A DNA stretch of 64,000 nt, taken from assembly GCF_003586445.1 (NCBI RefSeq), contig NZ_CP030028.1, forward strand, positions 4,486,501-4,550,500, written 5' to 3'. This document shows positions 1-64,000 of the stretch, piece by piece; position 1 is the stretch's first letter, and each line of letters opens with the position of its first letter. Source of the DNA: Bacillus sp. Y1. Its GTDB lineage: Bacteria > Bacillota > Bacilli > Bacillales > Cytobacillaceae. The translations under genes and the position numbers were made by a program. Below the pieces are notes generated by a model, which was not told where the DNA came from, searched no databases, and was given only the letters and a program-made list of their open reading frames with translations.

Positions 1-2
1 GC

Positions 3-293
3 ATGACGAATATGGCTAGAAAAAGACGTCCATTAATCCCGGAGGCTAGAGAGGCATTAGATTCACTAAAAGCAGATGTCATGAAACAGAGAGGATATGT
101 GGTGTCAAAAGATAACCCGGATCAGGTTAAATACGAAGTGGCAGCGGATATGCATATTCCACTTAGTAGAGGCAATAACGGAAATCTTACCTCCCATCAA
201 GCAGGAAAGATCGGTGGTCAAATTGGTGGAAGCATGGTCAAAGAAATGGTCCGACTTGCACAAGAAAGAATGAGAAATGAATCGTTAGAATAG
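3..293 (+). CDS. Small acid-soluble spore protein, alpha/beta type
   Basis: DNA-binding protein that coats the chromosome in the dormant spore and is degraded by the GPR protease at germination. The 96-residue product has the family's core near residues 43-50 (YEVAADM, the GPR-cleavage-like segment) and a Gly-rich second helix region (GKIGGQIGGSMVKEMV). It is longer than the usual 60-75 residues, with a basic N-terminal extension (ARKRRP). The start may be the ATG at 3 or the one at 12; the ribosome binding site would lie outside the window. A strong hairpin terminator follows. A shorter relative lies at 61396-61608. Family assignment is firm; the subtype is not. Confidence 0.85.
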   Translation: MTNMARKRRPLIPEAREALDSLKADVMKQRGYVVSKDNPDQVKYEVAADMHIPLSRGNNGNLTSHQAGKIGGQIGGSMVKEMVRLAQERMRNESLE

Positions 294-311
294 AAGCACG
301 AACACATAAAA

Positions 312-340
312 AATGCCTCTAAATTTAGAGGCATTTTTTA
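312..340. terminator. Bidirectional hairpin terminator
   Basis: AATGCCTCTAAA pairs with TTTAGAGGCATT at 312-335, with A-run before and T-run after, so it can serve both the spore protein gene and the converging GGDEF/EAL gene. Confidence 0.85.
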
Positions 341-2701
341 GCTAGCAGCACCGTGTTTCGTTAAAATATCTTCATAATTAGAACGCTCGACTGGAGGTGA
401 ATAAAAATAACCTTGCACCTCGAAGCAATTCATATTTTGTAGGAAACCGATTTGATTCGATGTTTCCACACCTTCCGCAATGACCTTCAGATTTAGGTTG
501 TGAGACATCGAAATGATGGCAGAAATGATTTCTTTATTGCTTTCATAATCAGCAATAAAGGATTGGTCAATTTTCAAACGATCGACAGATAGCTTTTGTA
601 AATAACTTAAGGAGCTATACCCTGTACCAAAATCATCGACACTGATTTCAACCCCGACTTTTCTTAGCGCAAGCAGATTTCGATTCACTCGCTCTTCCCC
701 ACGCATAATAACACTTTCCGTAATTTCAATCTCAATATCACTACCGTCAATTTCATAGGTGGCTAAATTTTTAATGATAAAATCGACAAAGTCTTCTTGG
801 TAAAAATGAATGACGGAAATATTAATAGAAGTTCTTGGCACCGGCATACCTTTCCGCTTCCACTGCCCAATCGTCTCAAATACTTCCGTAATCACAAATC
901 TCTCAAGATCAATAATTAAATTGCTTTCTTCAGCGATTGGAATAAACTTACTTGGCGGAATAAATCCGTTCTCTTCATGTTTCCAACGAATAAGTGCCTC
1001 GGACCCAACCAATTGGTTTGAACCTGTATCAAATTTCGGTTGGTAATACACCGTTAGCTTGCGATTCGCAATATCCCTGCGAAGATCACTTTCGATCTTA
1101 ATTTTATTTAGTGATTGCTCCTTCATCGAAGATTCATACACCACATATCGATTTGACCCTTGATTTTTCGCTCGATACATCGCAAGATCTGCTGCCTTTA
1201 ATAATTCCAAAATCGACTCTCCATCTTTTGGAAAATAAGCAACACCGATGCTCGCTGTAAGTAAAAAGTCAAAGCCATCGAGTACGATGGGGGTACGAAA
1301 ACCTTCGATAATTTTTTGCGCAATCTCATCATAGTCTGCTGGATGAGGAAGTAATGCTGCAAACTCATCTCCCCCAAGCCTTGCAATCGTACAATTTTCA
1401 GGCATGAGCTCCTCAAGTTTTTTCCCGGTTTCTTGAAGAATTTTATCACCGAAAAAATGACCAAAAGTATCATTAATCCGTTTAAAGCGATCAAAATCAA
1501 TATAAAAAAGATAAAAAGGTTTATTTTCACCAATCGCCTCTGCTGCCACTTTTTCAAGCTTACGTTTATTCGGTAAGTTGGTTAAATCATCGTGATAAGC
1601 GAGGTAGCGAATCGTCTCCTCGGCATGCGTCTTCTCCGTAATATCTCGGACAATTCCATATACTCCGATCAGTTCTTCTTTCACGATTATTCGAACAGGC
1701 GTAATTCTTACATCAATAAAAAAGCCATCTCGATGTCGAAGTTTTACTTCAACCGATTGTATTTCTCCTTGAAGAATACTTTTTAAATAACCGTTAATTT
1801 CGTCTTCATCGTAGATTAATAGCTCTTTAAAATGCAGTCCCTTAATCGCTTCCTGATCATAGCCGGTAAGCTTAAAGGCTTCCTTATTCGCATGCAAGAT
1901 GTTCCCAGACAAGTTTACGGCAAATACGGCATCAGGATTATGATTAAATAACGATAAGTACGATTGAATATTACGCATCAATAAACGTTCGCCAAACAGG
2001 TCAGGAACAAGCATTAAGGAAAGATTCGTAATGACACTGTATGTAAAAGGCAAAAGCATGACCAACGGTTTTGTATTACCCGCTCCAATTTCTTCAAGAT
2101 TCAGCATGGATACAACGACCATAAAAGGAATTCCCGCAAAAGCAGCTCCACCAAGAATACTGCCAACAAGCTTCCATCTAGACAGAAATTGATAAATATC
2201 TGAGTTCGTTATTTGAATAAGGAACCGAAGCAAGGAAAACATCGTTGCTAATGTAAGAAATGCAGTCATGATCGCAAGCATCGGCTTTATATCAAGATGG
2301 TCTGAGTAAAGAAGATAAAAGCCAAGGCCAAGTGTACCTAAAATACAAAGCGTAATGAATAGTCCTGCAAATAGGTATTGAATTGAGCTATTTAGTCGCT
2401 GCTTCGTTACCCCAAGAGCAATATAAGATCCGATAAAGCAGAAATAAAAACTTAATTGAAAGTATAAGTTGATATTCCCTGTAGAGTAAGGTAATTCAAT
2501 TGAAAAACAAACCAATAACAATGCTAACCAAAAAGTAAAGCCTAGCATTAACGAGTATAATAATCTTCTCGTAAACGTATAATTTTCTAGCTTCAACCGA
2601 CGACAAAATTCTGCCCCTAATGTACAGCATATTATCGAAATGAAGATAGCAATCAACACATCGCTTAAATTGAACACATAAAATGTGGCAGACCCAAGCA
2701 A
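338..2701 (-). CDS. Membrane PAS-GGDEF-EAL protein (cyclic-di-GMP turnover)
   Basis: Predicted bifunctional cyclic-di-GMP enzyme of 787 residues. Residues 1-240 are mostly hydrophobic (about seven membrane segments), 250-360 are a PAS domain, about 365-520 a GGDEF domain with an intact GGDEF motif at 443-447, and 540-780 an EAL domain. The EAL catalytic set is complete by eye: EALIR at 568, ITES, DDFGTGYSS, KID, AEGVET and QGYFYSPP, so phosphodiesterase activity is likely. No RxxD inhibitory site precedes the GGDEF motif. The start is a TTG preceded by GAGGGG five bases upstream. It stands alone, transcribed toward the spore protein gene. Whether net activity is synthesis or breakdown cannot be read from sequence. 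Confidence 0.9.
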   Translation of the reverse strand: MLGSATFYVFNLSDVLIAIFISIICCTLGAEFCRRLKLENYTFTRRLLYSLMLGFTFWLALLLVCFSIELPYSTGNINLYFQLSFYFCFIGSYIALGVTKQRLNSSIQYLFAGLFITLCILGTLGLGFYLLYSDHLDIKPMLAIMTAFLTLATMFSLLRFLIQITNSDIYQFLSRWKLVGSILGGAAFAGIPFMVVVSMLNLEEIGAGNTKPLVMLLPFTYSVITNLSLMLVPDLFGERLLMRNIQSYLSLFNHNPDAVFAVNLSGNILHANKEAFKLTGYDQEAIKGLHFKELLIYDEDEINGYLKSILQGEIQSVEVKLRHRDGFFIDVRITPVRIIVKEELIGVYGIVRDITEKTHAEETIRYLAYHDDLTNLPNKRKLEKVAAEAIGENKPFYLFYIDFDRFKRINDTFGHFFGDKILQETGKKLEELMPENCTIARLGGDEFAALLPHPADYDEIAQKIIEGFRTPIVLDGFDFLLTASIGVAYFPKDGESILELLKAADLAMYRAKNQGSNRYVVYESSMKEQSLNKIKIESDLRRDIANRKLTVYYQPKFDTGSNQLVGSEALIRWKHEENGFIPPSKFIPIAEESNLIIDLERFVITEVFETIGQWKRKGMPVPRTSINISVIHFYQEDFVDFIIKNLATYEIDGSDIEIEITESVIMRGEERVNRNLLALRKVGVEISVDDFGTGYSSLSYLQKLSVDRLKIDQSFIADYESNKEIISAIISMSHNLNLKVIAEGVETSNQIGFLQNMNCFEVQGYFYSPPVERSNYEDILTKHGAAS

Positions 2702-2839
2702 AGTAACCCCTCATCCCAGAGCAAAATTCAGTAGACTGCCCTTTTCCGACCTACTGTGGACTCCATTTTACCATGATTCGACAGTAATATCCTACTATTT
2801 TCGCAGGGAAAAAGGATTATTTATTCGATCTACGAATGA

Positions 2840-2876
2840 AAGACCCACCTGTTTTGGAGGAGGATCTTTTTCTAGT
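2840..2876 (-). terminator. Possible weak terminator after the DoxX gene
   Basis: An imperfect stem (8 of 10 pairs, AGACCCACCT with AGGAGGATCT) lies 3' of the DoxX gene. The T-run is better on the plus strand than on the minus strand, so its role is uncertain. Confidence 0.3.
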
Positions 2877-2901
2877 TTCATGATTCTCAAAATCGAGATA
2901 T

Positions 2902-3300
2902 TTAGAAAATAAATGCGTCGATTGCGTATGCTCCAGGACCTGTTAATGCAACACCAATGGCTACAACTAATAATGTTAGGTTATATTCATACCCATTTGC
3001 TGTTGACCATAACCCATTAGCACCGTGAACTTTTACAATGGCCATAATCATGGTTGCAGCAATAAGTAGACCTGCAAGTGGAGTTAAGAATCCAGCAGCA
3101 AAGAATAATCCTCCTACCAACTCAGCTAACCCAGCAAGAAGAGCCATTGTTACACCTGGCTTTAATCCAAGAGACTCCATCCAGCCACCTGTTCCTTTCA
3201 GTCCGTAACCGCCGAACCAACCAAATAATTTTTGAGCACCATGACCAATGAATAATACCCCGATAACCAAACGAATCAATAATAATCCTAAATCTAACAT
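2902..3300 (-). CDS. DoxX-family membrane protein
   Basis: Small integral membrane protein of 132 residues with four hydrophobic segments and the DoxX start (LRLVIGVLFIGHGAQKLFGW type; here LIRLVIGVLFIGHGAQKLF). In Bacillus, DoxX proteins such as MhqP and CatD take part in resistance to quinones and other thiol-reactive electrophiles, probably with redox partners. It follows the MarR gene by 24 bp, so the two form an operon. Two MhqR-like boxes lie in front of that operon, which supports the quinone-stress reading. The biochemical role is not established. Confidence 0.85.
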   Translation of the reverse strand: MLDLGLLLIRLVIGVLFIGHGAQKLFGWFGGYGLKGTGGWMESLGLKPGVTMALLAGLAELVGGLFFAAGFLTPLAGLLIAATMIMAIVKVHGANGLWSTANGYEYNLTLLVVAIGVALTGPGAYAIDAFIF

Positions 3301-3324
3301 AATGTAATTCCTCCTAGTTGTTTG

Positions 3325-3762
3325 TTAATTTGATAGTTCTTCTACTTTCTTCTTCGTTTTTCTTAGTACATCTATTAAACTGTTTACCTCATGACGATCT
3401 AATGAAGCAAACATGGAATCAATCAGTACTTGATGCTCCGGAATAAGGACATCCATTAATATTCTCCCTTTATCCGACAAAGAAATATGAAAAGCTCGTC
3501 GATCTCCTGGACAGATATTTCGCTCTAAAAAACCCTTTTGTACCAGCTTATCAACCACATACGTCATCGAACCGCTAGCCACTAGAATGCTGATCCCCAC
3601 TTGATGAATCGTCTGAGTCCCCTTATGGTAAAGAACTTCAAGAACCGAAAATTCTGTCACGCTTAGATCATGTTTTGTCACATTTGCCTTTATACATTCT
3701 TGAATCGCCTTTGTTGTTTGCATGAGGAGCAGAAAAGGTTCGTTAGAACAAATCTTATCCAT
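3325..3762 (-). CDS. MarR-family regulator (MhqR-like)
   Basis: Transcriptional repressor of 145 residues with the MarR winged helix: recognition region near residues 60-75 (LVASGSMTYVVDKLVQKGFLE is its core) and the wing motif GDRRAFHISLSDKG. One Cys lies at residue 5. It is the first gene of a two-gene operon with a DoxX protein. Two palindromes upstream match the box known for MhqR of Bacillus subtilis (TATCTCGAA-TTCGAGATA), which controls a DoxX-containing quinone-resistance regulon. The MhqR assignment is an inference from operator and neighbour; another MarR subtype is possible. Confidence 0.8.
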   Translation of the reverse strand: MDKICSNEPFLLLMQTTKAIQECIKANVTKHDLSVTEFSVLEVLYHKGTQTIHQVGISILVASGSMTYVVDKLVQKGFLERNICPGDRRAFHISLSDKGRILMDVLIPEHQVLIDSMFASLDRHEVNSLIDVLRKTKKKVEELSN

Positions 3763-3798
3763 ATGCTCACCCCCTTGTCTTTTTATCTCTGATTCAAA

Positions 3799-3838
3799 TA
3801 TCTTGAATATGAGATAATAATATTACGAATTCGAGATA
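3799..3838 (-). promoter_or_regulatory. Two MhqR-like operator palindromes
   Basis: 3799-3816 reads TATCTTGAA-TATGAGATA and 3821-3838 reads TATTACGAA-TTCGAGATA. Each half-site pair matches the known MhqR box at 7 of 9 positions, and they lie 37-76 bp before the MarR gene, consistent with autoregulation. Confidence 0.65.
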
Positions 3839-3852
3839 TTGTCAATGGGTGT

Positions 3853-4080
3853 TTGGAGAGTTTTTTTCTTATGACTCACTCCCCCTTGAAAACCAGCTCC
3901 TGAGGTCATAAACATTTTTTTATGACCTTACTCCCTTAAAAACAAGCTATTCTAGGGTCATAAACCTGACTTTATGACGTGTAAGCCAATTAAAATCAAT
4001 CACCACAGGTCATAAACTCTCCTTTATAACCTGATACACAAGTAAAACCAATGCCACGAGTCATAAGGCCGCTTCATCTA
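3853..4080. repeat. Hairpin array, 52-bp period (GTCATAAA family)
   Basis: Gene-free stretch with about five short hairpins, each GGTCATAAA / TTTATGACC around a 6-nt loop of variable sequence (CATTTT, CCTGAC, CTCTCC, GGCCGC). Left arms start GTC at 3905, 3957, 4009 and 4060, so spacing is 52, 52 and 51. The segments between hairpins are similar to one another (AAAACCAGCT-like core), so the unit is a diverged tandem repeat, not a spacer array. It fills the space between the MarR promoter and the universal stress protein gene. No function is known to me. Confidence 0.75.
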
Positions 4081-4111
4081 GAAATCTTCTCTAAATTAAT
4101 TCCGTAAGTAC

Positions 4112-4142
4112 AAAAAAACAACAAGCATTTCTTACATGCTTG
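4112..4142 (-). terminator. Terminator of the universal stress protein gene
   Basis: CAAGCAT at 4122-4128 pairs with ATGCTTG at 4136-4142; the minus strand then runs into seven Ts (4112-4118). Confidence 0.75.
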
Positions 4143-4146
4143 ATGT

Positions 4147-4566
4147 TCATTTCACAATTAACACCGGACAGTTTGCTCGTTTGGCTACTTTATGACTCAC
4201 ACTTCCGAGAACAAATTCCTGTAATCCGCTTAATCCTCTGCTGCCAATCACGATAATATCCGCGTGATGATTGTTTGCATATTCAACAATCGCAGGGCCT
4301 GGATCACCTGAAAGAATCGTGACCTTATAGGATACCTCATACGTTCTGGCCATTTTTTCGACTTCCCTTATTCGTTCCTTGCGCTTTCCGTCTAAATCTG
4401 CTGAGTTCCAATGGCTCAGTACTTCTGATTTCACTTTATCAGCATCAACGACAAAGACAATTTCTACTAATGACCCTGGAGTGCACTTCGCCATATGCAT
4501 GGCGTTTTCTGCCGCTCTTTTCGCATGATCTGATCCGTCCGTGGCTAGGATGATATTTTTATACAA
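4147..4566 (-). CDS. Universal stress protein, UspA family
   Basis: Cytoplasmic ATP-binding stress protein of 139 residues. The start (NIILATDGSDHA) carries the conserved Asp, and the C-terminal half carries the nucleotide-binding pattern G-x2-G-x9-G-S (GSRGLSGLQEFVLGS). It is therefore of the ATP-binding, dimeric type. The start is a TTG placed 7 bases after GGAGG. It stands as a single gene with its own terminator. Physiological role in this organism is unknown; relatives are induced by growth arrest and energy stress. Confidence 0.9.
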   Translation of the reverse strand: MYKNIILATDGSDHAKRAAENAMHMAKCTPGSLVEIVFVVDADKVKSEVLSHWNSADLDGKRKERIREVEKMARTYEVSYKVTILSGDPGPAIVEYANNHHADIIVIGSRGLSGLQEFVLGSVSHKVAKRANCPVLIVK

Positions 4567-4737
4567 TGGATAACCTCCTTCTTTTGTTAAAACAGTCTAA
4601 TATGTTAATTATGCGTGAAATGCATCATTATCGCAGTGATGTTCCTCACCGCACCCTCTCCTTTATTCACAGATGGCCTATTCAAAAAAGAGAGACATAT
4701 TCCCATGTACAAGCCCATATAGTTTAAGGTAGAATAT

Positions 4738-4758
4738 AAAACGTAATTGTTACGGTTT
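4738..4758 (+). promoter_or_regulatory. Zur-like box before the permease pair
   Basis: AAAACGTAAT-T-GTTACGGTTT, 8 of 10 symmetric positions, matches the Bacillus Zur pattern CGTAAT-N-ATTACG. It lies 23 bp before the ATG and overlaps an AT-rich stretch that could be the -10 region, so zinc repression is the likely control. Confidence 0.7.
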
Positions 4759-4780
4759 AACCAATACATAGGAGGGACAT

Positions 4781-5776
4781 ATGAATCGAATTGTTCGAAC
4801 GAACTTGTTTGATATTACTGGATTGATTTTATTAGCTGCTGCTTTTCTTTTACTATCATTAAAATTAGACGTTGGGGACGTTCTTCCCTCCTCATTTTTA
4901 AATCTTAATACCATTTTTCTAAGCATACTAATTGAAGCTTTTCCTTTTGTGCTTATTGGTGTTCTGATTGCAGGTGTGATTCAAATCTTTGTAACAGAAG
5001 AACATATTCAACGGTGGATTCCTCAAAGCAGGACGAAGGCCATTATCATGAGTTGTGTAGTCGGTGCATTGTTCCCTGCCTGCGAATGTGGAATTGTACC
5101 AATCGTTAGACGACTTGTATCAAAAGGAGTTCCTCTCTATGCAGCCATTGGGTTCATGCTGACTGGACCACTTATTAACCCGATCGTGATTGCATCCACG
5201 TATATGGCTTTTGGAAATAACGCGGCCATAGCTGGGTGGAGAATGGGACTTGGATTTGCGGTTGCTCTCATTGTTGCGTTTCTAGTGAGCTTTTTCTTTA
5301 GAGGACATCAATTCAAGGAGGCTTTGGTCAGCACACAAACCCTTTCAGCAAGTAGAAAGAAAGAACCTTTTACGAAGCGGTTCTTCTCGATGCTTACCCA
5401 CTCCATCGATGAATTTTTCGATATGGCGAAGTTCTTAATTTTTGGAGCATTTCTTGCTGCCGCTGTTCAAACGTATATGCCAGCAAAATCCTTATTAGAA
5501 GCAGGAGATGGTCCTTTTTCCTCCATCGCTGTCATGATGGGTCTTGCTTATGTGTTATCTCTTTGCTCGGAAGCAGATGCTTTTATCGGATCATCTTTTA
5601 ATAGCATTTTTCCAACACCATCTGTCCTAGCCTTTCTTATATTCGGACCGATGATCGATTTAAAAAACACGCTTATGATGCTAAGTGTATTTCGTGCAAA
5701 ATTTGTGTTTAGTGTACTGTTCTTTGTTGCAACGACTGTATTTTTATCCATTGTGCTCGTGCAGAGCTTTTTATAA
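4781..5776 (+). CDS. ycgR: UPF0718/DUF318 permease, YcgR type
   Basis: Integral membrane protein of 331 residues with about eight hydrophobic segments arranged in two halves. It carries the family signature ACECGIVPIVRR in the first half and LCSEADAFI in the second. Families around this permease are linked to metal or metalloid transport. It precedes by 13 bp a TIGR03943/YcgQ-like protein with a His-rich loop, the same pair as ycgR-ycgQ in Bacillus subtilis. A Zur-like box sits upstream, so a part in zinc homeostasis under zinc limitation is the best inference. Substrate is not shown by sequence. Confidence 0.8.
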   Translation: MNRIVRTNLFDITGLILLAAAFLLLSLKLDVGDVLPSSFLNLNTIFLSILIEAFPFVLIGVLIAGVIQIFVTEEHIQRWIPQSRTKAIIMSCVVGALFPACECGIVPIVRRLVSKGVPLYAAIGFMLTGPLINPIVIASTYMAFGNNAAIAGWRMGLGFAVALIVAFLVSFFFRGHQFKEALVSTQTLSASRKKEPFTKRFFSMLTHSIDEFFDMAKFLIFGAFLAAAVQTYMPAKSLLEAGDGPFSSIAVMMGLAYVLSLCSEADAFIGSSFNSIFPTPSVLAFLIFGPMIDLKNTLMMLSVFRAKFVFSVLFFVATTVFLSIVLVQSFL

Positions 5777-5789
5777 GGAGGGATTATAG

Positions 5790-6701
5790 GTGGTCTTCCA
5801 AGCCCAACAAGCTGTACGTGCAGCCATATTGCTTTTTTTCACGTTGTTAATTTTCAAATTTCACTATACGGGTGAGATTACAAAATTTATTAATCCAAAA
5901 TACATCGGACTCAGTCAGATCGCATCTGTTCTGTTCCTTATTTTGTTCTTCATCCAGATTACGCGAATTTGGGAGAAAAAGACTCATCACCATCATCACG
6001 ATCATGAGTGCAGCCATAATCATGACTGTGATCATAACCATGACCATGGAAATACGCCGATGACACTTAAAAAAGTGGTATCGTACGTCATTATCGCCTT
6101 TCCACTCGTGACTGGTTTTACCATACCAGCAAAAGTGCTCGATTCCTCTATCGCAGAGAAAAAAGGCGGAATGGCGGTGATTACAGGAAAAAGTGAAAAA
6201 TCTCCAACCACTGAGTCAACAAATGAAGAAGTAGTTCAACCATCCGACACGGAGGTACTTCCAAATCCGTATGGAGAAATCACTCAAGATGAGATGAATT
6301 CACTTGTGCAAAAACTAAAGCAAAGTGACCCGATTGACATGGATGACTATGTGTATTATTTAAACTATGAAGAAATTAGTAAGGACGTAGCTTCTTATAA
6401 AGGAAGAGAAATTACTTTAAAAGGCTTCGTTTATAAAGAGGATGGCTTTCAAACGGATCAGCTCGTTATCTCCCGTTTCTTGATCACTCACTGTGTGGCA
6501 GATGCTAGTATTATCGGTTTTTTAACACAATTTGATGAAGCAGCGACTCTTGAAAAAGACACATGGGTGGAAGCCACTGGTGTACTAGATGTGACAACCT
6601 ATAACGGGACGGAGATGCCTTTTATCAAAATTACCGACTGGAAAACGATTGAGGAACCAACCGAACCATATCTATTTCCGTTAAATGTGAGGATTTTATA
6701 A
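5790..6701 (+). CDS. ycgQ: TIGR03943-family protein with His-rich segment, YcgQ type
   Basis: Protein of 303 residues, partner of the preceding permease. Residues 1-65 hold two membrane segments; then comes a His-rich stretch (HHHHHDHECSHNHDCDHNHDH core) of the kind that binds zinc. A third membrane segment follows near residue 110, then an acidic linker and a C-terminal extracytoplasmic domain of about 130 residues with a single Cys in THCVADAS. The start is GTG, 7 bases after AAGGAGGG; the gap to ycgR is 13 bp. Role as a zinc-binding partner is an inference from the His cluster and the Zur-like box. Confidence 0.8.
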   Translation: MVFQAQQAVRAAILLFFTLLIFKFHYTGEITKFINPKYIGLSQIASVLFLILFFIQITRIWEKKTHHHHHDHECSHNHDCDHNHDHGNTPMTLKKVVSYVIIAFPLVTGFTIPAKVLDSSIAEKKGGMAVITGKSEKSPTTESTNEEVVQPSDTEVLPNPYGEITQDEMNSLVQKLKQSDPIDMDDYVYYLNYEEISKDVASYKGREITLKGFVYKEDGFQTDQLVISRFLITHCVADASIIGFLTQFDEAATLEKDTWVEATGVLDVTTYNGTEMPFIKITDWKTIEEPTEPYLFPLNVRIL

Positions 6702-6710
6702 TAAACAAGA

Positions 6711-6749
6711 GGGGAGAATGGCATCGATTAGTCATTCTCCCCTCCTTTT
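6711..6749 (+). terminator. Terminator after the ycgRQ pair
   Basis: GGGGAGAATG at 6711-6720 pairs perfectly with CATTCTCCCC at 6733-6742, followed by TCCTTTT. Confidence 0.85.
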
Positions 6750-6752
6750 ATA

Positions 6753-6890
6753 CTATTCATCTTTTTCATCATAGGCGATTAACACGATATTTTCGTTTGT
6801 TTCCTTCCGCAATTCCTTCTCAAGTGAGGTAATTTTGTCTAATTGACCTTTATCTAGATTGGCTACAGGGAAATTTTCATACACACTCAT
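6753..6890 (-). CDS. Small acidic protein, 45 residues, unknown
   Basis: Short reading frame with a good ribosome binding site (AAAGGGG, 7 bases before ATG). The product (MSVYENFPVANLDKGQL start, AYDEKDE end) is charged, without membrane segment or cysteine. It begins with a segment that could form a short helix (LDKITSLEKELRKE). I do not recognise it. It converges on the ycgRQ terminator and lies downstream of licT, possibly in the same transcript (gap 61 bp). Confidence 0.55.
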   Translation of the reverse strand: MSVYENFPVANLDKGQLDKITSLEKELRKETNENIVLIAYDEKDE

Positions 6891-6951
6891 CTAAGTACCC
6901 CTTTCTAAGGTGATAATTAGATTTTTTCCATGTGGGATCTCAATTATACAA

Positions 6952-7782
6952 TTAGCGATTCACGACTCTTTGTATATGAATAATCAAGTATAATTTCTCG
7001 TTATTCGTAAGCCTGTAGTCAAATTGATTTTCGATATATTCATTAATTTTCTCCGTACATTCAAAAGCTGCTTTATGCTTCTCACGCACGGTTTCGAATA
7101 AGAACGGATCGTCATCTTCGATATACGTTTTGCTATATAATCTTTGGGCAAAAAACTTTAAATGCGTAATAAATCGAAAATAATTTAATGATTCCTCGTC
7201 GAAGTCCATTTTAAAATGATATTTAACAATATTTAAAATATCCTGCATGACTTTAGTAATATTTGCGACATTCGGCATTTCCTGATTAAGCTCAGCATTC
7301 ACGATATGCATGGCGATAAAGCTTGCTTCATCTTCTGGTAAAAGGACACCAAGTTTCTCCTGAATGATCTTCAAGGCTTCCAAACCAATGACAAATTCTT
7401 GCTTATAAAATCTCTTAATTTCCCATAAAAGTGCATTTTTAATGTCGTACCCTTTTTGATTACGCTCGACCGCAAAATGAATATGATCGGTTAAAGAAAT
7501 ATAGATGCTATCGTTTAGGTTTCTTCCTAGTCTAGATTTGGCAATCTTAATAATATCCTCTGTTACTTCCATGTATTCGATCGGAACTTCATATAAAAGA
7601 GTTTTAAATTTTTCTGACATATCATTATTTTTAAGAGCAAAAATCTTCTCAATCTTGTCTTCATCTATAGAATCTCCTGGCTTTTTTTGAAACGCCAGAC
7701 CTCTCCCCATAACCACTAGCTCTTCATTTTTTTCATTAAACGCACTGATGACGTTGTTATTGTATACTTTGGCTATTTTCAT
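6952..7782 (-). CDS. licT: BglG/LicT-family transcription antiterminator
   Basis: RNA-binding antiterminator of 276 residues. Residues 1-55 are the CAT RNA-binding domain; two PTS regulation domains follow. The four phosphorylatable histidines fall at 100, 159, 207 and 269, the same numbers as in Bacillus subtilis LicT. When beta-glucosides are present the protein binds RAT hairpins and prevents terminator formation. Two RAT/terminator leaders occur in this locus (11420-11451 minus strand, 11780-11812 plus strand), its evident targets. It follows bglH after a terminator and has its own AT-rich promoter region (TATAAT, weak -35). Confidence 0.92.
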   Translation of the reverse strand: MKIAKVYNNNVISAFNEKNEELVVMGRGLAFQKKPGDSIDEDKIEKIFALKNNDMSEKFKTLLYEVPIEYMEVTEDIIKIAKSRLGRNLNDSIYISLTDHIHFAVERNQKGYDIKNALLWEIKRFYKQEFVIGLEALKIIQEKLGVLLPEDEASFIAMHIVNAELNQEMPNVANITKVMQDILNIVKYHFKMDFDEESLNYFRFITHLKFFAQRLYSKTYIEDDDPFLFETVREKHKAAFECTEKINEYIENQFDYRLTNNEKLYLIIHIQRVVNR

Positions 7783-7871
7783 TTGACCACCTATAAGTTT
7801 ATTATGGTTCTCTTAATATTATTATAATGGAAATAGTGAGCGTTATAAAATCTTTTAGACATTCAAAAGAA

Positions 7872-7894
7872 GGAAAGCTAATTACAAGCTTTCC
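7872..7894 (-). terminator. Terminator of bglPH
   Basis: GGAAAGC (7872-7878) pairs with GCTTTCC (7888-7894); the minus strand continues TTCTTTT. Confidence 0.7.
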
Positions 7895-7908
7895 CACTTT
7901 TATCCAAC

Positions 7909-9399
<1,491 letters not shown>

Positions 9400-11319
9400 T
9401 TACTTACTATCTAGTGTAAATAATGGAGCACCTGTTTTCACTTGTTTTACATCCACAAGTTGTAAATCGAACTCTTTATAGTTTGTTACAACGATTGGAG
9501 TTGTTAACGGCTTACCAGCTTCTTTAATTTGATCCATATCAAACTCAATTAATAATTGACCTGGTTTCACATAATCACCTTGAGACACATGAGCGGTGAA
9601 AAACTTTCCTTCTAATTGAACCGTATCCATACCGATGTGGATTAACAGATCTGCACCTGCATCTGTTGTAATACCAATCGCATGCTTTGTTGGGAAAAGT
9701 GCGGAAACTGTTCCTGCCACTGGAGCAACTAATTTCCCTTCACTTGGCTCAATCGCTACACCATGACCTAATGCACCAGATGAAAATGCTGCGTCCTTTA
9801 CTTCTGATAATGCAATTACTTCACCATTTAATGGACTAACTACTTCTTCATTTTGAACCTTTTGAACCTTAGTCGCTGCTACTTCACTAGCTGCAGACGT
9901 TGTTTCTTTTGAAGCTTGTTGTTCTTTGTTGATTCCACCGAAAAGTAATGTAAGAACTAAACCTGCGATGAAACCTACTACGATAGAAATGATTGCTCCA
10001 TAGAATCCTAAATCGATTCCTTCTGGGCTGAGATAAGATGGAATTCCGAAGATTCCAAGACCACCGATAATGTAACCCGTTACATTTGTAGCACCTGCAA
10101 TAGCTCCACCAATACCTGCAGCGATACAGCTCATGATAAACGCTTTCTTTAATGGAAGTGTAATACCGTAAATAGCCGGTTCAGTTACACCAAAAATACC
10201 TGAGATAAATGCTGGAATACTTAGTGACTTTAACTTTTGGTTCTTTGTTTTTAATAGGATTGCTAGTACTGCACCTGTTTGTGCAAATGATGCTGCAAAA
10301 ACAGTTGCAAGGATTGTGTCATAACCTAGTGTTGCTAAGTTGTTGAATGCAATTGGTACTAATCCCCAGTGAAGACCAAAGATAACGAATACTTGCCAGA
10401 AACCACCTAATAGTAGACCTGCAATCAATGGGCTTACGTTATAGATTGCTAATGTCCCTTGACCTAATAAACTTCCTGCCCATGTTGCTACCGGGCCAAT
10501 AACAATAAATGTAAGTGGTACAACAATTAATAATGTTAACATTGGTACGACAAATGCTTTAATTACATCTGGAATAACTGTCTTTAACCATTTTTCCACT
10601 TTAGCTGCAAAGAATGCTGAAATAATAATCGGTATAACAGATGAAGAATAAGACATTAAGATAACTGGAATTCCTAAGAATGTAACGTAAATTGGTGATT
10701 CAAACATTGTTCCTGAAAATAATGTGTAAAGAGGTTCACCAGCTGTTAGTGTTGATAAAGTTGGATACACTAACGCTGCCCCGATCGCCATCCCTACGAA
10801 TGGGTTACCACCAAATTTCTTAATTGCTGTATAACCTAAGAAGATTGGTAGGAAGTAAAACAATGCGTCACCTGTTGCATTTAAAATTTGATACGTACCT
10901 GATGTATTATCTAACCAACCAAATGCGACAAATAATGCGTTTAATCCTTTGATCATCCCTGTTGCTGCTAATACACCAAGAACAGGAGTAAAGATACTTG
11001 AGATCATATCAATAAAGCGACTGAGTAGTGATCCTTTTGGACCTTCCTCTTCTTCAACAGGCGTTTGACCTTGGAATCCACCAACAGTAGTAACTGCTTT
11101 GTACACATCTGGTACATGGTTTCCGATTACGACTTGATATTGTCCTCCGCTTTTCATAACAGTTACAACATCATCCATATTTTTTAACACTTCTGTGTTT
11201 GCTTTGCTTTCATCTCTTAACTTAAAACGTAAACGAGTAACACAGTGGACCACACTGGAAACGTTTTCTTTTCCGCCCACATTGGCAATAATATCTTTTG
11301 CTAATTGCTCGTATTTCAT
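9400..11319 (-). CDS. bglP: PTS beta-glucoside transporter EIIBCA
   Basis: Membrane permease of 639 residues that imports and phosphorylates beta-glucosides such as salicin, arbutin or cellobiose. EIIB: residues 1-90 with phospho-Cys26 (HCVTRLRF). EIIC: about 105-455 with around ten membrane segments. EIIA: last 150 residues with the phospho-His motif HIGMDTV. A Ser/Thr/Ala/Gln-rich linker joins EIIC to EIIA. It heads the bglP-bglH operon, behind a promoter overlapped by a cre box and a RAT/terminator leader. EIIB also normally phosphorylates and inactivates LicT when no substrate is present. Confidence 0.93.
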   Translation of the reverse strand: MKYEQLAKDIIANVGGKENVSSVVHCVTRLRFKLRDESKANTEVLKNMDDVVTVMKSGGQYQVVIGNHVPDVYKAVTTVGGFQGQTPVEEEEGPKGSLLSRFIDMISSIFTPVLGVLAATGMIKGLNALFVAFGWLDNTSGTYQILNATGDALFYFLPIFLGYTAIKKFGGNPFVGMAIGAALVYPTLSTLTAGEPLYTLFSGTMFESPIYVTFLGIPVILMSYSSSVIPIIISAFFAAKVEKWLKTVIPDVIKAFVVPMLTLLIVVPLTFIVIGPVATWAGSLLGQGTLAIYNVSPLIAGLLLGGFWQVFVIFGLHWGLVPIAFNNLATLGYDTILATVFAASFAQTGAVLAILLKTKNQKLKSLSIPAFISGIFGVTEPAIYGITLPLKKAFIMSCIAAGIGGAIAGATNVTGYIIGGLGIFGIPSYLSPEGIDLGFYGAIISIVVGFIAGLVLTLLFGGINKEQQASKETTSAASEVAATKVQKVQNEEVVSPLNGEVIALSEVKDAAFSSGALGHGVAIEPSEGKLVAPVAGTVSALFPTKHAIGITTDAGADLLIHIGMDTVQLEGKFFTAHVSQGDYVKPGQLLIEFDMDQIKEAGKPLTTPIVVTNYKEFDLQLVDVKQVKTGAPLFTLDSK

Positions 11320-11362
11320 TTTTGACCCTTCCTTCTTTTATATGATATTTATTTTTTCCAAA

Positions 11363-11451
11363 TAAAAAACCTGAGCCAATTAGGAACACACACAGCTAGC
11401 GATAGCGTGTTTCTAATCGGATCAGGTTATGCCCACTTAAGGTAACATTCC
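11363..11451 (-). promoter_or_regulatory. RAT antiterminator and terminator of the bglP leader
   Basis: On the minus strand the RAT runs 11451-11420 (GGAATGTTACC ... GGGCATAACCTGA), close to the LicT target consensus. It overlaps the 5' arm of a terminator (AACCTGATCCGATTAG with CTAATTGGCTCAGGTT, then T6). Only one structure can form, the standard LicT switch. Confidence 0.85.
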
Positions 11452-11487
11452 TTCAAGGAATTTATTAAGTTTTATTTGATACGTGTA

Positions 11488-11525
11488 ATTTATCACGGGA
11501 ATTTGGTAGGTGTCAACGCTTTCTT
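11488..11525 (-). promoter_or_regulatory. bglP promoter with overlapping cre box
   Basis: Minus strand: -35 TTGACA (11516-11511), 17-bp spacer, -10 ATAAAT (11493-11488). A cre box AAGAAAGCGTTGACA (11525-11511) matches the CcpA consensus at all but one fixed position and covers the -35, so glucose repression is expected. Confidence 0.75.
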
Positions 11526-11721
11526 TTAATTTTTTTTAATATTTTTATAGATTGCCGACTTGTATCTTATATATATATAAAAATGCAAAAAAAATGCATG
11601 AACTACTCCACCTAGAATGGAAACGTCACTTGTGATCCATTCTCTTCGCTGGTATTCCTTCGTAATAAAGGCTTGTTCATGAATCACAAGTGACAATTTA
11701 AAAATAACGTTTACAAAATTC
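11526..11721. promoter_or_regulatory. Divergent control region with inverted TCAC-N2-GTGA sites
   Basis: Gene-free region between the two bgl promoters. GTCACTTGTGAT at 11625-11636 is repeated in inverted form as ATCACAAGTGAC at 11683-11694; each contains the dyad TCAC-WW-GTGA, centres 58 bp apart. The first copy sits in the loop of AGAATGGA (11614-11621) / TCCATTCT (11636-11643). CATGAAC (11598-11604) also pairs with GTTCATG (11675-11681), interleaved with the other arms. Likely operators for an unidentified dimeric regulator. Confidence 0.5.
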
Positions 11722-11750
11722 TTGCTTCGACAAAATATTCATGTTATAGT
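11722..11750 (+). promoter_or_regulatory. Promoter of the second phospho-beta-glucosidase gene
   Basis: -35 TTGCTT (11722-11727), 17 bp, extended -10 TGTTATAGT (TATAGT at 11745-11750). A half-matching cre-like sequence (CGTTTACA core, 11701-11715) lies just upstream. Confidence 0.7.
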
Positions 11751-11779
11751 TAACGCAATTAAACAAACAACCTTTTTTA

Positions 11780-13352
<1,573 letters not shown>

Positions 13353-13360
13353 TAAATAGG

Positions 13361-13398
13361 AAAGCATTGGTCCACTTGTATGGGCCAATGCTTTTTTT
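13361..13398 (+). terminator. Terminator of the second bgl gene
   Basis: AAAGCATTGG (13361-13370) pairs with CCAATGCTTT (13385-13394), then T-run. Confidence 0.85.
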
Positions 13399-13504
13399 GT
13401 GGGTGGGACGTTTTTTATGGCTGGCTTTTTCGGGCAATTGAGGGTTGGGGGTGACCTAGATATGAAGGATGACGACTGTTTCTCTTAGATTCCTAGCTCG
13501 TTTG

Positions 13505-13905
13505 GGTCTTGATACCCGTGATGATGACCGTTAATTCTAGTTAATCTAGTTCCTCTGGTCTTCATAAGCCTGATGAGATTCATTTCTTCCTAATTCATCC
13601 CTCATTTTGATCTTCATAAGCCCAATGAACTTCATTTCCAACAGATTCTTCGTTCCTTTTGATCTTCATCAGCTTGATGAACCTCATTTCCAACAGATTC
13701 ACCGCTCCTTTTGATCTTCATCTGCTCGATGAACTTCATTTCCAACAGATTCACCGTTCCTTTTGATCTTCATCAGCTCGATGAACTTCATTTCCAACAG
13801 ATTCACCGTTCCTTTTGATCTTCATAAGCCCTATGAACTTCATTTCTACCGGATTCACTGCTCCTTTTGATCCTCATCAGCCTGATGAACTTCATAGAAC
13901 CAATA
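13505..13905. repeat. Hairpin array, 52-bp period (GATCTTCAT family), about 8 units
   Basis: This gene-free stretch between convergent genes is a tandem array. The anchor GATC/GGTC recurs at 13505, 13557, 13609, 13661, 13713, 13765, 13817 and 13869, exactly 52 bp apart each time. Each unit begins GATCTTCATnAGCnCGATGAACTTCATT, giving a small hairpin TTCAT / ATGAA with a 7-nt loop, followed by a less constant half. Middle units are nearly identical, outer ones decayed. 52 is not a multiple of 3 and the short frames crossing it are not genes. The same family occurs at 36946-37165. Confidence 0.85.
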
Positions 13906-13927
13906 TCCTTCTGTCTTTCAGATCCTA

Positions 13928-14743
13928 TTATGAAAACTGCGATAACACCAACACCAACGGTCCCACAATAAAGCAATAATAAGCGAAATACTTCAGATTC
14001 CCTCGCTCCATTAACCCCATAAACCATTTTAATGAGAAATAAGATAACAGCAGTGACATCACAAACGCCACGATATAAGGAATAAGTAGTTCTCCCAATT
14101 GCATGTCGCCTACTTTTAACACAATTGCTCCTAAGCTAACAGGAATATATAGAAGGAATGAGAATCGTAAGGCCGTTTCTCTTTTCATCCCTATTCCCAT
14201 CGCAGCCACAATCGTAGCACCCGAGCGGCTTATTCCAGGAATTAATGCCACCGCTTGAGCGAAACCAACAATAAGGGCATCTCTAACCGTTAACCCTCGG
14301 TCGCCTTTTGTTCCCTTAAGATTTCTAATGAGCCAAAGAGCGATCCCTGTCACGATTAAAGCTCCACCAATCGGAGCAACTCCCCTGAAATAACTAGAGA
14401 TCGTATCTTCTAACAGAATCCCGATCACACCTGCAGGAATGGTACCAATTATTAAATAAACGATAAAGAGAAAATCATCCTTATCACTTGGATCCTTTTT
14501 AACCATATATTTGCTTCCGTTTTTCACTAATCTAATAAGATCGTCTCGATAAATAAGTAATACAGCCAAAAGGGAAGCAAAATTCATTAATACTTCAAAG
14601 CTAAAATCACCTTCAGCCACATCAATACCTAAAAATTCCTGAACAAGCACCAAGTGTCCGCTAGAGGAGACTGGAATGGGTTCTGTAAAACCTTGAAGAG
14701 CTCCTAAAAAGGCATATTTTAATATGATTAATACTTCTTCCAC
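13928..14743 (-). CDS. uppP: Undecaprenyl-diphosphatase, UppP/BacA family
   Basis: Membrane phosphatase of 271 residues that recycles the lipid carrier undecaprenyl pyrophosphate for peptidoglycan and wall polymer synthesis; extra copies confer bacitracin tolerance. Signature one: [14 protein letters not shown] at 17-30, the (E/Q)xxxE pattern with Ser27 and His30. Signature two: PGISRSGAT near residue 170. About eight membrane segments. It is a single gene, with AGGAGTGAGT just before the ATG, converging on the 52-bp array. The Gln at the first motif position is normal for part of the family. Confidence 0.92.
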
Positions 14744-14809
14744 CGACTCACTCCTTAACCAAAATTAAAAGGAGCTTGGAAAAGATCCAAGCCCTACATT
14801 ATTATACTA

Positions 14810-16105
14810 TTAAGCTCTTTTAATTTCCAAATATTGAATATGGTGCCCATCCTTCTTCTGGACTTTAAACACATATCCTTCTGTTTTTATCTCAGTACCA
14901 ACCTGTGCTTCCATATCCTGAGTCATGAACCATCCACCAATCGTATCCACATCTTCATTTGATAAAGTGGTTTCCAATAGATGATTTACATCCTCAACCA
15001 GCAACTTAGAATCTACGATATAGTGATTTTCATTTAGCTTTCGAATGTCAGGTAATTCATCCTCATCAAACTCATCTCGAATTTCCCCAACAATCTCTTC
15101 TAATATATCTTCAACAGTGACTAATCCGGATGTTCCACCATACTCATCTATTAATATCGCAATATGTGTACGTTCCTTTTGCATTTTTACCAGTAAGTCA
15201 TGAATTGGAACGGTCTCAATCACACGGATAATTGGGTTTATATAGGTCTGGACCGAAAAGCCTTCTCTCTTCTCTTCCTCTGAAATATCAGCAGTTAAAA
15301 GCTCTTTCACGTTAATAAAGCCAACAATATTATCTTTATCACCGTTCTCAACAGGATAACGAGTATAATTCTCCGACTTTATGGTTGCTAATATATCGGC
15401 ATATGTTTCATCAATAGAAATAGATACCATTTCTGTACGAGGAACCATAATCTCTTTCGCAATTCTTTCATCGAATTCAAATATATTATTCATGTACTTC
15501 AATTCATTTTTATTAATTTCTCCACTCTTATAGCTCTCGGACAAGAGGATTCTTAATTCTTCCTCCGAGTGAGCTAATTCATGTTCAGAAGCAGGCTTTA
15601 ATCCGAAAAGCCCTACTAGCTTACGAGCTGATCCGTTTAGGAACCAGATGATTGGGTACATAATTCGGTAGAACCAAATGATTGCTCCCGCGAATAATAA
15701 AGTAACTGTCTCTGCTTTCTGGATAGCAAAGGTTTTTGGTGCAAGCTCACCTACAACCACATGTAAAAATGTGACTAAGGCAAAGGCAATTCCGAAGGAC
15801 AAAATTTCCGTCAATGACTCATTTATATGGAAATGCTCAAATAAAGGGTGCAATATTTTTTCAACAGTCGGTTCACCCAACCACCCTAAACCTAACGCGG
15901 TAATCGTAATTCCTAATTGACACGCAGATAAATACTCATCCAGATGGGTCACTACTTTTTTAGCAGATAGCGCTCCCTTTTTACCTTCCGCAATCAGTTG
16001 GTCAATTCTCGACATACGAACCTTTACAATAGCAAACTCTGTAGCTACGAAAAAAGCAGTTAAAGCAATTAATAAAGCAATCAAAAGTAAATTTACAGTT
16101 GTCAA
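14810..16105 (-). CDS. CNNM/CBS-domain membrane protein (hemolysin C-like, YhdP/MpfA type)
   Basis: Protein of 431 residues: CNNM (DUF21) membrane domain at 1-190, a pair of CBS domains at about 205-335, and a CorC/HlyC C-terminal domain. Relatives such as YhdP/MpfA of Bacillus subtilis act in Mg2+ efflux. The alignment-supported start is TTG at 16105 ([20 protein letters not shown] matches relatives); an in-frame stop lies four codons upstream. The only Shine-Dalgarno, GGAGG at 16134-16138, is 28 nt away, and a perfect 9-1-9 hairpin (16111-16129) fills the gap. A MerR gene precedes it on the same strand. Confidence 0.88.
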
Positions 16106-16110
16106 CGATC

Positions 16111-16129
16111 GGTCTTACTAAGTAAGACC
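16111..16129 (-). promoter_or_regulatory. Perfect hairpin between ribosome binding site and TTG start
   Basis: GGTCTTACT-A-AGTAAGACC, a perfect 9-1-9 palindrome, lies between GGAGG (16134-16138) and the TTG at 16105-16103. Folding removes 19 of the 28 intervening nt and leaves an effective spacing of 9. It could be a translational control element or a DNA operator. Confidence 0.6.
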
Positions 16130-16157
16130 TACACCTCCCAATATAGTAAAACAAAGT

Positions 16158-16535
16158 TTAATTAATCAATAACAAAAGCGTCTGTATTAATGAAAGACTC
16201 TCATTTGATACATTCTTTTTTACATTCTTTAAATTATTTTGATCCAGATGAGCCAATACATCTGTGACCTCTTTTTCCAATCCTTGAATCTTCAGTCTCA
16301 GTTCAAGAACATCGATTTCTTCTGCATCTTTTTCTACCACTTTTTCTTTTATTTCTTCTAGTGACATTCCATCTTTTTTGCATTGTTCAATATAATGTAG
16401 GCGTTCGATCGCCGATTTATCATAATATCGATAATTCGAAGTAGAACGTTCTACTTTCAATAGTCCTAGATTCGTATAATAGTCAATGGTTCTCTTTGTA
16501 ACATTTGCTCTTTCAGCTAATTCCCCAATTTTCAA
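16158..16535 (-). CDS. MerR-family regulator
   Basis: Regulator of about 126 residues: MerR helix-turn-helix and wing (KIGELAERANVTKRTIDYYTNLG region, SNYRYYD wing), then a coiled coil. There is no metal-binding Cys pair, so it is not a CueR/ZntR type. The drawn start is TTG at 16535, but GGAGG at 16557-16561 sits 21 nt before it and only 6 nt before an in-frame ATT (16550), so an ATT start is possible. Promoter TTGTTA-17-TATAAT lies at 16590-16618. It precedes the CNNM gene by 52 bp and probably controls it. Confidence 0.82.
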   Translation of the reverse strand: MKIGELAERANVTKRTIDYYTNLGLLKVERSTSNYRYYDKSAIERLHYIEQCKKDGMSLEEIKEKVVEKDAEEIDVLELRLKIQGLEKEVTDVLAHLDQNNLKNVKKNVSNESLSLIQTLLLLIN

Positions 16536-16589
16536 CTTCTCAGTCCCAATGGAGTCCCTCCAAACCGTCACGTGATAGTTATGAAATGA

Positions 16590-16618
16590 ATTATACAATG
16601 AGTCTAGCTTTATAACAA
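16590..16618 (-). promoter_or_regulatory. Promoter of the MerR gene
   Basis: Minus strand: -35 TTGTTA (16618-16613), 17 bp, -10 TATAAT (16595-16590). It lies just after the nadR terminator. Confidence 0.6.
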
Positions 16619-16651
16619 CTAATACGTTCGATATGGAATAAAGTTTCATAG

Positions 16652-16674
16652 AAAAAACCCCCAACTTGAGGGGG
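16652..16674 (-). terminator. Terminator of the nad salvage operon
   Basis: CCCCC (16658-16662) / GGGGG (16670-16674) with inner TCAAGTT loop; the minus strand continues with six Ts. Confidence 0.8.
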
Positions 16675-16737
16675 CAATTACTTATGATTTTGTATCGGAA
16701 ACCTTCGTCGTTTATAAAGAACTTACGCTTTTTACAC

Positions 16738-17754
16738 TCAAAATAGCTCTTCAATGAAAACGAGGGCATTCTTCAACCGATTCTCATAGCTACCATATAA
16801 CGTTTTATAGGTAATTTGATGCTGCTCTAATAGCCTTTTGAGGTGGTGATTGTTTTCATTTCGAACAGAATCAATTCCATGTACGCGCAACCCATCATCC
16901 ACCCATGAGACATCTGGCTCTAAAAATAACCATAAATCATAGGTTTGCAGCTTAGCTATTTCGTCTAACACTGGCTGATACACATCGTTATATAGATGGG
17001 AATAAAATTGAGTGACGATTGCTTCCGTATCAATAAACACCAACTTATTAGCTTTTTTAATCGCTTCTATTTCCATCATTTTATGTCCATAAGCGATTTT
17101 TAAATAATCTTCCTCTATAATAATACAGTCACAGCCACCTAACTCCTCACACACCGTTCGACCGTATTCTTCCACATAGCTAGTGTTATAGATTTTGGCA
17201 AGATTTTTCGTTAGTGTCGACTTTCCACAACTCTCCGTTCCGACGATCACTACCCTTTTGACAAAGTAAGGCTTCACTAAATCTGGTAGGAAGGCCCAGT
17301 GGTGGAAAACTCCTTCTTCTCTAATTTTTGTCGCTGAGATTCCAACCTGTCTACGAGTAGGATCGATCAGGATATGCTTAGATGTAGGATATAACTTTTC
17401 AAAAATCTCGCTGTACTCAAGTTCTGAACTAAACACAAAGTCAATCGGCTTTCCAATCTCTTCTTTGATTCTCTCAGCTCCTTGAACCCAATCGTAGTCT
17501 TCATTCCCTTGATCATCTTCAATAGAAATGACTCTTACATGGGGCATATCCTTCGTTAATTGAGAAAGCCAGCGCAAACGAATACGTGCGGGAATATAGC
17601 TCATTTCTGTCCCTTCACATAATTCCAGGTCCCGCTTTTCACTGTGAGATAATACCACGTACAGTTCATCCACCATCGAGGATGCGTGAACAATGGCATA
17701 CACATGACCAAGATGTAAAGGAAGAAATTTGCCACCAATAAAACCAGTTGTCAT
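16738..17754 (-). CDS. nadR: Bifunctional NMN adenylyltransferase / nicotinamide riboside kinase
   Basis: NadR-type enzyme of 338 residues that phosphorylates nicotinamide riboside and adenylates NMN to NAD. N-terminal nucleotidyltransferase: GKFLPLHLGHV with the HxGH motif, and ISATKIR near residue 135. C-terminal kinase: P-loop GTESCGKSTL near residue 170. The helix-turn-helix found at the start of enterobacterial NadR is absent, so this is not itself a regulator; the NrtR-like gene upstream fills that role. It lies 3 bp after pnuC, third gene of nrtR-pnuC-nadR. Confidence 0.92.
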   Translation of the reverse strand: MTTGFIGGKFLPLHLGHVYAIVHASSMVDELYVVLSHSEKRDLELCEGTEMSYIPARIRLRWLSQLTKDMPHVRVISIEDDQGNEDYDWVQGAERIKEEIGKPIDFVFSSELEYSEIFEKLYPTSKHILIDPTRRQVGISATKIREEGVFHHWAFLPDLVKPYFVKRVVIVGTESCGKSTLTKNLAKIYNTSYVEEYGRTVCEELGGCDCIIIEEDYLKIAYGHKMMEIEAIKKANKLVFIDTEAIVTQFYSHLYNDVYQPVLDEIAKLQTYDLWLFLEPDVSWVDDGLRVHGIDSVRNENNHHLKRLLEQHQITYKTLYGSYENRLKNALVFIEELF

Positions 17755-17757
17755 GTT

Positions 17758-18438
17758 TTACACCCCACTTTGCTTCATGTAAAGCTTGCGCCAATTAATA
17801 TATCCATAAATGCTATTAACAAGGAATGCAGACCACATAACGAGCATCGAAAAATCATTTCCTCCTTGAGAAATAAGGGCGCTCAACCAAAGGAAAATCG
17901 ATAATACATTTACTGCAATCCATAACAGCCATTGTTCAGCAAACCGTTTTAACATTAAAATTTGCGCTGTCACAGACAATACATTTGTTGCTGAGTCAGT
18001 CCAGACATTGTTTCCACCTAAATATTTTAAGAAAAACCCATACACAATCGTGAATATCGTTACTGTTACCACCGTGGTAACCCAGCCTGACTTGGTAAGA
18101 CTTTTAACCGTAACGTCTTCCCCTTTCACTCCATGCTTGGTTTTGTTTTTACTCCATAAATAAATCCCGATAAACTGAATGGGAAAATAAAACAACCCAT
18201 TCAGCATGGCTTCCCCGTAAAGACCATAGCCATAAGCAATATACGCGTAAGTTGCCGTCTGAACGATGCCAAAATAATAATTAGAAATTTTCCCTTTGGC
18301 GACTAACACAACGCACAGCATTCCACTAATTGAGGATATCAGACCTATAAAGGAATCCTCCCAAGCAAAGAAAAGGTAAAGATTAATCATCGTAAAAATA
18401 GCCAACCATCCCATCTCAAAACGAGTCCAATCTTTCAT
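17758..18438 (-). CDS. pnuC: Nicotinamide riboside transporter PnuC
   Basis: Membrane transporter of 226 residues with seven hydrophobic segments, typical for PnuC; contains the substrate-region motif WxxxxY-like WSKNKTKHG and the late segment EQWLLWIAVNVLSIFLW. It brings nicotinamide riboside into the cell, where the adjacent NadR kinase traps it. It lies 12 bp after the NrtR-like gene and 3 bp before nadR, so uptake, phosphorylation and adenylation are encoded in one transcript. Confidence 0.92.
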   Translation of the reverse strand: MKDWTRFEMGWLAIFTMINLYLFFAWEDSFIGLISSISGMLCVVLVAKGKISNYYFGIVQTATYAYIAYGYGLYGEAMLNGLFYFPIQFIGIYLWSKNKTKHGVKGEDVTVKSLTKSGWVTTVVTVTIFTIVYGFFLKYLGGNNVWTDSATNVLSVTAQILMLKRFAEQWLLWIAVNVLSIFLWLSALISQGGNDFSMLVMWSAFLVNSIYGYINWRKLYMKQSGV

Positions 18439-18450
18439 TTTACTCTCCCC

Positions 18451-19218
18451 TTACCCTTTTAATTTTGGGTTGTACACCGACACCATCGGTTGGAAATCCG
18501 TAAATCGGTACAACTGCGCAGGTGTTTTCGAATAACGATTTGATTTCTTTGGTTTCCCATCCTCAAGCACCGCTTCAAGAAACGGAAGTGTAGGAGCTTT
18601 TCTAAAAAAGGCAGCATCAGTCGAGATTGCTGGGTCATCTAGCACCGTGAGTAGCACCCCTTGAAGCTCTGACAAAACAAACTCCTCTGGTAAAAAATGC
18701 TGTGCCAATGTGGTCAAGGCCATATCCTTTTTGATAAACCAAAGGGCATCGTCGATGATATTTCGGTGATCGAAAGCAAGATCAAATGTTAGCGCCTCTT
18801 CTATTGAAAACAATTGAATATCAGACGCATCCTTTGAGACTTTCCGTTTTTCCAAAGACTTTTCACTTGCTATTACATAATGAGCATTCGAGATGATCCA
18901 GCCCCTCTTGTCTCGTTCGGGGTCATCATACATGCCGAAATGCTTCATCTTTAACCCGTCGATTCCTGTTTCTTCATATAGCTTTCGTTCGGCAGCTGTC
19001 ATTGCTGTTTCCGTTGGTTGAACAAACCCACCGGGTAAAGCCCATTTTCCTGCCTCGATATTGAGATTACCTTCATGGTTATGTTCGCTTCTTTTTATTA
19101 GTAGAATTTTTAATGTTTTTATCGGTGGTTTATAATCTCCATTGCTTTCTGATGTGATCGTGAAAACAGCAATATCACTTGTGTATCCATCTGGGGTTGT
19201 AAAGGTCATGTATTCCAT
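18451..19218 (-). CDS. nrtR: NrtR-like Nudix transcriptional regulator of NAD metabolism
   Basis: Protein of 255 residues with a Nudix fold (about 10-160) and a C-terminal winged helix (about 165-245, ending KTPAQLYRF, the NrtR-type ending). The Nudix box GFVQPTETAMTAAERKLYEE keeps Gx5Ex7R but has Lys in place of the first Glu of REUxEE, so hydrolysis is probably weak or lost, as expected for a sensor of ADP-ribose or a related NAD metabolite. It heads the pnuC-nadR operon; a perfect interrupted palindrome sits directly before its ribosome binding site, the evident operator. Confidence 0.85.
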   Translation of the reverse strand: MEYMTFTTPDGYTSDIAVFTITSESNGDYKPPIKTLKILLIKRSEHNHEGNLNIEAGKWALPGGFVQPTETAMTAAERKLYEETGIDGLKMKHFGMYDDPERDKRGWIISNAHYVIASEKSLEKRKVSKDASDIQLFSIEEALTFDLAFDHRNIIDDALWFIKKDMALTTLAQHFLPEEFVLSELQGVLLTVLDDPAISTDAAFFRKAPTLPFLEAVLEDGKPKKSNRYSKTPAQLYRFTDFQPMVSVYNPKLKG

Positions 19219-19222
19219 CTCC

Positions 19223-19283
19223 TTTTAATTAACGATTTGTTAATCGTTAATTAAAATATATACTCCTCATGCTCGATAGTCAA
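19223..19283 (-). promoter_or_regulatory. NAD-salvage promoter with perfect NrtR-type operator
   Basis: Minus strand: -35 TTGACT (19283-19278), 17 bp, -10 TATATT (19260-19255). Immediately downstream is a perfect palindrome, arms TTTTAATTAACGATT (19223-19237) and AATCGTTAATTAAAA (19242-19256) around TGTT. It ends at the AAAGGAGA ribosome binding site of nrtR. Confidence 0.85.
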
Positions 19284-19293
19284 GAACTAAAAT

Positions 19294-19331
19294 GGAAAAA
19301 AATAGCGTAACCATCAAAATGATGATTACGC
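19294..19331 (-). terminator. Terminator of pncA
   Basis: GCGTAACCATCA (19305-19316) pairs with TGATGATTACGC (19320-19331); the minus strand then runs TATTTTTTT. Confidence 0.8.
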
Positions 19332-19341
19332 CTAAAAGTAA

Positions 19342-19887
19342 TTATAAGATTTGTGCATTCATGCTTCCTTTAAAATGCCCTAATGCCCAATCATGTCCTG
19401 CTTGATTAAAGCTAGCTACTGCTTTTTCGTGTATGACGATTTTGAAGCCTTTGTTATAGGCATCAACAGCTGTATGTAACACACAGATATCCGTGCAAAC
19501 ACCAACCAAGTGGACGTCTGTGATGCCGCGTTCTCTTAGCTTGATTTCTAGATCCGTCCCAGCGAAAGCACTGTAGCGTGTTTTATCCATCCAATACACA
19601 TGTTCCTTCTTCTCATTTTGAAGATACAGCGTGTTTAACGTCCCATATAAATGCCTACCCTCTGTCCCTTCAATATTGTGAGGAGGATACAGTTCCGTTT
19701 CTGGATGAAAATGATCGCCCTCTTTATGCAGGTCAATCGCGAACACTACATACTCACCTTTGTTGATAAATTCCTCAGTAATCTTGGTGATTTCTCCTTC
19801 GATGGCTGTACCAGGCTCTCCACATGGCAAAGCACCCACAACAAAATCATTCGTATAATCGATATTAATCAAAGCTCTCCTCGTCAT
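19342..19887 (-). CDS. pncA: Nicotinamidase
   Basis: Isochorismatase-fold amidohydrolase of 181 residues that converts nicotinamide to nicotinate for NAD resynthesis. The catalytic triad is visible: Asp10 (NIDYTNDF), Lys102 (MDKTRYSAF), Cys135 (CTDICVLHTA). Metal-binding DxHxxxD-type segment: DLHKEGDHFHPE. It lies 42 bp after the NhaC-type gene and upstream of, but separated by a terminator from, the nrtR operon. It has no copy of the nrtR palindrome in front, so it is probably co-transcribed with the transporter. Confidence 0.9.
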   Translation of the reverse strand: MTRRALINIDYTNDFVVGALPCGEPGTAIEGEITKITEEFINKGEYVVFAIDLHKEGDHFHPETELYPPHNIEGTEGRHLYGTLNTLYLQNEKKEHVYWMDKTRYSAFAGTDLEIKLRERGITDVHLVGVCTDICVLHTAVDAYNKGFKIVIHEKAVASFNQAGHDWALGHFKGSMNAQIL

Positions 19888-19929
19888 CGTTTACACTCCT
19901 CAGGAAATAGTCATACCTTCATTGTAAGA

Positions 19930-21312
19930 TTATTCTTCGAGCTTTGAAAGTTTGAACCCGGTTAAACCGAATATCATGGTAATAATTGGACTCAACAAAC
20001 AGAAGAACGTAAAAGGAAGATAAGATAATGTCTCTACTCCTAATACTCCCGTCAAAAAGACTCCGCACACACTCCATGGAACAAGTGGATTGACTACCGT
20101 CCCCGCATCCTCTAGAATTCTAGAAAGATTTTTCCCATGTAAACCCATCTTTTTGTACCTTTCTTTAAAGGAACTTCCTGTTAAAAGGATAGAGAGGTAT
20201 TGTTCCCCGACTAAGAAATTAATGGTAATGGCTGTTCCTGCCGTCCAAACCACAAGACTCCATACCTTATTCAACATTCCGCTAATTCCTGCAAGTAAAG
20301 CTGGAAGAATTCCAAGCTTAAAAAATAACCCACCCATGGCTAGCGCTAAAAGAATAAGTGAAACAGAAAACATCATGCTCTCCATCCCACCTCTAGAAAG
20401 CATGGAATCGATTTCCTCCACTCCTGTATTGGAAGAATACCCAGCAAATAAGGTGTTCATTAGTCCCTGAAGATGGATCTCCTTTTGTACAAATAACGTA
20501 ACAAAAAGAGAAGTACCAATTCCTGAAGCCAAAGTGATAATCGCTGGCACTTTTTTGATAGCTAACAGTGCTAACACTACAAATGGTAATAAAGAGTACC
20601 AATGAACAAGATCGTGTTCTTTCAAACTTGCTTTCAAAAGATCTAAATCGGCAAAGTTCGCAGCAGATTCCGACGGTGACAAGATAACAAATAATAGAAA
20701 GGATAAGATAAATGCCGGTACCGTTGTCCATGCCATATTTCTGATGTGATCAAACAAGTCTACGTGAACAGTAGATGAAGCCAAAATTGTTGTATCTGAT
20801 AGAGGTGACATTTTATCTCCAAAAAAGGCTCCAGAAATCACGGCTCCAGCTGTAATGGCATCTGAAAGGCCTAGCGCAGTGGAAACACTCATAAAAGCAA
20901 CACCGATTGTCGCTGCAGTTGTTAACGAACTTCCGATACTCATGCCAATAATAGAGCTCACGACAAACACAATGGCATAGAACCATTTGTCAGTAACTAC
21001 TTCAAGCGCCAAATAGATAAAGGTTGGAATCGTTCCACTTTCCATCCAACTACTAATCAGCATCCCGATAAAGAGAAAAATAAATACGGCCCCTGCTCCA
21101 GATTTAGCTCCATTAATGATCGCCTCTTCCAATTCGTTAACGGATACCTTCTTATAAATACCGTAAAGAAACAGTCCCATGATCGCTAAAACAATCGGAA
21201 TATGAGGAACTGCACCTGCAAATATAAGAGAATAGCTAATTCCACCAATAACGATCAAGGAGATAATAAAGGCTTCAATTGGTTTTAAATTTACTACGCT
21301 GTCTTGATTCAT
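19930..21312 (-). CDS. NhaC-family antiporter/transporter
   Basis: Membrane protein of 460 residues with about 12 hydrophobic segments, NhaC/ion-transporter superfamily (GAFFGDKMSPLSDTT motif near residue 170, DAGTVVNPLVPWS near 405). NhaC proteins exchange Na+ for H+; some members carry amino acids or malate/lactate. The ATG at 21312 is chosen because GGAGG lies 8 bases upstream. Its leader contains a T-box-like switch, which favours an amino-acid-related substrate. pncA follows. Confidence 0.85.
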   Translation of the reverse strand: MNQDSVVNLKPIEAFIISLIVIGGISYSLIFAGAVPHIPIVLAIMGLFLYGIYKKVSVNELEEAIINGAKSGAGAVFIFLFIGMLISSWMESGTIPTFIYLALEVVTDKWFYAIVFVVSSIIGMSIGSSLTTAATIGVAFMSVSTALGLSDAITAGAVISGAFFGDKMSPLSDTTILASSTVHVDLFDHIRNMAWTTVPAFILSFLLFVILSPSESAANFADLDLLKASLKEHDLVHWYSLLPFVVLALLAIKKVPAIITLASGIGTSLFVTLFVQKEIHLQGLMNTLFAGYSSNTGVEEIDSMLSRGGMESMMFSVSLILLALAMGGLFFKLGILPALLAGISGMLNKVWSLVVWTAGTAITINFLVGEQYLSILLTGSSFKERYKKMGLHGKNLSRILEDAGTVVNPLVPWSVCGVFLTGVLGVETLSYLPFTFFCLLSPIITMIFGLTGFKLSKLEE

Positions 21313-21352
21313 GATGTTTTCCTCCAATAAGGGTTTTTGAGCCAAAGAAAAA

Positions 21353-21397
21353 AGCCCTCACGTCGATAGGAACGAAGGAGCTCTGCGTTACCACCCT
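21353..21397 (-). promoter_or_regulatory. T-box-like antiterminator and terminator
   Basis: AGGGTGGTAACGCAG (21397-21383, minus strand) is a common variant of the T-box sequence that pairs with uncharged tRNA ends. It is followed by an imperfect stem (AGCTCCTTCGT with ACGTGAGGGCT) and six Ts (21353-21382). Confidence 0.65.
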
Positions 21398-21478
21398 AAT
21401 TCATATAAGAATAGCAGACTTTCCAAGCGAAAGGTCACTATTTTACTTAAACGCTTTTTAGCATTAAAGTATGTTACT

Positions 21479-21507
21479 AATATAATAATTTACTAGGTTG
21501 GTGTCAA
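21479..21507 (-). promoter_or_regulatory. Promoter of the NhaC-type gene
   Basis: Minus strand: -35 TTGACA (21507-21502), 17 bp, -10 TATATT (21484-21479). The leader from here to the T-box sequence is only about 75 nt. Confidence 0.75.
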
Positions 21508-21524
21508 GAATAAATGTTTGCTAG

Positions 21525-21632
21525 GTCGCTCGTTCTTTCAGTTACCGACAAACCCAAAAATAATCGCTCACGGGCACTCAACTCCTCTTTCAGTGCCCAT
21601 CAAATTCAAAAACAAAGCCCAACGGTAACTAA
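21525..21632. repeat. Hairpin repeat, 52-bp period, about two units
   Basis: CTTTCAG recurs at 21535 and 21587 (52 bp). The arms GGGCACT (21572-21578) and AGTGCCC (21592-21598) form one hairpin; outer AGTTACCG-type arms (21540-21547 and 21623-21630) enclose it. This is a fourth sequence family with the same 52-bp period as the larger arrays in this window. Confidence 0.6.
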
Positions 21633-21649
21633 AAACAACAAAAAAGCAG

Positions 21650-21682
21650 TGAGTCCTAAGAAGAACCTCACTGCTTTTTACC
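21650..21682. terminator. Terminator of the catE-like gene
   Basis: AAAGCAGTGAG (21643-21653) pairs with CTCACTGCTTTT (21668-21679); A/T runs on both sides. Confidence 0.7.
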
Positions 21683-21683
21683 A

Positions 21684-22535
21684 TTATACCTCTAATCGAA
21701 TTCGATTTCCCGAAGGATCTGCCGTAATAAATGCGCCCTTCTCCTCCGTAACCGCTACGCCCATTTCTTTTAACTGAGAGATGATCTGCTCTCTCTTTTC
21801 TTCACTAGGAAGCACCATTGTATAAGATTCCATGCCAACACTGTTTTCAGCAGCAGGCGGGGCTCCCACACCATTCCATGTGTTCAATCCAATATGGTGA
21901 TGGTATTTACCAGTAGAAATAAATAATGCCTGACCTCCGTATCGAGTAACAACCTCAAATCCGAGTCCCTTTGTATAAAACTCCTCTGTTTTCTGTAACT
22001 CTGACACATGAAGATGGATATGACCCATAATCGTACCAGCTGGCATTCCGTTCCACGCTTCTCCTTCTCCCTCAGCAAGAAGGCTTTCCGCATCTAACGC
22101 AACCGTGGCCATTTCCACTTCTCCATTATTCCAACTCCAGGCAGAAGCAGGTCTGTCTGCATACACCTCAATTCCATTCCCATCTGGGTCAGCTAAATAG
22201 ATCGCTTCACTTACCAAATGGTCGGATGCGCCTTGTAATGGATAACGCACCTGGAGAAAATGCTTTAGTAATCTTCCTAAATCCGTACGAGTTGGTAGAA
22301 GTAAAGCGAAGTGATATAAGCCAGTCGTTCGCCCTTGCTTTGACACAACATCATCGGGCTGTTGAATAGAAACAAGAACTGTTTTTCCGTCAGCTGTTAG
22401 ATCGGCGGTACTGTTTGTTTGGTGTAACACCTGTAGTCCAATTACCTTTTGGTAAAACGTAAGCGATCGTTCTAGGTTTGCTACTTTTAGGTTTACTTGG
22501 CTAACAAATGTATTTGGTTCACGATGAAATCCCAT
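21684..22535 (-). CDS. catE: Catechol-2,3-dioxygenase-like protein, CatE type
   Basis: Vicinal-oxygen-chelate fold protein of 283 residues with two glyoxalase-like modules (about 8-125 and 168-283). Metal ligands by pattern: His in MGHIHLHVSEL, His in HHHIGLNTW, Glu in NRIRLEV at the end. Bacillus CatE opens catechol rings and protects against catechol and quinone stress. A divergent HxlR regulator with conserved Cys6 and a DoxX protein adjoin it, as in the CatR-controlled catDE genes. A strong promoter with an adjacent dyad lies upstream. Confidence 0.85.
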   Translation of the reverse strand: MGFHREPNTFVSQVNLKVANLERSLTFYQKVIGLQVLHQTNSTADLTADGKTVLVSIQQPDDVVSKQGRTTGLYHFALLLPTRTDLGRLLKHFLQVRYPLQGASDHLVSEAIYLADPDGNGIEVYADRPASAWSWNNGEVEMATVALDAESLLAEGEGEAWNGMPAGTIMGHIHLHVSELQKTEEFYTKGLGFEVVTRYGGQALFISTGKYHHHIGLNTWNGVGAPPAAENSVGMESYTMVLPSEEKREQIISQLKEMGVAVTEEKGAFITADPSGNRIRLEV

Positions 22536-22621
22536 TTGTGATCTCTCCTTTATTATGTTGCTTCATGTATGCTTATCATTTACTGTTTATCTTTTAAAAA
22601 CCTGATTGAAATATTTGTTAG

Positions 22622-22670
22622 TAACTTACTTTATGTAAGTAATTATATTTTTATAACAAACAAACGTCAA
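22622..22670 (-). promoter_or_regulatory. catE promoter and HxlR-type operator
   Basis: Minus strand: -35 TTGACG (22670-22665), 17 bp, -10 TATAAT (22647-22642). At the start site lies ACTTAC-TTTAT-GTAAGT (22624-22640); a half-site AAGTAAGTAT is at 22669. The divergent regulator has TATAAT at 22714-22719. Confidence 0.75.
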
Positions 22671-22739
22671 GTAAGTATTTTATAAAAAATAATTTAATTA
22701 TGAAAAAAAGGGTTATAATAGAAGGAAGGAGTGATTGTC

Positions 22740-23048
22740 ATGGATAAATCCATTTGTCCTAGATTTGAAAAAGCGATGAGTATATTAAGCCAAAGATGGA
22801 CGGGTTTAATCATTTACCAGTTACTAGGCGGCCCGCAGCGTTTTTGTAGCCTAGAATCATCCATTGGTGTAAGTGGTCGTGTGCTTTCAGAGAGGTTAAA
22901 GGATCTGGAGAATGAAGGCATTGTGAAGCGTGAAGTATTCCCAGAAACTCCTGTTCGAATTGAATATTCACTAACTGATAAGGGAGTAGCCTTGGAGCCT
23001 CTTATGAGAGATATAGAAAAATGGTCACAGAACTGGTTAGAAGCATAA
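22740..23048 (+). CDS. HxlR-family redox regulator (CatR/YodB-like)
   Basis: Winged-helix repressor of 102 residues of the HxlR (DUF24) family, with the conserved N-terminal Cys at residue 6 (KSICPRFEKA) that senses quinones and diamide in YodB and CatR. HTH core: GVSGRVLSERLKDLENEGI; wing: TPVRIEYSLTDKG. ATG 22740 is preferred over GTG 22731 because AGGAG ends 8 bases before it. It is divergent from catE, whose start site carries a matching dyad, and adjacent to a DoxX gene. Confidence 0.87.
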   Translation: MDKSICPRFEKAMSILSQRWTGLIIYQLLGGPQRFCSLESSIGVSGRVLSERLKDLENEGIVKREVFPETPVRIEYSLTDKGVALEPLMRDIEKWSQNWLEA

Positions 23049-23051
23049 TAA

Positions 23052-23085
23052 AAAGGTTGCAATTCCATGATTGCAACCCTTTTTC
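23052..23085. terminator. Bidirectional terminator
   Basis: GGTTGCAAT (23055-23063) pairs with ATTGCAACC (23070-23078), with A-run and T-run on either side; serves the converging regulator and DoxX genes. Confidence 0.85.
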
Positions 23086-23086
23086 A

Positions 23087-23599
23087 TTAGTTTGTTACGG
23101 TTTTACTGTCTTTTCCCTTGTTTGTTAACTTACGTAAATATGGTAATGCGTAACGATCTAGTCCGAATAAACCAGCATTTGCACCGGCAGTGATGATTAA
23201 AAAGCCCATTAAGATATCTGTAGGATTATGAGAAACAGTACCCGCTAATAAGAATGAAAAGTTCATAACTATTCCGAAGAAAGAAGCAGCTGTTGTTAAG
23301 CAGCCTAAAATTAACCCTAAGCCTACTAGAAATTCGCCCCAAGGAACCATAAAGTTAAACAGCTCCACATTAGGTAAAGCGACGCTTTCTAGGAAAGAAG
23401 TATATGCTCCATACACGGCGCTTCCATCAGGACCTGCCACTGGATTTTTAATGGCATTTCCAATAAAGCCACTTGCATCAAATGCGCCTCCGCTAATTTT
23501 CCCCCAGCCTGCTGTTATAAAGCCATATCCTAAATACAATCGAATCACAGTAACAATCCCTGCTGCAATGTTGTTATTTCTCCACCATTTGTTAATCAT
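23087..23599 (-). CDS. DoxX-family protein, CatD-like
   Basis: Membrane protein of 170 residues with four hydrophobic segments and the DoxX start (VIRLYLGYGFITAGWGKISGG). In Bacillus subtilis the DoxX protein CatD is encoded with CatE and contributes to thiol-reactive stress resistance. ATG 23599 is chosen over 23665 because GAAAGGAAG precedes it. It is the second DoxX gene of the window (see 2902-3300). It is separated from catE by the regulator, so it has its own promoter. Confidence 0.82.
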   Translation of the reverse strand: MINKWWRNNNIAAGIVTVIRLYLGYGFITAGWGKISGGAFDASGFIGNAIKNPVAGPDGSAVYGAYTSFLESVALPNVELFNFMVPWGEFLVGLGLILGCLTTAASFFGIVMNFSFLLAGTVSHNPTDILMGFLIITAGANAGLFGLDRYALPYLRKLTNKGKDSKTVTN

Positions 23600-23784
23600 A
23601 TGAATCTTCCTTTCAAAAATAAAAGTATCATTTCTATGCCCTAAGATTAACATTCTCAATTTCAAATATCATCACTTCAAAGTATTGTTCAAATAATTGC
23701 TACAAAGTTATGGACTTTTTGTTAATGAATTCACAATGAATGAAAAAAAATACAGCCGACTTTACGTCAGCTGTACGTTACCAA

Positions 23785-24213
23785 TTAAGCGTTCGGGTAA
23801 ATCTTTTTCAATGCCGCCTTCATCTCTGGCTTCACCTTAATTTTCGAACGAATTCCTTGAGCCATTTCTTCCGCCTTGTCGATTTCCTTAGCATGCCCTA
23901 ATCCTAACAAGGTACCAATCGCTACTGTACCTGTACGATTGCTGCCCCCACCACAATGGAAATACACTTTCTTGCCTTCGTTATAGGAAGAAATCACTTC
24001 ATTAATGGCCTGTTTTACAGACTCTTCTTGGTGCTCTTCATCATCCACAATTGGCTGATGAATTCGGTTATATTTAGATTCTTCTGTTGGAGCCTCCGCA
24101 CGCAAATCATAGATCACGTCGACTTTCTCATTTTCCATGACCTCTTCCACTTGATCCGCTCCACCGATAAAAATTCGATCCTTGATTAAAGCCTGATAGT
24201 TTTTTTCACTCAT
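23785..24213 (-). CDS. Dual-specificity/tyrosine phosphatase-like protein
   Basis: Cysteine-based phosphatase of 142 residues with an intact HCx5R signature (HCGGGSNRTGT, about residues 86-96) and a plausible general-acid Asp upstream (VDDEEH). Start ATG with AGGAGG 8 bases before. It is the last gene of the arsenic operon, 15 bp after the HesB-like gene. Genes of this type at the end of arsenic operons might act on protein or small-molecule phosphates; a direct part in arsenic chemistry is only an association here. Confidence 0.75.
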   Translation of the reverse strand: MSEKNYQALIKDRIFIGGADQVEEVMENEKVDVIYDLRAEAPTEESKYNRIHQPIVDDEEHQEESVKQAINEVISSYNEGKKVYFHCGGGSNRTGTVAIGTLLGLGHAKEIDKAEEMAQGIRSKIKVKPEMKAALKKIYPNA

Positions 24214-24228
24214 CTGGGTATCCTCCTG

Positions 24229-24507
24229 TTAGCAACAATCGCTTTCGTTTCCAACAAGTACAAAAGCGGTTCGCTCTTCATTAAGTCCTAAAATCAGATC
24301 TCCGATGTGATCCTCAATATGCGGATCGATTGCTACTTGTATCTCATTAATGGTGACTACTTTATCATTTTCTTCCGGCTCATCCAGAGCCAGCCCTACT
24401 TGTGGGCGTCCTCAGCCAAAGCCCGCAAAATAAACGCGGAGACCATTGGCCGCTTGTTCTGCAAATACTTGCTTTAATTGATCACGTGCTTCATTAGTGA
24501 TTTGCAT
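24229..24507 (-). CDS. HesB/IscA-like protein with in-frame UGA (candidate selenoprotein)
   Basis: Read through one UGA, the frame gives 92 residues: MQITNEARDQLKQVF start, RVYFAGFG, UGA as codon 32 (24412-24414), then GRPQVGLALDEPEEND and a VLVGNESDCC end. Family members have Cys, and in known HesB-like selenoproteins Sec, at this place before GGP..GLALDE. Sixty intact codons follow. From 21 nt after the UGA, GGCUC-UGGAU-GAGCC forms a hairpin with G in the second loop position, fitting the bacterial SECIS pattern. The start at 24507 has GAGAGG 9 bases upstream. It is coupled between arsA and the phosphatase gene. Alternative: a recent nonsense mutation. Confidence 0.7.
24374..24388 (-). promoter_or_regulatory. 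SECIS-like hairpin
   Basis: On the minus strand GGCTC-TGGAT-GAGCC, 5 bp perfect stem and 5-nt loop; the loop lies 26-30 nt after the in-frame TGA of the HesB-like gene. A second possible stem (GCCC/GGGC) lies nearer the TGA. Confidence 0.45.
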
Positions 24508-24530
24508 CGTATTCATCCTCTCTATATGTT

Positions 24531-26300
24531 TTACTCTACCAATGCTTTTAAGTGTTCGTAACCGGATCGTTCTTCATTCATCAGTGGAACAATGGCACAT
24601 TTAGCAGAAATATCTTCTACCTTTTGAATCCACTGTTCCTCTGCGATGGCTCGTCCCTTTAGCACCGGATCCTTTGTTTCCGTTGCATAAAGACTTTGGT
24701 TAATCACCCACCACTGCGGGACAATCTCTGCTCTTTTCAAATCCTCTTGCAAACGCTGTGCTTCCAATACGGGAGTTGCTTCCGCTAACGTCACGATTAC
24801 AACCGCTGTTTCTTGATCATTTCTTAGTCGTGGCAGAAGCTTTTGAACACTCTCTGGAACTTCTCCCGTTGAACGAGAAAGCTCTTTATGATACGACTGT
24901 GCCGCATCTAATAAAAGCAAAGTATGTCCTGTTGGAGCGGTATCAATCACCACAATTTCGTCCTTCGATCGGTCCACCACTTCAGCAAACGCTCGAAAGA
25001 CAGCAATTTCCTCTGTACAAGGTGAATTTAAATCTTCCTCTAAAAAAGCAAGACCTTGTTCATCCAAGTTTTGGCCAGCAGTTGAAAGCACTTCTTTTTT
25101 ATACATCTCCACCTCATGCTTTGGATCAATTCGGCTAATGGTTAGATCGGGATAGTCTTGATTTTCAAACATTAGCTCCAAATGGGCCGCTGGGTCTGTT
25201 GTGGTTACATGTACTTTATGACCTTTTTCCACTAAGCCCACCGCGATGGCCGATGCAATCGTCGTTTTCCCTACTCCCCCTTTTCCCATCGTTAAAATAA
25301 CCCGGGTTTGTTGAGTAGAAAAATGATTCACTAGTTGTTCTAAGTCAGGAAGTGTGTGTCCTTTTTCAAGCTCTCCCCCTAATGGAACAGGTGGAATCGA
25401 ATAATGCTTCAACAGGTAACGCAAATGCTCTAACCCTGTTAATGAATACGAAACATATGGCAAGGAGTAGATGACCGCTTGCTTAAATTCATCAGGTAAC
25501 TGACTCACTGCGTTTCGTTGCTTTTTATAAAAAGCCGTAGAAATCTTATCATCAGGAAAATACGTTTGGAGGATTCCGTTTATAATTAACGCTTGATTTT
25601 GTATGCCAATTTCTTTTAGTTCCTTTGCTGCTCGATTTGCCTCGTAAAGCGATGATTCATCCGGTCTAGCAACAAGAACGAGCATCGTTTTAGTAGAATC
25701 GGATAATGCTTGAACCGTTTTTGCATATAAATCCTTTTTCTCACCTAATCCAGATAACGGTCCTAAACAAGAGGCACCATGAGTACTTTCCTCTAAAAAG
25801 CCACTCCAAGCTGATGGTAATTGAAGCAACCGAAGCGTGTGTCCAGTTGGAGCCGTATCAAAAATGATATGGTCAAAAACATCTACAATCGCTGGATCGG
25901 CTAAAAGACTCGTAAATTCATCGAATGCCGCTATTTCTACCGTACATGCTCCGGATAATTGCTCTTCCATCGTTGCTATGACGGAATCGGGCAGCACCCC
26001 TCGATACGGTCCAACAACCTTTTCACGATAGGCTTTCGCTGCTTGTTCCGGGTCTAAATTACAAGCAAACAAATTCTTCACCTGTGGAATTTCTGCTGGA
26101 ATATTCGTGAGTTCGAGTTCTAAAACATCCTGAAGATTAGAAGCTGGGTCTGTGCTTACAAGCAGAACCTTCTTTCCTTCATCCGCAAGCGAGACAGCCG
26201 TTGCACAGGCAGTCGATGTTTTCCCTACCCCACCTTTACCTGTAAAGAACAGAAACGGCGTATGAACAGCAGTTTTGGGATCAAATGGTTGAAACATCAC
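24531..26300 (-). CDS. arsA: Arsenical pump-driving ATPase
   Basis: Soluble ATPase of 589 residues that powers the ArsB As(III)/Sb(III) channel. Two homologous halves each hold a P-loop (GKGGVGKTS near residue 21, GKGGVGKTT near 340) and the DTAPTGHTL signal sequence. The three cysteines that bind metalloid in ArsA are present (LSGACTVE, ASCLGPL, SPCTEE). It follows arsD by 17 bp, the usual pairing, and is followed by the HesB-like gene. The start is ATG at 26300 with an AAGGTG site upstream. Confidence 0.95.
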   Translation of the reverse strand: MMFQPFDPKTAVHTPFLFFTGKGGVGKTSTACATAVSLADEGKKVLLVSTDPASNLQDVLELELTNIPAEIPQVKNLFACNLDPEQAAKAYREKVVGPYRGVLPDSVIATMEEQLSGACTVEIAAFDEFTSLLADPAIVDVFDHIIFDTAPTGHTLRLLQLPSAWSGFLEESTHGASCLGPLSGLGEKKDLYAKTVQALSDSTKTMLVLVARPDESSLYEANRAAKELKEIGIQNQALIINGILQTYFPDDKISTAFYKKQRNAVSQLPDEFKQAVIYSLPYVSYSLTGLEHLRYLLKHYSIPPVPLGGELEKGHTLPDLEQLVNHFSTQQTRVILTMGKGGVGKTTIASAIAVGLVEKGHKVHVTTTDPAAHLELMFENQDYPDLTISRIDPKHEVEMYKKEVLSTAGQNLDEQGLAFLEEDLNSPCTEEIAVFRAFAEVVDRSKDEIVVIDTAPTGHTLLLLDAAQSYHKELSRSTGEVPESVQKLLPRLRNDQETAVVIVTLAEATPVLEAQRLQEDLKRAEIVPQWWVINQSLYATETKDPVLKGRAIAEEQWIQKVEDISAKCAIVPLMNEERSGYEHLKALVE

Positions 26301-26317
26301 CTTACACCTTCCATCGG

Positions 26318-26671
26318 TTAAATTAGGTTGATTTTATTCGTAACCTTTTTCTTCTCTAATTCTGTCATTTCGATACCAAACCACTGAGCAAGAGTTTCGT
26401 TTGATGGATAGCTTCCTGATTGACTGATTTCCCCATTAAGTAACGTAATTGGTAGCGAATCCGGACCTTTTTCATGCAAAAATTGGTTCACCTTCGTATT
26501 TTCAGCAAACTTCCCAGGGTCACTCGCTAAGTTATATCTCTTAATATCGAAGCCCTTTTTTTCTAAAATAAACACAGAAGTAGCCATTCTTGTTAACTCA
26601 GGATCGACACTTGGCCCACACACACCAGTTGGACAACAAAGAGCAGGGTCAAAGATTTCAACTTTGGTCAT
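26318..26671 (-). CDS. arsD: Arsenic metallochaperone ArsD
   Basis: Chaperone of 117 residues that hands As(III) to ArsA. Starting at ATG 26671 (8 bases after AAAAGGGAG) places the metalloid-binding cysteines at 12, 13 and 18 (CCPTGVC), identical to the characterised protein; a GTG at 26680 is less likely. The C-terminal vicinal Cys pairs of some ArsD proteins are missing. An operator-like palindrome lies just upstream, after a terminator, so arsDA-hesB-phosphatase may have a separate promoter. Confidence 0.93.
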   Translation of the reverse strand: MTKVEIFDPALCCPTGVCGPSVDPELTRMATSVFILEKKGFDIKRYNLASDPGKFAENTKVNQFLHEKGPDSLPITLLNGEISQSGSYPSNETLAQWFGIEMTELEKKKVTNKINLI

Positions 26672-26693
26672 TTGAGACACTCCCTTTTAATTT

Positions 26694-26709
26694 ATAAGCA
26701 TATACTTAT
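26694..26709 (-). promoter_or_regulatory. Operator-like palindrome before arsD
   Basis: ATAAG-CATATA-CTTAT, the same half-sites as in front of arsR (28916-28939). It suggests a second ArsR-controlled start for arsDA. Confidence 0.55.
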
Positions 26710-26726
26710 ACACAAGACAGAAAACA

Positions 26727-26755
26727 TCCCAGAGATGTATTCATCCCCGGGTTTT
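26727..26755 (-). terminator. Terminator/attenuator after arsC
   Basis: On the minus strand CCCGGGGATG pairs imperfectly with CATCTCTGGG and is followed by ATGTTTTCT. It would make arsDA partly independent of arsRBC. Confidence 0.5.
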
Positions 26756-26759
26756 ATGC

Positions 26760-27179
26760 TTATTTACCTGTTTCAGCAAATGTTTTGATTCGATCGCCAA
26801 TTTCATCACGAACACGTTGGAAAAATGCCCATTTTTCTTCTTCTGTTCCCTCTGCTTTAGCCGGATCATCAAAGCCCCAATGCTCACGCTTCACATGTGG
26901 AGGAGTCACTGGGCAATGGTCTGCCGCGTGTCCACATAGAGTGACCACTAAGTCCGCGTTATTTAAGATTTCAGGGTCAATCGTGTCAGATGTTTGATTT
27001 GAAATATCGATTTCAGCTTCTTTCATTGCTTTCACTGCATTAGGGTTCAAACCGTGTGCCTCAAGTCCAGCACTTTTCACATCCCACTCTTCTCCTAAAT
27101 GCTTTTTCGCCCAACCTTCAGCCATTTGGCTTCTGCAAGAATTTCCAGTACATAGAAAGTAGATTGTTTTTTTCGTCAT
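26760..27179 (-). CDS. arsC: Arsenate reductase, thioredoxin-coupled
   Basis: Cytoplasmic reductase of 139 residues converting arsenate to arsenite. Low-molecular-weight phosphatase fold: P-loop Cx5R at 10-16 (CTGNSCR), and the redox Cys82 and Cys89 (LCGHAADHC), the same numbering as pI258 ArsC. Asp in WGFDDPA is the general acid. Third gene of arsR-arsB-arsC, 15 bp after arsB. Confidence 0.95.
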
Positions 27180-27194
27180 GTTTTCCTTCTCCTT

Positions 27195-28493
27195 TTAGTG
27201 AATGATTAGTAACCAAATATAGAGCCCAACCAACGTAATGAATAATGTTGGGATGGTTAGAATGATACCTGTTTTAAAATAAGTACCCCATGAAATTTTG
27301 ACTCCCTTTTGCGATAAAACATGTAGCCATAAAAGAGTCGCAAGCGATCCAATCGGGGTAATTTTCGGCCCAAGGTCCGAACCGATCACATTCGCATAGA
27401 TGAGAGCTTCTCGAATGACTCCCGTTGTATGTGTGTCAGCAATCGCTAACGCATCAATCATAACGGTCGGCATATTGTTCATCACAGACGATAATATCGC
27501 AGCAATAAAGCCCATTCCTACAGTAGCTGCAAACAGTCCTTGATCAGCCGTCACCTGAATCAGGTCTGCTAATAGGTTTGTTAAGCCTACATTTCGCAAA
27601 CCGTATACAACCACATACATCCCAATCGAGAAGAATACAATGGCCCACGGTGCTCCTTTTACAACTGTGCGAGTGTTGACAGCCGGACTTCTTCTGCCCA
27701 TAAAGAGGAAGAAGATCGCAACAATTCCGGCGATAATAGAAACAGGAATCCCTGTAAACTCACTCGCAAAATATCCAATGAGTAGAACTCCTAACACGAG
27801 CCAGGAGAGACGGAACATCTTCTGATCTCGTATGGCATCCACCGGTTGTTTCAGCTGCGTAAGGTCATATGATTTTGGAATACTTTTTCGGAAATAAAGA
27901 TAAAGAACAAGAATGCTCGCTGCTAACGAAAAGAAGTTTGGAACAATCATCCTTGAGGCGAATTCCGCAAAGCCGATGCCAAAAAAGTCAGCAGAAACAA
28001 TATTCACCAGGTTACTAACGACAAGTGGTAACGAAGTGGTGTCAGCGATAAATCCACTAGCGATAATAAATGGAAACACCATACCCTCGTTAAATTGTAA
28101 GTTTCGAACCATCGCAAGGACGATTGGTGTAAGAATCAATGCCGCTCCGTCATTCGCAAAGAATGCGGCAACGATTGCACCTAATATGGAAACATATACA
28201 AACATGAGAACACCGTTTCCTTTTGCGGCACGAGCCATATGGAGGGCCGCCCACTCAAAGAAACCAATTTCATCAAGAATTAAAGAAATGATAATAATGG
28301 CGATAAATGCTAAGGTCGCATTCCAAACAATGCTTGTTACATCAAGAACATCCTTAAAATCCACGACTCCCACAAGCAACGCCAGAATTGCCCCACCACA
28401 AGCGGACCAACCAATCGACAATCCCTTCGGCTGCCAAATAACTAAAACTAGTGTCAGCAAAAAAATCACTGATGCTAAAACAATAGATGTCAC
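27195..28493 (-). CDS. arsB: Arsenite efflux membrane protein ArsB
   Basis: Integral membrane protein of 432 residues with about 12 hydrophobic segments, ArsB/NhaD superfamily ([17 protein letters not shown] and [18 protein letters not shown] motifs). It extrudes As(III)/Sb(III), alone or with ArsA. It belongs to the ArsB family, not Acr3, which has 10 segments. Gap to arsR is 12 bp. Confidence 0.93.
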
Positions 28494-28505
28494 AAATGAA
28501 CCTCC

Positions 28506-28856
28506 TTATTCACAACAAGAAATACGTAAACCTTGTTTTTCTAATTCATCCAATCGATAGCCTTGATCTGGTAAATGTTTAAGAACACCCTGCAAGAATG
28601 GGTAGTACTCACTTTCCTTATTTAAGGAGTAAATAATCCACTGTCCCCTTCTTGATTCCTTTACAATTCCCTTATCCTTTAGCTTTCTTACATGCTGGCT
28701 AATCGCAGGCTGACTGGTTTTAAAAATCTCAACAAACTCACACACACAGCAATCATGGGAATCTAATATTTTCACGATCGTTAATCGTGTTTTGTCTCCT
28801 AATAGCTTTAAGACATTTGCGATTTCTTCGATCTCAATGACAGTTTCTTGTTGCAT
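28506..28856 (-). CDS. arsR: ArsR-family arsenic repressor (first)
   Basis: Winged-helix repressor of 116 residues. The metalloid-sensing segment is DCCVCEFVE (residues 35-43, ELCVCDL-type) at the HTH; HTH core TSQPAISQHVRKLKDKGI. A further Cys pair ends the protein (ISCCE). It heads the operon with GGAGGTG before ATG. The promoter TTGAGC-17-TATTAT upstream overlaps ATAAG/CTTAT half-sites. Confidence 0.93.
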   Translation of the reverse strand: MQQETVIEIEEIANVLKLLGDKTRLTIVKILDSHDCCVCEFVEIFKTSQPAISQHVRKLKDKGIVKESRRGQWIIYSLNKESEYYPFLQGVLKHLPDQGYRLDELEKQGLRISCCE

Positions 28857-28915
28857 GGAAACACCTCCTAATTGGCCATTAGAATACGTTTATCTTTCCC
28901 AAATGTTTGATGCAA

Positions 28916-28974
28916 ATAAGTATATAATCGATTACTTATATAATAATACACTTATATATCTAGCTCAATCAGTT
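28916..28974 (-). promoter_or_regulatory. arsR promoter and operator
   Basis: Minus strand: -35 TTGAGC, 17 bp, -10 TATTAT (about 28943-28971). Operator arms ATAAGTA (28916-28922) / TACTTAT (28933-28939), plus a half-site CTTAT at 28951. Confidence 0.65.
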
Positions 28975-28995
28975 TTTTGTTAAGCTTTTGTAAAA

Positions 28996-29078
28996 AGTTT
29001 AATCAAATTTTTTTGATTAAACAGTTGCCAATCTCTACCACTGGAAGTATAATACAGTATATCAAGTATTTTTGATTA
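28996..29078 (+). promoter_or_regulatory. Operator palindromes of the second arsR gene
   Basis: GTTTAATCAAA-TTTT-TTTGATTAAAC (28997-29022) is a perfect palindrome with 11-bp arms. A second ATCAA-N5-TTGATTAAA copy lies just before the ribosome binding site (about 29060-29079). Different half-site (ATCAA) from the first arsR operator (ATAAG). Confidence 0.75.
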
Positions 29079-29092
29079 AAGGAGAACGAAAA

Positions 29093-29452
29093 GTGAAACA
29101 GTTCATTCCCTTAACGGACGTAACTCGTACAAAAAATGCAACTAGTCAAGAGATCCCACTAAAAAGCAAGCTTGAGACATACGAAGCAAAATTCAAAGCC
29201 CTTGCAGATCAAAAACGCCTATACATCTTACACCTTTTGGTTCAACAAAACTCGAGTTGTGTTTGTGATTTGAGTGAGTTGATTGACATGCCTCAATCTA
29301 AGCTTTCATATCACTTAAAGATTTTGCTTGATGCCGGTTTAATCACGAAAGAAACAAAAGGTACGTGGAGCTATTACCAAGTAAACACCAAAGAAATCAA
29401 TCACCTATTGTCCCCTGAGCTTTGCTGCCTATTTAGACCTAGCTGTTGTTAG
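29093..29452 (+). CDS. ArsR-family regulator (second)
   Basis: Winged-helix metalloregulator of 119 residues from GTG 29093 (8 bases after AAAGGAG). Sensing-type cysteines: SSCVCDLSE near the HTH; HTH core MPQSKLSYHLKILLDAGLI. It ends with two vicinal Cys pairs (ELCCLFRPSCC), unusual for the family. Divergent from the main ars operon; its own operators and those before the following gene share the ATCAA-TTGAT half-sites, so it probably controls itself and the two tiny cysteine proteins downstream. Confidence 0.85.
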   Translation: MKQFIPLTDVTRTKNATSQEIPLKSKLETYEAKFKALADQKRLYILHLLVQQNSSCVCDLSELIDMPQSKLSYHLKILLDAGLITKETKGTWSYYQVNTKEINHLLSPELCCLFRPSCC

Positions 29453-29463
29453 GTTTTCTTTTA

Positions 29464-29515
29464 CAGAATTAAATCAATTTTTTTTGATTAATATATCAAT
29501 ATATTTTGATTAAAG
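29464..29515 (+). promoter_or_regulatory. ATCAA/TTGAT operators before the small cysteine proteins
   Basis: AAATCAA-TTTTTT-TTGATTAAT (about 29466-29488) and ATCAATATATTTTGATTAAA (about 29490-29509) repeat the operator type of the second ArsR gene, in the gap between that gene and the next. Confidence 0.65.
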
Positions 29516-29526
29516 GAGACGATCAC

Positions 29527-29691
29527 ATGTTTTATCAAGACTATCATGCAATCGCAAAGCTTAAGCAACAGGAAGTAGAAAGAAATGCCAGACACGCTTG
29601 GAAGTTTTTTGAGAGAGAAGAATCGAAAAAAATCTCTATCCCTGCTCCTCGTAAAGATCCGAATTGCTGTGTGACACAGGCTAACGCTTAA
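29527..29691 (+). CDS. Small protein with vicinal cysteines, 54 residues
   Basis: Product MFYQDYHAIAKLKQQEVE start, basic middle (NARHAWKFFEREES), and DPNCCVTQANA near the end. ATG 29527 has AAAGGAG 8 bases upstream. I do not recognise the family. It is controlled by repeats of the second ArsR operator and precedes by 23 bp another small protein rich in Cys pairs. A metalloid- or metal-binding role is plausible from the Cys pair and context only. Confidence 0.6.
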   Translation: MFYQDYHAIAKLKQQEVERNARHAWKFFEREESKKISIPAPRKDPNCCVTQANA

Positions 29692-29714
29692 TTTTGAAAG
29701 GAGGTGAATCCAAA

Positions 29715-29849
29715 ATGAGCTTTTTGAAGAATCTAGTAAGAAACAATAAGAATTCAGATTGCTGTGGTGTGGAAATTAAAGAAGTTACTGAGAAAGATGA
29801 GAAGAATAGCGCTTGCTGTGGTGGTGCAGATCAGACGAAGTGTTGTTAA
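29715..29849 (+). CDS. Tiny protein with three Cys-Cys pairs, 44 residues
   Basis: Reading frame below usual gene-finder limits, with GGAGGTG 8 bases before ATG. The product has three vicinal Cys pairs (SDCCGVE, SACCGGA, TKCC-end), a basic N-terminus and an acidic middle. Spacing between pairs is regular (19 and 10 residues). Such pairs bind As(III) or soft metals in other proteins. Last gene of the second ArsR transcript; a terminator follows. Confidence 0.65.
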   Translation: MSFLKNLVRNNKNSDCCGVEIKEVTEKDEKNSACCGGADQTKCC

Positions 29850-29870
29850 TTGATATATGGGGGATGGCTC

Positions 29871-29899
29871 GAATGGTTATTTTCGTGCCATTCTTTTTT
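29871..29899 (+). terminator. Terminator of the second ArsR transcript
   Basis: GAATGG (29871-29876) pairs with CCATTC (29888-29893), then six Ts. Confidence 0.8.
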
Positions 29900-29904
29900 A
29901 GGTG

Positions 29905-30645
29905 CTTGTATTCGGACTTGCTCCATCAATTTCTCTATTCTTCTGTCTAAAATCAACCTTGCATTCGGACTCTGTAGTTCTGTTTCCTGGTTCCCTTGTC
30001 CAAATCAACTCTGCTTTCGGACTCTCTTCTTCTTTTTCACGCGACTCCTGTCCGAATCAAAACTGCATTCAGACTCGATCCTTCTTTTTCCCGCGTCCCC
30101 ATGTCCAAATCAACTCTGTTTTCAGACTCGATCCTTCTTTTTCTCGCGACTCCTGTCCGAATCAAAACTGCTTTCAGACTCGATCCTTCTTTTTCCCGCG
30201 TCCCCTGTCCAAATCAACTCTGCTTTCAGACTCGATCCTTCTTTTTCACGCGTCCCCTGTCCAAATCAACTCTGCTTTCAGACTCCATCCTTCTTTTTCA
30301 CGCGTCCCCTGTCCAAATCAACTCTGCTTTCAGACTCCATCCTTCTTTTTCCCGCGACTCCTGTCCGAATCAAAACTGCTTTCAGACTCGATCCTTCTTT
30401 TTCACGCGTCCCCTGTCCAAATCAACTCTGCTTTCAGACTCGATCCTTCTTTTTCACGCGTCCCCATGTCCAAATCAACTCTGTTTTCAGACTCGATCCT
30501 TCTTTTTCACGCGTCCCCTGTCCAAATCAACTCTGCATTCGGACTAGCTCCTCTTTTTTCCTACAACTCCTGTTCGAATCACCCTCGCATTCGGACTTGC
30601 TCCTCCTTTTTCCAGCTTCCCCTGTTCAAATCACCCTCCCCCACC
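29905..30645. repeat. Long hairpin array, 52-bp period, 14 units (GTCCGAAT family)
   Basis: The 740-bp gene-free stretch is one tandem array. The anchor GGACT/AGACT recurs at 29914, 29967, 30019, 30071, 30124, 30176, 30228, 30280, 30332, 30384, 30436, 30489, 30541 and 30593: ten intervals of 52 bp and three of 53. Each unit has arms GTCCGAAT / ATTCGGAC (often decayed to GTCCAAAT / TTTCAGAC) about 10 nt apart, then a pyrimidine-rich stretch (CCTTCTTTTTC). Central units are almost identical. Long open frames cross it in two or three plus frames only because the repeat lacks stops; they are not genes. Confidence 0.9.
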
Positions 30646-30685
30646 AACCCTTAAAACCAAGTTAACAACACACTCAACTTATTAA

Positions 30686-30734
30686 TTGACATTCTCTCAA
30701 ATTCTAAATATATTTATATAGACCGATCTCTATA
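30686..30734 (+). promoter_or_regulatory. lmrA-type promoter and TetR operator
   Basis: -35 TTGACA (30686-30691), 17 bp, -10 TATATT (30709-30714). Operator TATAGA-CCGATC-TCTATA (30717-30734) at the start site, resembling LmrA/QdoR boxes. Confidence 0.75.
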
Positions 30735-30759
30735 ATTTCTAAAAGGATGACTTCATACG

Positions 30760-31341
30760 ATGAAAACCAAAAAAGAACATACAAAAGAGATTATTTTACA
30801 AACAGCTTCTCGTTTGTTTCAACGTCAAGGATATAGCGCGACCGGAGTTAATCAAATTATCGAAGAGAGTGGTACTCCCAAAGGATCTTTGTATTACCAT
30901 TTTCCAAAGGGGAAAGAAGAAATTGCGTTAGAAGCGATTAACCTGATGAAGCAGCATGTTCTGGAGCAAACGGCAAAGGATCTCTCTTCTACAGATGATG
31001 TGATTCAAGCCTTTCAAAAACATGTGAACAATATTGCTTTATTCTTTGATTCACCATGCAGCCTAGATGGGTTAAAAATTGGCCTACTTGCTGCTGAAAC
31101 GGCGAATACTCATGAAACGCTTCGGCTTGCTTGTGAAAAAACCTTCAAAGAATGGCAGGATCTTTACGCAGAAAAGCTTGAGCAATACGGCTACGAAAAA
31201 ACAAAGGCTCGAGAGCTCGCGGTTACCATCAATGCCCTGCTTGAGGGTGCAACAACAATTTCATTAACTAGTAAAAATGGGGATACTTTACGGTTGATTG
31301 CTAACCAATTTCCCACTTTACTCAGCAATAAGAACAACTAG
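30760..31341 (+). CDS. lmrA: TetR-family regulator, LmrA/QdoR-like
   Basis: Repressor of 193 residues: TetR helix-turn-helix in residues 8-55 (GYSATGVNQIIEESGTPKGSLYYHF core) and an all-helical ligand domain matching the LmrA/YxaF group (CLRLACEKTFKEW type segment). It precedes a DHA2-type drug exporter by 12 bp, the lmrA-lmrB arrangement of Bacillus subtilis, where the pair gives lincomycin and puromycin resistance. A dyad at the promoter start site supports autorepression. Confidence 0.85.
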   Translation: MKTKKEHTKEIILQTASRLFQRQGYSATGVNQIIEESGTPKGSLYYHFPKGKEEIALEAINLMKQHVLEQTAKDLSSTDDVIQAFQKHVNNIALFFDSPCSLDGLKIGLLAAETANTHETLRLACEKTFKEWQDLYAEKLEQYGYEKTKARELAVTINALLEGATTISLTSKNGDTLRLIANQFPTLLSNKNN

Positions 31342-31353
31342 GAGGATAAAAAT

Positions 31354-32814
31354 ATGAATATCGATACCCAAATGGGCCAAACGAAGGACATGGAAACGGA
31401 AGAATACAAAGTACTCCCGATTCTTGTCTCTTTCTTAATTGCTGGATTCATTGGCTTATTCAGTGAAACAGCTTTAAACATGGCACTTGGTAGTTTAATA
31501 GAAGACTTTGCAATCAAGGAAACGACGGTTCAATGGTTAACGACCGGTTACCTACTAACACTTGGAATTCTCGTTCCCGTATCTGGTCTTATTCTGCAGT
31601 GGTTTTCAACCCGACAATTGTTCATTGTTTCACTAGCATTCTCCATTATTGGAACCTTTATCGCAGCCATTGCCCCTACCTTCGCTGTCTTAATGTTAGC
31701 ACGTGTGGTGCAAGCAATGGGAACGGCGGTAATGTTGCCATTGATGTTTAACACGATTTTATTAATCGTTCCACCTTATAAACGTGGGAAAATCATGGGG
31801 CTCATGGGGCTTGTCATCATGTTTGCCCCTGCAGTTGGACCAACACTTTCTGGTCTTATTCTAAAAAATCTTACATGGCACTGGATTTTCTGGATTTGCC
31901 TTCCGCTATTAATCGTTGCTCTAGTTTTTGGATACTTCTATATGCAAAATGTATCCACTCCGACGAAACCAAAGATTGATGTGTTATCAATTGTATTATC
32001 AACGATTGGATTTGGCGGAGTGGTGTACGGATTTAGTCATGCAGGTGAAGGCGGTGGCTGGGGAGATCCAACAGTAATTACTGCTATTTCAGTTGGTTTG
32101 ATTGGACTTCTCTTATTCTGTATCCGTCAAATAAAAATGAATCAGCCGATGCTCAATCTTCGTGCGTTTAAATACCCGATGTTTGTGGTTGGATTATTAT
32201 TAGTTCTCATTTGTATGATGGTTATTTTATCGTCCATGATCTTATTACCGCTATACTTACAAACATCTCTTGCATTAAGTACGTTTGCTGCCGGACTTCT
32301 TCTTTTACCTGGTGGAATTGTGAACGGATTATTATCCCCTGTTATGGGTAACTTATTTGATAAATTTGGACCAAAATGGTTAGTTATCCCAGGTCTTGTG
32401 ATTGTCACTGGCTCCTTATTCGGCTTCTCAACTATCGATCTAGAAACGTCTTCTGCCTTTCTGATTGCGATGCATATCTTGATGATGGTTGGCGTTTCGA
32501 TGATTATGATGCCGGCTCAGACCAATGGGTTAAACCAATTGCCACGTGAACTGTATCCAGATGGAACAGCCATTATGAACACCCTGCAACAGGTAGCTGG
32601 TGCGATTGGTACAGCCATCGCGATTTCGATTTTATCATCTGGCACGGAAAATTATTTGAAGAACGTGACAGATGCAACGAATCCGCTCAATCCATTACTA
32701 GCCTTCACTTCAGGGGTACAGGATGCCTTTATTTTTGCGATTATTATCGCTGTAGTCGGGGTTATCGTTAGTATGTTCATTAAAAGAGTTCATGTGGAGC
32801 ATCAAGCTTCATAA
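31354..32814 (+). CDS. lmrB: MFS drug efflux protein, DHA2 family (LmrB-like)
   Basis: Proton-driven exporter of 486 residues with 14 membrane segments. DHA2 motifs: WLTTGYLLTLGILVPVSGLI (motif D1/A region), GRxMG-like VVQAMGTAVMLPL, and motif C GLVIMFAPAVGPTLSG. Co-transcribed with the TetR repressor. Likely substrates are lincosamide-like or other hydrophobic drugs, by analogy only. A bidirectional terminator follows. Confidence 0.88.
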   Translation: MNIDTQMGQTKDMETEEYKVLPILVSFLIAGFIGLFSETALNMALGSLIEDFAIKETTVQWLTTGYLLTLGILVPVSGLILQWFSTRQLFIVSLAFSIIGTFIAAIAPTFAVLMLARVVQAMGTAVMLPLMFNTILLIVPPYKRGKIMGLMGLVIMFAPAVGPTLSGLILKNLTWHWIFWICLPLLIVALVFGYFYMQNVSTPTKPKIDVLSIVLSTIGFGGVVYGFSHAGEGGGWGDPTVITAISVGLIGLLLFCIRQIKMNQPMLNLRAFKYPMFVVGLLLVLICMMVILSSMILLPLYLQTSLALSTFAAGLLLLPGGIVNGLLSPVMGNLFDKFGPKWLVIPGLVIVTGSLFGFSTIDLETSSAFLIAMHILMMVGVSMIMMPAQTNGLNQLPRELYPDGTAIMNTLQQVAGAIGTAIAISILSSGTENYLKNVTDATNPLNPLLAFTSGVQDAFIFAIIIAVVGVIVSMFIKRVHVEHQAS

Positions 32815-32816
32815 GA

Positions 32817-32847
32817 AAAAAACAGAGCTAATTAGCTCTGTTTTTTT
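32817..32847. terminator. Bidirectional terminator
   Basis: ACAGAGCTAATTAGCTCTGT (32822-32841), perfect palindrome between A-run and T-run; ends lmrB and the converging MFS gene. Confidence 0.9.
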
Positions 32848-34189
32848 ATGCGCTCTTCTTTGTTGTTTTTAGTACCATGTCAAAACTGCCGTATTTCTCT
32901 TGAACTGCTAAAAGGGCAATTCCACCAATAATACTTGGAACAGCAAAGGCCATAAATGCCTGCTGTGGCTCTAAATTAGTCGTTAGCAAGAGACCGATGA
33001 TCAGAGGGGCTAAAATCGCTCCGATTCTTCCAATTCCAACGGTTACACTAAGACCTGTCGTTCGAATTTCTTGCGGGTAAAATTCAGAAATATAAGGATT
33101 TACTAGATTTTGCGTTCCGCCCGTGCATGCACCACCAAGCGCAATTAATACATATAAAAGATAGGTATTTGATGTGATACTTAAAGAAGCGAAGCAGATC
33201 GCCCCTATGGTAAACATAAATAATAGGACTTTTCGATGCCCGACTCGATCCACTAAATATCCACCTAGTAAGGAACCTCCAATTTGCCCGACTCCTAACA
33301 CGAGACTGAATGATAAGCTGGAAGTAATTCCGTATCCAGATCCTTGCATGATTTTTGGAAGCCAGGTGTTTAAGCCATAAATCATAAGGAGACAACTAAA
33401 CACCATCGTCCAAAAGGCCAATGTACTGATAACACGATTGTCGGTGAATAATTTTTTCGCAGGCAACCCTTTTGCCCGCTCTTTTACAGCCACATACTCG
33501 AAATCGTCTGTAGCTTGATAATTCGCTTTTGGATCTACTTTATTTAAGATGTTTGCAATTTCTTTTCCTCGGTTACGAAGGATCAAATAGGAAAGGGATT
33601 CAGGGAATTGCTTAAGAAAGAATGGCAGTGTGAATAAGGGGATAATCCCTAGCCAATATAAGAATCTCCAGCCTAGACTTTCCATCACATACATGCCTAT
33701 CAGTGATGCCAATATCGCTCCGATGGAATAACCACAATACATCGTCGCAACAATCATGGCTCGCTTTTTCTTAGGTGAATATTCAGTCATTATGGCAATG
33801 ACCGCTGGCATTAATCCCCCCATTCCTAAGGCAGCAATAAATCGCATAATAGTAAAAGTGAGTGAATTGGGAGCTAAACCAGCTAATAATGAAAACACAC
33901 TGAATAAGATCATACAAATTGCTAATATCTTTTTTCGACCGATAAAATCGGACAGCGAGCCAAGGATAAACGATCCTAGCATCATCCCAACTAGCGTGTA
34001 GCTACCAATCGCACCCGCCTCAACAAGGGTTAAATCGTATTCATTCATCATCGACGGCAAGCCGATCCCGTATAAAGCAATATCAAATCCATCAAAGGCG
34101 ATGGCATAAAAACACCATAAAAATACTAATAAATGAAATCGATTAAACTTACTTTCAGCAACTACTTGAGAAGCCTGAACCAAGCGCAT
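32846..34189 (-). CDS. MFS transporter, aromatic acid:H+ symporter type
   Basis: Membrane transporter of 447 residues with 12 segments. AAHS-type motifs: DGFDIALYGIGLP in segment 1 and GSLSDFIGRKK in loop 2-3. ATG 34189 is chosen because AGAGGTGG precedes it; the longer frame would overlap the preceding gene. It is 22 bp downstream of a MetE-like enzyme gene and probably in its operon, both opposite a LysR gene. Substrate is uncertain; a sulfur compound or an aromatic/organic acid would both fit. Confidence 0.82.
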   Translation of the reverse strand: MRLVQASQVVAESKFNRFHLLVFLWCFYAIAFDGFDIALYGIGLPSMMNEYDLTLVEAGAIGSYTLVGMMLGSFILGSLSDFIGRKKILAICMILFSVFSLLAGLAPNSLTFTIMRFIAALGMGGLMPAVIAIMTEYSPKKKRAMIVATMYCGYSIGAILASLIGMYVMESLGWRFLYWLGIIPLFTLPFFLKQFPESLSYLILRNRGKEIANILNKVDPKANYQATDDFEYVAVKERAKGLPAKKLFTDNRVISTLAFWTMVFSCLLMIYGLNTWLPKIMQGSGYGITSSLSFSLVLGVGQIGGSLLGGYLVDRVGHRKVLLFMFTIGAICFASLSITSNTYLLYVLIALGGACTGGTQNLVNPYISEFYPQEIRTTGLSVTVGIGRIGAILAPLIIGLLLTTNLEPQQAFMAFAVPSIIGGIALLAVQEKYGSFDMVLKTTKKSA

Positions 34190-34211
34190 ATCATTCCACC
34201 TCTTCTCGTGT

Positions 34212-35327
34212 TTATTTCCAAACTTCCTTAGAAATGTCAACAACATGCTGAAGCTTTGCCCACTGTTGCTCCTCTGTCAAAAGATTTCCCTCTTCTGTTG
34301 ACGCAAACCCACATTGAGGGCTTAAACATAATTGATCTAATGGGACAAATTTAGACGCCTCTTCAATTCGCTTCTTAATAATATCCTTGTTTTCAAGTTC
34401 TCCAAACTTTGAGGTAACCAAGCCTAAAACAACTTGCAGGTCCGGTCTAGTAACAAAACGAAGTGGTTCAAACCCACCTGAACGATCATTATCATATTCT
34501 AAAAAGAAACCGTCGATATTTAAGTGACCGAATAATTGTTCAGCAACCGGCTCATAGCCACCAGAAGAAATCCATGTGGAGCGGAAATTTCCGCGACAAA
34601 TATGCATTGTTATTTTTAAATCTTCCGGACGATCAGCTACGGCAGTGTTTAGGGTCTGTAAATACATCTTGATTAAGTAATCTGGGTTTAATCCCTTGGC
34701 CCGAAGCTGTTCCTTTTGTTCCTCTGAACATAAGTAAGCCCAAGAGGTATCATCTAACTGTAAATAACGACATCCCGCATCATAGAAAGCTAGAATCCCC
34801 TTTTTATAGGCAACAGCTAAATCGGTAAAAAACTCCTCCTCGTCTGGATACACCGATGAATCCACTTCTCCACGAAAATGAAGCATACTTGGACTTGGAA
34901 TCGTAAACTTTGCTGTATGATCTCCTGCTACTTGATGAAGATATTGATAGTCTGCTAACATCGGATGATTTTCAAAGTCTAATTTACTAGTCACTTTAAT
35001 GGCACGAGATTTCGTTTGTTTTTGGTGAAATTGAATTCCGTTTCCTGACCAATAGCCTTCCACACCAACCAAATTTTCTAAGAAATCAAAATGCCACCAA
35101 GCTCTGCGAAACTCTCCATCCGTCACAGCTTGAAGACCGAGCTCCTTTTGTTTATCAACGATTCTGGCAATTTCCTTATCCTCGATTTTTCTTAATTCAT
35201 CTAATGTAATCTCACCAGCTGCACTCTGTAATCGTGCTGTTTTAATAGCATCTGAACGTAATAAACTCCCCACTTGATCGGCACGAAAAATCGTTTGATT
35301 CTTACCCTTTGTTTCTACTGTCATCAT
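34212..35327 (-). CDS. MetE C-terminal-like methyltransferase, YxjG/YxjH type
   Basis: TIM-barrel protein of 371 residues homologous to the catalytic half of cobalamin-independent methionine synthase. Zinc ligands by pattern: His and Cys in MHICRGN, Glu in FFLEYDN, Cys in SPQCGFAS. The N-terminal half of MetE is absent, as in YxjG/YxjH, which in Bacillus sit in the methionine (S-box) regulon. No S-box is visible here; a divergent LysR gene is the likely regulator. Probable role: methyl transfer to homocysteine or a related thiol from an imported methylated compound. Confidence 0.83.
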   Translation of the reverse strand: MMTVETKGKNQTIFRADQVGSLLRSDAIKTARLQSAAGEITLDELRKIEDKEIARIVDKQKELGLQAVTDGEFRRAWWHFDFLENLVGVEGYWSGNGIQFHQKQTKSRAIKVTSKLDFENHPMLADYQYLHQVAGDHTAKFTIPSPSMLHFRGEVDSSVYPDEEEFFTDLAVAYKKGILAFYDAGCRYLQLDDTSWAYLCSEEQKEQLRAKGLNPDYLIKMYLQTLNTAVADRPEDLKITMHICRGNFRSTWISSGGYEPVAEQLFGHLNIDGFFLEYDNDRSGGFEPLRFVTRPDLQVVLGLVTSKFGELENKDIIKKRIEEASKFVPLDQLCLSPQCGFASTEEGNLLTEEQQWAKLQHVVDISKEVWK

Positions 35328-35388
35328 ATACCCTCTTTTCTGTTTTTCTATTGTTTGTATCCTATCACGATTTTCGTGCTATAGTGTA

Positions 35389-35430
35389 ACTGATAAAAGT
35401 AATCAGTCGTTATAACCAAAAGCTATAACG
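35389..35430. promoter_or_regulatory. Two dyads in the LysR divergent region
   Basis: ACTGAT-N7-ATCAGT (35389-35407) contains a T-N11-A LysR motif. Directly adjacent is CGTTATA-N9-TATAACG (35408-35430), a perfect inverted repeat. Both lie between the MetE-like gene and the LysR gene. Confidence 0.65.
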
Positions 35431-35465
35431 ATCTGAAATATACAGACGAAAAACGGGGAATCAAG

Positions 35466-36377
35466 ATGAAGTTACAGCAGCTAAAATATGTGATAGAAGT
35501 GGTTGCGTGCGGTTCGATTAATGAAGCAGCGCGTAGATTATATCTCTCGCAACCTAGTTTATCAAAAGCGATAAAAGAGCTTGAAAGAGAAATAGGGATC
35601 ACCATTTTCACTCGTACATCTACAGGAATTACGCTCTCTACAGATGGAGCTGAGTTTCTTGGGTACGCAAGGCAGGTGGTGGAACAAGCGGAATTGCTAG
35701 AGCGCCGTTACTTTAATACGGCCCCTTCTGAGCAACTCTTTTCCGTTTCTACCCAGCATTACGCATTTGCCGTGAACGCATTCGTCGAAATGATTAAGAA
35801 ACATGGCGAGGATAAATACCAATTTACATTAAGGGAAACGAGAACCTATGAAATCATTGAAGACGTCAAAAATTTACGAAGCGAAATTGGCATTTTGTAT
35901 GTGAGTTCGTTTAATGAAAAAGTAATGATGCCGTTACTAAAAGAGCGAGGGTTAGATTTTGAAGTTCTTTTTCAAGCAAAGCCCCATATATTCGTCAGTA
36001 CTCAAAATCCGCTGGCGAAGAAATCAACGGTTACATTAGAGGAGTTAGAAGAATTTCCACGTCTTACGTTTGAACAAGGTGAGTATAACTCGTTTTATTA
36101 TTCAGAAGAACTATTTAGCACCATTCCTTGTAAAAAAAGCATTCAGGTTAGTGATCGGGCCACCCTTTTTAATCTGTTAATTGGGTTGAATGGGTATACG
36201 ATATCCACTGGCATTTTAAGTGAGGATTTAAATGGATCCGATATTGTATCTGTGCCACTTGAAGAAGGCGAACTAATTACGGTTGGCTGCGTCGTTAATA
36301 AAAAAACACAACTTAGCCGGATTGCTAAATTGTATTTAGAGGAACTCAAGCAAATCATTGATTTTTATTTAAAGTAA
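35466..36377 (+). CDS. LysR-family regulator
   Basis: Regulator of 303 residues: N-terminal helix-turn-helix at residues 3-60 (GSINEAARRLYLSQPSLSKAI core) and a two-lobed effector domain. The long N-terminal part LQQLKYVIEVV resembles CysB-like/CysL members that handle sulfur metabolism, matching the divergent MetE-like gene. ATG with GGGGAA upstream. Two dyads lie in the intergenic region. Effector unknown. Confidence 0.87.
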   Translation: MKLQQLKYVIEVVACGSINEAARRLYLSQPSLSKAIKELEREIGITIFTRTSTGITLSTDGAEFLGYARQVVEQAELLERRYFNTAPSEQLFSVSTQHYAFAVNAFVEMIKKHGEDKYQFTLRETRTYEIIEDVKNLRSEIGILYVSSFNEKVMMPLLKERGLDFEVLFQAKPHIFVSTQNPLAKKSTVTLEELEEFPRLTFEQGEYNSFYYSEELFSTIPCKKSIQVSDRATLFNLLIGLNGYTISTGILSEDLNGSDIVSVPLEEGELITVGCVVNKKTQLSRIAKLYLEELKQIIDFYLK

Positions 36378-36386
36378 CATAGGAGA

Positions 36387-36406
36387 GGGGAATGATAATA
36401 TTCCCC
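36387..36406. terminator. Hairpin after the LysR gene
   Basis: GGGGAAT (36387-36393) pairs with ATTCCCC (36400-36406). The plus strand lacks a strong T-run. Confidence 0.45.
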
Positions 36407-36873
36407 TAGCGGTTTAATCTATATTTTTCAATCAAATATTGTACCGCATACAATAAATACGCTTTGTAGTGTAGGTAGAAGAAAAATTGGACACGAGTTA
36501 ACCCGTTTAGACTAATGATTTTACATTTTTTCAGTATATCCATCAGTACAAATGCAAAGAGACCATCTGAAATCACATTAAGTAGCACAAACTTTTTAAA
36601 ATTCCCATACGAGTATTTCAACAGCCACATCGTAAAAGGCATGTAAGGACCGATACTAAAAGGAAGTTCATCCTTAAAGAAAGATTTATAACCATCGTAA
36701 AACTTCCACCAGTTCCTCCTATGTCCGTAAATATGATTGATGATTTCAAATACCACAATAAATATTCCGGTGAAAGAATAACGTTTGAAGCTCTTTTTTC
36801 CGATAAACAATAATGATAACCACGGAATGGCGATAATTGCTAGATTAAAAAGCAAATGTCTCCTCTTGATCAT
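36406..36873 (-). CDS. Membrane protein of unknown function, 155 residues
   Basis: Basic protein with three to four hydrophobic segments (about 8-24, 32-48, 92-112, 128-145) and many aromatic residues (HIYGHRRNWWKFYDGYK). It resembles a hypothetical membrane family common in Bacillus, without known role. No recognisable motif. It stands alone; GAGGTGAAA lies before its ATG. The 338 bp upstream hold the 52-bp hairpin array described below. Confidence 0.7.
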   Translation of the reverse strand: MIKRRHLLFNLAIIAIPWLSLLFIGKKSFKRYSFTGIFIVVFEIINHIYGHRRNWWKFYDGYKSFFKDELPFSIGPYMPFTMWLLKYSYGNFKKFVLLNVISDGLFAFVLMDILKKCKIISLNGLTRVQFFFYLHYKAYLLYAVQYLIEKYRLNR

Positions 36874-36945
36874 GTAACGATTTCACCTCAACCAATTTTA
36901 GTTATTTTTATTAAATTGTCCATTTCCCACATAAAAATCCATCTT

Positions 36946-37165
36946 TTAGTTTCATAGCCCGATGAACTTCTTTAGCTTAAGGAATTTCCGATAAAATGAT
37001 CTTCATAATCCTGATGAACTTCATTAGCTTGAGGAATATTTGATGAAATGATCTTCATAAGCCCGATGAACTTCATTAGCTTGAGGAATTCTCGATGAAA
37101 TGATCTTCATAACCCTGATGAACTTCTTTATCTTAAGGAATTTCCGATGAAATGATCTTCATACC
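36946..37165. repeat. Hairpin array, 52-bp period (GATCTTCAT family), about 5 units
   Basis: GATC recurs at 36998, 37050, 37102 and 37154, exactly 52 bp apart, with a decayed first unit at 36946. Units read GATCTTCATAAnCCnGATGAACTTCnTTAGCTTnAGGAAT, sharing the first half and the hairpin TTCAT/ATGAA with the array at 13505-13905 while the second half differs. No gene. Confidence 0.85.
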
Positions 37166-37178
37166 TTTATATAAAACA

Positions 37179-37211
37179 AAAAAAGACAACCCTTAAGGCT
37201 GCCTTCACTCG
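37179..37211 (-). terminator. Weak terminator of the YeaQ/GlsB-type gene
   Basis: AAGACAACCCTTAAGGCTGCCTT has a small imperfect stem (AAGG.../CCTT) next to an A-run that reads as Ts on the minus strand (37180-37186). Confidence 0.4.
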
Positions 37212-37460
37212 TTATTTGGAAAGAATCTTTGTGATAACCCGCAATATCAAAACAAACAATATACTACCTATTAATGCTGGTAAAATCGCAATGCCTGCGA
37301 ACGATGGTCCCCATGTTCCTAGTAGCATCCCACCAATCCAAGCACCTATGATTCCGCAAATGATATTCCCAATGATGCCATAGGGGAGATTGTTTCCTGC
37401 AATTATACTCGCCAACCACCCGATGATACCGCCTACGATCAAATAAAGAAGTAATCCCAT
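37212..37460 (-). CDS. GlsB/YeaQ/YmgE-family stress membrane protein
   Basis: Small membrane protein of 82 residues with three Gly-rich hydrophobic segments (IVGGIIGWLASIIAG, GIIGNIICGIIGAWIGGMLLG, LPALIGSILFVLILRVI). The family (transglycosylase-associated protein) is stress-induced in many bacteria; molecular role unclear. AAGGAGG lies before ATG 37460. Single gene. Confidence 0.85.
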   Translation of the reverse strand: MGLLLYLIVGGIIGWLASIIAGNNLPYGIIGNIICGIIGAWIGGMLLGTWGPSFAGIAILPALIGSILFVLILRVITKILSK

Positions 37461-37519
37461 ATGTATGTCCTCCTTTGTGATGGTAGTAGACTAGTACCCG
37501 GATGATCAAATAATTAAAC

Positions 37520-38074
37520 TTAAATCACTTCTAATACTTTTCGCTTAAAGCTCTCATACACGTATGACCAAAGGGTCTGGTCTTCAACATAGCTTTTTCT
37601 TAATGATCCAAAAACTTCTTTTTGTTTTTCCGCAAAAGATGGGTCTTCTTTGGCTGGCAGGGTGGCACGAAGCTCATCAACCATTTTTTGAACTTCAGGT
37701 GCACGTGGTCCCCATTTTCCCACTAGCTCACCTTGTTCATTTAAAATCAAAATCATCGGGATCGCACGTCCACCGTTTGTAAGGTGACGGTCAATCAAAT
37801 CGGTGTCATCGTCACGTAAGGTGACACGCATGTAAATGTTTGCCGCTTCGGCTAGCTTGCGAATGACTGGGTTGATCATCATAGCATCTCCACACCAATC
37901 TTCTGTAATGGTTAAGAAGTGAAGTGAATGTTGTTTTAGTTTGTCTACCAACCCATCTTCAGGTAATTGAAATTGCTCATACACAGCAAAGCTTTCCTCT
38001 TTTAATGTGCTCATTTCATCCATGTATGCTTGGATGGACTTTCCTTCTTCGAAATATTGTTGTTCTGATTTCAT
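37520..38074 (-). CDS. Thioredoxin-like protein with DWCGDA active site
   Basis: Thioredoxin-fold protein of 184 residues. The usual CxxC is replaced by WCGDAM (TEDWCGDA near residue 58), so it has a single active-site Cys and cannot act as a classical dithiol reductase; the cis-Pro loop is GGRAIPMI. Bacillus relatives belong to the thioredoxin_9 group. ATG 38074 is preferred because GAGGGG lies 7 bases before it. Possible role in monothiol chemistry or bacillithiol mixed disulfides, unproven. Confidence 0.82.
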   Translation of the reverse strand: MKSEQQYFEEGKSIQAYMDEMSTLKEESFAVYEQFQLPEDGLVDKLKQHSLHFLTITEDWCGDAMMINPVIRKLAEAANIYMRVTLRDDDTDLIDRHLTNGGRAIPMILILNEQGELVGKWGPRAPEVQKMVDELRATLPAKEDPSFAEKQKEVFGSLRKSYVEDQTLWSYVYESFKRKVLEVI

Positions 38075-38118
38075 GTAGGCACCCCTCTTCATATTCTATG
38101 TACTTACTATACCAAATA

Positions 38119-38154
38119 AAAGCAGTGTGATTCTTGTTAGAAGCACACTGCTTT
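38119..38154. terminator. Terminator of the esterase gene
   Basis: AAAGCAGTGTG (38119-38129) pairs perfectly with CACACTGCTTT (38144-38154). On the minus strand a TTTATTTGG run follows. Confidence 0.7.
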
Positions 38155-38160
38155 CAGCTG

Positions 38161-39492
38161 TTATTTAGACTGGCTTGCTAGCCATTCCATAAGGGTGATT
38201 TCGTTTCCATCGATTGTTGTTTTTACGTCGTTGTTGTACACGTAGATCCATGACCAGTGGCCGTTGTACTCGTATGGAGTCCCGTCTTCATTTTTGTACA
38301 AGCCAGATGTATCTACCACGTTATCGAATAGAGATAAATGTACATTTGGAGCACCCGCTGCCACTAAACGCTCATATGTTGGAACCGTATAATTGTTCAC
38401 ATTTACAACTGGATCGTTTGCAGAAGTAACAAACCAAGTTGGTACGTTTTTCATATCTTCAATTTGCTCATCTGTAATTAGTGTGTCAGCCAGCGCTTCG
38501 CAAGTTGGAATAGCAGCAGCAAAATATTCTGGATAATCACGAATCATTAGCATCGTCATGTATCCACCGTTTGAGTCTCCACCGATATAAATACGGTCGG
38601 TGTCGATGTCCTTATTGCTAGATACATAGTCTTGAATCAAGCTCATTAATGCTTCTTCATATTTTGACGTTCCATCGCCAAAGCCAGTGAGACCGTCCAT
38701 CCAGAACGTTGGAGTTTGAGGAGCTAATACGTAAGCACCGTCAAAGTATGATTGAATTTCATCAGAAGCCCAGTTCACAGCCTTGTTTCCTGAAATCGGA
38801 ATCGTTGGATCTGTTCCACCTTCACCTGCACCATGCAGCCAGATGACCAGAGGATTTTCCTTGTTATCCTTCTTCGGCTCAAAATCCGCATAAGTTAGTG
38901 TTACATCATCATATGTAGCTTCACCTGTAGAGAACTCGTCCACTAGCTCTCTTACACCACCTGAGAATGTATCAATCGTTAAGCCAGAAATCGTTCCTGC
39001 TGGTGTGGCAATTGCTTCTTGCTGTTTGATCGTGTATTCATTATCTGTCCAATCATTAAAACCAGTTGTCTGCCAATCATAATTCATCGCCGTGCTTAAT
39101 GGAACATTTGGACCAAATTCCATTTCTAATACTACGTATTTTCCAGTAGCTACAGCTGGATTGCCATTTTTATCAGAAACATACGCTTTTGTGATTTTAC
39201 GTTCACCTTGGTTTAACAATGGTTGTGCTAAACGAGGATCACTGATTTTTACATTTACATCAAAAGTGTCTGTGGTTACAGAATTTACCGGAACAGGTCT
39301 TCCTAAGTCCACAATGACCTTCGTAATTGCTGGTCCCCAGTCTTCAATTTCTGTAACGGTTTGATAAGAGGTTGGTTGTGTTTTCATTTCCTTTGCCATC
39401 ACTCCATTACTAAAAGAAAAGGCCGTACATGCTACTAGAGATAATAGAAATGCCTTCCTTGCTTGTTTCTTCATTCTTTTTAACAATGACAA
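38161..39492 (-). CDS. Secreted esterase/peptidase, alpha/beta hydrolase with N-terminal Ig-like domain
   Basis: Exported hydrolase of 443 residues. Residues 1-33 are a signal peptide (KKQARKAFLLSLVACTAF core, cut near VMA-KE). About 40-200 form a beta-rich Ig-like domain like that of the EstA-type esterases; 210-440 are the alpha/beta hydrolase. Nucleophile elbow GGDSNGGYMT; oxyanion motif LHGAGEGG; acid Asp in SANDPVV; catalytic His probably in YNGHWSW near the end. Acts outside the cell on ester or short peptide substrates. Single gene; AraC regulator upstream on the same strand. Confidence 0.83.
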   Translation of the reverse strand: MSLLKRMKKQARKAFLLSLVACTAFSFSNGVMAKEMKTQPTSYQTVTEIEDWGPAITKVIVDLGRPVPVNSVTTDTFDVNVKISDPRLAQPLLNQGERKITKAYVSDKNGNPAVATGKYVVLEMEFGPNVPLSTAMNYDWQTTGFNDWTDNEYTIKQQEAIATPAGTISGLTIDTFSGGVRELVDEFSTGEATYDDVTLTYADFEPKKDNKENPLVIWLHGAGEGGTDPTIPISGNKAVNWASDEIQSYFDGAYVLAPQTPTFWMDGLTGFGDGTSKYEEALMSLIQDYVSSNKDIDTDRIYIGGDSNGGYMTMLMIRDYPEYFAAAIPTCEALADTLITDEQIEDMKNVPTWFVTSANDPVVNVNNYTVPTYERLVAAGAPNVHLSLFDNVVDTSGLYKNEDGTPYEYNGHWSWIYVYNNDVKTTIDGNEITLMEWLASQSK

Positions 39493-39575
39493 TTCCTCCT
39501 ACAAAATCGGTTTATTTAAAACGCTTACATTTTGATTTTAATAGGAATGAAAGTTTTCGTCTTGTCCTTTTCTAG

Positions 39576-40460
39576 CTAAAAAAACGTCAATTCTTGATTA
39601 GGTACTTTCGACTCCCTGCGATATTGACTAGGTGCGAGCTTATAAACCGACTTAAATACTCTATTAAATGACTTCTCATTCGGAAAGCCATTTTTTAAAG
39701 CAATCTCTAGTATAGAAAGGTCAGTATTTACTAGATCACGGTGCGCAAATTCGAGCCGAACCGCATTGATATAATGCAGCAGGGTGACACCAATATGCTT
39801 CGTAAAAAAACGAGATAAATATTCTGAAGTGATCCCAAATTCATCGGCAATCATCGTTAAAGATAGTTTCTGTTGATAGTTTTCCTTAATATAATCAAAA
39901 ATCTGAGCCAACCGGTCCAGATGCTTTTTTGAATGAATGTTCGGGTGACGTTCCTTTGGGACTTGAAAATACTTTAATAACACGTACAGTAATTCATACG
40001 ATAATGCTGTTATTTTTACATATGAAAAATGGTCTTTTTCTCTGCTCAAGTAGGCGTCAGTCATCTTGTCTAAAATCATCCGTAGCTCATGAAGTTGTTG
40101 AAGTCGGTCTTCGTCCCGTTCTCCGACTGATACACAATCAAAAGCCACCTCATCTATTTTTACACCCTTTTCCCTTAATAACTCAGGAGGGATAAAGACC
40201 GATATAGCTTTTCGCCCCGTACCTCTATCAACCGTAAAGGAATGGATCGAATTTGAATTAATAACCACAATATCTCCTTCACGAGAGGTATAGGTCCTCC
40301 CATCAACATAAACCTCTTCAATTTTTCCGGAAAGAACATAGGAGATTTCAATACTCTCATGCCAATGATTTGGGATATATCCTGCTTCGTCCGATACGTG
40401 ATAAATGATTTTAATTGGGAAGAGCCCATCTGTTTCCACCCATTCATACGCGTATTCCAT
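39576..40460 (-). CDS. AraC-family regulator with cupin sensor
   Basis: Regulator of 294 residues: N-terminal cupin domain (HWHESIEISYVLSG, about 25-40) and C-terminal double helix-turn-helix (LSLTMIADEFGITSEYLSRFF and LSILEIALKNGFPNEKSFNRVFK cores). This arrangement is typical of carbohydrate-responsive activators. It lies upstream of the esterase gene on the same strand, 83 bp apart, and may control it. Effector unknown. Confidence 0.87.
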   Translation of the reverse strand: MEYAYEWVETDGLFPIKIIYHVSDEAGYIPNHWHESIEISYVLSGKIEEVYVDGRTYTSREGDIVVINSNSIHSFTVDRGTGRKAISVFIPPELLREKGVKIDEVAFDCVSVGERDEDRLQQLHELRMILDKMTDAYLSREKDHFSYVKITALSYELLYVLLKYFQVPKERHPNIHSKKHLDRLAQIFDYIKENYQQKLSLTMIADEFGITSEYLSRFFTKHIGVTLLHYINAVRLEFAHRDLVNTDLSILEIALKNGFPNEKSFNRVFKSVYKLAPSQYRRESKVPNQELTFF

Positions 40461-40620
40461 CTAATCCCCCCTCAACAAATACAAAAAATCAAATAAGTCA
40501 GCTATCAAAAGACTTTCTTAATTAGGTTTCGCCCGAAGGCTAGGAAAATCCTTTTTTCAAGAGGGTAGGATTTCACTATTTTTATAGGGATTTCTATTTG
40601 CTAGTTCCTGCTATGGGATA

Positions 40621-42090
40621 CTATTCGTCCATCCCTCCCTTCCACCTATACAAAATAATATGATGATATACAGGGTCAAACAATGAGTTTGAGGAAAACT
40701 CCTCTACTACCTCCACCTTACCTGTTAGATCTTCTCCTTGTGATATAAATCCTTCGAGAACACTATTGGTTAACAAGATATCCTTATTTTTATAATACGA
40801 TTGATCATGTAAAAATTTTGAGTATGTGTTAATTTCCTTATGAGGAAACGATGTATCTAAATACGTAAAAACCCTAGATTCTTCCCAAGCATAAATCACA
40901 AAAGGTTCTGTGTGATTCTCCAAATAAGCACCTAATTCATAGGTCGCTGGAAGCTCGCTTGCCTGCTCTTTTAATAAAAGCGTAGTTTGGTAAGCTTGGA
41001 CAGACAATAGTAATAATGAAAAGGTGATCATAAAGGTGGTTTTCCATTTCGAAAAAACCATCGAAAATAAACAAAATGTCCCTAGAGTAATCAGGGGAAT
41101 AATATGCCTTGGCTTTTCTACATTCTGTGCAAATAACACCCATGAAAAATAAACAACGATCAGTATGGTGAAAAGTTGGAATAAATAGTTTGACTTGATT
41201 CTTTTCCAACTGAAAGCTTGAAAAAAACAAAGAAACATTACTGCAAACATACTAATTAGAATAAATGACCTTATCCCAATCCCTGTCCAGCCTATATTTT
41301 CAATGATTAGTTGATACATACGGCTAAAAAAAGATCGGTCGACCGAGGTAGCTGCTCCACCCCAATCATTGAAATGGCCGCTCGTAAAAGACAGAGCGAG
41401 TTTCGTAAAACCGACGAATCCCCCCTCCGTAAGTGCGACTCCACTTACCCAAAGCAACTGAAAAAGAACTGCTAGAAGAACTAGGGGCACCATGTCCTTC
41501 AGTAGCAATTGTTTTTCTTTCCATAGCTTATACAAAAGAAAGAGTACACCAATGGAAAACGGAAGGTAGGATAATCGAATCCCTAGCAATATGCTTAACA
41601 AGAATAACGGAATAACCTGTGACCAAAAGCTTTGTTTTTTCCGTGCAACATGGATACTCCAAACATACCACCATAGTACCGCAATCGCTGCCCCTTCCGA
41701 CATCGGCTGATTAACCATAAGAACGACAAACCCCGAACAATAAGTTAATGTTGCAACTAAAACACTTATCGCTCCGGAAAAATGAGCTCGCGATATTTTA
41801 TACATCGGGATCATGGCACTGGTGTATAGAAGAATATTAAATAACGTCAAGGATGCCGCTTTATCTTGTACCCAAAGGTGCACGAGATAGCCCCCTAGAA
41901 TAAAATATGGATATCCAGGAAAATGAGGCTGCATAGCTAAAAGATCATAACGCTCAAGTGCTAAAGCAAAGTCGACTTGATCATAGGTGGAAGCAAATGA
42001 ATTTAGATTTGTCACCTGTGATAAAAACATCCATATGATGAACATAAGGCTCAGAGAAATAATGATACTTGGTTTCACATTTTTCAACAT
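40621..42090 (-). CDS. Multi-pass membrane protein, GT-C glycosyltransferase-like
   Basis: Protein of 489 residues with about 11 membrane segments and a C-terminal extracytoplasmic part (about 395-489). An early loop between segments 1 and 2 carries acidic residues (STYDQVDFALALERYDLLAMQPHFPGYPYF region), the place where GT-C lipid-linked sugar transferases keep catalytic Asp/Glu. It lies 70 bp downstream of the iron permease gene, near a GT2/flippase/epimerase operon. I infer a polyprenyl-sugar-dependent transferase; sequence alone does not prove it. Confidence 0.6.
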   Translation of the reverse strand: MLKNVKPSIIISLSLMFIIWMFLSQVTNLNSFASTYDQVDFALALERYDLLAMQPHFPGYPYFILGGYLVHLWVQDKAASLTLFNILLYTSAMIPMYKISRAHFSGAISVLVATLTYCSGFVVLMVNQPMSEGAAIAVLWWYVWSIHVARKKQSFWSQVIPLFLLSILLGIRLSYLPFSIGVLFLLYKLWKEKQLLLKDMVPLVLLAVLFQLLWVSGVALTEGGFVGFTKLALSFTSGHFNDWGGAATSVDRSFFSRMYQLIIENIGWTGIGIRSFILISMFAVMFLCFFQAFSWKRIKSNYLFQLFTILIVVYFSWVLFAQNVEKPRHIIPLITLGTFCLFSMVFSKWKTTFMITFSLLLLSVQAYQTTLLLKEQASELPATYELGAYLENHTEPFVIYAWEESRVFTYLDTSFPHKEINTYSKFLHDQSYYKNKDILLTNSVLEGFISQGEDLTGKVEVVEEFSSNSLFDPVYHHIILYRWKGGMDE

Positions 42091-42127
42091 AAATCACACC
42101 TTTATTTCAAGCAACTTCTAAAGAAAA

Positions 42128-42151
42128 AGTACAAGACATGTGCCTTGTACT
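42128..42151 (-). terminator. Terminator of the FTR1 operon
   Basis: AGTACAAG (42128-42135) pairs with CTTGTACT (42144-42151); the minus strand continues TTTTTCTT. Confidence 0.8.
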
Positions 42152-42160
42152 CTTACAAAA

Positions 42161-43072
42161 TTATTTTACCTGTGCGTTGAAAGTAGTTACTTCCGCAGCA
42201 CTTTTTGACTTCTCCTTAGGTTGATACCCTGTTAATAGATAAATTACTACAAAGTAACCAATATAAGCAATCACTTCTTCTATTGAAGGCATGGATGAAT
42301 ATCCGAATAATGCTTTTAGGAAGATTCCTATATCACCAGACAGAAGTGGTTCAACCCCATGGTCTCTAACATAATGCGCATGATCGATGGAGTGCTCCGG
42401 TAAAAACCATGTAATATCGTATATATGTGGAATGACACTGCCGATAATTCCAACATCCTGCATCATAGATATTGCTTGAACGAGTAACCCTGCCGCAATT
42501 AAAATAATGAAGGCTCCCGTTACTTTAAAGAAGGTTTTTAATGAAATGCGCATCGTACCTTTAAAGAAGAAGTACGACACAACAGCCGCGATTATGACTC
42601 CCGTAAGAGCGCCCCAGCCTTGTAGGGCGGCTCCAATATTTCCACCTGTAATAGCCGCAAAAAAGAAGACTGTTTCTACCCCTTCACGGAGGACTACTAA
42701 GAAGGAATGAATGACCATCCCAACAATATTACCAGTCGAAATAAATTTGTTCATTTTTCCTTCCATGTTTCCTTTGATATCCTTACTATGTTCTGCCATC
42801 CAAAAAACCATCTGGGTCAAGAGAATTGTGGACACGAGCATAATTCCTATTTTTAAATAGATTTCATTCCCCATCGCTGCAAAACCTGTAAACACCACTT
42901 GAAATAGCATAGCAACCCCAACGCTCGCTATGACCGCTAGACCTGCACCTAGCCAAACATATTTATTGTATTGCGCGTGATCCATTCTTTTCAGATAAGT
43001 TGTTATGATTCCGATTATGAGTAGTGCTTCAAGTACTTCACGAAATGTAATCAACAAGGCTTGAATTTCCAC
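42161..43072 (-). CDS. efeU: FTR1-family iron permease (EfeU-like)
   Basis: High-affinity iron permease of 303 residues with seven membrane segments and two REXXE iron-binding motifs: REVLE near residue 11 and REGVE near residue 130. It carries ferric/ferrous iron with extracytoplasmic helper proteins. It follows by 27 bp a membrane-anchored exported protein, and a perfect Fur box precedes that gene. EfeO and EfeB are not adjacent; the lipoprotein at 48193-49365, with its own Fur boxes, may serve as substrate-binding partner. Confidence 0.9.
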   Translation of the reverse strand: MEIQALLITFREVLEALLIIGIITTYLKRMDHAQYNKYVWLGAGLAVIASVGVAMLFQVVFTGFAAMGNEIYLKIGIMLVSTILLTQMVFWMAEHSKDIKGNMEGKMNKFISTGNIVGMVIHSFLVVLREGVETVFFFAAITGGNIGAALQGWGALTGVIIAAVVSYFFFKGTMRISLKTFFKVTGAFIILIAAGLLVQAISMMQDVGIIGSVIPHIYDITWFLPEHSIDHAHYVRDHGVEPLLSGDIGIFLKALFGYSSMPSIEEVIAYIGYFVVIYLLTGYQPKEKSKSAAEVTTFNAQVK

Positions 43073-43099
43073 AGTGTTTCACCTTCCCCATGATGACTT

Positions 43100-43861
43100 T
43101 TATTTACGATTTCTTTTTCGAATCGTAAAGACAATAACCCCTACTATCGCTGCAGTTATCAGAATTAACGGGATCCAATTTCGGATATTAGAGATGTCCG
43201 TCCATTCTTTCTTTCCAGCAGACTCTGTTTCTGTTGCACTTTCAGAAAAATGACCTACTTCCAAGCTTTTTAACTGAAATTCCTTCTGCAAATTGGTTAG
43301 GATTTCTTCCTTATTTGTCTTAAAGGCCTCTAGGTCTGATTCCTTCTTTCCAACCCCGAATAGTCCCGGATTACCAAGTGCATTCAACGCTTCGTCAAAG
43401 CTAGCCTTTAATTCCTCGTCTAATTCAGGATTTTCCGCTTCTACTCTAGGTGACAATGCTTCATATGTAGCAAATGCCTTCGCTAATAACTTTTTACTTG
43501 TGTCATACTCGGTAAATTTTCCCTCGATATTTTCCATTCTTCTTGCAATATTTAGCACTAATAGTTTTTCCATATTTTCAATGGTAGCTTCTTTATCCTC
43601 GGAATCAATTCCAGCAAGAATAAACTCTGAAGGCTCTGCTCCCATATGCATATCTACTTCTTCTTTTACTGACTCATAAATCTCTCTTGACTCAGCAAAA
43701 TTTGGTGGATCTTGATCCAACTTTATGAGAATTTCTTTATAGGCTTCTGCCACCTCTTCTTTGTTTGGATCTCCGTACGTATAGGCACTAGCTGATGTTG
43801 TAAACATACTGGTAAAAGTAAGGATTACTAACAAGCTAAAAAACAAAAGCTTCTTAATCAT
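43100..43861 (-). CDS. Membrane-anchored extracellular protein of the FTR1 operon
   Basis: Protein of 253 residues from ATG 43861 (AGGAGG 7 bases upstream). Signal peptide 1-26 (cut near SASA-YT), an acidic helical body of about 190 residues, then a C-terminal membrane segment (IPLILITAAIVGVIVFTI) and a basic tail. I know no enzymatic motif. Position between a perfect Fur box and efeU indicates an iron-uptake helper, perhaps presenting iron to the permease. Confidence 0.8.
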   Translation of the reverse strand: MIKKLLFFSLLVILTFTSMFTTSASAYTYGDPNKEEVAEAYKEILIKLDQDPPNFAESREIYESVKEEVDMHMGAEPSEFILAGIDSEDKEATIENMEKLLVLNIARRMENIEGKFTEYDTSKKLLAKAFATYEALSPRVEAENPELDEELKASFDEALNALGNPGLFGVGKKESDLEAFKTNKEEILTNLQKEFQLKSLEVGHFSESATETESAGKKEWTDISNIRNWIPLILITAAIVGVIVFTIRKRNRK

Positions 43862-43882
43862 ATACCTGCCTCCTATCCTCAA

Positions 43883-43897
43883 TGATAATGATTATCA
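43883..43897 (-). promoter_or_regulatory. Perfect Fur box
   Basis: TGATAAT-G-ATTATCA, an exact match to the 7-1-7 Fur consensus, 22 bp before the ATG of the FTR1-operon helper gene. Confidence 0.92.
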
Positions 43898-43924
43898 TTC
43901 TGAGTGTCAATTTAAACTTTATGT

Positions 43925-44725
43925 CTATTTTGTGTGTAAATTCGATGGATAAATCCCCTGAATAAACTGATTTCTAGCCTTTGATGATTGACTGATTATG
44001 TGAGCTGAGTAATCGAGCTCTACTTTTTGAACGGGTCTACTTATTTCCTTTAAAATTGCAGGAAGTACTGTTGAAAGATACCCTCTGAAGGTGATGAATG
44101 ACTCTCCTGTCCTTCGTACTTGATATTGAATAGGCACTTCTTGAACACGGAATCCCTTTCTCACTAAATTTAATGTAATCACTTGTGCATAATTATAATC
44201 ATGAATGATTTCCGCATGCTCAAGAGCTTGTCGTGAGAAGGCTCTCATTCCGGATTGGCCATCGTATATCCACTTTTTCAATAACAGACTTTGAATGAAA
44301 GTGAAACAATAATTGCCAAGTCGACGATGGATTTTCATCCCTTTAATCGTTCCTAAAAATCGTGAGCCCATCGTATAATCCGCTTCTCCTGAAAAAATCG
44401 GTTGTAACAATTCAGGTATTTGCTTTGCTGGATACTCTCCATCTGCGTCAATCATGACTCCAATATCAGCACCATGCTTATAGCATTCCTTGATCCCTAC
44501 TCGAACCGCTGCTCCAAGACCCTGATTTTTTTCAAAGCTTACGATATAATCAGCACCCGCTTCTTTCGCTACTTGAACAGTATCATCCGTAGAACCATCG
44601 TCTATTACTAATACACGAACCTCGACCGCATTATGGAAGTCACGGGGAATGCCTTTTATGACTTCCCCAATCGATTCTTCCTCATTATAGGCTGGTAAAA
44701 ATACGATTACCTTCTGTCTATTCAT
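43925..44725 (-). CDS. Glycosyltransferase family 2 (polyprenyl-phosphate sugar transferase-like)
   Basis: Cytoplasmic GT-A enzyme of 266 residues: start VIVFLPAYNEEESIGEVI, DDGSTDDT near residue 42, and the metal-binding DADGEYP near residue 92. It resembles dolichyl/undecaprenyl-phosphate hexose synthases, but lacks their C-terminal membrane segments. It follows the phosphodiesterase gene by 2 bp, last gene of a four-gene operon. It may charge a lipid carrier with sugar. Confidence 0.85.
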   Translation of the reverse strand: MNRQKVIVFLPAYNEEESIGEVIKGIPRDFHNAVEVRVLVIDDGSTDDTVQVAKEAGADYIVSFEKNQGLGAAVRVGIKECYKHGADIGVMIDADGEYPAKQIPELLQPIFSGEADYTMGSRFLGTIKGMKIHRRLGNYCFTFIQSLLLKKWIYDGQSGMRAFSRQALEHAEIIHDYNYAQVITLNLVRKGFRVQEVPIQYQVRRTGESFITFRGYLSTVLPAILKEISRPVQKVELDYSAHIISQSSKARNQFIQGIYPSNLHTK

Positions 44726-44727
44726 TT

Positions 44728-46185
44728 TTACTCTCTACTTTCCTTAATCGCTTCGATTAGTACTTTTCCACGGCTGTGGCTAGGGAAAGGTGCCCCTAAA
44801 AGATGTGCTAATGTTGGAGCCATAGAAACGAGACTATGCTTTTGCTCTACTTTCTTGCCTCTCTCAATATGTGGGCCGTGAATAAAAAATGGAACGAAGC
44901 GCTCCCCTTCATCGAGGTGACCGTGTCCGCCAATTCCGTCTGCCTGCCCGTGGTCCGCGCAAATAAATAATGTTGTATTCTCCATTTTCCCTTCTTCTTC
45001 AAGCCACTCAACAAAATCCTTAACCAAAGCGTCTGCTTCTTCGATTTTTTGAATGTACTCATCATACAGGACCCCTCTTGAATGACCTGTTTGATCCGTT
45101 GCGATCATTTGTACAATGAATAAGTCCGGATCCTGTTCCTTCATGATTTTTTTTGCTCTTTTCATAATGTTCGGATCTGCTTCATCATTATGCATAACAG
45201 CTGTAACGGTTTCGACATCGTCTCCCATCGAATCAACCAAATGGGCAATCCCTAATAGCCTGCCTTTTTTCCCTACCTTACGTAACGAGTCAAAAATGCT
45301 CTCTACCTTGATCCCCAGTTTCCAAACCATGTTGGACGTAATCCCATGCTCAAATGGATACGTTCCTGTAAACATCGACGTAAAACAAACGACCGTTCTT
45401 GCCGGATACACCGTCTCCATATTCGTATACTCCGTCCCGTTTTCCTTCAAGTAGTCGAGGAAGGGCGTATTTGCCTCGTAAAATCGTTCCTTTCTCATCC
45501 CATCAATAACGATGACAACGACTTTATCAGAGAGATCTTTCATTGGTGGCTCCGTAGAATCCTTTGTATAATCCGCATACATCGCTGGCTTCCAATCAAA
45601 CAAGTAGCGGTGTAAGATCCAAGCAAAAATGAAAATAAAACCATAGAACACTAAGATGTAAACATACTCAACAGGCTCGCCTGAACGATGATTGTCATAA
45701 ACTAACTGCCAAATAGATAACACGAGTAAAAACTTAGGCAATTGTTCCTGCGCATTCCCGCTGGTTGAATCACTATTTTTCATAACTAGCTTCCAAAAAC
45801 GGGTGAAATTCAACCACGAGGTCCCAATTCTTAAATGATAATAAAGAGTACCCCAGAAAAAGACGGTAAAAAAGAAATAAAGACCTATCGCAAACAGTAA
45901 TAATGGAAGATGAACATCATTCCATACAATTAAATAAGCAATAAAAGGAATCCATAAGTAATTTCTTAAAAATAAAGGAAAATCAAAGATAAAATACAGG
46001 GCTAAAATCGGGATAATCACCAGTAATGATAGAAAGATTGAAGATAGATTCGCGACCGAAGCCATATCCCTAAAATGAAACAAAAGAAACGTTCCTAATA
46101 CAAAAATAGGTGTAAATGGCTTGCCTTCGTTAAGTAAGTTCCAACATCGGGCTGCCACTTTTTCAAACTTTGAAGCACTTTTCAC
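44728..46185 (-). CDS. Membrane-linked alkaline phosphatase-superfamily protein (phosphodiesterase type)
   Basis: Protein of 485 residues: six hydrophobic segments in 25-200, then a type I phosphodiesterase/nucleotide pyrophosphatase-like domain (225-480). Metal and catalytic residues: DG in IVIDGMRKERF, nucleophile Thr in YPARTVVCFTSM, ATDQTGH, and ADHGQADGIGGHGH. Topology suggests an active site on the outer face. It overlaps the flippase-like gene by 4 bp and is followed at 2 bp by the GT2 gene. It may transfer or remove phospho-substituents on an envelope glycan or lipid. Confidence 0.82.
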   Translation of the reverse strand: MKSASKFEKVAARCWNLLNEGKPFTPIFVLGTFLLFHFRDMASVANLSSIFLSLLVIIPILALYFIFDFPLFLRNYLWIPFIAYLIVWNDVHLPLLLFAIGLYFFFTVFFWGTLYYHLRIGTSWLNFTRFWKLVMKNSDSTSGNAQEQLPKFLLVLSIWQLVYDNHRSGEPVEYVYILVFYGFIFIFAWILHRYLFDWKPAMYADYTKDSTEPPMKDLSDKVVVIVIDGMRKERFYEANTPFLDYLKENGTEYTNMETVYPARTVVCFTSMFTGTYPFEHGITSNMVWKLGIKVESIFDSLRKVGKKGRLLGIAHLVDSMGDDVETVTAVMHNDEADPNIMKRAKKIMKEQDPDLFIVQMIATDQTGHSRGVLYDEYIQKIEEADALVKDFVEWLEEEGKMENTTLFICADHGQADGIGGHGHLDEGERFVPFFIHGPHIERGKKVEQKHSLVSMAPTLAHLLGAPFPSHSRGKVLIEAIKESRE

Positions 46186-47123
46186 TTTCTACTAACTCCT
46201 CTCGATTTTGCTAAACTCTTAATGGTATCTAATTTGATTGGATGAATCCAAAAACAAAATGCTCCAACGATATAGGAAAAAAAGAACTTTATGGCATGAT
46301 TAAAGACCGCAATTGTGTATCCCACTTTCAACGAAATTCCTATGATACCTAAACCAAAGGTCATGACACTTTCGTAGTTGGCGATTCCTCCAGGGGTCAC
46401 TTGAAATACTTGCCCAGCAATCGTCAAGCTGTTTACAAAAGCTAACTCTAGTAAGCTCGCCTTTTCTGTAAGAATATGTACCGTACCGTACAATACCCCT
46501 GCTTCTAATATCCAACTAATCAATGTGGCAAAAATAATAACGAATCCGTTCCATCCTAATAACGCACTCTTCATTAAAACAAATTGCCTTTGTAAAAAGC
46601 TGCTGAAAAATTGTCTACTAATGATTAGAGCTAGCAAAACAAGCAATAGCCCTCCGAGAATCAGCCAAGTTGGGATACGGTAGATGATGTCTAAAGCAAG
46701 TAACCCAACAAAAGTGATACCGATTAAACAGACCATATCCATCGCCCTTAGGACGATAACAGAATGATACGCTTCTTCTCTATTTACTAGCTTTTCTCTG
46801 TTTTTCAACACTTCCGCTCGAACCAAATCACCGACCTTAATAGGAAGGAGGTGATTAATAAATAAGCTGTAAAGAATACCTAATAAGCAAGAGAAAATGC
46901 TTGCTTTCCCTTTTAGGTACAGCTTCCATGCCACCGCTTTTAAACAAAAGGAAAGAAAATAAAGACCAAACATGAAAAGAAGCCAAAAAGGGTGTTGAGC
47001 AAGTAATTTATACGCCTTCCATACACGGCTAGCATCAAAAAACAAGGTGGTTAGCACAATAAAGATCAAAATGATGACCAATGAGATGCCATTCTTAACG
47101 AATTTTTTAGAGAGAACCTTCAT
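46182..47123 (-). CDS. LPG-synthase-TM/flippase-like membrane protein
   Basis: Protein of 313 residues with about eight membrane segments of the UPF0104/YbhN type (the flippase-like half of MprF without its aminoacyl-transferase domain). Motifs typical of this family: INHLLPIKVGDLVRAEVL near residue 90 and VTPGGIANYESVM near residue 247. Overlaps the epimerase gene by 17 bp and the phosphodiesterase gene by 4 bp. A role in moving a glycolipid across the membrane is inferred. Confidence 0.8.
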   Translation of the reverse strand: MKVLSKKFVKNGISLVIILIFIVLTTLFFDASRVWKAYKLLAQHPFWLLFMFGLYFLSFCLKAVAWKLYLKGKASIFSCLLGILYSLFINHLLPIKVGDLVRAEVLKNREKLVNREEAYHSVIVLRAMDMVCLIGITFVGLLALDIIYRIPTWLILGGLLLVLLALIISRQFFSSFLQRQFVLMKSALLGWNGFVIIFATLISWILEAGVLYGTVHILTEKASLLELAFVNSLTIAGQVFQVTPGGIANYESVMTFGLGIIGISLKVGYTIAVFNHAIKFFFSYIVGAFCFWIHPIKLDTIKSLAKSRGVSRK

Positions 47124-48054
47124 ACTCTTTCGCCCATTTCACCGTTTCCTCTAGACCTAATGAAAACTCGACCTTTGGTTGATAGCCTAACTGATTTGCA
47201 GCTTTTGAGATGTCGGCCCATGTTTGATGAACATCCCCTATTCGATTGCCTTCCCTATTCACGACCATGGTCGGAAAATGGATGTGTAACTCAGATAACA
47301 AACGCTCCATCGTAATCGGTCTTCCTGAGCCAATATTAAACGTTTCACTTTCTTTGCTTTTCATCATCGTCAAGTTGATACCTTCTACAATATCTTCAAT
47401 GTACGTATAGTCACGTGCGCTCCCTGATCCAAACACGCGAATGCTTTCACCGTTCATAAGCTTTTTAATAAAATGACCAATTGCCATATCCGGTCTTCCC
47501 CATGGACCATATACCGTAAAAAACCTCAGTATATTCATTTGGAATCCATATAAATGTTCATACACATGGCAGAAGGATTCAGCAGAGTATTTGGCAGCTG
47601 CATATGGTGATATGACCTTTCCGATTGCCATTTCTTCAAGGAATGGCCCTTCTTGATTTCCATAAACCGAGGACGAGGAAGCAAAAATCACTTGCCTTGT
47701 TCCCGCTTTTCCTGCTCCTTCTAACACATTAATCGTTGCCTTGACATCATAATCCACGTATTCGAGTGGTTGATCTATGGAATATGCAACACCTGGTAGA
47801 GCTGCAAGATGAATCACGACATCAGGGGAGATTTCCTTTATTAGCCGAATGGTCCCCTCTCGATCAAGTAGGTCTAAATTAAAAAAGTGAAAGGCACCCA
47901 GCTTTTTTATTTCATCCAAATGCGTCCTTTTTCTATCTGGAGAATAATAGGAATGAAGACAATCGATGATAAACACTTCATGTTGCTCTAATAATAATCT
48001 TCTAGAAAGATGGCTTCCGATAAATCCTGCTCCACCCGTTATAATAATCTTCAT
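47107..48054 (-). CDS. NAD-dependent nucleotide-sugar epimerase, SDR family
   Basis: Extended short-chain dehydrogenase of 315 residues: dinucleotide motif GGAGFIGSHL at 7-16, Ser-rich SSSSVYG near 125, catalytic YxxxK in YAAAKYS near 150. It matches UDP-glucose/UDP-glucuronate 4-epimerases. First gene of the epimerase-flippase-phosphodiesterase-GT2 operon, so it probably supplies the nucleotide sugar for the glycolipid made there. Confidence 0.88.
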   Translation of the reverse strand: MKIIITGGAGFIGSHLSRRLLLEQHEVFIIDCLHSYYSPDRKRTHLDEIKKLGAFHFFNLDLLDREGTIRLIKEISPDVVIHLAALPGVAYSIDQPLEYVDYDVKATINVLEGAGKAGTRQVIFASSSSVYGNQEGPFLEEMAIGKVISPYAAAKYSAESFCHVYEHLYGFQMNILRFFTVYGPWGRPDMAIGHFIKKLMNGESIRVFGSGSARDYTYIEDIVEGINLTMMKSKESETFNIGSGRPITMERLLSELHIHFPTMVVNREGNRIGDVHQTWADISKAANQLGYQPKVEFSLGLEETVKWAKEYEGSL

Positions 48055-48145
48055 AAAACAACACCTCTAGTTTTACACTTTACCAATCATTATATCTTAA
48101 GTAAGAATGGAAAGCAGTTTTGCTAGGAGAGGATGAATGAAAAGG

Positions 48146-48174
48146 AAAAAACCTTGATTATGCCAAGGTTTTCT
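48146..48174 (-). terminator. Terminator of the iron lipoprotein gene
   Basis: AAAACCTTG pairs with CAAGGTTTT (48148-48172), with a TTTTTCC run on the minus strand. Confidence 0.8.
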
Positions 48175-48192
48175 CCCAACTTTCTGTGTAAA

Positions 48193-49365
48193 TTATTTCG
48201 CGCTGTTAATGACCGTATTTAGAGTCGCTTGAATTTCAGCTAGCGTAGCATCTGCAGTCGCTTTATCTTGTGCTTTTGCTGCTTCTAAATATTTTTGCGC
48301 CTTTTCAGTTAAAGCAGTAAACTCCGCTTCACCGATAATTGTTTTAATATCTTCACCAATAACATCAATGAATAGAGCACCTTCTAATGCAGTGATAACA
48401 GATTTGTCTTCACCCCAAGTTTCCACACTCTCTTCGTACTCATGTAATGCAATTTTTGAGAACCCACGTACAAACGCTTTGTTTACAGCTGCAGGATCAA
48501 GTGTTGATACATCTGTTTGAAGATCGAATTGACTTAGAATGAATGCAGCATCTTCTTGCGCGTGCTTATCAAGATAAGTGAAAATGGATTGATAAAATGC
48601 CCATCCTTCAGCTTGCTCAATTTTTGCTTCTTCCACATTTTCCTTCGCTGCAGCTGCAGCTTTTGTTGCATATCCGTTCGGAACTGCGCCGGTTGCAAAG
48701 TAGAAAGTCTTCATCAAAGTTTTGTCCACTACTTGCTTCCCAAGGTTGAAGCCTAATTGATCGTCAGCTTCTACTGCTTTCTCAATCTCATCAAATCCAC
48801 CCGCGATCGCATCTACCATGTTTGTACCGTAAGCAGCATCACGCTTTTCAACAGTCGATTGAATAATTGAGTAGAATTCTTTTGCTTCTTCAACTTCTTC
48901 TTTTACTGCTTCCTTATCAGCCCAGTTTTCCGTTACTTCAGTAAACTCATGCTTAATCGTTGTATAGAAAACCTTTTGCATTAATTTATCAAAAAGTTGT
49001 TTTACAACTACTTTGTCCATGGAGCCATCTTTACCTGCCGCTAATGCCGTTGTAATATGTTGGTCAATCGTATCTTCAAATTCTGCATCTCTTTCTTTTA
49101 CAAGACCTTGAAGGTTTGTCGTATAAAGTTCAGTCACTTTATCGAAATCTACTTCTTTGTCTTCTTTCGCTTTTTCTAATTCTGTAACTGCTTCTTGAAA
49201 TGCCTGTCCATAACTTACTTCTTCGGTTTGTACTTCTTCCTCTTTCACTTCTTCTTGTTTCTTTTCCTCTGTCTTTTCTGTAGAAGTAGTTGAGCTACAT
49301 GCTGTTAAAACTGAACTAGCTAGTAAGAAACCTGCAAAAATTTTCTTTAACTCTCTCTTTTTCAT
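48193..49365 (-). CDS. Fur-controlled lipoprotein, probable iron-uptake component
   Basis: Lipoprotein of 390 residues: signal with lipobox LTAC (Cys23), a Lys/Glu-rich linker (about 25-50), then an all-alpha body with two similar halves (each with AFQEAVTEL/AFVRGFSKI-like and EEAKEFYSIIQ/EQAEGWAFYQSI-like helices). I recognise no named family. Two Fur boxes precede it and an FTR1 permease lies nearby, so it probably binds iron or an iron complex outside the membrane. ATG with GGGGATTAT upstream. Single gene with terminator. Confidence 0.78.
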   Translation of the reverse strand: MKKRELKKIFAGFLLASSVLTACSSTTSTEKTEEKKQEEVKEEEVQTEEVSYGQAFQEAVTELEKAKEDKEVDFDKVTELYTTNLQGLVKERDAEFEDTIDQHITTALAAGKDGSMDKVVVKQLFDKLMQKVFYTTIKHEFTEVTENWADKEAVKEEVEEAKEFYSIIQSTVEKRDAAYGTNMVDAIAGGFDEIEKAVEADDQLGFNLGKQVVDKTLMKTFYFATGAVPNGYATKAAAAAKENVEEAKIEQAEGWAFYQSIFTYLDKHAQEDAAFILSQFDLQTDVSTLDPAAVNKAFVRGFSKIALHEYEESVETWGEDKSVITALEGALFIDVIGEDIKTIIGEAEFTALTEKAQKYLEAAKAQDKATADATLAEIQATLNTVINSAK

Positions 49366-49401
49366 GAAATAATCCCCCGTTGATCATTTTTATGTTTAAC
49401 T

Positions 49402-49463
49402 TATTGATAATGATTTTCATTAACAATTGTGATTATAATAGAGAATGATTCTCATCGTCAATA
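49402..49463 (-). promoter_or_regulatory. Two Fur boxes
   Basis: TGATAAT-G-ATTTTCA (about 49404-49418, 14 of 15 positions) and GAGAAT-G-ATTCTC (about 49441-49453, perfect palindrome) in front of the iron lipoprotein gene. Confidence 0.82.
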
Positions 49464-49535
49464 CTATTTTTTAGATAATTTTATAAATTAGGTCATCTTT
49501 CATAGTTTTGACATACTTATAGGGGAAAAGCCATA

Positions 49536-49567
49536 AAAAAGCAGTAGATTCTTCCCGAATCTACTGC
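49536..49567 (-). terminator. Terminator of the alpha-galactosidase gene
   Basis: GCAGTAGATTC (49541-49551) pairs with GAATCTACTGC (49557-49567); minus strand then six Ts. Confidence 0.88.
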
Positions 49568-49601
49568 TACCTATTAGAAAAAAATGTTTTTCTCTATATA
49601 A

Positions 49602-51797
49602 TTATTTTTCCCTCAAATACCAACTATGACTTTGGAAATCTCCTCTAAGCTCAACTGGGATACTCAAGCCCACATACATAAGCTCGTCTCCACCAAACAC
49701 TTGGTCCGTTCCAACCAACTGATATTGTTTGTTTGGATCAATACCTGTTACCTTTAAAAACTTCAGTGGTGCCGCAGGTTCTGCTACAACAGAGAAATAA
49801 AAGACGAGAGCTTCCGATTGATCATCATTTGTAAACAACCATGCCGTTTCGTTTCCTTCGAACGGACTTAGCAGGCGGTAAAAATGTCCAAATTGGACCA
49901 GTCCTCTAATTTCCTTGTATGTCTCCACCTGCTTTTTAACCACATCTTTTTCACTTGCCGGCAGCTTGGTTAGGTCGAGTTCGTATCCTAAGTTTCCTGA
50001 CATCGCCACATCCCCTCTAATGTCTAGTGAGGTGATTCGGTCTACTTGATGGTTCGGAACAGCTGATACATGAGAACCCATCGATACGATTGGATACACA
50101 AGGCTAGTTCCGTACTGAATTTTCAAGCGAGAAATAGCGTCTGTGTTGTCACTCGTCCATGTTTGAGGCATATAGTACAGAATGCCAGGGTCAAATCTTC
50201 CTCCACCACCTGAACAGCTTTCAAATAGTACATCTGGGAAAGATGAAGTAATCTTCTCCATCACCTGATACAAACCAAGCATGTATCGATGCGCCGTCTC
50301 TCTTTGTCGGTCCGGCGGAAGAAGAGCGGAACCGATTTCTGTCATATGACGGTTCATATCCCATTTCACATAAGAGATTGGGGCGCTTGCTAGAATATCA
50401 CAGACCCTTTTTGTAATCTCCTCGCACACATCCTCCCTTGAAAAATCAAGGATTAATTGGTTTCTGCTTTCTGAATTTGGACGATGTGGCACATGCAGAC
50501 ACCAATCTGGATGCTCGCGGTATAGGTCGCTATCCACAGAGATCATTTCAGGTTCAAACCATAATCCGAACTGCATACCTAACGAATTTACTTCATTAGC
50601 AAGATGATCTAATCCTTTAGGGAGCTTGTTTTGATCAACGAACCAATCGCCTAATGATGTCTTGTCATTGTCTCTTTTTCCAAACCATCCATCATCCAAT
50701 ACAAAAAGCTCGATTCCTAACTCACTTCCTGCCTTGGCGATATCCATAATCTGATCTGCATGAAAGTCAAAATACGTCGCTTCCCAGTTGTTTACTAAAA
50801 TTGGGCGTTCTTTATCTCTATACGTTCCTCTTACTAGACGAGTGCGATAAAGGTCATGGAAGGTTCTAGACATATCCCCTAAACCTGAAGAGGAATACAC
50901 CATGACAACCTCAGGCGCCTGAAACTCTTCCCCACCTTCAAGTTTCCAGTTGAAATCGAATGGATTGATTCCCATTGTCACTCGTGTCGTGCTAAACTGG
51001 TCCACTTCTGCCTGAGCCATGAAATTCCCACTGTACACGAAGTTAAACGCGTACACTTCGCCTACATCTTCCGTTGTCCCTTTTCGTAACAAAGCAATAA
51101 ACGGATTATGCTGATGAGAGCTTCCTCCCCTTGCACTTTCGATTGCTTGAATGCCATGACGAAGAGGCTGTCTGGCGATATGTCTTTCCTTCACATGCGC
51201 ACCGTGAAGATGTAAGAAATCAAAGTCTGCATCCATAAAATCAACGCTCATACTTAGTGCACTCAAAAGATTCATATTTTCTGAGCTCTCATTTTTAAAT
51301 CTGACCGACCTCGTGATTACATTCAGCTGTTCAAAAACCGTATAGCTCAGGATAACAGTTAGTCCCGCTACTCCATCCTTCATAGTGATTTCTAAAGTCT
51401 CTGCTTCGTTCTCGTCCTCCACATAGGTAGCTGGCAGACCGTCAAGCTTCTTTTTCCCTTTAAAAATCACATGAGAATCATAACGTAAATCTGAAACCGT
51501 TGAGCCATTTGGAAGTTGAATCTGATAAGCTGGCTTTCTAAAATCCGTATTTCCGTATTGCGGGTATTCCTGTGGCAAGGTATCTAATGAAAACGTACGA
51601 TCGTCCTTATGATCATAAGGATTGCCAGAGAAACCACGGTCGACCTGTTGGATATAGTTTGAATGACGGTATTGCTTAATTCTCTTACCCCAGTACAAAT
51701 GAAGCAAATAGCCACCTTTCACGACTTGTATTACATAACTAGTATCTTTTGCCTGCAAATGAAAGAGTCTATCTTCCGAACGATATTGAATTCCCAT
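49602..51797 (-). CDS. Alpha-galactosidase, GH36
   Basis: Cytoplasmic enzyme of 731 residues that releases galactose from melibiose, raffinose and stachyose. GH36 layout: beta-sandwich N-terminus, TIM barrel with nucleophile Asp in YVKWDMNRHM (about 482) and acid/base Asp in WTSDNTDA (about 550), small beta C-terminus. SCSGGGGRFDPG is the group signature. No dedicated transporter adjoins it except the MFS gene downstream at 51938-53248, which lies upstream in transcription. A perfect 9-1-9 palindrome and a partial cre box precede it. Confidence 0.92.
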   Translation of the reverse strand: MGIQYRSEDRLFHLQAKDTSYVIQVVKGGYLLHLYWGKRIKQYRHSNYIQQVDRGFSGNPYDHKDDRTFSLDTLPQEYPQYGNTDFRKPAYQIQLPNGSTVSDLRYDSHVIFKGKKKLDGLPATYVEDENEAETLEITMKDGVAGLTVILSYTVFEQLNVITRSVRFKNESSENMNLLSALSMSVDFMDADFDFLHLHGAHVKERHIARQPLRHGIQAIESARGGSSHQHNPFIALLRKGTTEDVGEVYAFNFVYSGNFMAQAEVDQFSTTRVTMGINPFDFNWKLEGGEEFQAPEVVMVYSSSGLGDMSRTFHDLYRTRLVRGTYRDKERPILVNNWEATYFDFHADQIMDIAKAGSELGIELFVLDDGWFGKRDNDKTSLGDWFVDQNKLPKGLDHLANEVNSLGMQFGLWFEPEMISVDSDLYREHPDWCLHVPHRPNSESRNQLILDFSREDVCEEITKRVCDILASAPISYVKWDMNRHMTEIGSALLPPDRQRETAHRYMLGLYQVMEKITSSFPDVLFESCSGGGGRFDPGILYYMPQTWTSDNTDAISRLKIQYGTSLVYPIVSMGSHVSAVPNHQVDRITSLDIRGDVAMSGNLGYELDLTKLPASEKDVVKKQVETYKEIRGLVQFGHFYRLLSPFEGNETAWLFTNDDQSEALVFYFSVVAEPAAPLKFLKVTGIDPNKQYQLVGTDQVFGGDELMYVGLSIPVELRGDFQSHSWYLREK

Positions 51798-51818
51798 AGT
51801 AGATCAGCCCCTAACCCA

Positions 51819-51837
51819 TTAGTTAAATTTTAACTAA
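51819..51837 (-). promoter_or_regulatory. Perfect palindromic operator before the alpha-galactosidase gene
   Basis: TTAGTTAAA-T-TTTAACTAA, 9-1-9, 22 bp before the ATG. TGCAAACGCTTTTA, a partial cre match, lies at about 51870-51884. The regulator is not in this window. Confidence 0.7.
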
Positions 51838-51904
51838 ACTTTACTAAATTCCATACTATGAATATACCAATAAAAGCGTTTGCAGAAAAGCGGAATTTGA
51901 AAAG

Positions 51905-51935
51905 AAAGAGATCTTCCTTAAAAGAAGATCTCTTA
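51905..51935 (-). terminator. Terminator of the MFS gene
   Basis: AAGAGATCTTC (51907-51917) pairs with GAAGATCTCTT (51925-51935); TCTTTC/T run on the minus strand. Confidence 0.8.
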
Positions 51936-51937
51936 AC

Positions 51938-53248
51938 TTAACTTCCTATTGTTTTGGTTAGTGGCTCTTCAACAAGTGGTCTTTTCATCGACCACATCAC
52001 AACTGGAATAAGAAGTAGCGAAAGAATTCCTCCCGCAATAGAAAGTGCGGCGTAGCTAGAATATGCAACCACTACCCCAGAAAGCACTCCACCTGATGCA
52101 CCTGATAACGCGACAAGAACATCGATGGTTCCTTGCGTTTTCGCACGATTGGATAGGTTCGTTGCATCAACTAAAACCGTCGTACCACTAATCAAACCGA
52201 TATTCCAACCGAGTCCAAGAAGAATGAGAGCAACCGTTAGTACAAGCATGCTGTCCGTCGGAGCAAATGCAGCCATAAATCCCGCGGCAAGTAAAATACT
52301 ACCGGCAGCAATCGCCATCGTCGTCCGTCCTAACTTGTCAACGAGAATACCTGTTAAAAGGGATGGCAGATACATCGCACCGATATGAAAGCCAATAACC
52401 ATCCCTACCTCTTGTAAGCCATGGCCATGGTGACCCATATGAATGGGAGTCATTGTCATAATGGCTACCATGACCAACTGAGTTAGCACCATGATCGTTG
52501 CAGCCGCAATGATTCCTTTTTTATTAATGGCTGTTGCGGCGGTCTCCTGGTTAATACGATTGTTTTGACTCTCTGTCTTAGCAATGGCCTTTGCTACAAT
52601 TAGAGGATCATGTCGTAGAAAAGTAAGAATCATGAGTCCCGCTAAGATGAAGGCAGCCGCACCTAATAGGAAGGGACCCGCTAGTGTCGGCACCCCGATA
52701 GAGGCAGCAAATTCTCCCATGGGACCAACCAAGTTCGGTCCCGCAACCGCTCCAAAGGTCGTGGACACAAGCGCAATACTAATAGCTGTTGCTCGTTGTT
52801 TCGCATTGGCTAAATCAGTACCTGCATAGCGCGCCTGTAAATTCGTTGCCGTTCCTGCCCCATAGATTAATAAAGAAGCAAAAAGGAGGAGAATGTTGCT
52901 AGTAACCGCCGCCAGGACCACACCGATTGCTCCAAATCCTCCCGCTAAAAATCCGGCAGCTAAACCAAAGCGGCGTCCGAATCGGTCAGAAAGATGACCA
53001 ACTAGCAAAGCCGAACCCGCAGACCCTAATGTCAGCAATGCTACCGGAAGACCTGAGAAGCTATCCGTGCCAAGCATATCTTTTGCAAGAAGTGCTCCAA
53101 CTGTTATGCCCGAAGCAAGCCCTGCCCCTCCAAAAATTTGAGACAACACAACGATCAGAAGCGTTCGCTTATATAACGCTTGTTGCTTTTCTATGGAGTC
53201 GATGTATGGCTGCACCCAGGATGGTTGGTTTTCAGTTTTAGTTGACAT
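51938..53248 (-). CDS. MFS transporter
   Basis: Membrane transporter of 436 residues with 12 segments; loop 2-3 motif GHLSDRFGRRFG and motif C-like region AGPNLVGPMGEFA, suggesting an antiporter-type exporter. A His-rich short loop (HMGHHGHG) occurs near residue 280. It precedes the alpha-galactosidase gene by 140 bp but a terminator separates them. Substrate unknown. Confidence 0.83.
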   Translation of the reverse strand: MSTKTENQPSWVQPYIDSIEKQQALYKRTLLIVVLSQIFGGAGLASGITVGALLAKDMLGTDSFSGLPVALLTLGSAGSALLVGHLSDRFGRRFGLAAGFLAGGFGAIGVVLAAVTSNILLLFASLLIYGAGTATNLQARYAGTDLANAKQRATAISIALVSTTFGAVAGPNLVGPMGEFAASIGVPTLAGPFLLGAAAFILAGLMILTFLRHDPLIVAKAIAKTESQNNRINQETAATAINKKGIIAAATIMVLTQLVMVAIMTMTPIHMGHHGHGLQEVGMVIGFHIGAMYLPSLLTGILVDKLGRTTMAIAAGSILLAAGFMAAFAPTDSMLVLTVALILLGLGWNIGLISGTTVLVDATNLSNRAKTQGTIDVLVALSGASGGVLSGVVVAYSSYAALSIAGGILSLLLIPVVMWSMKRPLVEEPLTKTIGS

Positions 53249-53414
53249 ATTCCTAATCCCCTTTCTCCCATTGTACTGATTTCTCCATTATACTACCAGG
53301 GGTATGAATTTGTAAGATAATAAATCTTATTTCCAACATCATCTCACTATTATATAAGACTACCATATCATACAAAATATGTATTTTTAGAGAAAGGAAT
53401 TTCACTTTACATAA

Positions 53415-53443
53415 AAAACGGCTGTTTACGAAACAGCCGTTAC
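53415..53443 (-). terminator. Terminator of the coat-like gene
   Basis: ACGGCTGTT-TACG-AAACAGCCGT (53418-53440), nearly perfect, with six As before it that read as Ts on the minus strand. Confidence 0.85.
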
Positions 53444-53463
53444 TGCGAGGACTTCTTACTTTA

Positions 53464-53736
53464 TTAATAATAAGGATATGGATAAGGCGGATAATATGGG
53501 TAAGGATATGGATAAGGATAAGGGTATGCATATCCATATCCAAAACCTGGAGTTAGTAATGCACCAGCAGCTAAACCTCCTAAGAAGCCTAGACCGAAAC
53601 CGCCAAATCCAGGACGACCGAAACCTGGTCTACCAAATCCAAATCCTGGTCTGCCGAATCCAAAACCAGGTCGACCGAATCCAAATCCAGGACGAATTCT
53701 TACATCATGTGGTAACATTTGATGCTCATTATTCAA
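53464..53736 (-). CDS. Gly/Phe/Pro/Tyr-rich repeat protein, probable spore-coat type
   Basis: Low-complexity protein of 90 residues: after MNNEHQMLPHDVRIRPG come five copies of a GFGRPGF unit, a short hydrophobic Gly/Ala segment (LGFLGGLAAGALL), then a YPYPYPY tail. Such proteins occur in Bacillus spore coats and exosporium. TTG start, 6 bases after GAGGAGG. A perfect 20-bp palindrome lies just upstream of the ribosome binding site. Function inferred from composition only. Confidence 0.65.
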   Translation of the reverse strand: MNNEHQMLPHDVRIRPGFGFGRPGFGFGRPGFGFGRPGFGRPGFGGFGLGFLGGLAAGALLTPGFGYGYAYPYPYPYPYPYYPPYPYPYY

Positions 53737-53750
53737 GGTAATTCCTCCTC

Positions 53751-53770
53751 TATTGTATTTAAATACAATA
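53751..53770. promoter_or_regulatory. Perfect 20-bp palindrome TATTGTATTT/AAATACAATA
   Basis: The two 10-bp halves are exact inverses and abut the ribosome binding site of the coat-like gene. On the other side lies a possible small plus-strand gene. It could be an operator or a 5' UTR hairpin. Confidence 0.65.
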
Positions 53771-53799
53771 AAAGGATATGCGGCGCCAGCCTATTCGGT

Positions 53800-53967
53800 A
53801 TGGGTGAACGCCTTTATGAAGAAGATTTTGTTCGGCCTGAATCTACAATAGAAAAGCTGACTCATCCTCATTTAAGGGATCGTTTTTGGAGTGCTTTTCA
53901 TAAAATACGTGCCGAAAGGTCAGTTGTATTGCATCGTTATTGGTATAAAAAGGGAATTTCGCCATAA
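53800..53967 (+). CDS. Possible small protein, 55 residues, unknown
   Basis: Frame MGERLYEEDFVRPESTI start to YWYKKGISP end: charged, with Arg/His-rich helix-like middle (HPHLRDRFWSAFHKIRAERS). Composition looks protein-like but no good ribosome binding site precedes the ATG (AAAGGA is 22 nt away). Runs directly into the palindrome block at 53965. I do not recognise it. Confidence 0.35.
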   Translation: MGERLYEEDFVRPESTIEKLTHPHLRDRFWSAFHKIRAERSVVLHRYWYKKGISP

Positions 53968-54188
53968 ATGTCTTGTCCCTAATCGAGTAACCAGCAAAGG
54001 AAATAAGCGGAGATTTTCCGGTTAGATACAGAATGAAGCTAATTTCGAAGCATATAAGGGGAGATTTTCCGGCTATGCAAAGCAAAACCACCTATTTTTA
54101 CGCTTTTCGAGCCAATAGGCGGAATTTCTCCGTCTATTAGGGCCAATTTTTATTTTATTTACTACTTAAGCGAAATTTTTCCGTCTAT
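53965..54188. repeat. Four-palindrome block, copy 1
   Basis: Palindromes CGGAGATTTTCCG, GGGAGATTTTCCG, CGGAATTTCTCCG and CGAAATTTTTCCG, centres about 54014, 54065, 54126 and 54177 (spacing 51, 61, 51). Arms extend to AATAAGCGGA/TCCGTCTATT. Directly 3' of the nuclease-wHTH gene. About 80 percent identical to 55277-55510 by eye, including the leading AAATGTCTTGTCC...CCAGCAAA segment; inverted relative is at 60991-61190. Confidence 0.85.
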
Positions 54189-54854
54189 TTATAATATAGG
54201 GTGCTTAACCTGATCTCCCAACCGATAAGAGCGAACCCTCATAGTCCCAGATGCGGGAATCAGCATTTTTTTATCGACCAGTTGAGAAAGTATTTTTTTT
54301 ACCGTCTTGTCACTTAGCTTCAAATACTTCTCAACTTCTATAGGGAATATGGCCTCTCCTTTTCGAATCGCTAGCCGAAGCACTTCCTTTTCTAGAAAGG
54401 ACAGAGATGTCTGGTCTAGTTCATCACCCAGCCATCGGCCAATCACTTGCTGAACAATCTGTTGGCATCGACGGGGCTGCTCTTTCACTTGGTCATAGGA
54501 AAAGCGGATCACAGTCCATCCATCAATCACCAGCTGGTTTTGACGTTCCAGGTTGTCAGAAAATTGCCATCTGCTTATGCTCTTTAGGTGAGGGCCATAC
54601 CCGTCGACTTCCAGGCAAATCCGGATGGCAGGACGAATATATGCAAAATCCAAATACCTTTTGCCATCCTTGAAATCATCAACTTCATATTCTGGATGAA
54701 GAAACTTGAAATGGTGATATAAAGGCCACCACACTTGCTTCAAAAACAACATTTCAGCCTGATTGTGACCTTCTTGTAAACGCCGCAACCGTTCACCGGT
54801 TCTTGCTTTCAAGTGCGCATTCAAAAAGGCCTGGTATTCTTCTTCAAATCCCAT
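54189..54854 (-). CDS. DUF559/Vsr-like nuclease domain fused to winged helix
   Basis: Protein of 221 residues. Residues 30-125 fit the DUF559 PD-(D/E)xK fold: Glu34 (AEMLF), Asp69 (YLDFAY), E82-x-D84 (CLEVDG), and the WTVIRFSYDQV strand. Residues 150-215 form a winged helix (KLSDKTVKKILSQLVDKKMLI core). Nuclease residues look intact. ATG with GGAGGG upstream. Immediately downstream lies a four-palindrome block; a second block 1.3 kb away adjoins an apparent remnant of the same gene 3' end. Cellular role unknown. Confidence 0.7.
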   Translation of the reverse strand: MGFEEEYQAFLNAHLKARTGERLRRLQEGHNQAEMLFLKQVWWPLYHHFKFLHPEYEVDDFKDGKRYLDFAYIRPAIRICLEVDGYGPHLKSISRWQFSDNLERQNQLVIDGWTVIRFSYDQVKEQPRRCQQIVQQVIGRWLGDELDQTSLSFLEKEVLRLAIRKGEAIFPIEVEKYLKLSDKTVKKILSQLVDKKMLIPASGTMRVRSYRLGDQVKHPIL

Positions 54855-55037
54855 AGCATCCCTCCTCCTATCTAATGGTCATATCTTTTATATACTGATG
54901 TAGAACATCCACAAAAAGGGCATTTAATATACTCACATAATTGGTGCTACGAATGAATCACCCCATTATTTATTCAATTGAGCTTCGGACAGATTATTAA
55001 CATTAATGAGTGTTAATGCAAGTGAAAAAGAGGTTTA

Positions 55038-55145
55038 ATGTGGCTAGAATTGGAGAATTGTAAACGACAAATAAAGACTTGCGAAGTAGCTAAGAAAAAA
55101 GAATATTTTGAGAATAACTTGGGGATAGAACTATTTTTAGATTAA
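55038..55145 (+). CDS. Possible 35-residue peptide
   Basis: ATG 5 bases after AAAGAGG; product starts MWLELENCKRQIKTCEV and ends GIELFLD, with two Cys and a helical look. Too short to judge. The rest of 54855-55276 shows nothing I can name. Confidence 0.25.
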   Translation: MWLELENCKRQIKTCEVAKKKEYFENNLGIELFLD

Positions 55146-55276
55146 TAGAATTCTTACATTTGTCAATCCATTTTTTTATGTTTCTACAATACCATCCTTA
55201 AGGAGAGGCATTCAGCATGCATCAAAATGAGGTTCTCTTGGATTTTTGGAGATAAAAATCACTTTCTTCTAAATAA

Positions 55277-55510
55277 AATGTCTTATCCTTAATCGAGTGA
55301 CCAGCAAAAGTAAAATAAGCGGAGAATTTCCGGTTAGATACAGAACGGAGCCTCGTTTGGGGGAAAATAAGGGAAGGTTTTCCGCTTATGCTAAGCAAAA
55401 TCTCCTATTTTCGAAGTTTTCGAGCCAATAGTCGGAATCTCTCCGTTTATTTAAGCTTTTTTTCATCATCATTACTAATTAAGCGAAATTTCTCCGTCTA
55501 TTTATTAGCT
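55277..55510. repeat. Four-palindrome block, copy 2
   Basis: Same order as copy 1: palindrome centres about 55326, 55377, 55439 and 55490 (51, 61-62, 51). Same orientation as copy 1. Confidence 0.85.
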
Positions 55511-55514
55511 CGGG

Positions 55515-55575
55515 TTTTAACCTAATCCGCCAACCGATAAGTGTTCGGACCAAGTGGGATTTCGTAGAACATTAA
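55515..55575 (-). pseudogene. Remnant of the nuclease-wHTH gene 3' end
   Basis: The plus strand reads AACCTAATCCGCCAACCGATAA here, against AACCTGATCTCCCAACCGATAA at the end of the gene at 54189. Read on the minus strand it gives PLGPNTYRLAD, compared with RVRSYRLGDQV. Only about the last 20 codons are recognisable. Confidence 0.5.
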
Positions 55576-55584
55576 CAAATAAAG

Positions 55585-55612
55585 AAAAGACGTATGCCAA
55601 TTCATACGTCAA
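55585..55612 (-). terminator. Terminator of dctP
   Basis: GACGTATG (55589-55596) pairs with CATACGTC (55603-55610); minus strand then CTTTTCTTT. Confidence 0.7.
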
Positions 55613-55659
55613 TTTTTGTGTCTTTTAATTAAGAAAGCATCCGAAAATGAAACCTATAT

Positions 55660-56922
55660 TTACGCAGTGATTTCCTTTTTATTCACCTTAGCCTCAACCT
55701 CTTGAACGGGTTTAAACTCCCCTTCTGTCTTTGAAATAACAACCGTTGCGACGCCGTTACCGATGAGGTTTGTGATGGCACGTGCTTCTGACATGAAGCG
55801 GTCAACCCCAAGGATGAGAGCCATTCCTTCTACTGGAATCGAAGGGAATACGGCTAGTGTCGCTGCTAGCGTGACAAAGCCTGAGCCGGTAACACCTGCA
55901 GCTCCTTTCGACGTGAGCATCAATACCCCTAAAAGGGTCAGCTGTTGCCAGATGCTTAGATCTACCCCATAGGCCTGAGCAATAAATAATGCAGCCATTG
56001 ACAGGTAAATCGATGTTCCATCTAGATTAAAGGAGTACCCCGTTGGAAGAACAAGTCCTACTACTGGCTTGGAACAACCATACTTCTCAAGCTTTTCCAT
56101 CATTTTAGGAAGAGCCGCTTCAGACGAGGAAGTCCCAATCACAAGAAGAATTTCTTCTTTAATGAAAGCAATAAACTTAAAAATGCTGAAACCGAACATT
56201 TTGGCAATTCCACCAAGTACAAGAACAATAAACAGCGCCATGGTGATATATACGGATCCCATCAGCTTTCCAAGATAAACAAGTGAGCCAATTCCGAATT
56301 CACCAATCGTATAGGCCATCGCGCCAAACGCCGCGAACGGGGAAACCTTCATGATGATATTTACAATTCCGAAGAACACTTCTGTGATCTTTTCAAAAAA
56401 CTCAATAACTGGTTTCCCTTTCTTTCCTAAATGAGCAAGAGAAATCCCAAACAAACACGCTAATAAAAGAACAGGTAGCAGCTCACCATTCGCAAACGCA
56501 CCGATAAAGCTATCAGGAATAATGGAAACAACAAAGTCCATAAATCCATGACTCGTTTCTTCAGCCGCCTTTGTATATTGAGAGATATCTCCCTTTCCTG
56601 CCTCCGCATCAATTCCTTTACCCGCTTTAATTACATTCGCAACTATAATTCCAATCGCTAACGCAATCGTAGAGACGATTTCAAAATAAAGTAAGGCTTT
56701 CCCACCAATTTTTCCAACCTTCTTTAAATCTCCCATTCCAGCAATCCCGATGACAATTGTTAGGAAAATAATTGGTGCGATGACCATTTTTACTAGCTTA
56801 ATAAATATATCAGCGATCACCTTTAACTGTGATCCTATCTCTGGAAACACAAACCCGACGGTTATCCCCAAAATAATACCTAGTATTACTTGAGTGGTAA
56901 GACTCTTAAAATTAATTCTCAT
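55660..56922 (-). CDS. dctP: C4-dicarboxylate/glutamate:cation symporter
   Basis: DAACS-family transporter of 420 residues with eight membrane helices and two re-entrant loops. Signatures: Ser-rich GTSSSEAALPK near 265 (HP1), NLDGT near 295 (helix 7), and GVDRFMSEARAITN near 375 (helix 8). Imports malate, fumarate, succinate or glutamate/aspartate. Divergent from a CitA/DctS-type sensor kinase, with a malic enzyme gene following the regulator, so C4-dicarboxylates are the probable substrate. A perfect cre box lies 28 bp before its start. Confidence 0.9.
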   Translation of the reverse strand: MRINFKSLTTQVILGIILGITVGFVFPEIGSQLKVIADIFIKLVKMVIAPIIFLTIVIGIAGMGDLKKVGKIGGKALLYFEIVSTIALAIGIIVANVIKAGKGIDAEAGKGDISQYTKAAEETSHGFMDFVVSIIPDSFIGAFANGELLPVLLLACLFGISLAHLGKKGKPVIEFFEKITEVFFGIVNIIMKVSPFAAFGAMAYTIGEFGIGSLVYLGKLMGSVYITMALFIVLVLGGIAKMFGFSIFKFIAFIKEEILLVIGTSSSEAALPKMMEKLEKYGCSKPVVGLVLPTGYSFNLDGTSIYLSMAALFIAQAYGVDLSIWQQLTLLGVLMLTSKGAAGVTGSGFVTLAATLAVFPSIPVEGMALILGVDRFMSEARAITNLIGNGVATVVISKTEGEFKPVQEVEAKVNKKEITA

Positions 56923-56949
56923 GTGGTCTCCTCCTAAAACATAATTATT

Positions 56950-56964
56950 TTGAAAACGATTTCA
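56950..56964 (-). promoter_or_regulatory. cre box before dctP
   Basis: TTGAAAACGATTTCA matches the CcpA consensus WTGNAANCGNWNNCW at every fixed position. Confidence 0.8.
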
Positions 56965-57100
56965 TTCACTTTGTTAACCACATGTTACAATTTTGCGAAA
57001 ACTAAGAATAGTTAATAAAACTTATAAAATCGTTTTGTAATTAATGTAAGTAACATAGTAATGTGGTTATTGAGACCCTTCCCAAAAACAAATCCTTTAT

Positions 57101-57115
57101 TTTAAAGCGATTTCA
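57101..57115 (+). promoter_or_regulatory. cre box before the sensor kinase gene
   Basis: TTTAAAGCGATTTCA, one mismatch to the CcpA consensus, 49 bp before the GTG start. Confidence 0.65.
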
Positions 57116-57164
57116 TTTTATAGTGGAAAAATAACAACAGTCCTTGTGTTTGGAGGTTACGAAA

Positions 57165-58775
57165 GTGCGTATACGGGAAGTACGTTTTAAACTCAGTACG
57201 GTGATCATCTTCCTTGTCTGTCTGGTCGTCCTCATTTCACTGATGATCACTGACCTATTAATCAGCCATTCGGTTAGTAAAAACATACAAGCCAATTCAG
57301 AGGAAAAAGCGAGGATCGTCGCGAGAACCGTTTCAAAGTCTCATATAGTCATAGACGCGTTAGAAAACAGAACGTACTCCAACTCCGTTCAAGACTATAC
57401 AAATGATATTCAAACAGCCACAGAAATGATGTTCGTTGTGGTTATGGATATGAAGGGCATACGGAGAACACATCCAAACCCTGACGAAATTGGAAAGCAT
57501 TTTGTGGGAGGAGATGAAAAGCAGGCTCTAAAAGGAAAAGAGTATGTGTCCATCTCAAAAGGTACGTTAGGCGAATCGGTACGAGCATTTACGCCCATTT
57601 ATAATAAAAATAATGAACAAATCGGAGTAGTCGCAGTCGGAATTTCGTTAAAAAGTGTAGAGACTGCACTTGGACGAAGCCATCGGAACATATTAATCGT
57701 TACGTTTTTTGGACTATTGGTCGGTGTGATCGGAGCTATTTTACTAGCGAGATATATTAAAAGGACACTACTTGGGCTTGAACCCTTTGCCATAGCACAG
57801 ATCACAGAGGAAAGAAGCACAATGCTTCAATCCGTTCATGAAGGCATTATTGCGGTGGATCATCAATCAACGATCACACTCGTTAACAAGTCGGCTCTTC
57901 AAATTTTTCAAAAAGCTGGCCTTGACACCAATCCAGTGGGGATGAACATTCATGACTATATGCCTTCCACCGGATTGGATCGAGTGTTACAAACGGGTGA
58001 GCCTGAGCTAGATGAAGAACAGAACATTAATGGCGTCTCCATTCTCGTCAATCGCGTCCCACTGTTGGTCAATGGACAAGTGGTCGGAGCCATCTCCACC
58101 TTCCGTGATAAAACAGAGGTCAATCAGCTCGCCGAACAATTAACAGGAGTTAGAGCCTATACAGATGCTCTACGTGCCCAATCACATGAATTTATGAACC
58201 GTCTTCATGTGATTCGAGGAATGATCGAGTTAAAGTCTTACAAAGAACTCACCGACTTCATTCGCACCTTGGTCAATTATCGAAACCAAGAATTCGGAAA
58301 CATCACCGAACATTTCAAGGACCCAGCACTCGGAGGTTTTATCATGGGAAAATTGAGTTATGCCAGGGAACAAAACGTCGATCTCACAATTGAAACCCAA
58401 GCCGTCATCATTCCTGAACCAGCCGATCAAAAAACCACACATGAGCTGATTACCATTCTCGGCAATGTGATCGATAATGCCATCGAGGCAATGGCCGATA
58501 GCGAAGAAAAAACGCTTGAAGTGAGTTTTGCCTATGATGGTGAGTGGCTAGACATGGAAGTGATGGACTCCGGACCAGGAATACCTGAAGAAACGCAGAA
58601 AAGAATCTTTGAGAAAGGCTACTCCACAAAAGGAGACAACCGTGGCTATGGACTACACTTAGTGGAAAAAAGCGTCCAAACTCTCGGTGGCGAACTCCAA
58701 ATCGACTCGAAATGGATGTTAGGAACCAATGTTTATATAAAAATACCTTATAAAAGCAAAGAGGTGGAATCGTGA
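57165..58775 (+). CDS. dctS: Sensor histidine kinase, CitA/DctS/MalK type
   Basis: Membrane sensor of 536 residues from GTG 57165 (GGAGG 8 bases upstream). Two membrane segments (about 11-33 and 175-195) enclose an extracellular PAS-like domain that binds dicarboxylates in this family. Cytoplasmic PAS about 205-310, phospho-acceptor His near 341 (AQSHEFMNRLHV), ATPase motifs NVIDNAIEAM, DSGPGIPEE and GYGLHLV. It overlaps the response regulator gene by 4 bp, so translation is coupled. Confidence 0.92.
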   Translation: MRIREVRFKLSTVIIFLVCLVVLISLMITDLLISHSVSKNIQANSEEKARIVARTVSKSHIVIDALENRTYSNSVQDYTNDIQTATEMMFVVVMDMKGIRRTHPNPDEIGKHFVGGDEKQALKGKEYVSISKGTLGESVRAFTPIYNKNNEQIGVVAVGISLKSVETALGRSHRNILIVTFFGLLVGVIGAILLARYIKRTLLGLEPFAIAQITEERSTMLQSVHEGIIAVDHQSTITLVNKSALQIFQKAGLDTNPVGMNIHDYMPSTGLDRVLQTGEPELDEEQNINGVSILVNRVPLLVNGQVVGAISTFRDKTEVNQLAEQLTGVRAYTDALRAQSHEFMNRLHVIRGMIELKSYKELTDFIRTLVNYRNQEFGNITEHFKDPALGGFIMGKLSYAREQNVDLTIETQAVIIPEPADQKTTHELITILGNVIDNAIEAMADSEEKTLEVSFAYDGEWLDMEVMDSGPGIPEETQKRIFEKGYSTKGDNRGYGLHLVEKSVQTLGGELQIDSKWMLGTNVYIKIPYKSKEVES

Positions 58776-59485
58776 TAAAGGTTCTAATTGTTGAAGATGA
58801 CCCGATGGTTGCCGAAATTAACAAACGTTATCTCCAAGATATGAAAGGATTTCGACTCTCAGGCATGGTACATAATGTAAAGGATGCGATCGACTTTCTT
58901 CAAAAGGAATCTGTTGAGCTAATTTTACTAGATGTGTATATGCCAGGTGATAGCGGGTTACTCTTGTTAAAATATATAAGAGAACATCATCTAGAAATAG
59001 ATGTGATCCTCATTACCGCTGCTGGAGAGAAAGATAAAGTTCAAACGGCTCTTCGGCTTGGTGCTGTTGATTATTTAATCAAACCGTTTGAATTTGATCG
59101 ATTTCAACAGGCATTGCTGAAGTTTCAAGATAAATATCTGTTCTTTGCGAGTCATGCCGTGCTTAAACAAGAAGATCTTGATGATCGAATCCTCAGTACG
59201 GAGCAAACCCAAATCGAAGAACCGATCATTGATCTGCCTAAGGGGTTAACGAGCAGTACTCTACAAGTTGTAGTAGATGTCATGAAAACAAAAGGAAATA
59301 GTCCGTTCTCTACCGATGATATTTCGGAAAGTACGTATATCTCCCGTGTATCAGTAAGGAAATACTTAAAGTTCTTAACCCAACTAGGAGTTCTGAAGGA
59401 ATCGTTAACCTATGGAATTGGTAGACCAGTATATTTATATACTCTACAAGTAGAAAAACTAAACCAAGTGGACATGTATCTTTAA
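58772..59485 (+). CDS. dctR: Response regulator, CitB/DctR type
   Basis: Regulator of 237 residues: receiver 1-120 with acidic pocket EDDP, phospho-acceptor Asp54 (LLDVYMPGDSG), ITAAGE and KPFEFDRF; C-terminal helix-turn-helix (STDDISESTYISRVSVRKYL region) of the citrate/malate-responsive group. Activates transport genes such as the divergent dctP. Start is GTG within the kinase stop overlap. Confidence 0.92.
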   Translation: MIKVLIVEDDPMVAEINKRYLQDMKGFRLSGMVHNVKDAIDFLQKESVELILLDVYMPGDSGLLLLKYIREHHLEIDVILITAAGEKDKVQTALRLGAVDYLIKPFEFDRFQQALLKFQDKYLFFASHAVLKQEDLDDRILSTEQTQIEEPIIDLPKGLTSSTLQVVVDVMKTKGNSPFSTDDISESTYISRVSVRKYLKFLTQLGVLKESLTYGIGRPVYLYTLQVEKLNQVDMYL

Positions 59486-59575
59486 AAAGTGCATTTCCAC
59501 TTTTTTTAATTTAATAAAGTTGTATAGTTACAAAATCTATCAAACCTTGATCTTTTTCTTTACGATGTAGAAAGA

Positions 59576-59590
59576 TTGAAAGCGATTACC
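59576..59590 (+). promoter_or_regulatory. cre box before the malic enzyme gene
   Basis: TTGAAAGCGATTACC, one mismatch to consensus, directly upstream of the ribosome binding site; could act as a roadblock or operator. Confidence 0.7.
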
Positions 59591-59600
59591 AAAGGGGTAG

Positions 59601-60803
59601 ATGACATTGATAAAAAGTAATCTGAAAGAGGAAGCAATCAAGCTTCATAAAGAACATTTAGGGAAAATTGAGATTGTTAGTAAGATTGATGTAACTACTG
59701 AGGAACAACTTAGTCTCGTATATACACCTGGTGTCGCAGACGTATGTAAAGCAATTGTAGAGAATGCCGAACAAGTCGATGTGTTAACGTCCAGAGGACA
59801 TATGGTTGCTATCGTGACGGATGGAACAGCCGTTTTAGGTTTGGGTGATATTGGACCCAAGGCAGCCCTCCCTGTCATGGAAGGAAAAGCTCTTCTTTTT
59901 AAAAAGTTTGCCAATGTGGATGCTTTTCCACTTTGCTTAGATACAAAAAATGTAGATGAAATCGTTGGGATCATTAAGGCACTGGCTCCTAGTTTTGGAG
60001 GAGTAAATCTTGAAGATATCTCCGCTCCTCGTTGCTTTGAAATTGAAGAACGATTAAAGCAAGAACTTGATATCCCTGTTTTTCATGATGATCAGCATGG
60101 CACAGCTATTGTCGTTCTTGCTGCGTTAATCAATGCGGTAAAAGTCGTCAATAAACAGCACCGATCTCTAAAAATCGTGATTAACGGTGCAGGTGCAGCC
60201 GGAATTGCGATTGCCAAGCTACTGATGCAGGCAGGGTTTCAAGACATCACTCTTGTAAGCCTTGAAGGTGTGGTTAGCAAAGGCGAAAAATGGATGAATT
60301 CGGCCCAAAAAGAAATGGCGGAAGTGACCAATCTGAAAAGAGTTCGTGGTACATTAGCAGACGCGATTCATGGAGCAGATGTGTTTATTGGAGTATCTGG
60401 CCCCGGTGCTATGAAGCCAGAACATATTCAGTCCATGACAAAGGATCCGATTGTGTTTGCCATGGCCAACCCGATTCCAGAGATTTACCCAGAAGAAGCC
60501 CTTGCTGCAGGCGCAGCTGTAGTAGGAACTGGTCGATCCGATTACCCGAACCAAGTAAATAATTTACTCGCCTTCCCTGGCATTTTCCGAGGCGCCATGG
60601 ATGCAAAAGCAAAGGATATTACAACAGAGATGAAACTGGCTGCTGCTTATGCGATTGCAGAGGCTGTTTCCGAAAAAGATATAAAAGCTGACCATGTCAT
60701 CCCGAGCGCACTTGATGAGAGAGTGGCTAAACTTGTGGCTAAAGCAGTCTCAGTCGCTGCTATCCAGCAGAACAAAAGCAAAAGTTCAGTATCAGTATCG
60801 TAA
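59601..60803 (+). CDS. Malic enzyme (NAD(P)-dependent malate dehydrogenase, decarboxylating)
   Basis: Enzyme of 400 residues converting malate to pyruvate. N-terminal malic domain: VYTPGVADVCKAI, catalytic Lys region GDIGPKAALPVMEGKALLFKKF, FHDDQHGTAIV metal site. C-terminal dinucleotide fold: INGAGAAGIAIAKLL; ANPIPEIYPEEA. Short form like Bacillus YtsJ/MalS. ATG 59601 lies only 3 nt after AAAGGGG, so TTG 59607 (spacing 9) is an alternative start. It follows the dctSR genes by 115 bp, linking uptake to use. Confidence 0.93.
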   Translation: MTLIKSNLKEEAIKLHKEHLGKIEIVSKIDVTTEEQLSLVYTPGVADVCKAIVENAEQVDVLTSRGHMVAIVTDGTAVLGLGDIGPKAALPVMEGKALLFKKFANVDAFPLCLDTKNVDEIVGIIKALAPSFGGVNLEDISAPRCFEIEERLKQELDIPVFHDDQHGTAIVVLAALINAVKVVNKQHRSLKIVINGAGAAGIAIAKLLMQAGFQDITLVSLEGVVSKGEKWMNSAQKEMAEVTNLKRVRGTLADAIHGADVFIGVSGPGAMKPEHIQSMTKDPIVFAMANPIPEIYPEEALAAGAAVVGTGRSDYPNQVNNLLAFPGIFRGAMDAKAKDITTEMKLAAAYAIAEAVSEKDIKADHVIPSALDERVAKLVAKAVSVAAIQQNKSKSSVSVS

Positions 60804-60873
60804 AACACCCTTTTTGGGTAACAGATTCCGTTACCTGTTGCAAAATCAAAAATGTTGCCCCATTTGTCCTGCA

Positions 60874-60902
60874 TGGCTCAGTTCACTATACTGAGCTATT
60901 TT
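60874..60902 (+). terminator. Terminator of the malic enzyme gene
   Basis: GCTCAGT (60876-60882) pairs with ACTGAGC (60890-60896), then TATTTTT. Confidence 0.75.
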
Positions 60903-60990
60903 TAATATTCATTTTTGGTTGCCTGTTGAAATAAGCTCCCTCTCCAACCATAAAAGAGCGAACTCAAGAATCCAGGATTCAGTAGGGTTT

Positions 60991-61190
60991 GATAATTAAG
61001 CGGAGAAATTCCTCTTAATTATCTAATAGCAATGAAAAGAGCATAAATAGACGTAGATATTCCGGCTATTTGCTCAAAAAACGTAAAAATGGGTAATTTT
61101 ACTTTGCTTAATCGGAAAATCTCCGCTTATATACCCTGAACAAAGCTCTACTCTGCAGTTTAACCGTAAAACCTCCGCTTATTTTATATT
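60991..61190. repeat. Four-palindrome block, copy 3 (inverted)
   Basis: Palindrome centres about 61008, 61059, 61119 and 61171 (51, 60, 52). Its reverse complement aligns with copies 1 and 2 across all four palindromes, including CCTATTTTTACG-like spacers. At 60941-60965 the sequence TCTCCAACCATAAAAGAGCGAAC resembles the end of the nuclease-wHTH gene. The rest of 60904-61395 holds no gene. Confidence 0.8.
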
Positions 61191-61395
61191 TTTGATAAGA
61201 TAAATTGTGTATATTATTTCCACCCAAAAAAACAAATTGGCACTCATTTTAACTTACATTTTTAATGTTTTTGATAGGAAACGGAACCCGTTACTTTTCT
61301 GGATGTTTTTTCTTCTACAATATTTTTCATATGAATGTATATTTTTCAAAAAGGTGCAAAATATATAGCTACACCAACGAAAAGGAGAGATTGAA

Positions 61396-61608
61396 ATGGA
61401 TAGAAACAACCGTGGAAATAACTCTAATCAATTATTAGTACCTGGGGCTGAGCAAGCACTTGAACAAATGAAGTACGAAATTGCTAGTGAATTTGGTGTA
61501 AATTTAGGACCTGAAACATCTGCACGTGCAAACGGTTCTGTAGGTGGAGAAATCACAAAACGCCTAGTGAGAATGGCCGAACAATCAATGGGCGGCAACT
61601 TCCGCTAA
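61396..61608 (+). CDS. Small acid-soluble spore protein, alpha/beta type
   Basis: Classical SASP of 70 residues: GPR cleavage region [19 protein letters not shown] and the second motif [17 protein letters not shown]. Protects spore DNA from UV and heat. AAGGAGAG lies 7 bases before ATG. Strong terminator follows. Regulation by the forespore factor sigma-G is expected for the family; I did not identify the promoter with confidence. Confidence 0.95.
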
Positions 61609-61641
61609 TTTTGTAATAATTTATCCTTAGTTTTTTGTCTT

Positions 61642-61669
61642 GGGAGAGGTAATCTAACTTACCTCTCCC
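61642..61669. terminator. Terminator of the spore protein gene
   Basis: GGGAGAGGTAA (61642-61652) pairs perfectly with TTACCTCTCCC (61659-61669), then ATTTATTTT. Confidence 0.88.
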
Positions 61670-61753
61670 ATTTATTTTGTTGCGTTTCCCAGTATCTTGT
61701 TAATATTTGAGGAAATAAGTCGTAATTTCCTTGGAAATATTCGACACGTTTTT

Positions 61754-61924
61754 TTACGTTCTCTTATATTTTTTCTTGATAATCACTACCAATAGGACTA
61801 CAAAGAGCGAGACGATACTTAGCACTTCTTTTAAAAGTTGAGAGATAGGAAGAACATTTTTTATGATCATTACAGCAATTACGGAAAACAGAATAGCGGT
61901 TGAATGTTTAGTGATGAAATTCAT
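61754..61924 (-). CDS. Small membrane protein, 56 residues
   Basis: Frame MNFITKHSTAILFSVIAV start, with two hydrophobic segments (about 9-21 and 34-49) and a basic end (IIKKKYKRT). GGAGAG lies 4 bases before ATG. Its ATG overlaps the TGA of the upstream small gene (ATGA), so the two are translationally coupled. Not recognised; probably a two-component small membrane unit. Confidence 0.7.
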   Translation of the reverse strand: MNFITKHSTAILFSVIAVMIIKNVLPISQLLKEVLSIVSLFVVLLVVIIKKKYKRT

Positions 61925-62178
61925 AATTCTCTCCTTTTCATTTCCTTATATAAAACTATGATACTTGCACAAATAATAGAAACTCCTAGTAATGAAATTA
62001 TATAAGCATATGGGGAAATCACCGTACCAAAAGCCACTTCGTTTTGGAGCAGGTATGCATCCCCTTTCATGTCCGGTTTATAGTACATGGTTTTTAGATA
62101 ACCAATTCCTATGGTGCTCAAAATATAAATGATATGTAGTATGATTGATGCTATAACAGCCTGTAGAACTGTTTTCAT
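61921..62178 (-). CDS. Small membrane protein, 85 residues
   Basis: ATG 62178 is 5 bases after AAGGAGG; the longer frame upstream would run through the terminator hairpin. Two membrane segments (about 5-28 and 55-78) separated by a loop of 25 residues (YYKPDMKGDAYLLQNE), basic C-terminus. Not recognised. It overlaps the next small membrane protein gene by 4 bp and follows the chemoreceptor gene after a terminator. Confidence 0.75.
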   Translation of the reverse strand: MKTVLQAVIASIILHIIYILSTIGIGYLKTMYYKPDMKGDAYLLQNEVAFGTVISPYAYIISLLGVSIICASIIVLYKEMKRREL

Positions 62179-62199
62179 AGATACCTCCTTAGTGCAAAA

Positions 62200-62233
62200 A
62201 AAGTCCTTTAAGAACATTATCTTAAAGGACTTT
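62200..62233 (-). terminator. Terminator of the chemoreceptor gene
   Basis: AAAGTCCTTTAAGA (62200-62213) pairs perfectly with TCTTAAAGGACTTT (62220-62233); seven Ts follow on the minus strand. Confidence 0.92.
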
Positions 62234-62284
62234 GGAATAGACAATATTTTACGACAAGGTTTTGGACAGTTCTACGTTCGTTTC

Positions 62285-64000
62285 TTATAATTTAAATTTC
62301 CCTGTTAATTCCTTCATGTTTGATGCCATTTTAACAAGCTCTTCAATAGACTCCGTCATATGTAACACTAAACGTTCTTGTTCTAATGTAATATCAAAGG
62401 TTTTCCTTACTTCAGTTGATGCTTGCTCGGCTATATTTGCTGTCTCTTTAGCTGATGCTGTGATTTCTTCCGTTGCTGCAGACATTTCTTCAGATGTTGC
62501 TGTCACTTCTTGGATCTTTACATTCACTTCCTGTATGGCTCCTAGAATGTTTTTAAAAACCATTCCCGTTTCTCCTACCGAATGGATTCCTTCTTTTACA
62601 TCGTTTAAAACAATCTTCATTTTCTCTGCTGTTACATTTGTATCACTATTTATTTTTTCAATAATATTTCGTATATTAACCGTTGAACTTTCGGATTGCT
62701 CAGCTAGTTTACGTACTTCATCAGCAACCACCGCAAAGCCTTTACCTGCTTCTCCCGCGCGCGCTGCTTCAATGGCTGCATTTAACGCAAGTAAATTCGT
62801 TTGAGAAGCGATCCCTTGGATAATTTCTACAATGGACTCAATATCCTTGGAATGTGCTAATAATGCCATGATGGAGCTTGATGATTCATTAACTGAATGA
62901 CTAATGGTGTTCATTTGCTCCACTAGATCATTCACCTTTTGATTGCCTACCTCAATTTCGCCTTGTGTCTTGGAAGAAAGTTCCGTAACAACGGATGAGT
63001 TAACGGCAATATCATTGATATTCTCTGACACTTCTTCTATGATTTTTGCACTATCATCCAGGTTCTTATATTGAGTGTCTACCTGAGAGGCCATTTGCTC
63101 CATAATTACCGATATTTCATTACTTGCCCCTTTGGTTTCGTTCGCACTTACTAACAATTGAGACGTTGTTCCACTCATTGTTACCGAGCTTTGATTGATT
63201 ACCGCAATCATCCCCTTTAATTCTTGAAGCATTTGATTAAATGAATCTGTTAAACTTCCAATTTCATCTTTTCTATTGGATTCAATAGTAACCGTTAAAT
63301 CACCTTTTCCAATTAATTCGACCTTCTTGGCTAAATGTTTTAACGGATTGACGAGTGACATTGTGGTTATGAAAATTAATAATATACTCAATAATACAAT
63401 TCCAACTGTCATCCAAATTAACTTTATTTTGCTCGCCTGTAGTGACGAATACACCAAACTAGCATCTAAATCTGCTCCTAATATCCCGATCAATTCTCCA
63501 GAATCAGATTTGATAGGTATGTAGGCTGAAACTAACGCACCGTAATCTTCTGAATAAGTCAATTCCCCAACTTGTGACTCGCCCGTTTCAAAAGCCTTCA
63601 CTAGTAAAGGGTAATCATCAACGCCCTCCTCGACATCGCCTATTGCTGAGGCATCTTGTAGCATACCATCAACCATATAGTAATATTCAAATTCTCCTTC
63701 TTTTTCTTGTCGACCCATTGTATATAAATAGATCAAACCATTGGTTTCTCGTATTTCGTTTAGATTATCTCTTAGTTCATAATAGTAATCCGTTTCCCCT
63801 GAATCTAGTGAGATTTCCTCATATTGATCCAAATCAATCACTTTAACGGCATTTTCAGAAATGGAAAGTGCTTGGTCCCCTAATGAACTTGTAATGACAT
63901 TTTTGGACGTTTGAAAGGATACATAGCTAGTTACGATTCCAGATAGCAATATTAAACTGGAGAAAATAACGATCATTTTCAATTTTATACTCTTACTCAT
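62285..64000 (-). CDS. Methyl-accepting chemotaxis protein
   Basis: Chemoreceptor of 571 residues. Membrane segments at about 8-28 and 192-214 enclose an extracellular Cache-type sensor (ADLDAS and [13 protein letters not shown] regions). HAMP follows at about 215-268, then the methylation and signalling helices with the conserved tip ([20 protein letters not shown], around 410-430). It relays ligand binding to CheW/CheA. The ATG is the last codon of the window, so the promoter and ribosome binding site lie outside. Ligand unknown. Confidence 0.93.

Follow-up and report, generated by a model that had tools for sequence, protein, structure and literature searches.

Does the in-frame TGA in a small HesB-like gene of Bacillus sp. 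Y1 specify selenocysteine (Sec), or does it mark a very recent nonsense mutation? Both readings had been put forward in an earlier note on the 64,000-nucleotide stretch of DNA analysed here (the window, to whose first letter positions are counted). The predicted HesB/IscA-like selenoprotein gene (hesB) occupies positions 24229..24507 on the minus strand. Reading 24507..24229 on that strand yielded MQITNEARDQLKQVFAEQAANGLRVYFAGFG-U-GRPQVGLALDEPEEND...GNESDCC-stop, that is, the 92-codon frame described in the note, plus a stop codon. Its sole interruption is the TGA at codon 32 (24412..24414, minus strand; predicted Sec), past which 60 open codons follow. The sequence GAGAGG, a ribosome binding site, precedes the ATG, and the gaps to the neighbouring genes are as short as had been claimed (23 nt separate the gene from the arsA stop codon, and 15 nt separate it from the phosphatase ATG). 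In HMMER profile alignments, residue 32 falls on the GGC cysteine of 2apn and 1nwb, corresponding to the first conserved cysteine of IscA/ErpA-type proteins.

The segment past the TGA looks protein-coding, because in comparison with L018, the closest outside strain compared, it carries 14 synonymous and only 1 non-synonymous codon differences. Upstream of the TGA the respective numbers are 4 and 3, and farther relatives are less lopsided (L019, 22 synonymous and 17 non-synonymous differences past the TGA). As is required of a selenoprotein gene, the gene is conserved and its in-frame UGA is flanked by homologous sequence on either side. The translation contains no UxxC or CxxU motif. Its last two residues, Cys91 and Cys92, are invariant in a 13-row alignment; a single cysteine precedes the stop in L080, L082, L083-L086 and L133, and the CC end is hence not universal.

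The gene belongs to a cluster of arsenic-resistance genes, all of them on the minus strand in the order arsR, arsB, arsC, arsD, arsA, hesB and a dual-specificity phosphatase (DSP) gene. The first gene, read from 28856 to 28506, encodes an arsR-type regulator (28506..28856; PF01022). It is followed by arsB, the arsenical pump membrane protein (27195..28493; PF02040, 771 bits); arsC, an arsC-type arsenate reductase of the LMWPc fold (26760..27179; PF01451), whose same-slot counterparts on two plasmids are annotated as arsenate reductase (thioredoxin); the arsD metallochaperone gene (26318..26680; PF06953, NF033727); and, directly upstream of hesB, arsA, the arsenical pump-driving ATPase (24531..26300; TIGR04291, 851 bits). 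The DSP gene directly downstream of hesB (23785..24213; PF00782) is of the same kind as orf8 of Bacillus sp. CDB3, as described in the consulted part of PMC4562236. The ars1 operon of that strain, arsRYCDATorf7orf8, holds the HesB-like orf7 beside the phosphatase gene orf8 (PMC4562236 and PMC5481582, consulted parts), and according to PMC4562236, which cites Zheng et al. 2013, orf8 made E. coli resistant to arsenate. Compared with CDB3 by description only, the window hesB, which adjoins arsA and a DSP gene where the ars operon ends, occupies an orf7-type position. Elsewhere in the window, a tandem array of about 12 copies of a 52-base unit (29992-30633) is flanked by genes that by eye resemble an additional arsR and a TetR regulator; the long overlapping open reading frames that the array yields in several frames are probably spurious. 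The genome of Bacillus sp. Y1, a soil bacterium, consists of a single contig of 5.03 Mb.

The AlphaFold model of the window protein (mean pLDDT of 86.7; mean of 53 for residues 91-92) predicts an IscA-like fold, with the IscA structures 1s98_A, 1r94_A and 1x0g_C as Foldseek matches (TMq of 0.75, 0.70 and 0.67, respectively; probability of 1.00 each). The nearest NCBIfam models are HesB_rel_seleno (TIGR01911; 55.1 bits, cut-off 66.35) and, second-best, IscA_HesB_Se (NF038090; 47.6 bits, cut-off 85). Neither cut-off was reached, nor was the gathering threshold of the IscA/HesB family Fe-S_biosyn (PF01521; 24 bits against 26.3, E value of 4.8e-05). With the HesB-like selenoproteins of TIGR01911 the window protein shares an IscA/HesB-like domain and one predicted Sec; it differs from them by its score below the cut-off, its CC C-terminus, its location in an ars cluster and its occurrence in Bacillales. 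At the Sec the window protein reads UGRP and relatives carry UGKP, UGQP or UGGP; the motif of the TIGR01911 family is given as UxGP in the consulted part of PMC13188914.

The search of the Bacillus sp. Y1 genome that the earlier note had proposed, for selA, selB, selD and tRNA-Sec, found all four. The profile scores were 560.4 bits for selA (cut-off 267.9), 382.7 bits for selB (cut-off 242.25) and 402 bits for selD (cut-off 125), and the tRNA-Sec (58.9 bits; gathering threshold 47) has the anticodon UCA. The selD gene carries an in-frame TGA of its own at AGUGCK (L066, G000:C1:2744310-2745236), which we take to be the catalytic Sec/Cys site of SelD, and because of this TGA, SelD itself is likely a selenoprotein. 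Plain ORF calling starts selD downstream of the TGA. The UGA genes found in the genome in a non-exhaustive look are hesB and selD; formate dehydrogenase did not emerge as a further Sec client, as the five Fdh-alpha-like matches in the Y1 genome all score below the family cut-off and contain no internal stop.

Codon 32 was followed through 20 named homologues obtained from a scan of GTDB species genomes (55-97% identity), the closest of which are those of Robertmurraya korlensis (95-97% protein identity). It is TGA in 19 of the 20 and TAA in the remaining one, and tRNA-Sec scored over the cut-off in all 19 genomes of the set that were searchable (the L023 genome lay outside the search). The TAA copy, from Bacillus sp. 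V3-13 (L024:5094-5096), has an intact hairpin and a genome with a UCA tRNA-Sec, and the arsD and arsA matches next to it are only fragments. UAA as a Sec codon in this strain was considered and rejected, the sole tRNA-Sec match (L046) having the anticodon UCA. Because of this anticodon and the arsD and arsA fragments, decay is the simpler reading, and L024 is probably a decaying copy.

At 16 of the 20 named loci, arsA, arsB, arsC or arsD lies alongside; among the other four, L033 shows the phosphatase gene only, L023 a distant ArsR match only, and L030 and L036 neither. The same genes accompany 14 loci in a further set of 29 with TGA, read with ~1.5 kb flanks, and 5 loci in a more distant TGA set of 20, read with ~4 kb flanks; a few of all these further loci repeat genomes of the named set. 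Judged by this gene context, the close relatives form for the most part an ars-operon group within a wider Bacillales family of Sec-HesB proteins. Since not all relatives are found in ars clusters, the basic chemistry of the protein need not concern arsenic. At five loci viewed by eye (three named ones without arsA/B/C/D and two more distant), no neighbour that would explain the function was seen. Several genomes, including G386, G338, G326, G346 and G134, hold two or three TGA-bearing HesB-like copies. A tblastn search located relatives in 20 plasmid records, two of which were read. Plasmid p1 of Cytobacillus firmus (L141) carries arsR-arsB-arsC-arsD-arsA-trxB-DSP and then a UGA-containing hesB, which has no gene entry in the (incomplete) annotation table; on a Priestia megaterium plasmid (L142), the ars-operon Cys form is annotated as 'adhesin'.

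Downstream of the UGA, the window contains a bacterial SECIS-like hairpin, CUGGCUC-UGGAU-GAGCCGG (24375..24393, minus strand), recognized by its folding stability, covariation and codon conservation. As the note had stated, its loop lies 26-30 nt past the TGA and has a G as second base (CTGGCTC-TGGAT-GAGCCGG in the DNA). The window hairpin exceeds chance, because only ~0.7% of 2000 synonymous-codon resamplings of its region were equally stable. When the resampling was extended to other genes at p<0.05, with the codon usage of the window applied to all genomes, 48 of 69 TGA genes had an extra-stable hairpin region and 21 fell short, compared with 0 of 20 Cys genes; the 69, like the locus counts, include repeats, as some named and unnamed loci represent the same genome (e.g. 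L030 and L069). The hairpin therefore accompanies the UGA and not simply the protein sequence. The TAA gene of L024 also passes this stability test (>95% of samples).

Among 57 distinct segments, the loop UGGA is invariant and the LALDE codons past the UGA are nearly frozen, with CTG at codon +9 in 57/57, GCT as the Ala codon at +8 in 51/52 and GAG as the Glu codon at +11 in 56/56. Variants of the stem often covary: C-G is replaced by U-A at the base and G-C by U-G halfway up the stem, and L130 even has G-C in place of a stem U-A pair despite the cost of a Glu to Ala substitution. In these segments 95.7% of cells are paired, versus 19-47% when the partner is slid, and the covariation score was matched by 0 of 500 shuffles, which leave kinship in and address a structure derived from these same sequences. 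A slide of +2 beats the true structure on two of the five measures, namely pairs changed on both sides (4 versus 3) and further pair types (8 versus 7). An Rfam search of the window gave no family match, which is not evidence against a SECIS element because a fitting model may be absent from Rfam.

Across the order, 179 of 397 genomes match the family profile at E<=1e-10. Among the matches listed, 91 genomes, that of Bacillus sp. Y1 included, have a TGA copy, and selA is present in 90 of them; of the 40 genomes with stop-free copies only, 3 have selA (G028, G145 and G413). The genomes behind both figures are related by kinship and not independent. In total, selA occurs in 181 of the 397 genomes. 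Because 90 of these have a TGA copy among the matches listed, hesB is a frequent reason for keeping the Sec system, though other reasons are possible as well. In a direct test of 48 genomes, 28 had TGA copies that were read, and 26 of these 28 gave a tRNA-Sec above the cut-off; G051 is counted among the 28 as it holds both TGA and Cys copies. By comparison, 1 of 19 read Cys-only genomes gave one, or 2 of 20 once G028, read as Cys later than the test, is added; the genomes of this Cys set have no TGA copy among the matches listed, and two of them (G349 and G287), in which tRNA-Sec-like matches narrowly miss the cut-off at 45.5 bits, were counted as without. The two misses among the TGA genomes are G051, in which selA is present, and G404, in which it was not found. 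In G404 (L123/L143) a UGA hesB follows arsB-arsC, and neither selA nor tRNA-Sec was found in the genome; this copy is a relic or an acquired operon.

Stop-free copies were taken as Cys only at the 28 loci that were fetched, 27 of which have Cys at the site, one Glu and none Trp. The first 20 of these loci all have Cys, and 16 of them lie beside arsA/B/C/D, often in the arrangement arsA-DSP-hesB; the Cys forms share the operon slot of the Sec forms. The Glu-containing relative (L147 in G340) is found in an ars cluster and lacks the C-terminal CC. A tree of 86 distinct proteins from 90 genes, based on few columns and including some long branches, places at least three Sec/Cys changes on well-supported branches. 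The homologues, with TGA retained in all but one of the named set and Cys in all but one of the stop-free loci read, display the UGA/Cys alternation that the note had proposed to look for.

In IscA, three cysteines (35, 99 and 101) hold iron or a cluster, and the C-terminal motif is CXC; ArsD and ArsA bind As(III) through thiols. Against this background, we infer the following for the insertion of Sec in the cell, the co-transcription of the genes, and the ligand and function of the protein. The HesB-like protein would be made from a co-transcribed arsRBCDA-hesB-DSP gene cluster, in which the hairpin 26-30 nt downstream would direct the Sec reading of the UGA, and SelB together with tRNA-Sec would read codon 32 as selenocysteine. 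Sec32 would replace the first IscA-type ligand cysteine, and the C-terminal pair Cys91-Cys92 could join it. The resulting Se/S/S site may bind As(III), which is soft and seeks three-coordinate ligation, or else an Fe-S or Fe centre that arsenic would damage. The protein would accordingly be either a partner of ArsD/ArsA that chaperones or scavenges the metalloid, or a carrier for repair. We favour metalloid or cluster handling at the Sec-Cys-Cys site because the IscA cysteines hold iron or a cluster and three soft ligands including Se also suit As(III). Direct binding of As(III) as the function is a tentative proposal, to which we give somewhat less than an even chance. The most specific version, in which Sec32, Cys91 and Cys92 hold As(III) and the protein, tuned by Se, serves the ArsD/ArsA pump as chaperone or scavenger, helps to keep Sec decoding and spreads with plasmid-borne ars operons in Bacillales, is rather unlikely to hold as a whole.

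A different account sees the protein as an IscA/ErpA-type carrier that serves Fe-S assembly or repair in general and was recruited by the ars operon because arsenite damages Fe-S proteins; Sec would tune redox behaviour or cluster transfer, and As(III) would not be bound directly. Its fold and sequence are indeed nearest to IscA/ErpA/SufA-type proteins, and Sec copies exist away from ars genes too. However, the C-terminal CXC of IscA is CC in the window protein, and ars genes adjoin 16 of the 20 named homologues, so that we consider a carrier of this kind possible rather than probable. A role as thiol/selenol oxidoreductase, in which Sec-Cys cycling via thioredoxin reductase would supply electrons to ArsC or detoxify peroxide, appears improbable. 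The trxB gene that separates arsA from the phosphatase gene on the Cytobacillus firmus plasmid (L141), where it lies upstream of the Sec-hesB, would suit such a role, as would the expectation, expressed in the consulted part of a review (PMC13188914), that most uncharacterized selenoproteins are redox proteins; the lack of a UxxC/CxxU motif, the predicted IscA-like fold and the thioredoxin-type ArsC already present in the operon argue against it.

The two remaining alternatives dispense with selenocysteine. According to the first, hesB is a pseudogene, a Cys form that recently gained a nonsense TGA. Decay does occur in the HesB family, since L024 combines TAA at the same codon with fragmentary arsD and arsA matches, and G404 holds a TGA copy with selA and tRNA-Sec not found. 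For the window gene, however, this reading is contradicted by a TGA retained in 19 of 20 named homologues spanning 55-97% identity and by a hairpin that is frozen and covarying; selection on the codons past the TGA (versus L018) and the presence of selA in 90 of 91 TGA-copy genomes among the matches listed also speak against it, making it very improbable. Reading of the UGA as tryptophan, or low-level read-through, can be set aside almost entirely, since the W at this site in seventeen database proteins (P0002-P0018) looks like an artefact of short contigs on which genes were called with TGA as Trp, while the genome has SelB and tRNA-Sec, the gene has a SECIS-like element and the stop-free relatives have Cys (27/28) or Glu (1/28) and never Trp.

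Taken together, the Sec machinery, the conservation of the UGA, the covarying hairpin, the co-occurrence with selA and the Cys forms in the same slot argue for a selenoprotein and against a nonsense mutation. Sequence analysis supports the gene, the conservation of its UGA, the SECIS covariation, the Sec machinery, the ars context and the Sec/Cys exchange, and we hold with high confidence that hesB at 24507-24229 encodes a selenoprotein. The Sec-insertion reading of the earlier note is supported by the machinery in the genome and by the UGA and hairpin shared with relatives; neither a genome devoid of Sec machinery nor close relatives with plain Cys and no conserved UGA, the two observations named there as refuting it, was encountered.

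The literature lists HesB-like selenoproteins as a family (PMC13188914 and PMC9312934, consulted parts), and one of unclear function in Methanococcus maripaludis was identified by mutagenesis and 75Se labelling (PMC11097638, consulted part). Two database entries (P0017 and P0025) already bear the name 'HesB-like selenoprotein'. In the orf7 paper (PMC4562236), the string 'seleno' occurs 0 times; the stop-free relatives that were read at this operon position all carry Cys except for one with Glu, orf7 itself being compared by description only. Metalloid-linked selenoproteins named in the consulted part of PMC13188914 are arsenite methyltransferase, arsenate reductase, SaoB/SaoC and UXX-star. The window protein resembles them in combining Sec with arsenic or heavy-metal handling, but they belong to other protein families, and the HesB-like family is given no arsenic link in that part of the review. 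A search of the open-access literature, mostly at the level of title listings, found no paper joining HesB, Sec and ars. Within the literature so covered, HesB-like selenoproteins and a HesB-like ars gene are each known, and their union in one gene is the new part.

A gene of this kind is readily overlooked or wrongly named: of the 27 proteins found in the database, 10 consist of a tail of 52-56 residues only, and the Cys form on the Priestia plasmid bears its 'adhesin' label. The ars-operon HesB would join the known uses of selenocysteine, in Bacillales, and tie selenium use to arsenic defence. The many natural Sec/Cys pairs that occupy one operon slot would also make the advantage of selenium over sulfur directly testable under arsenite selection.
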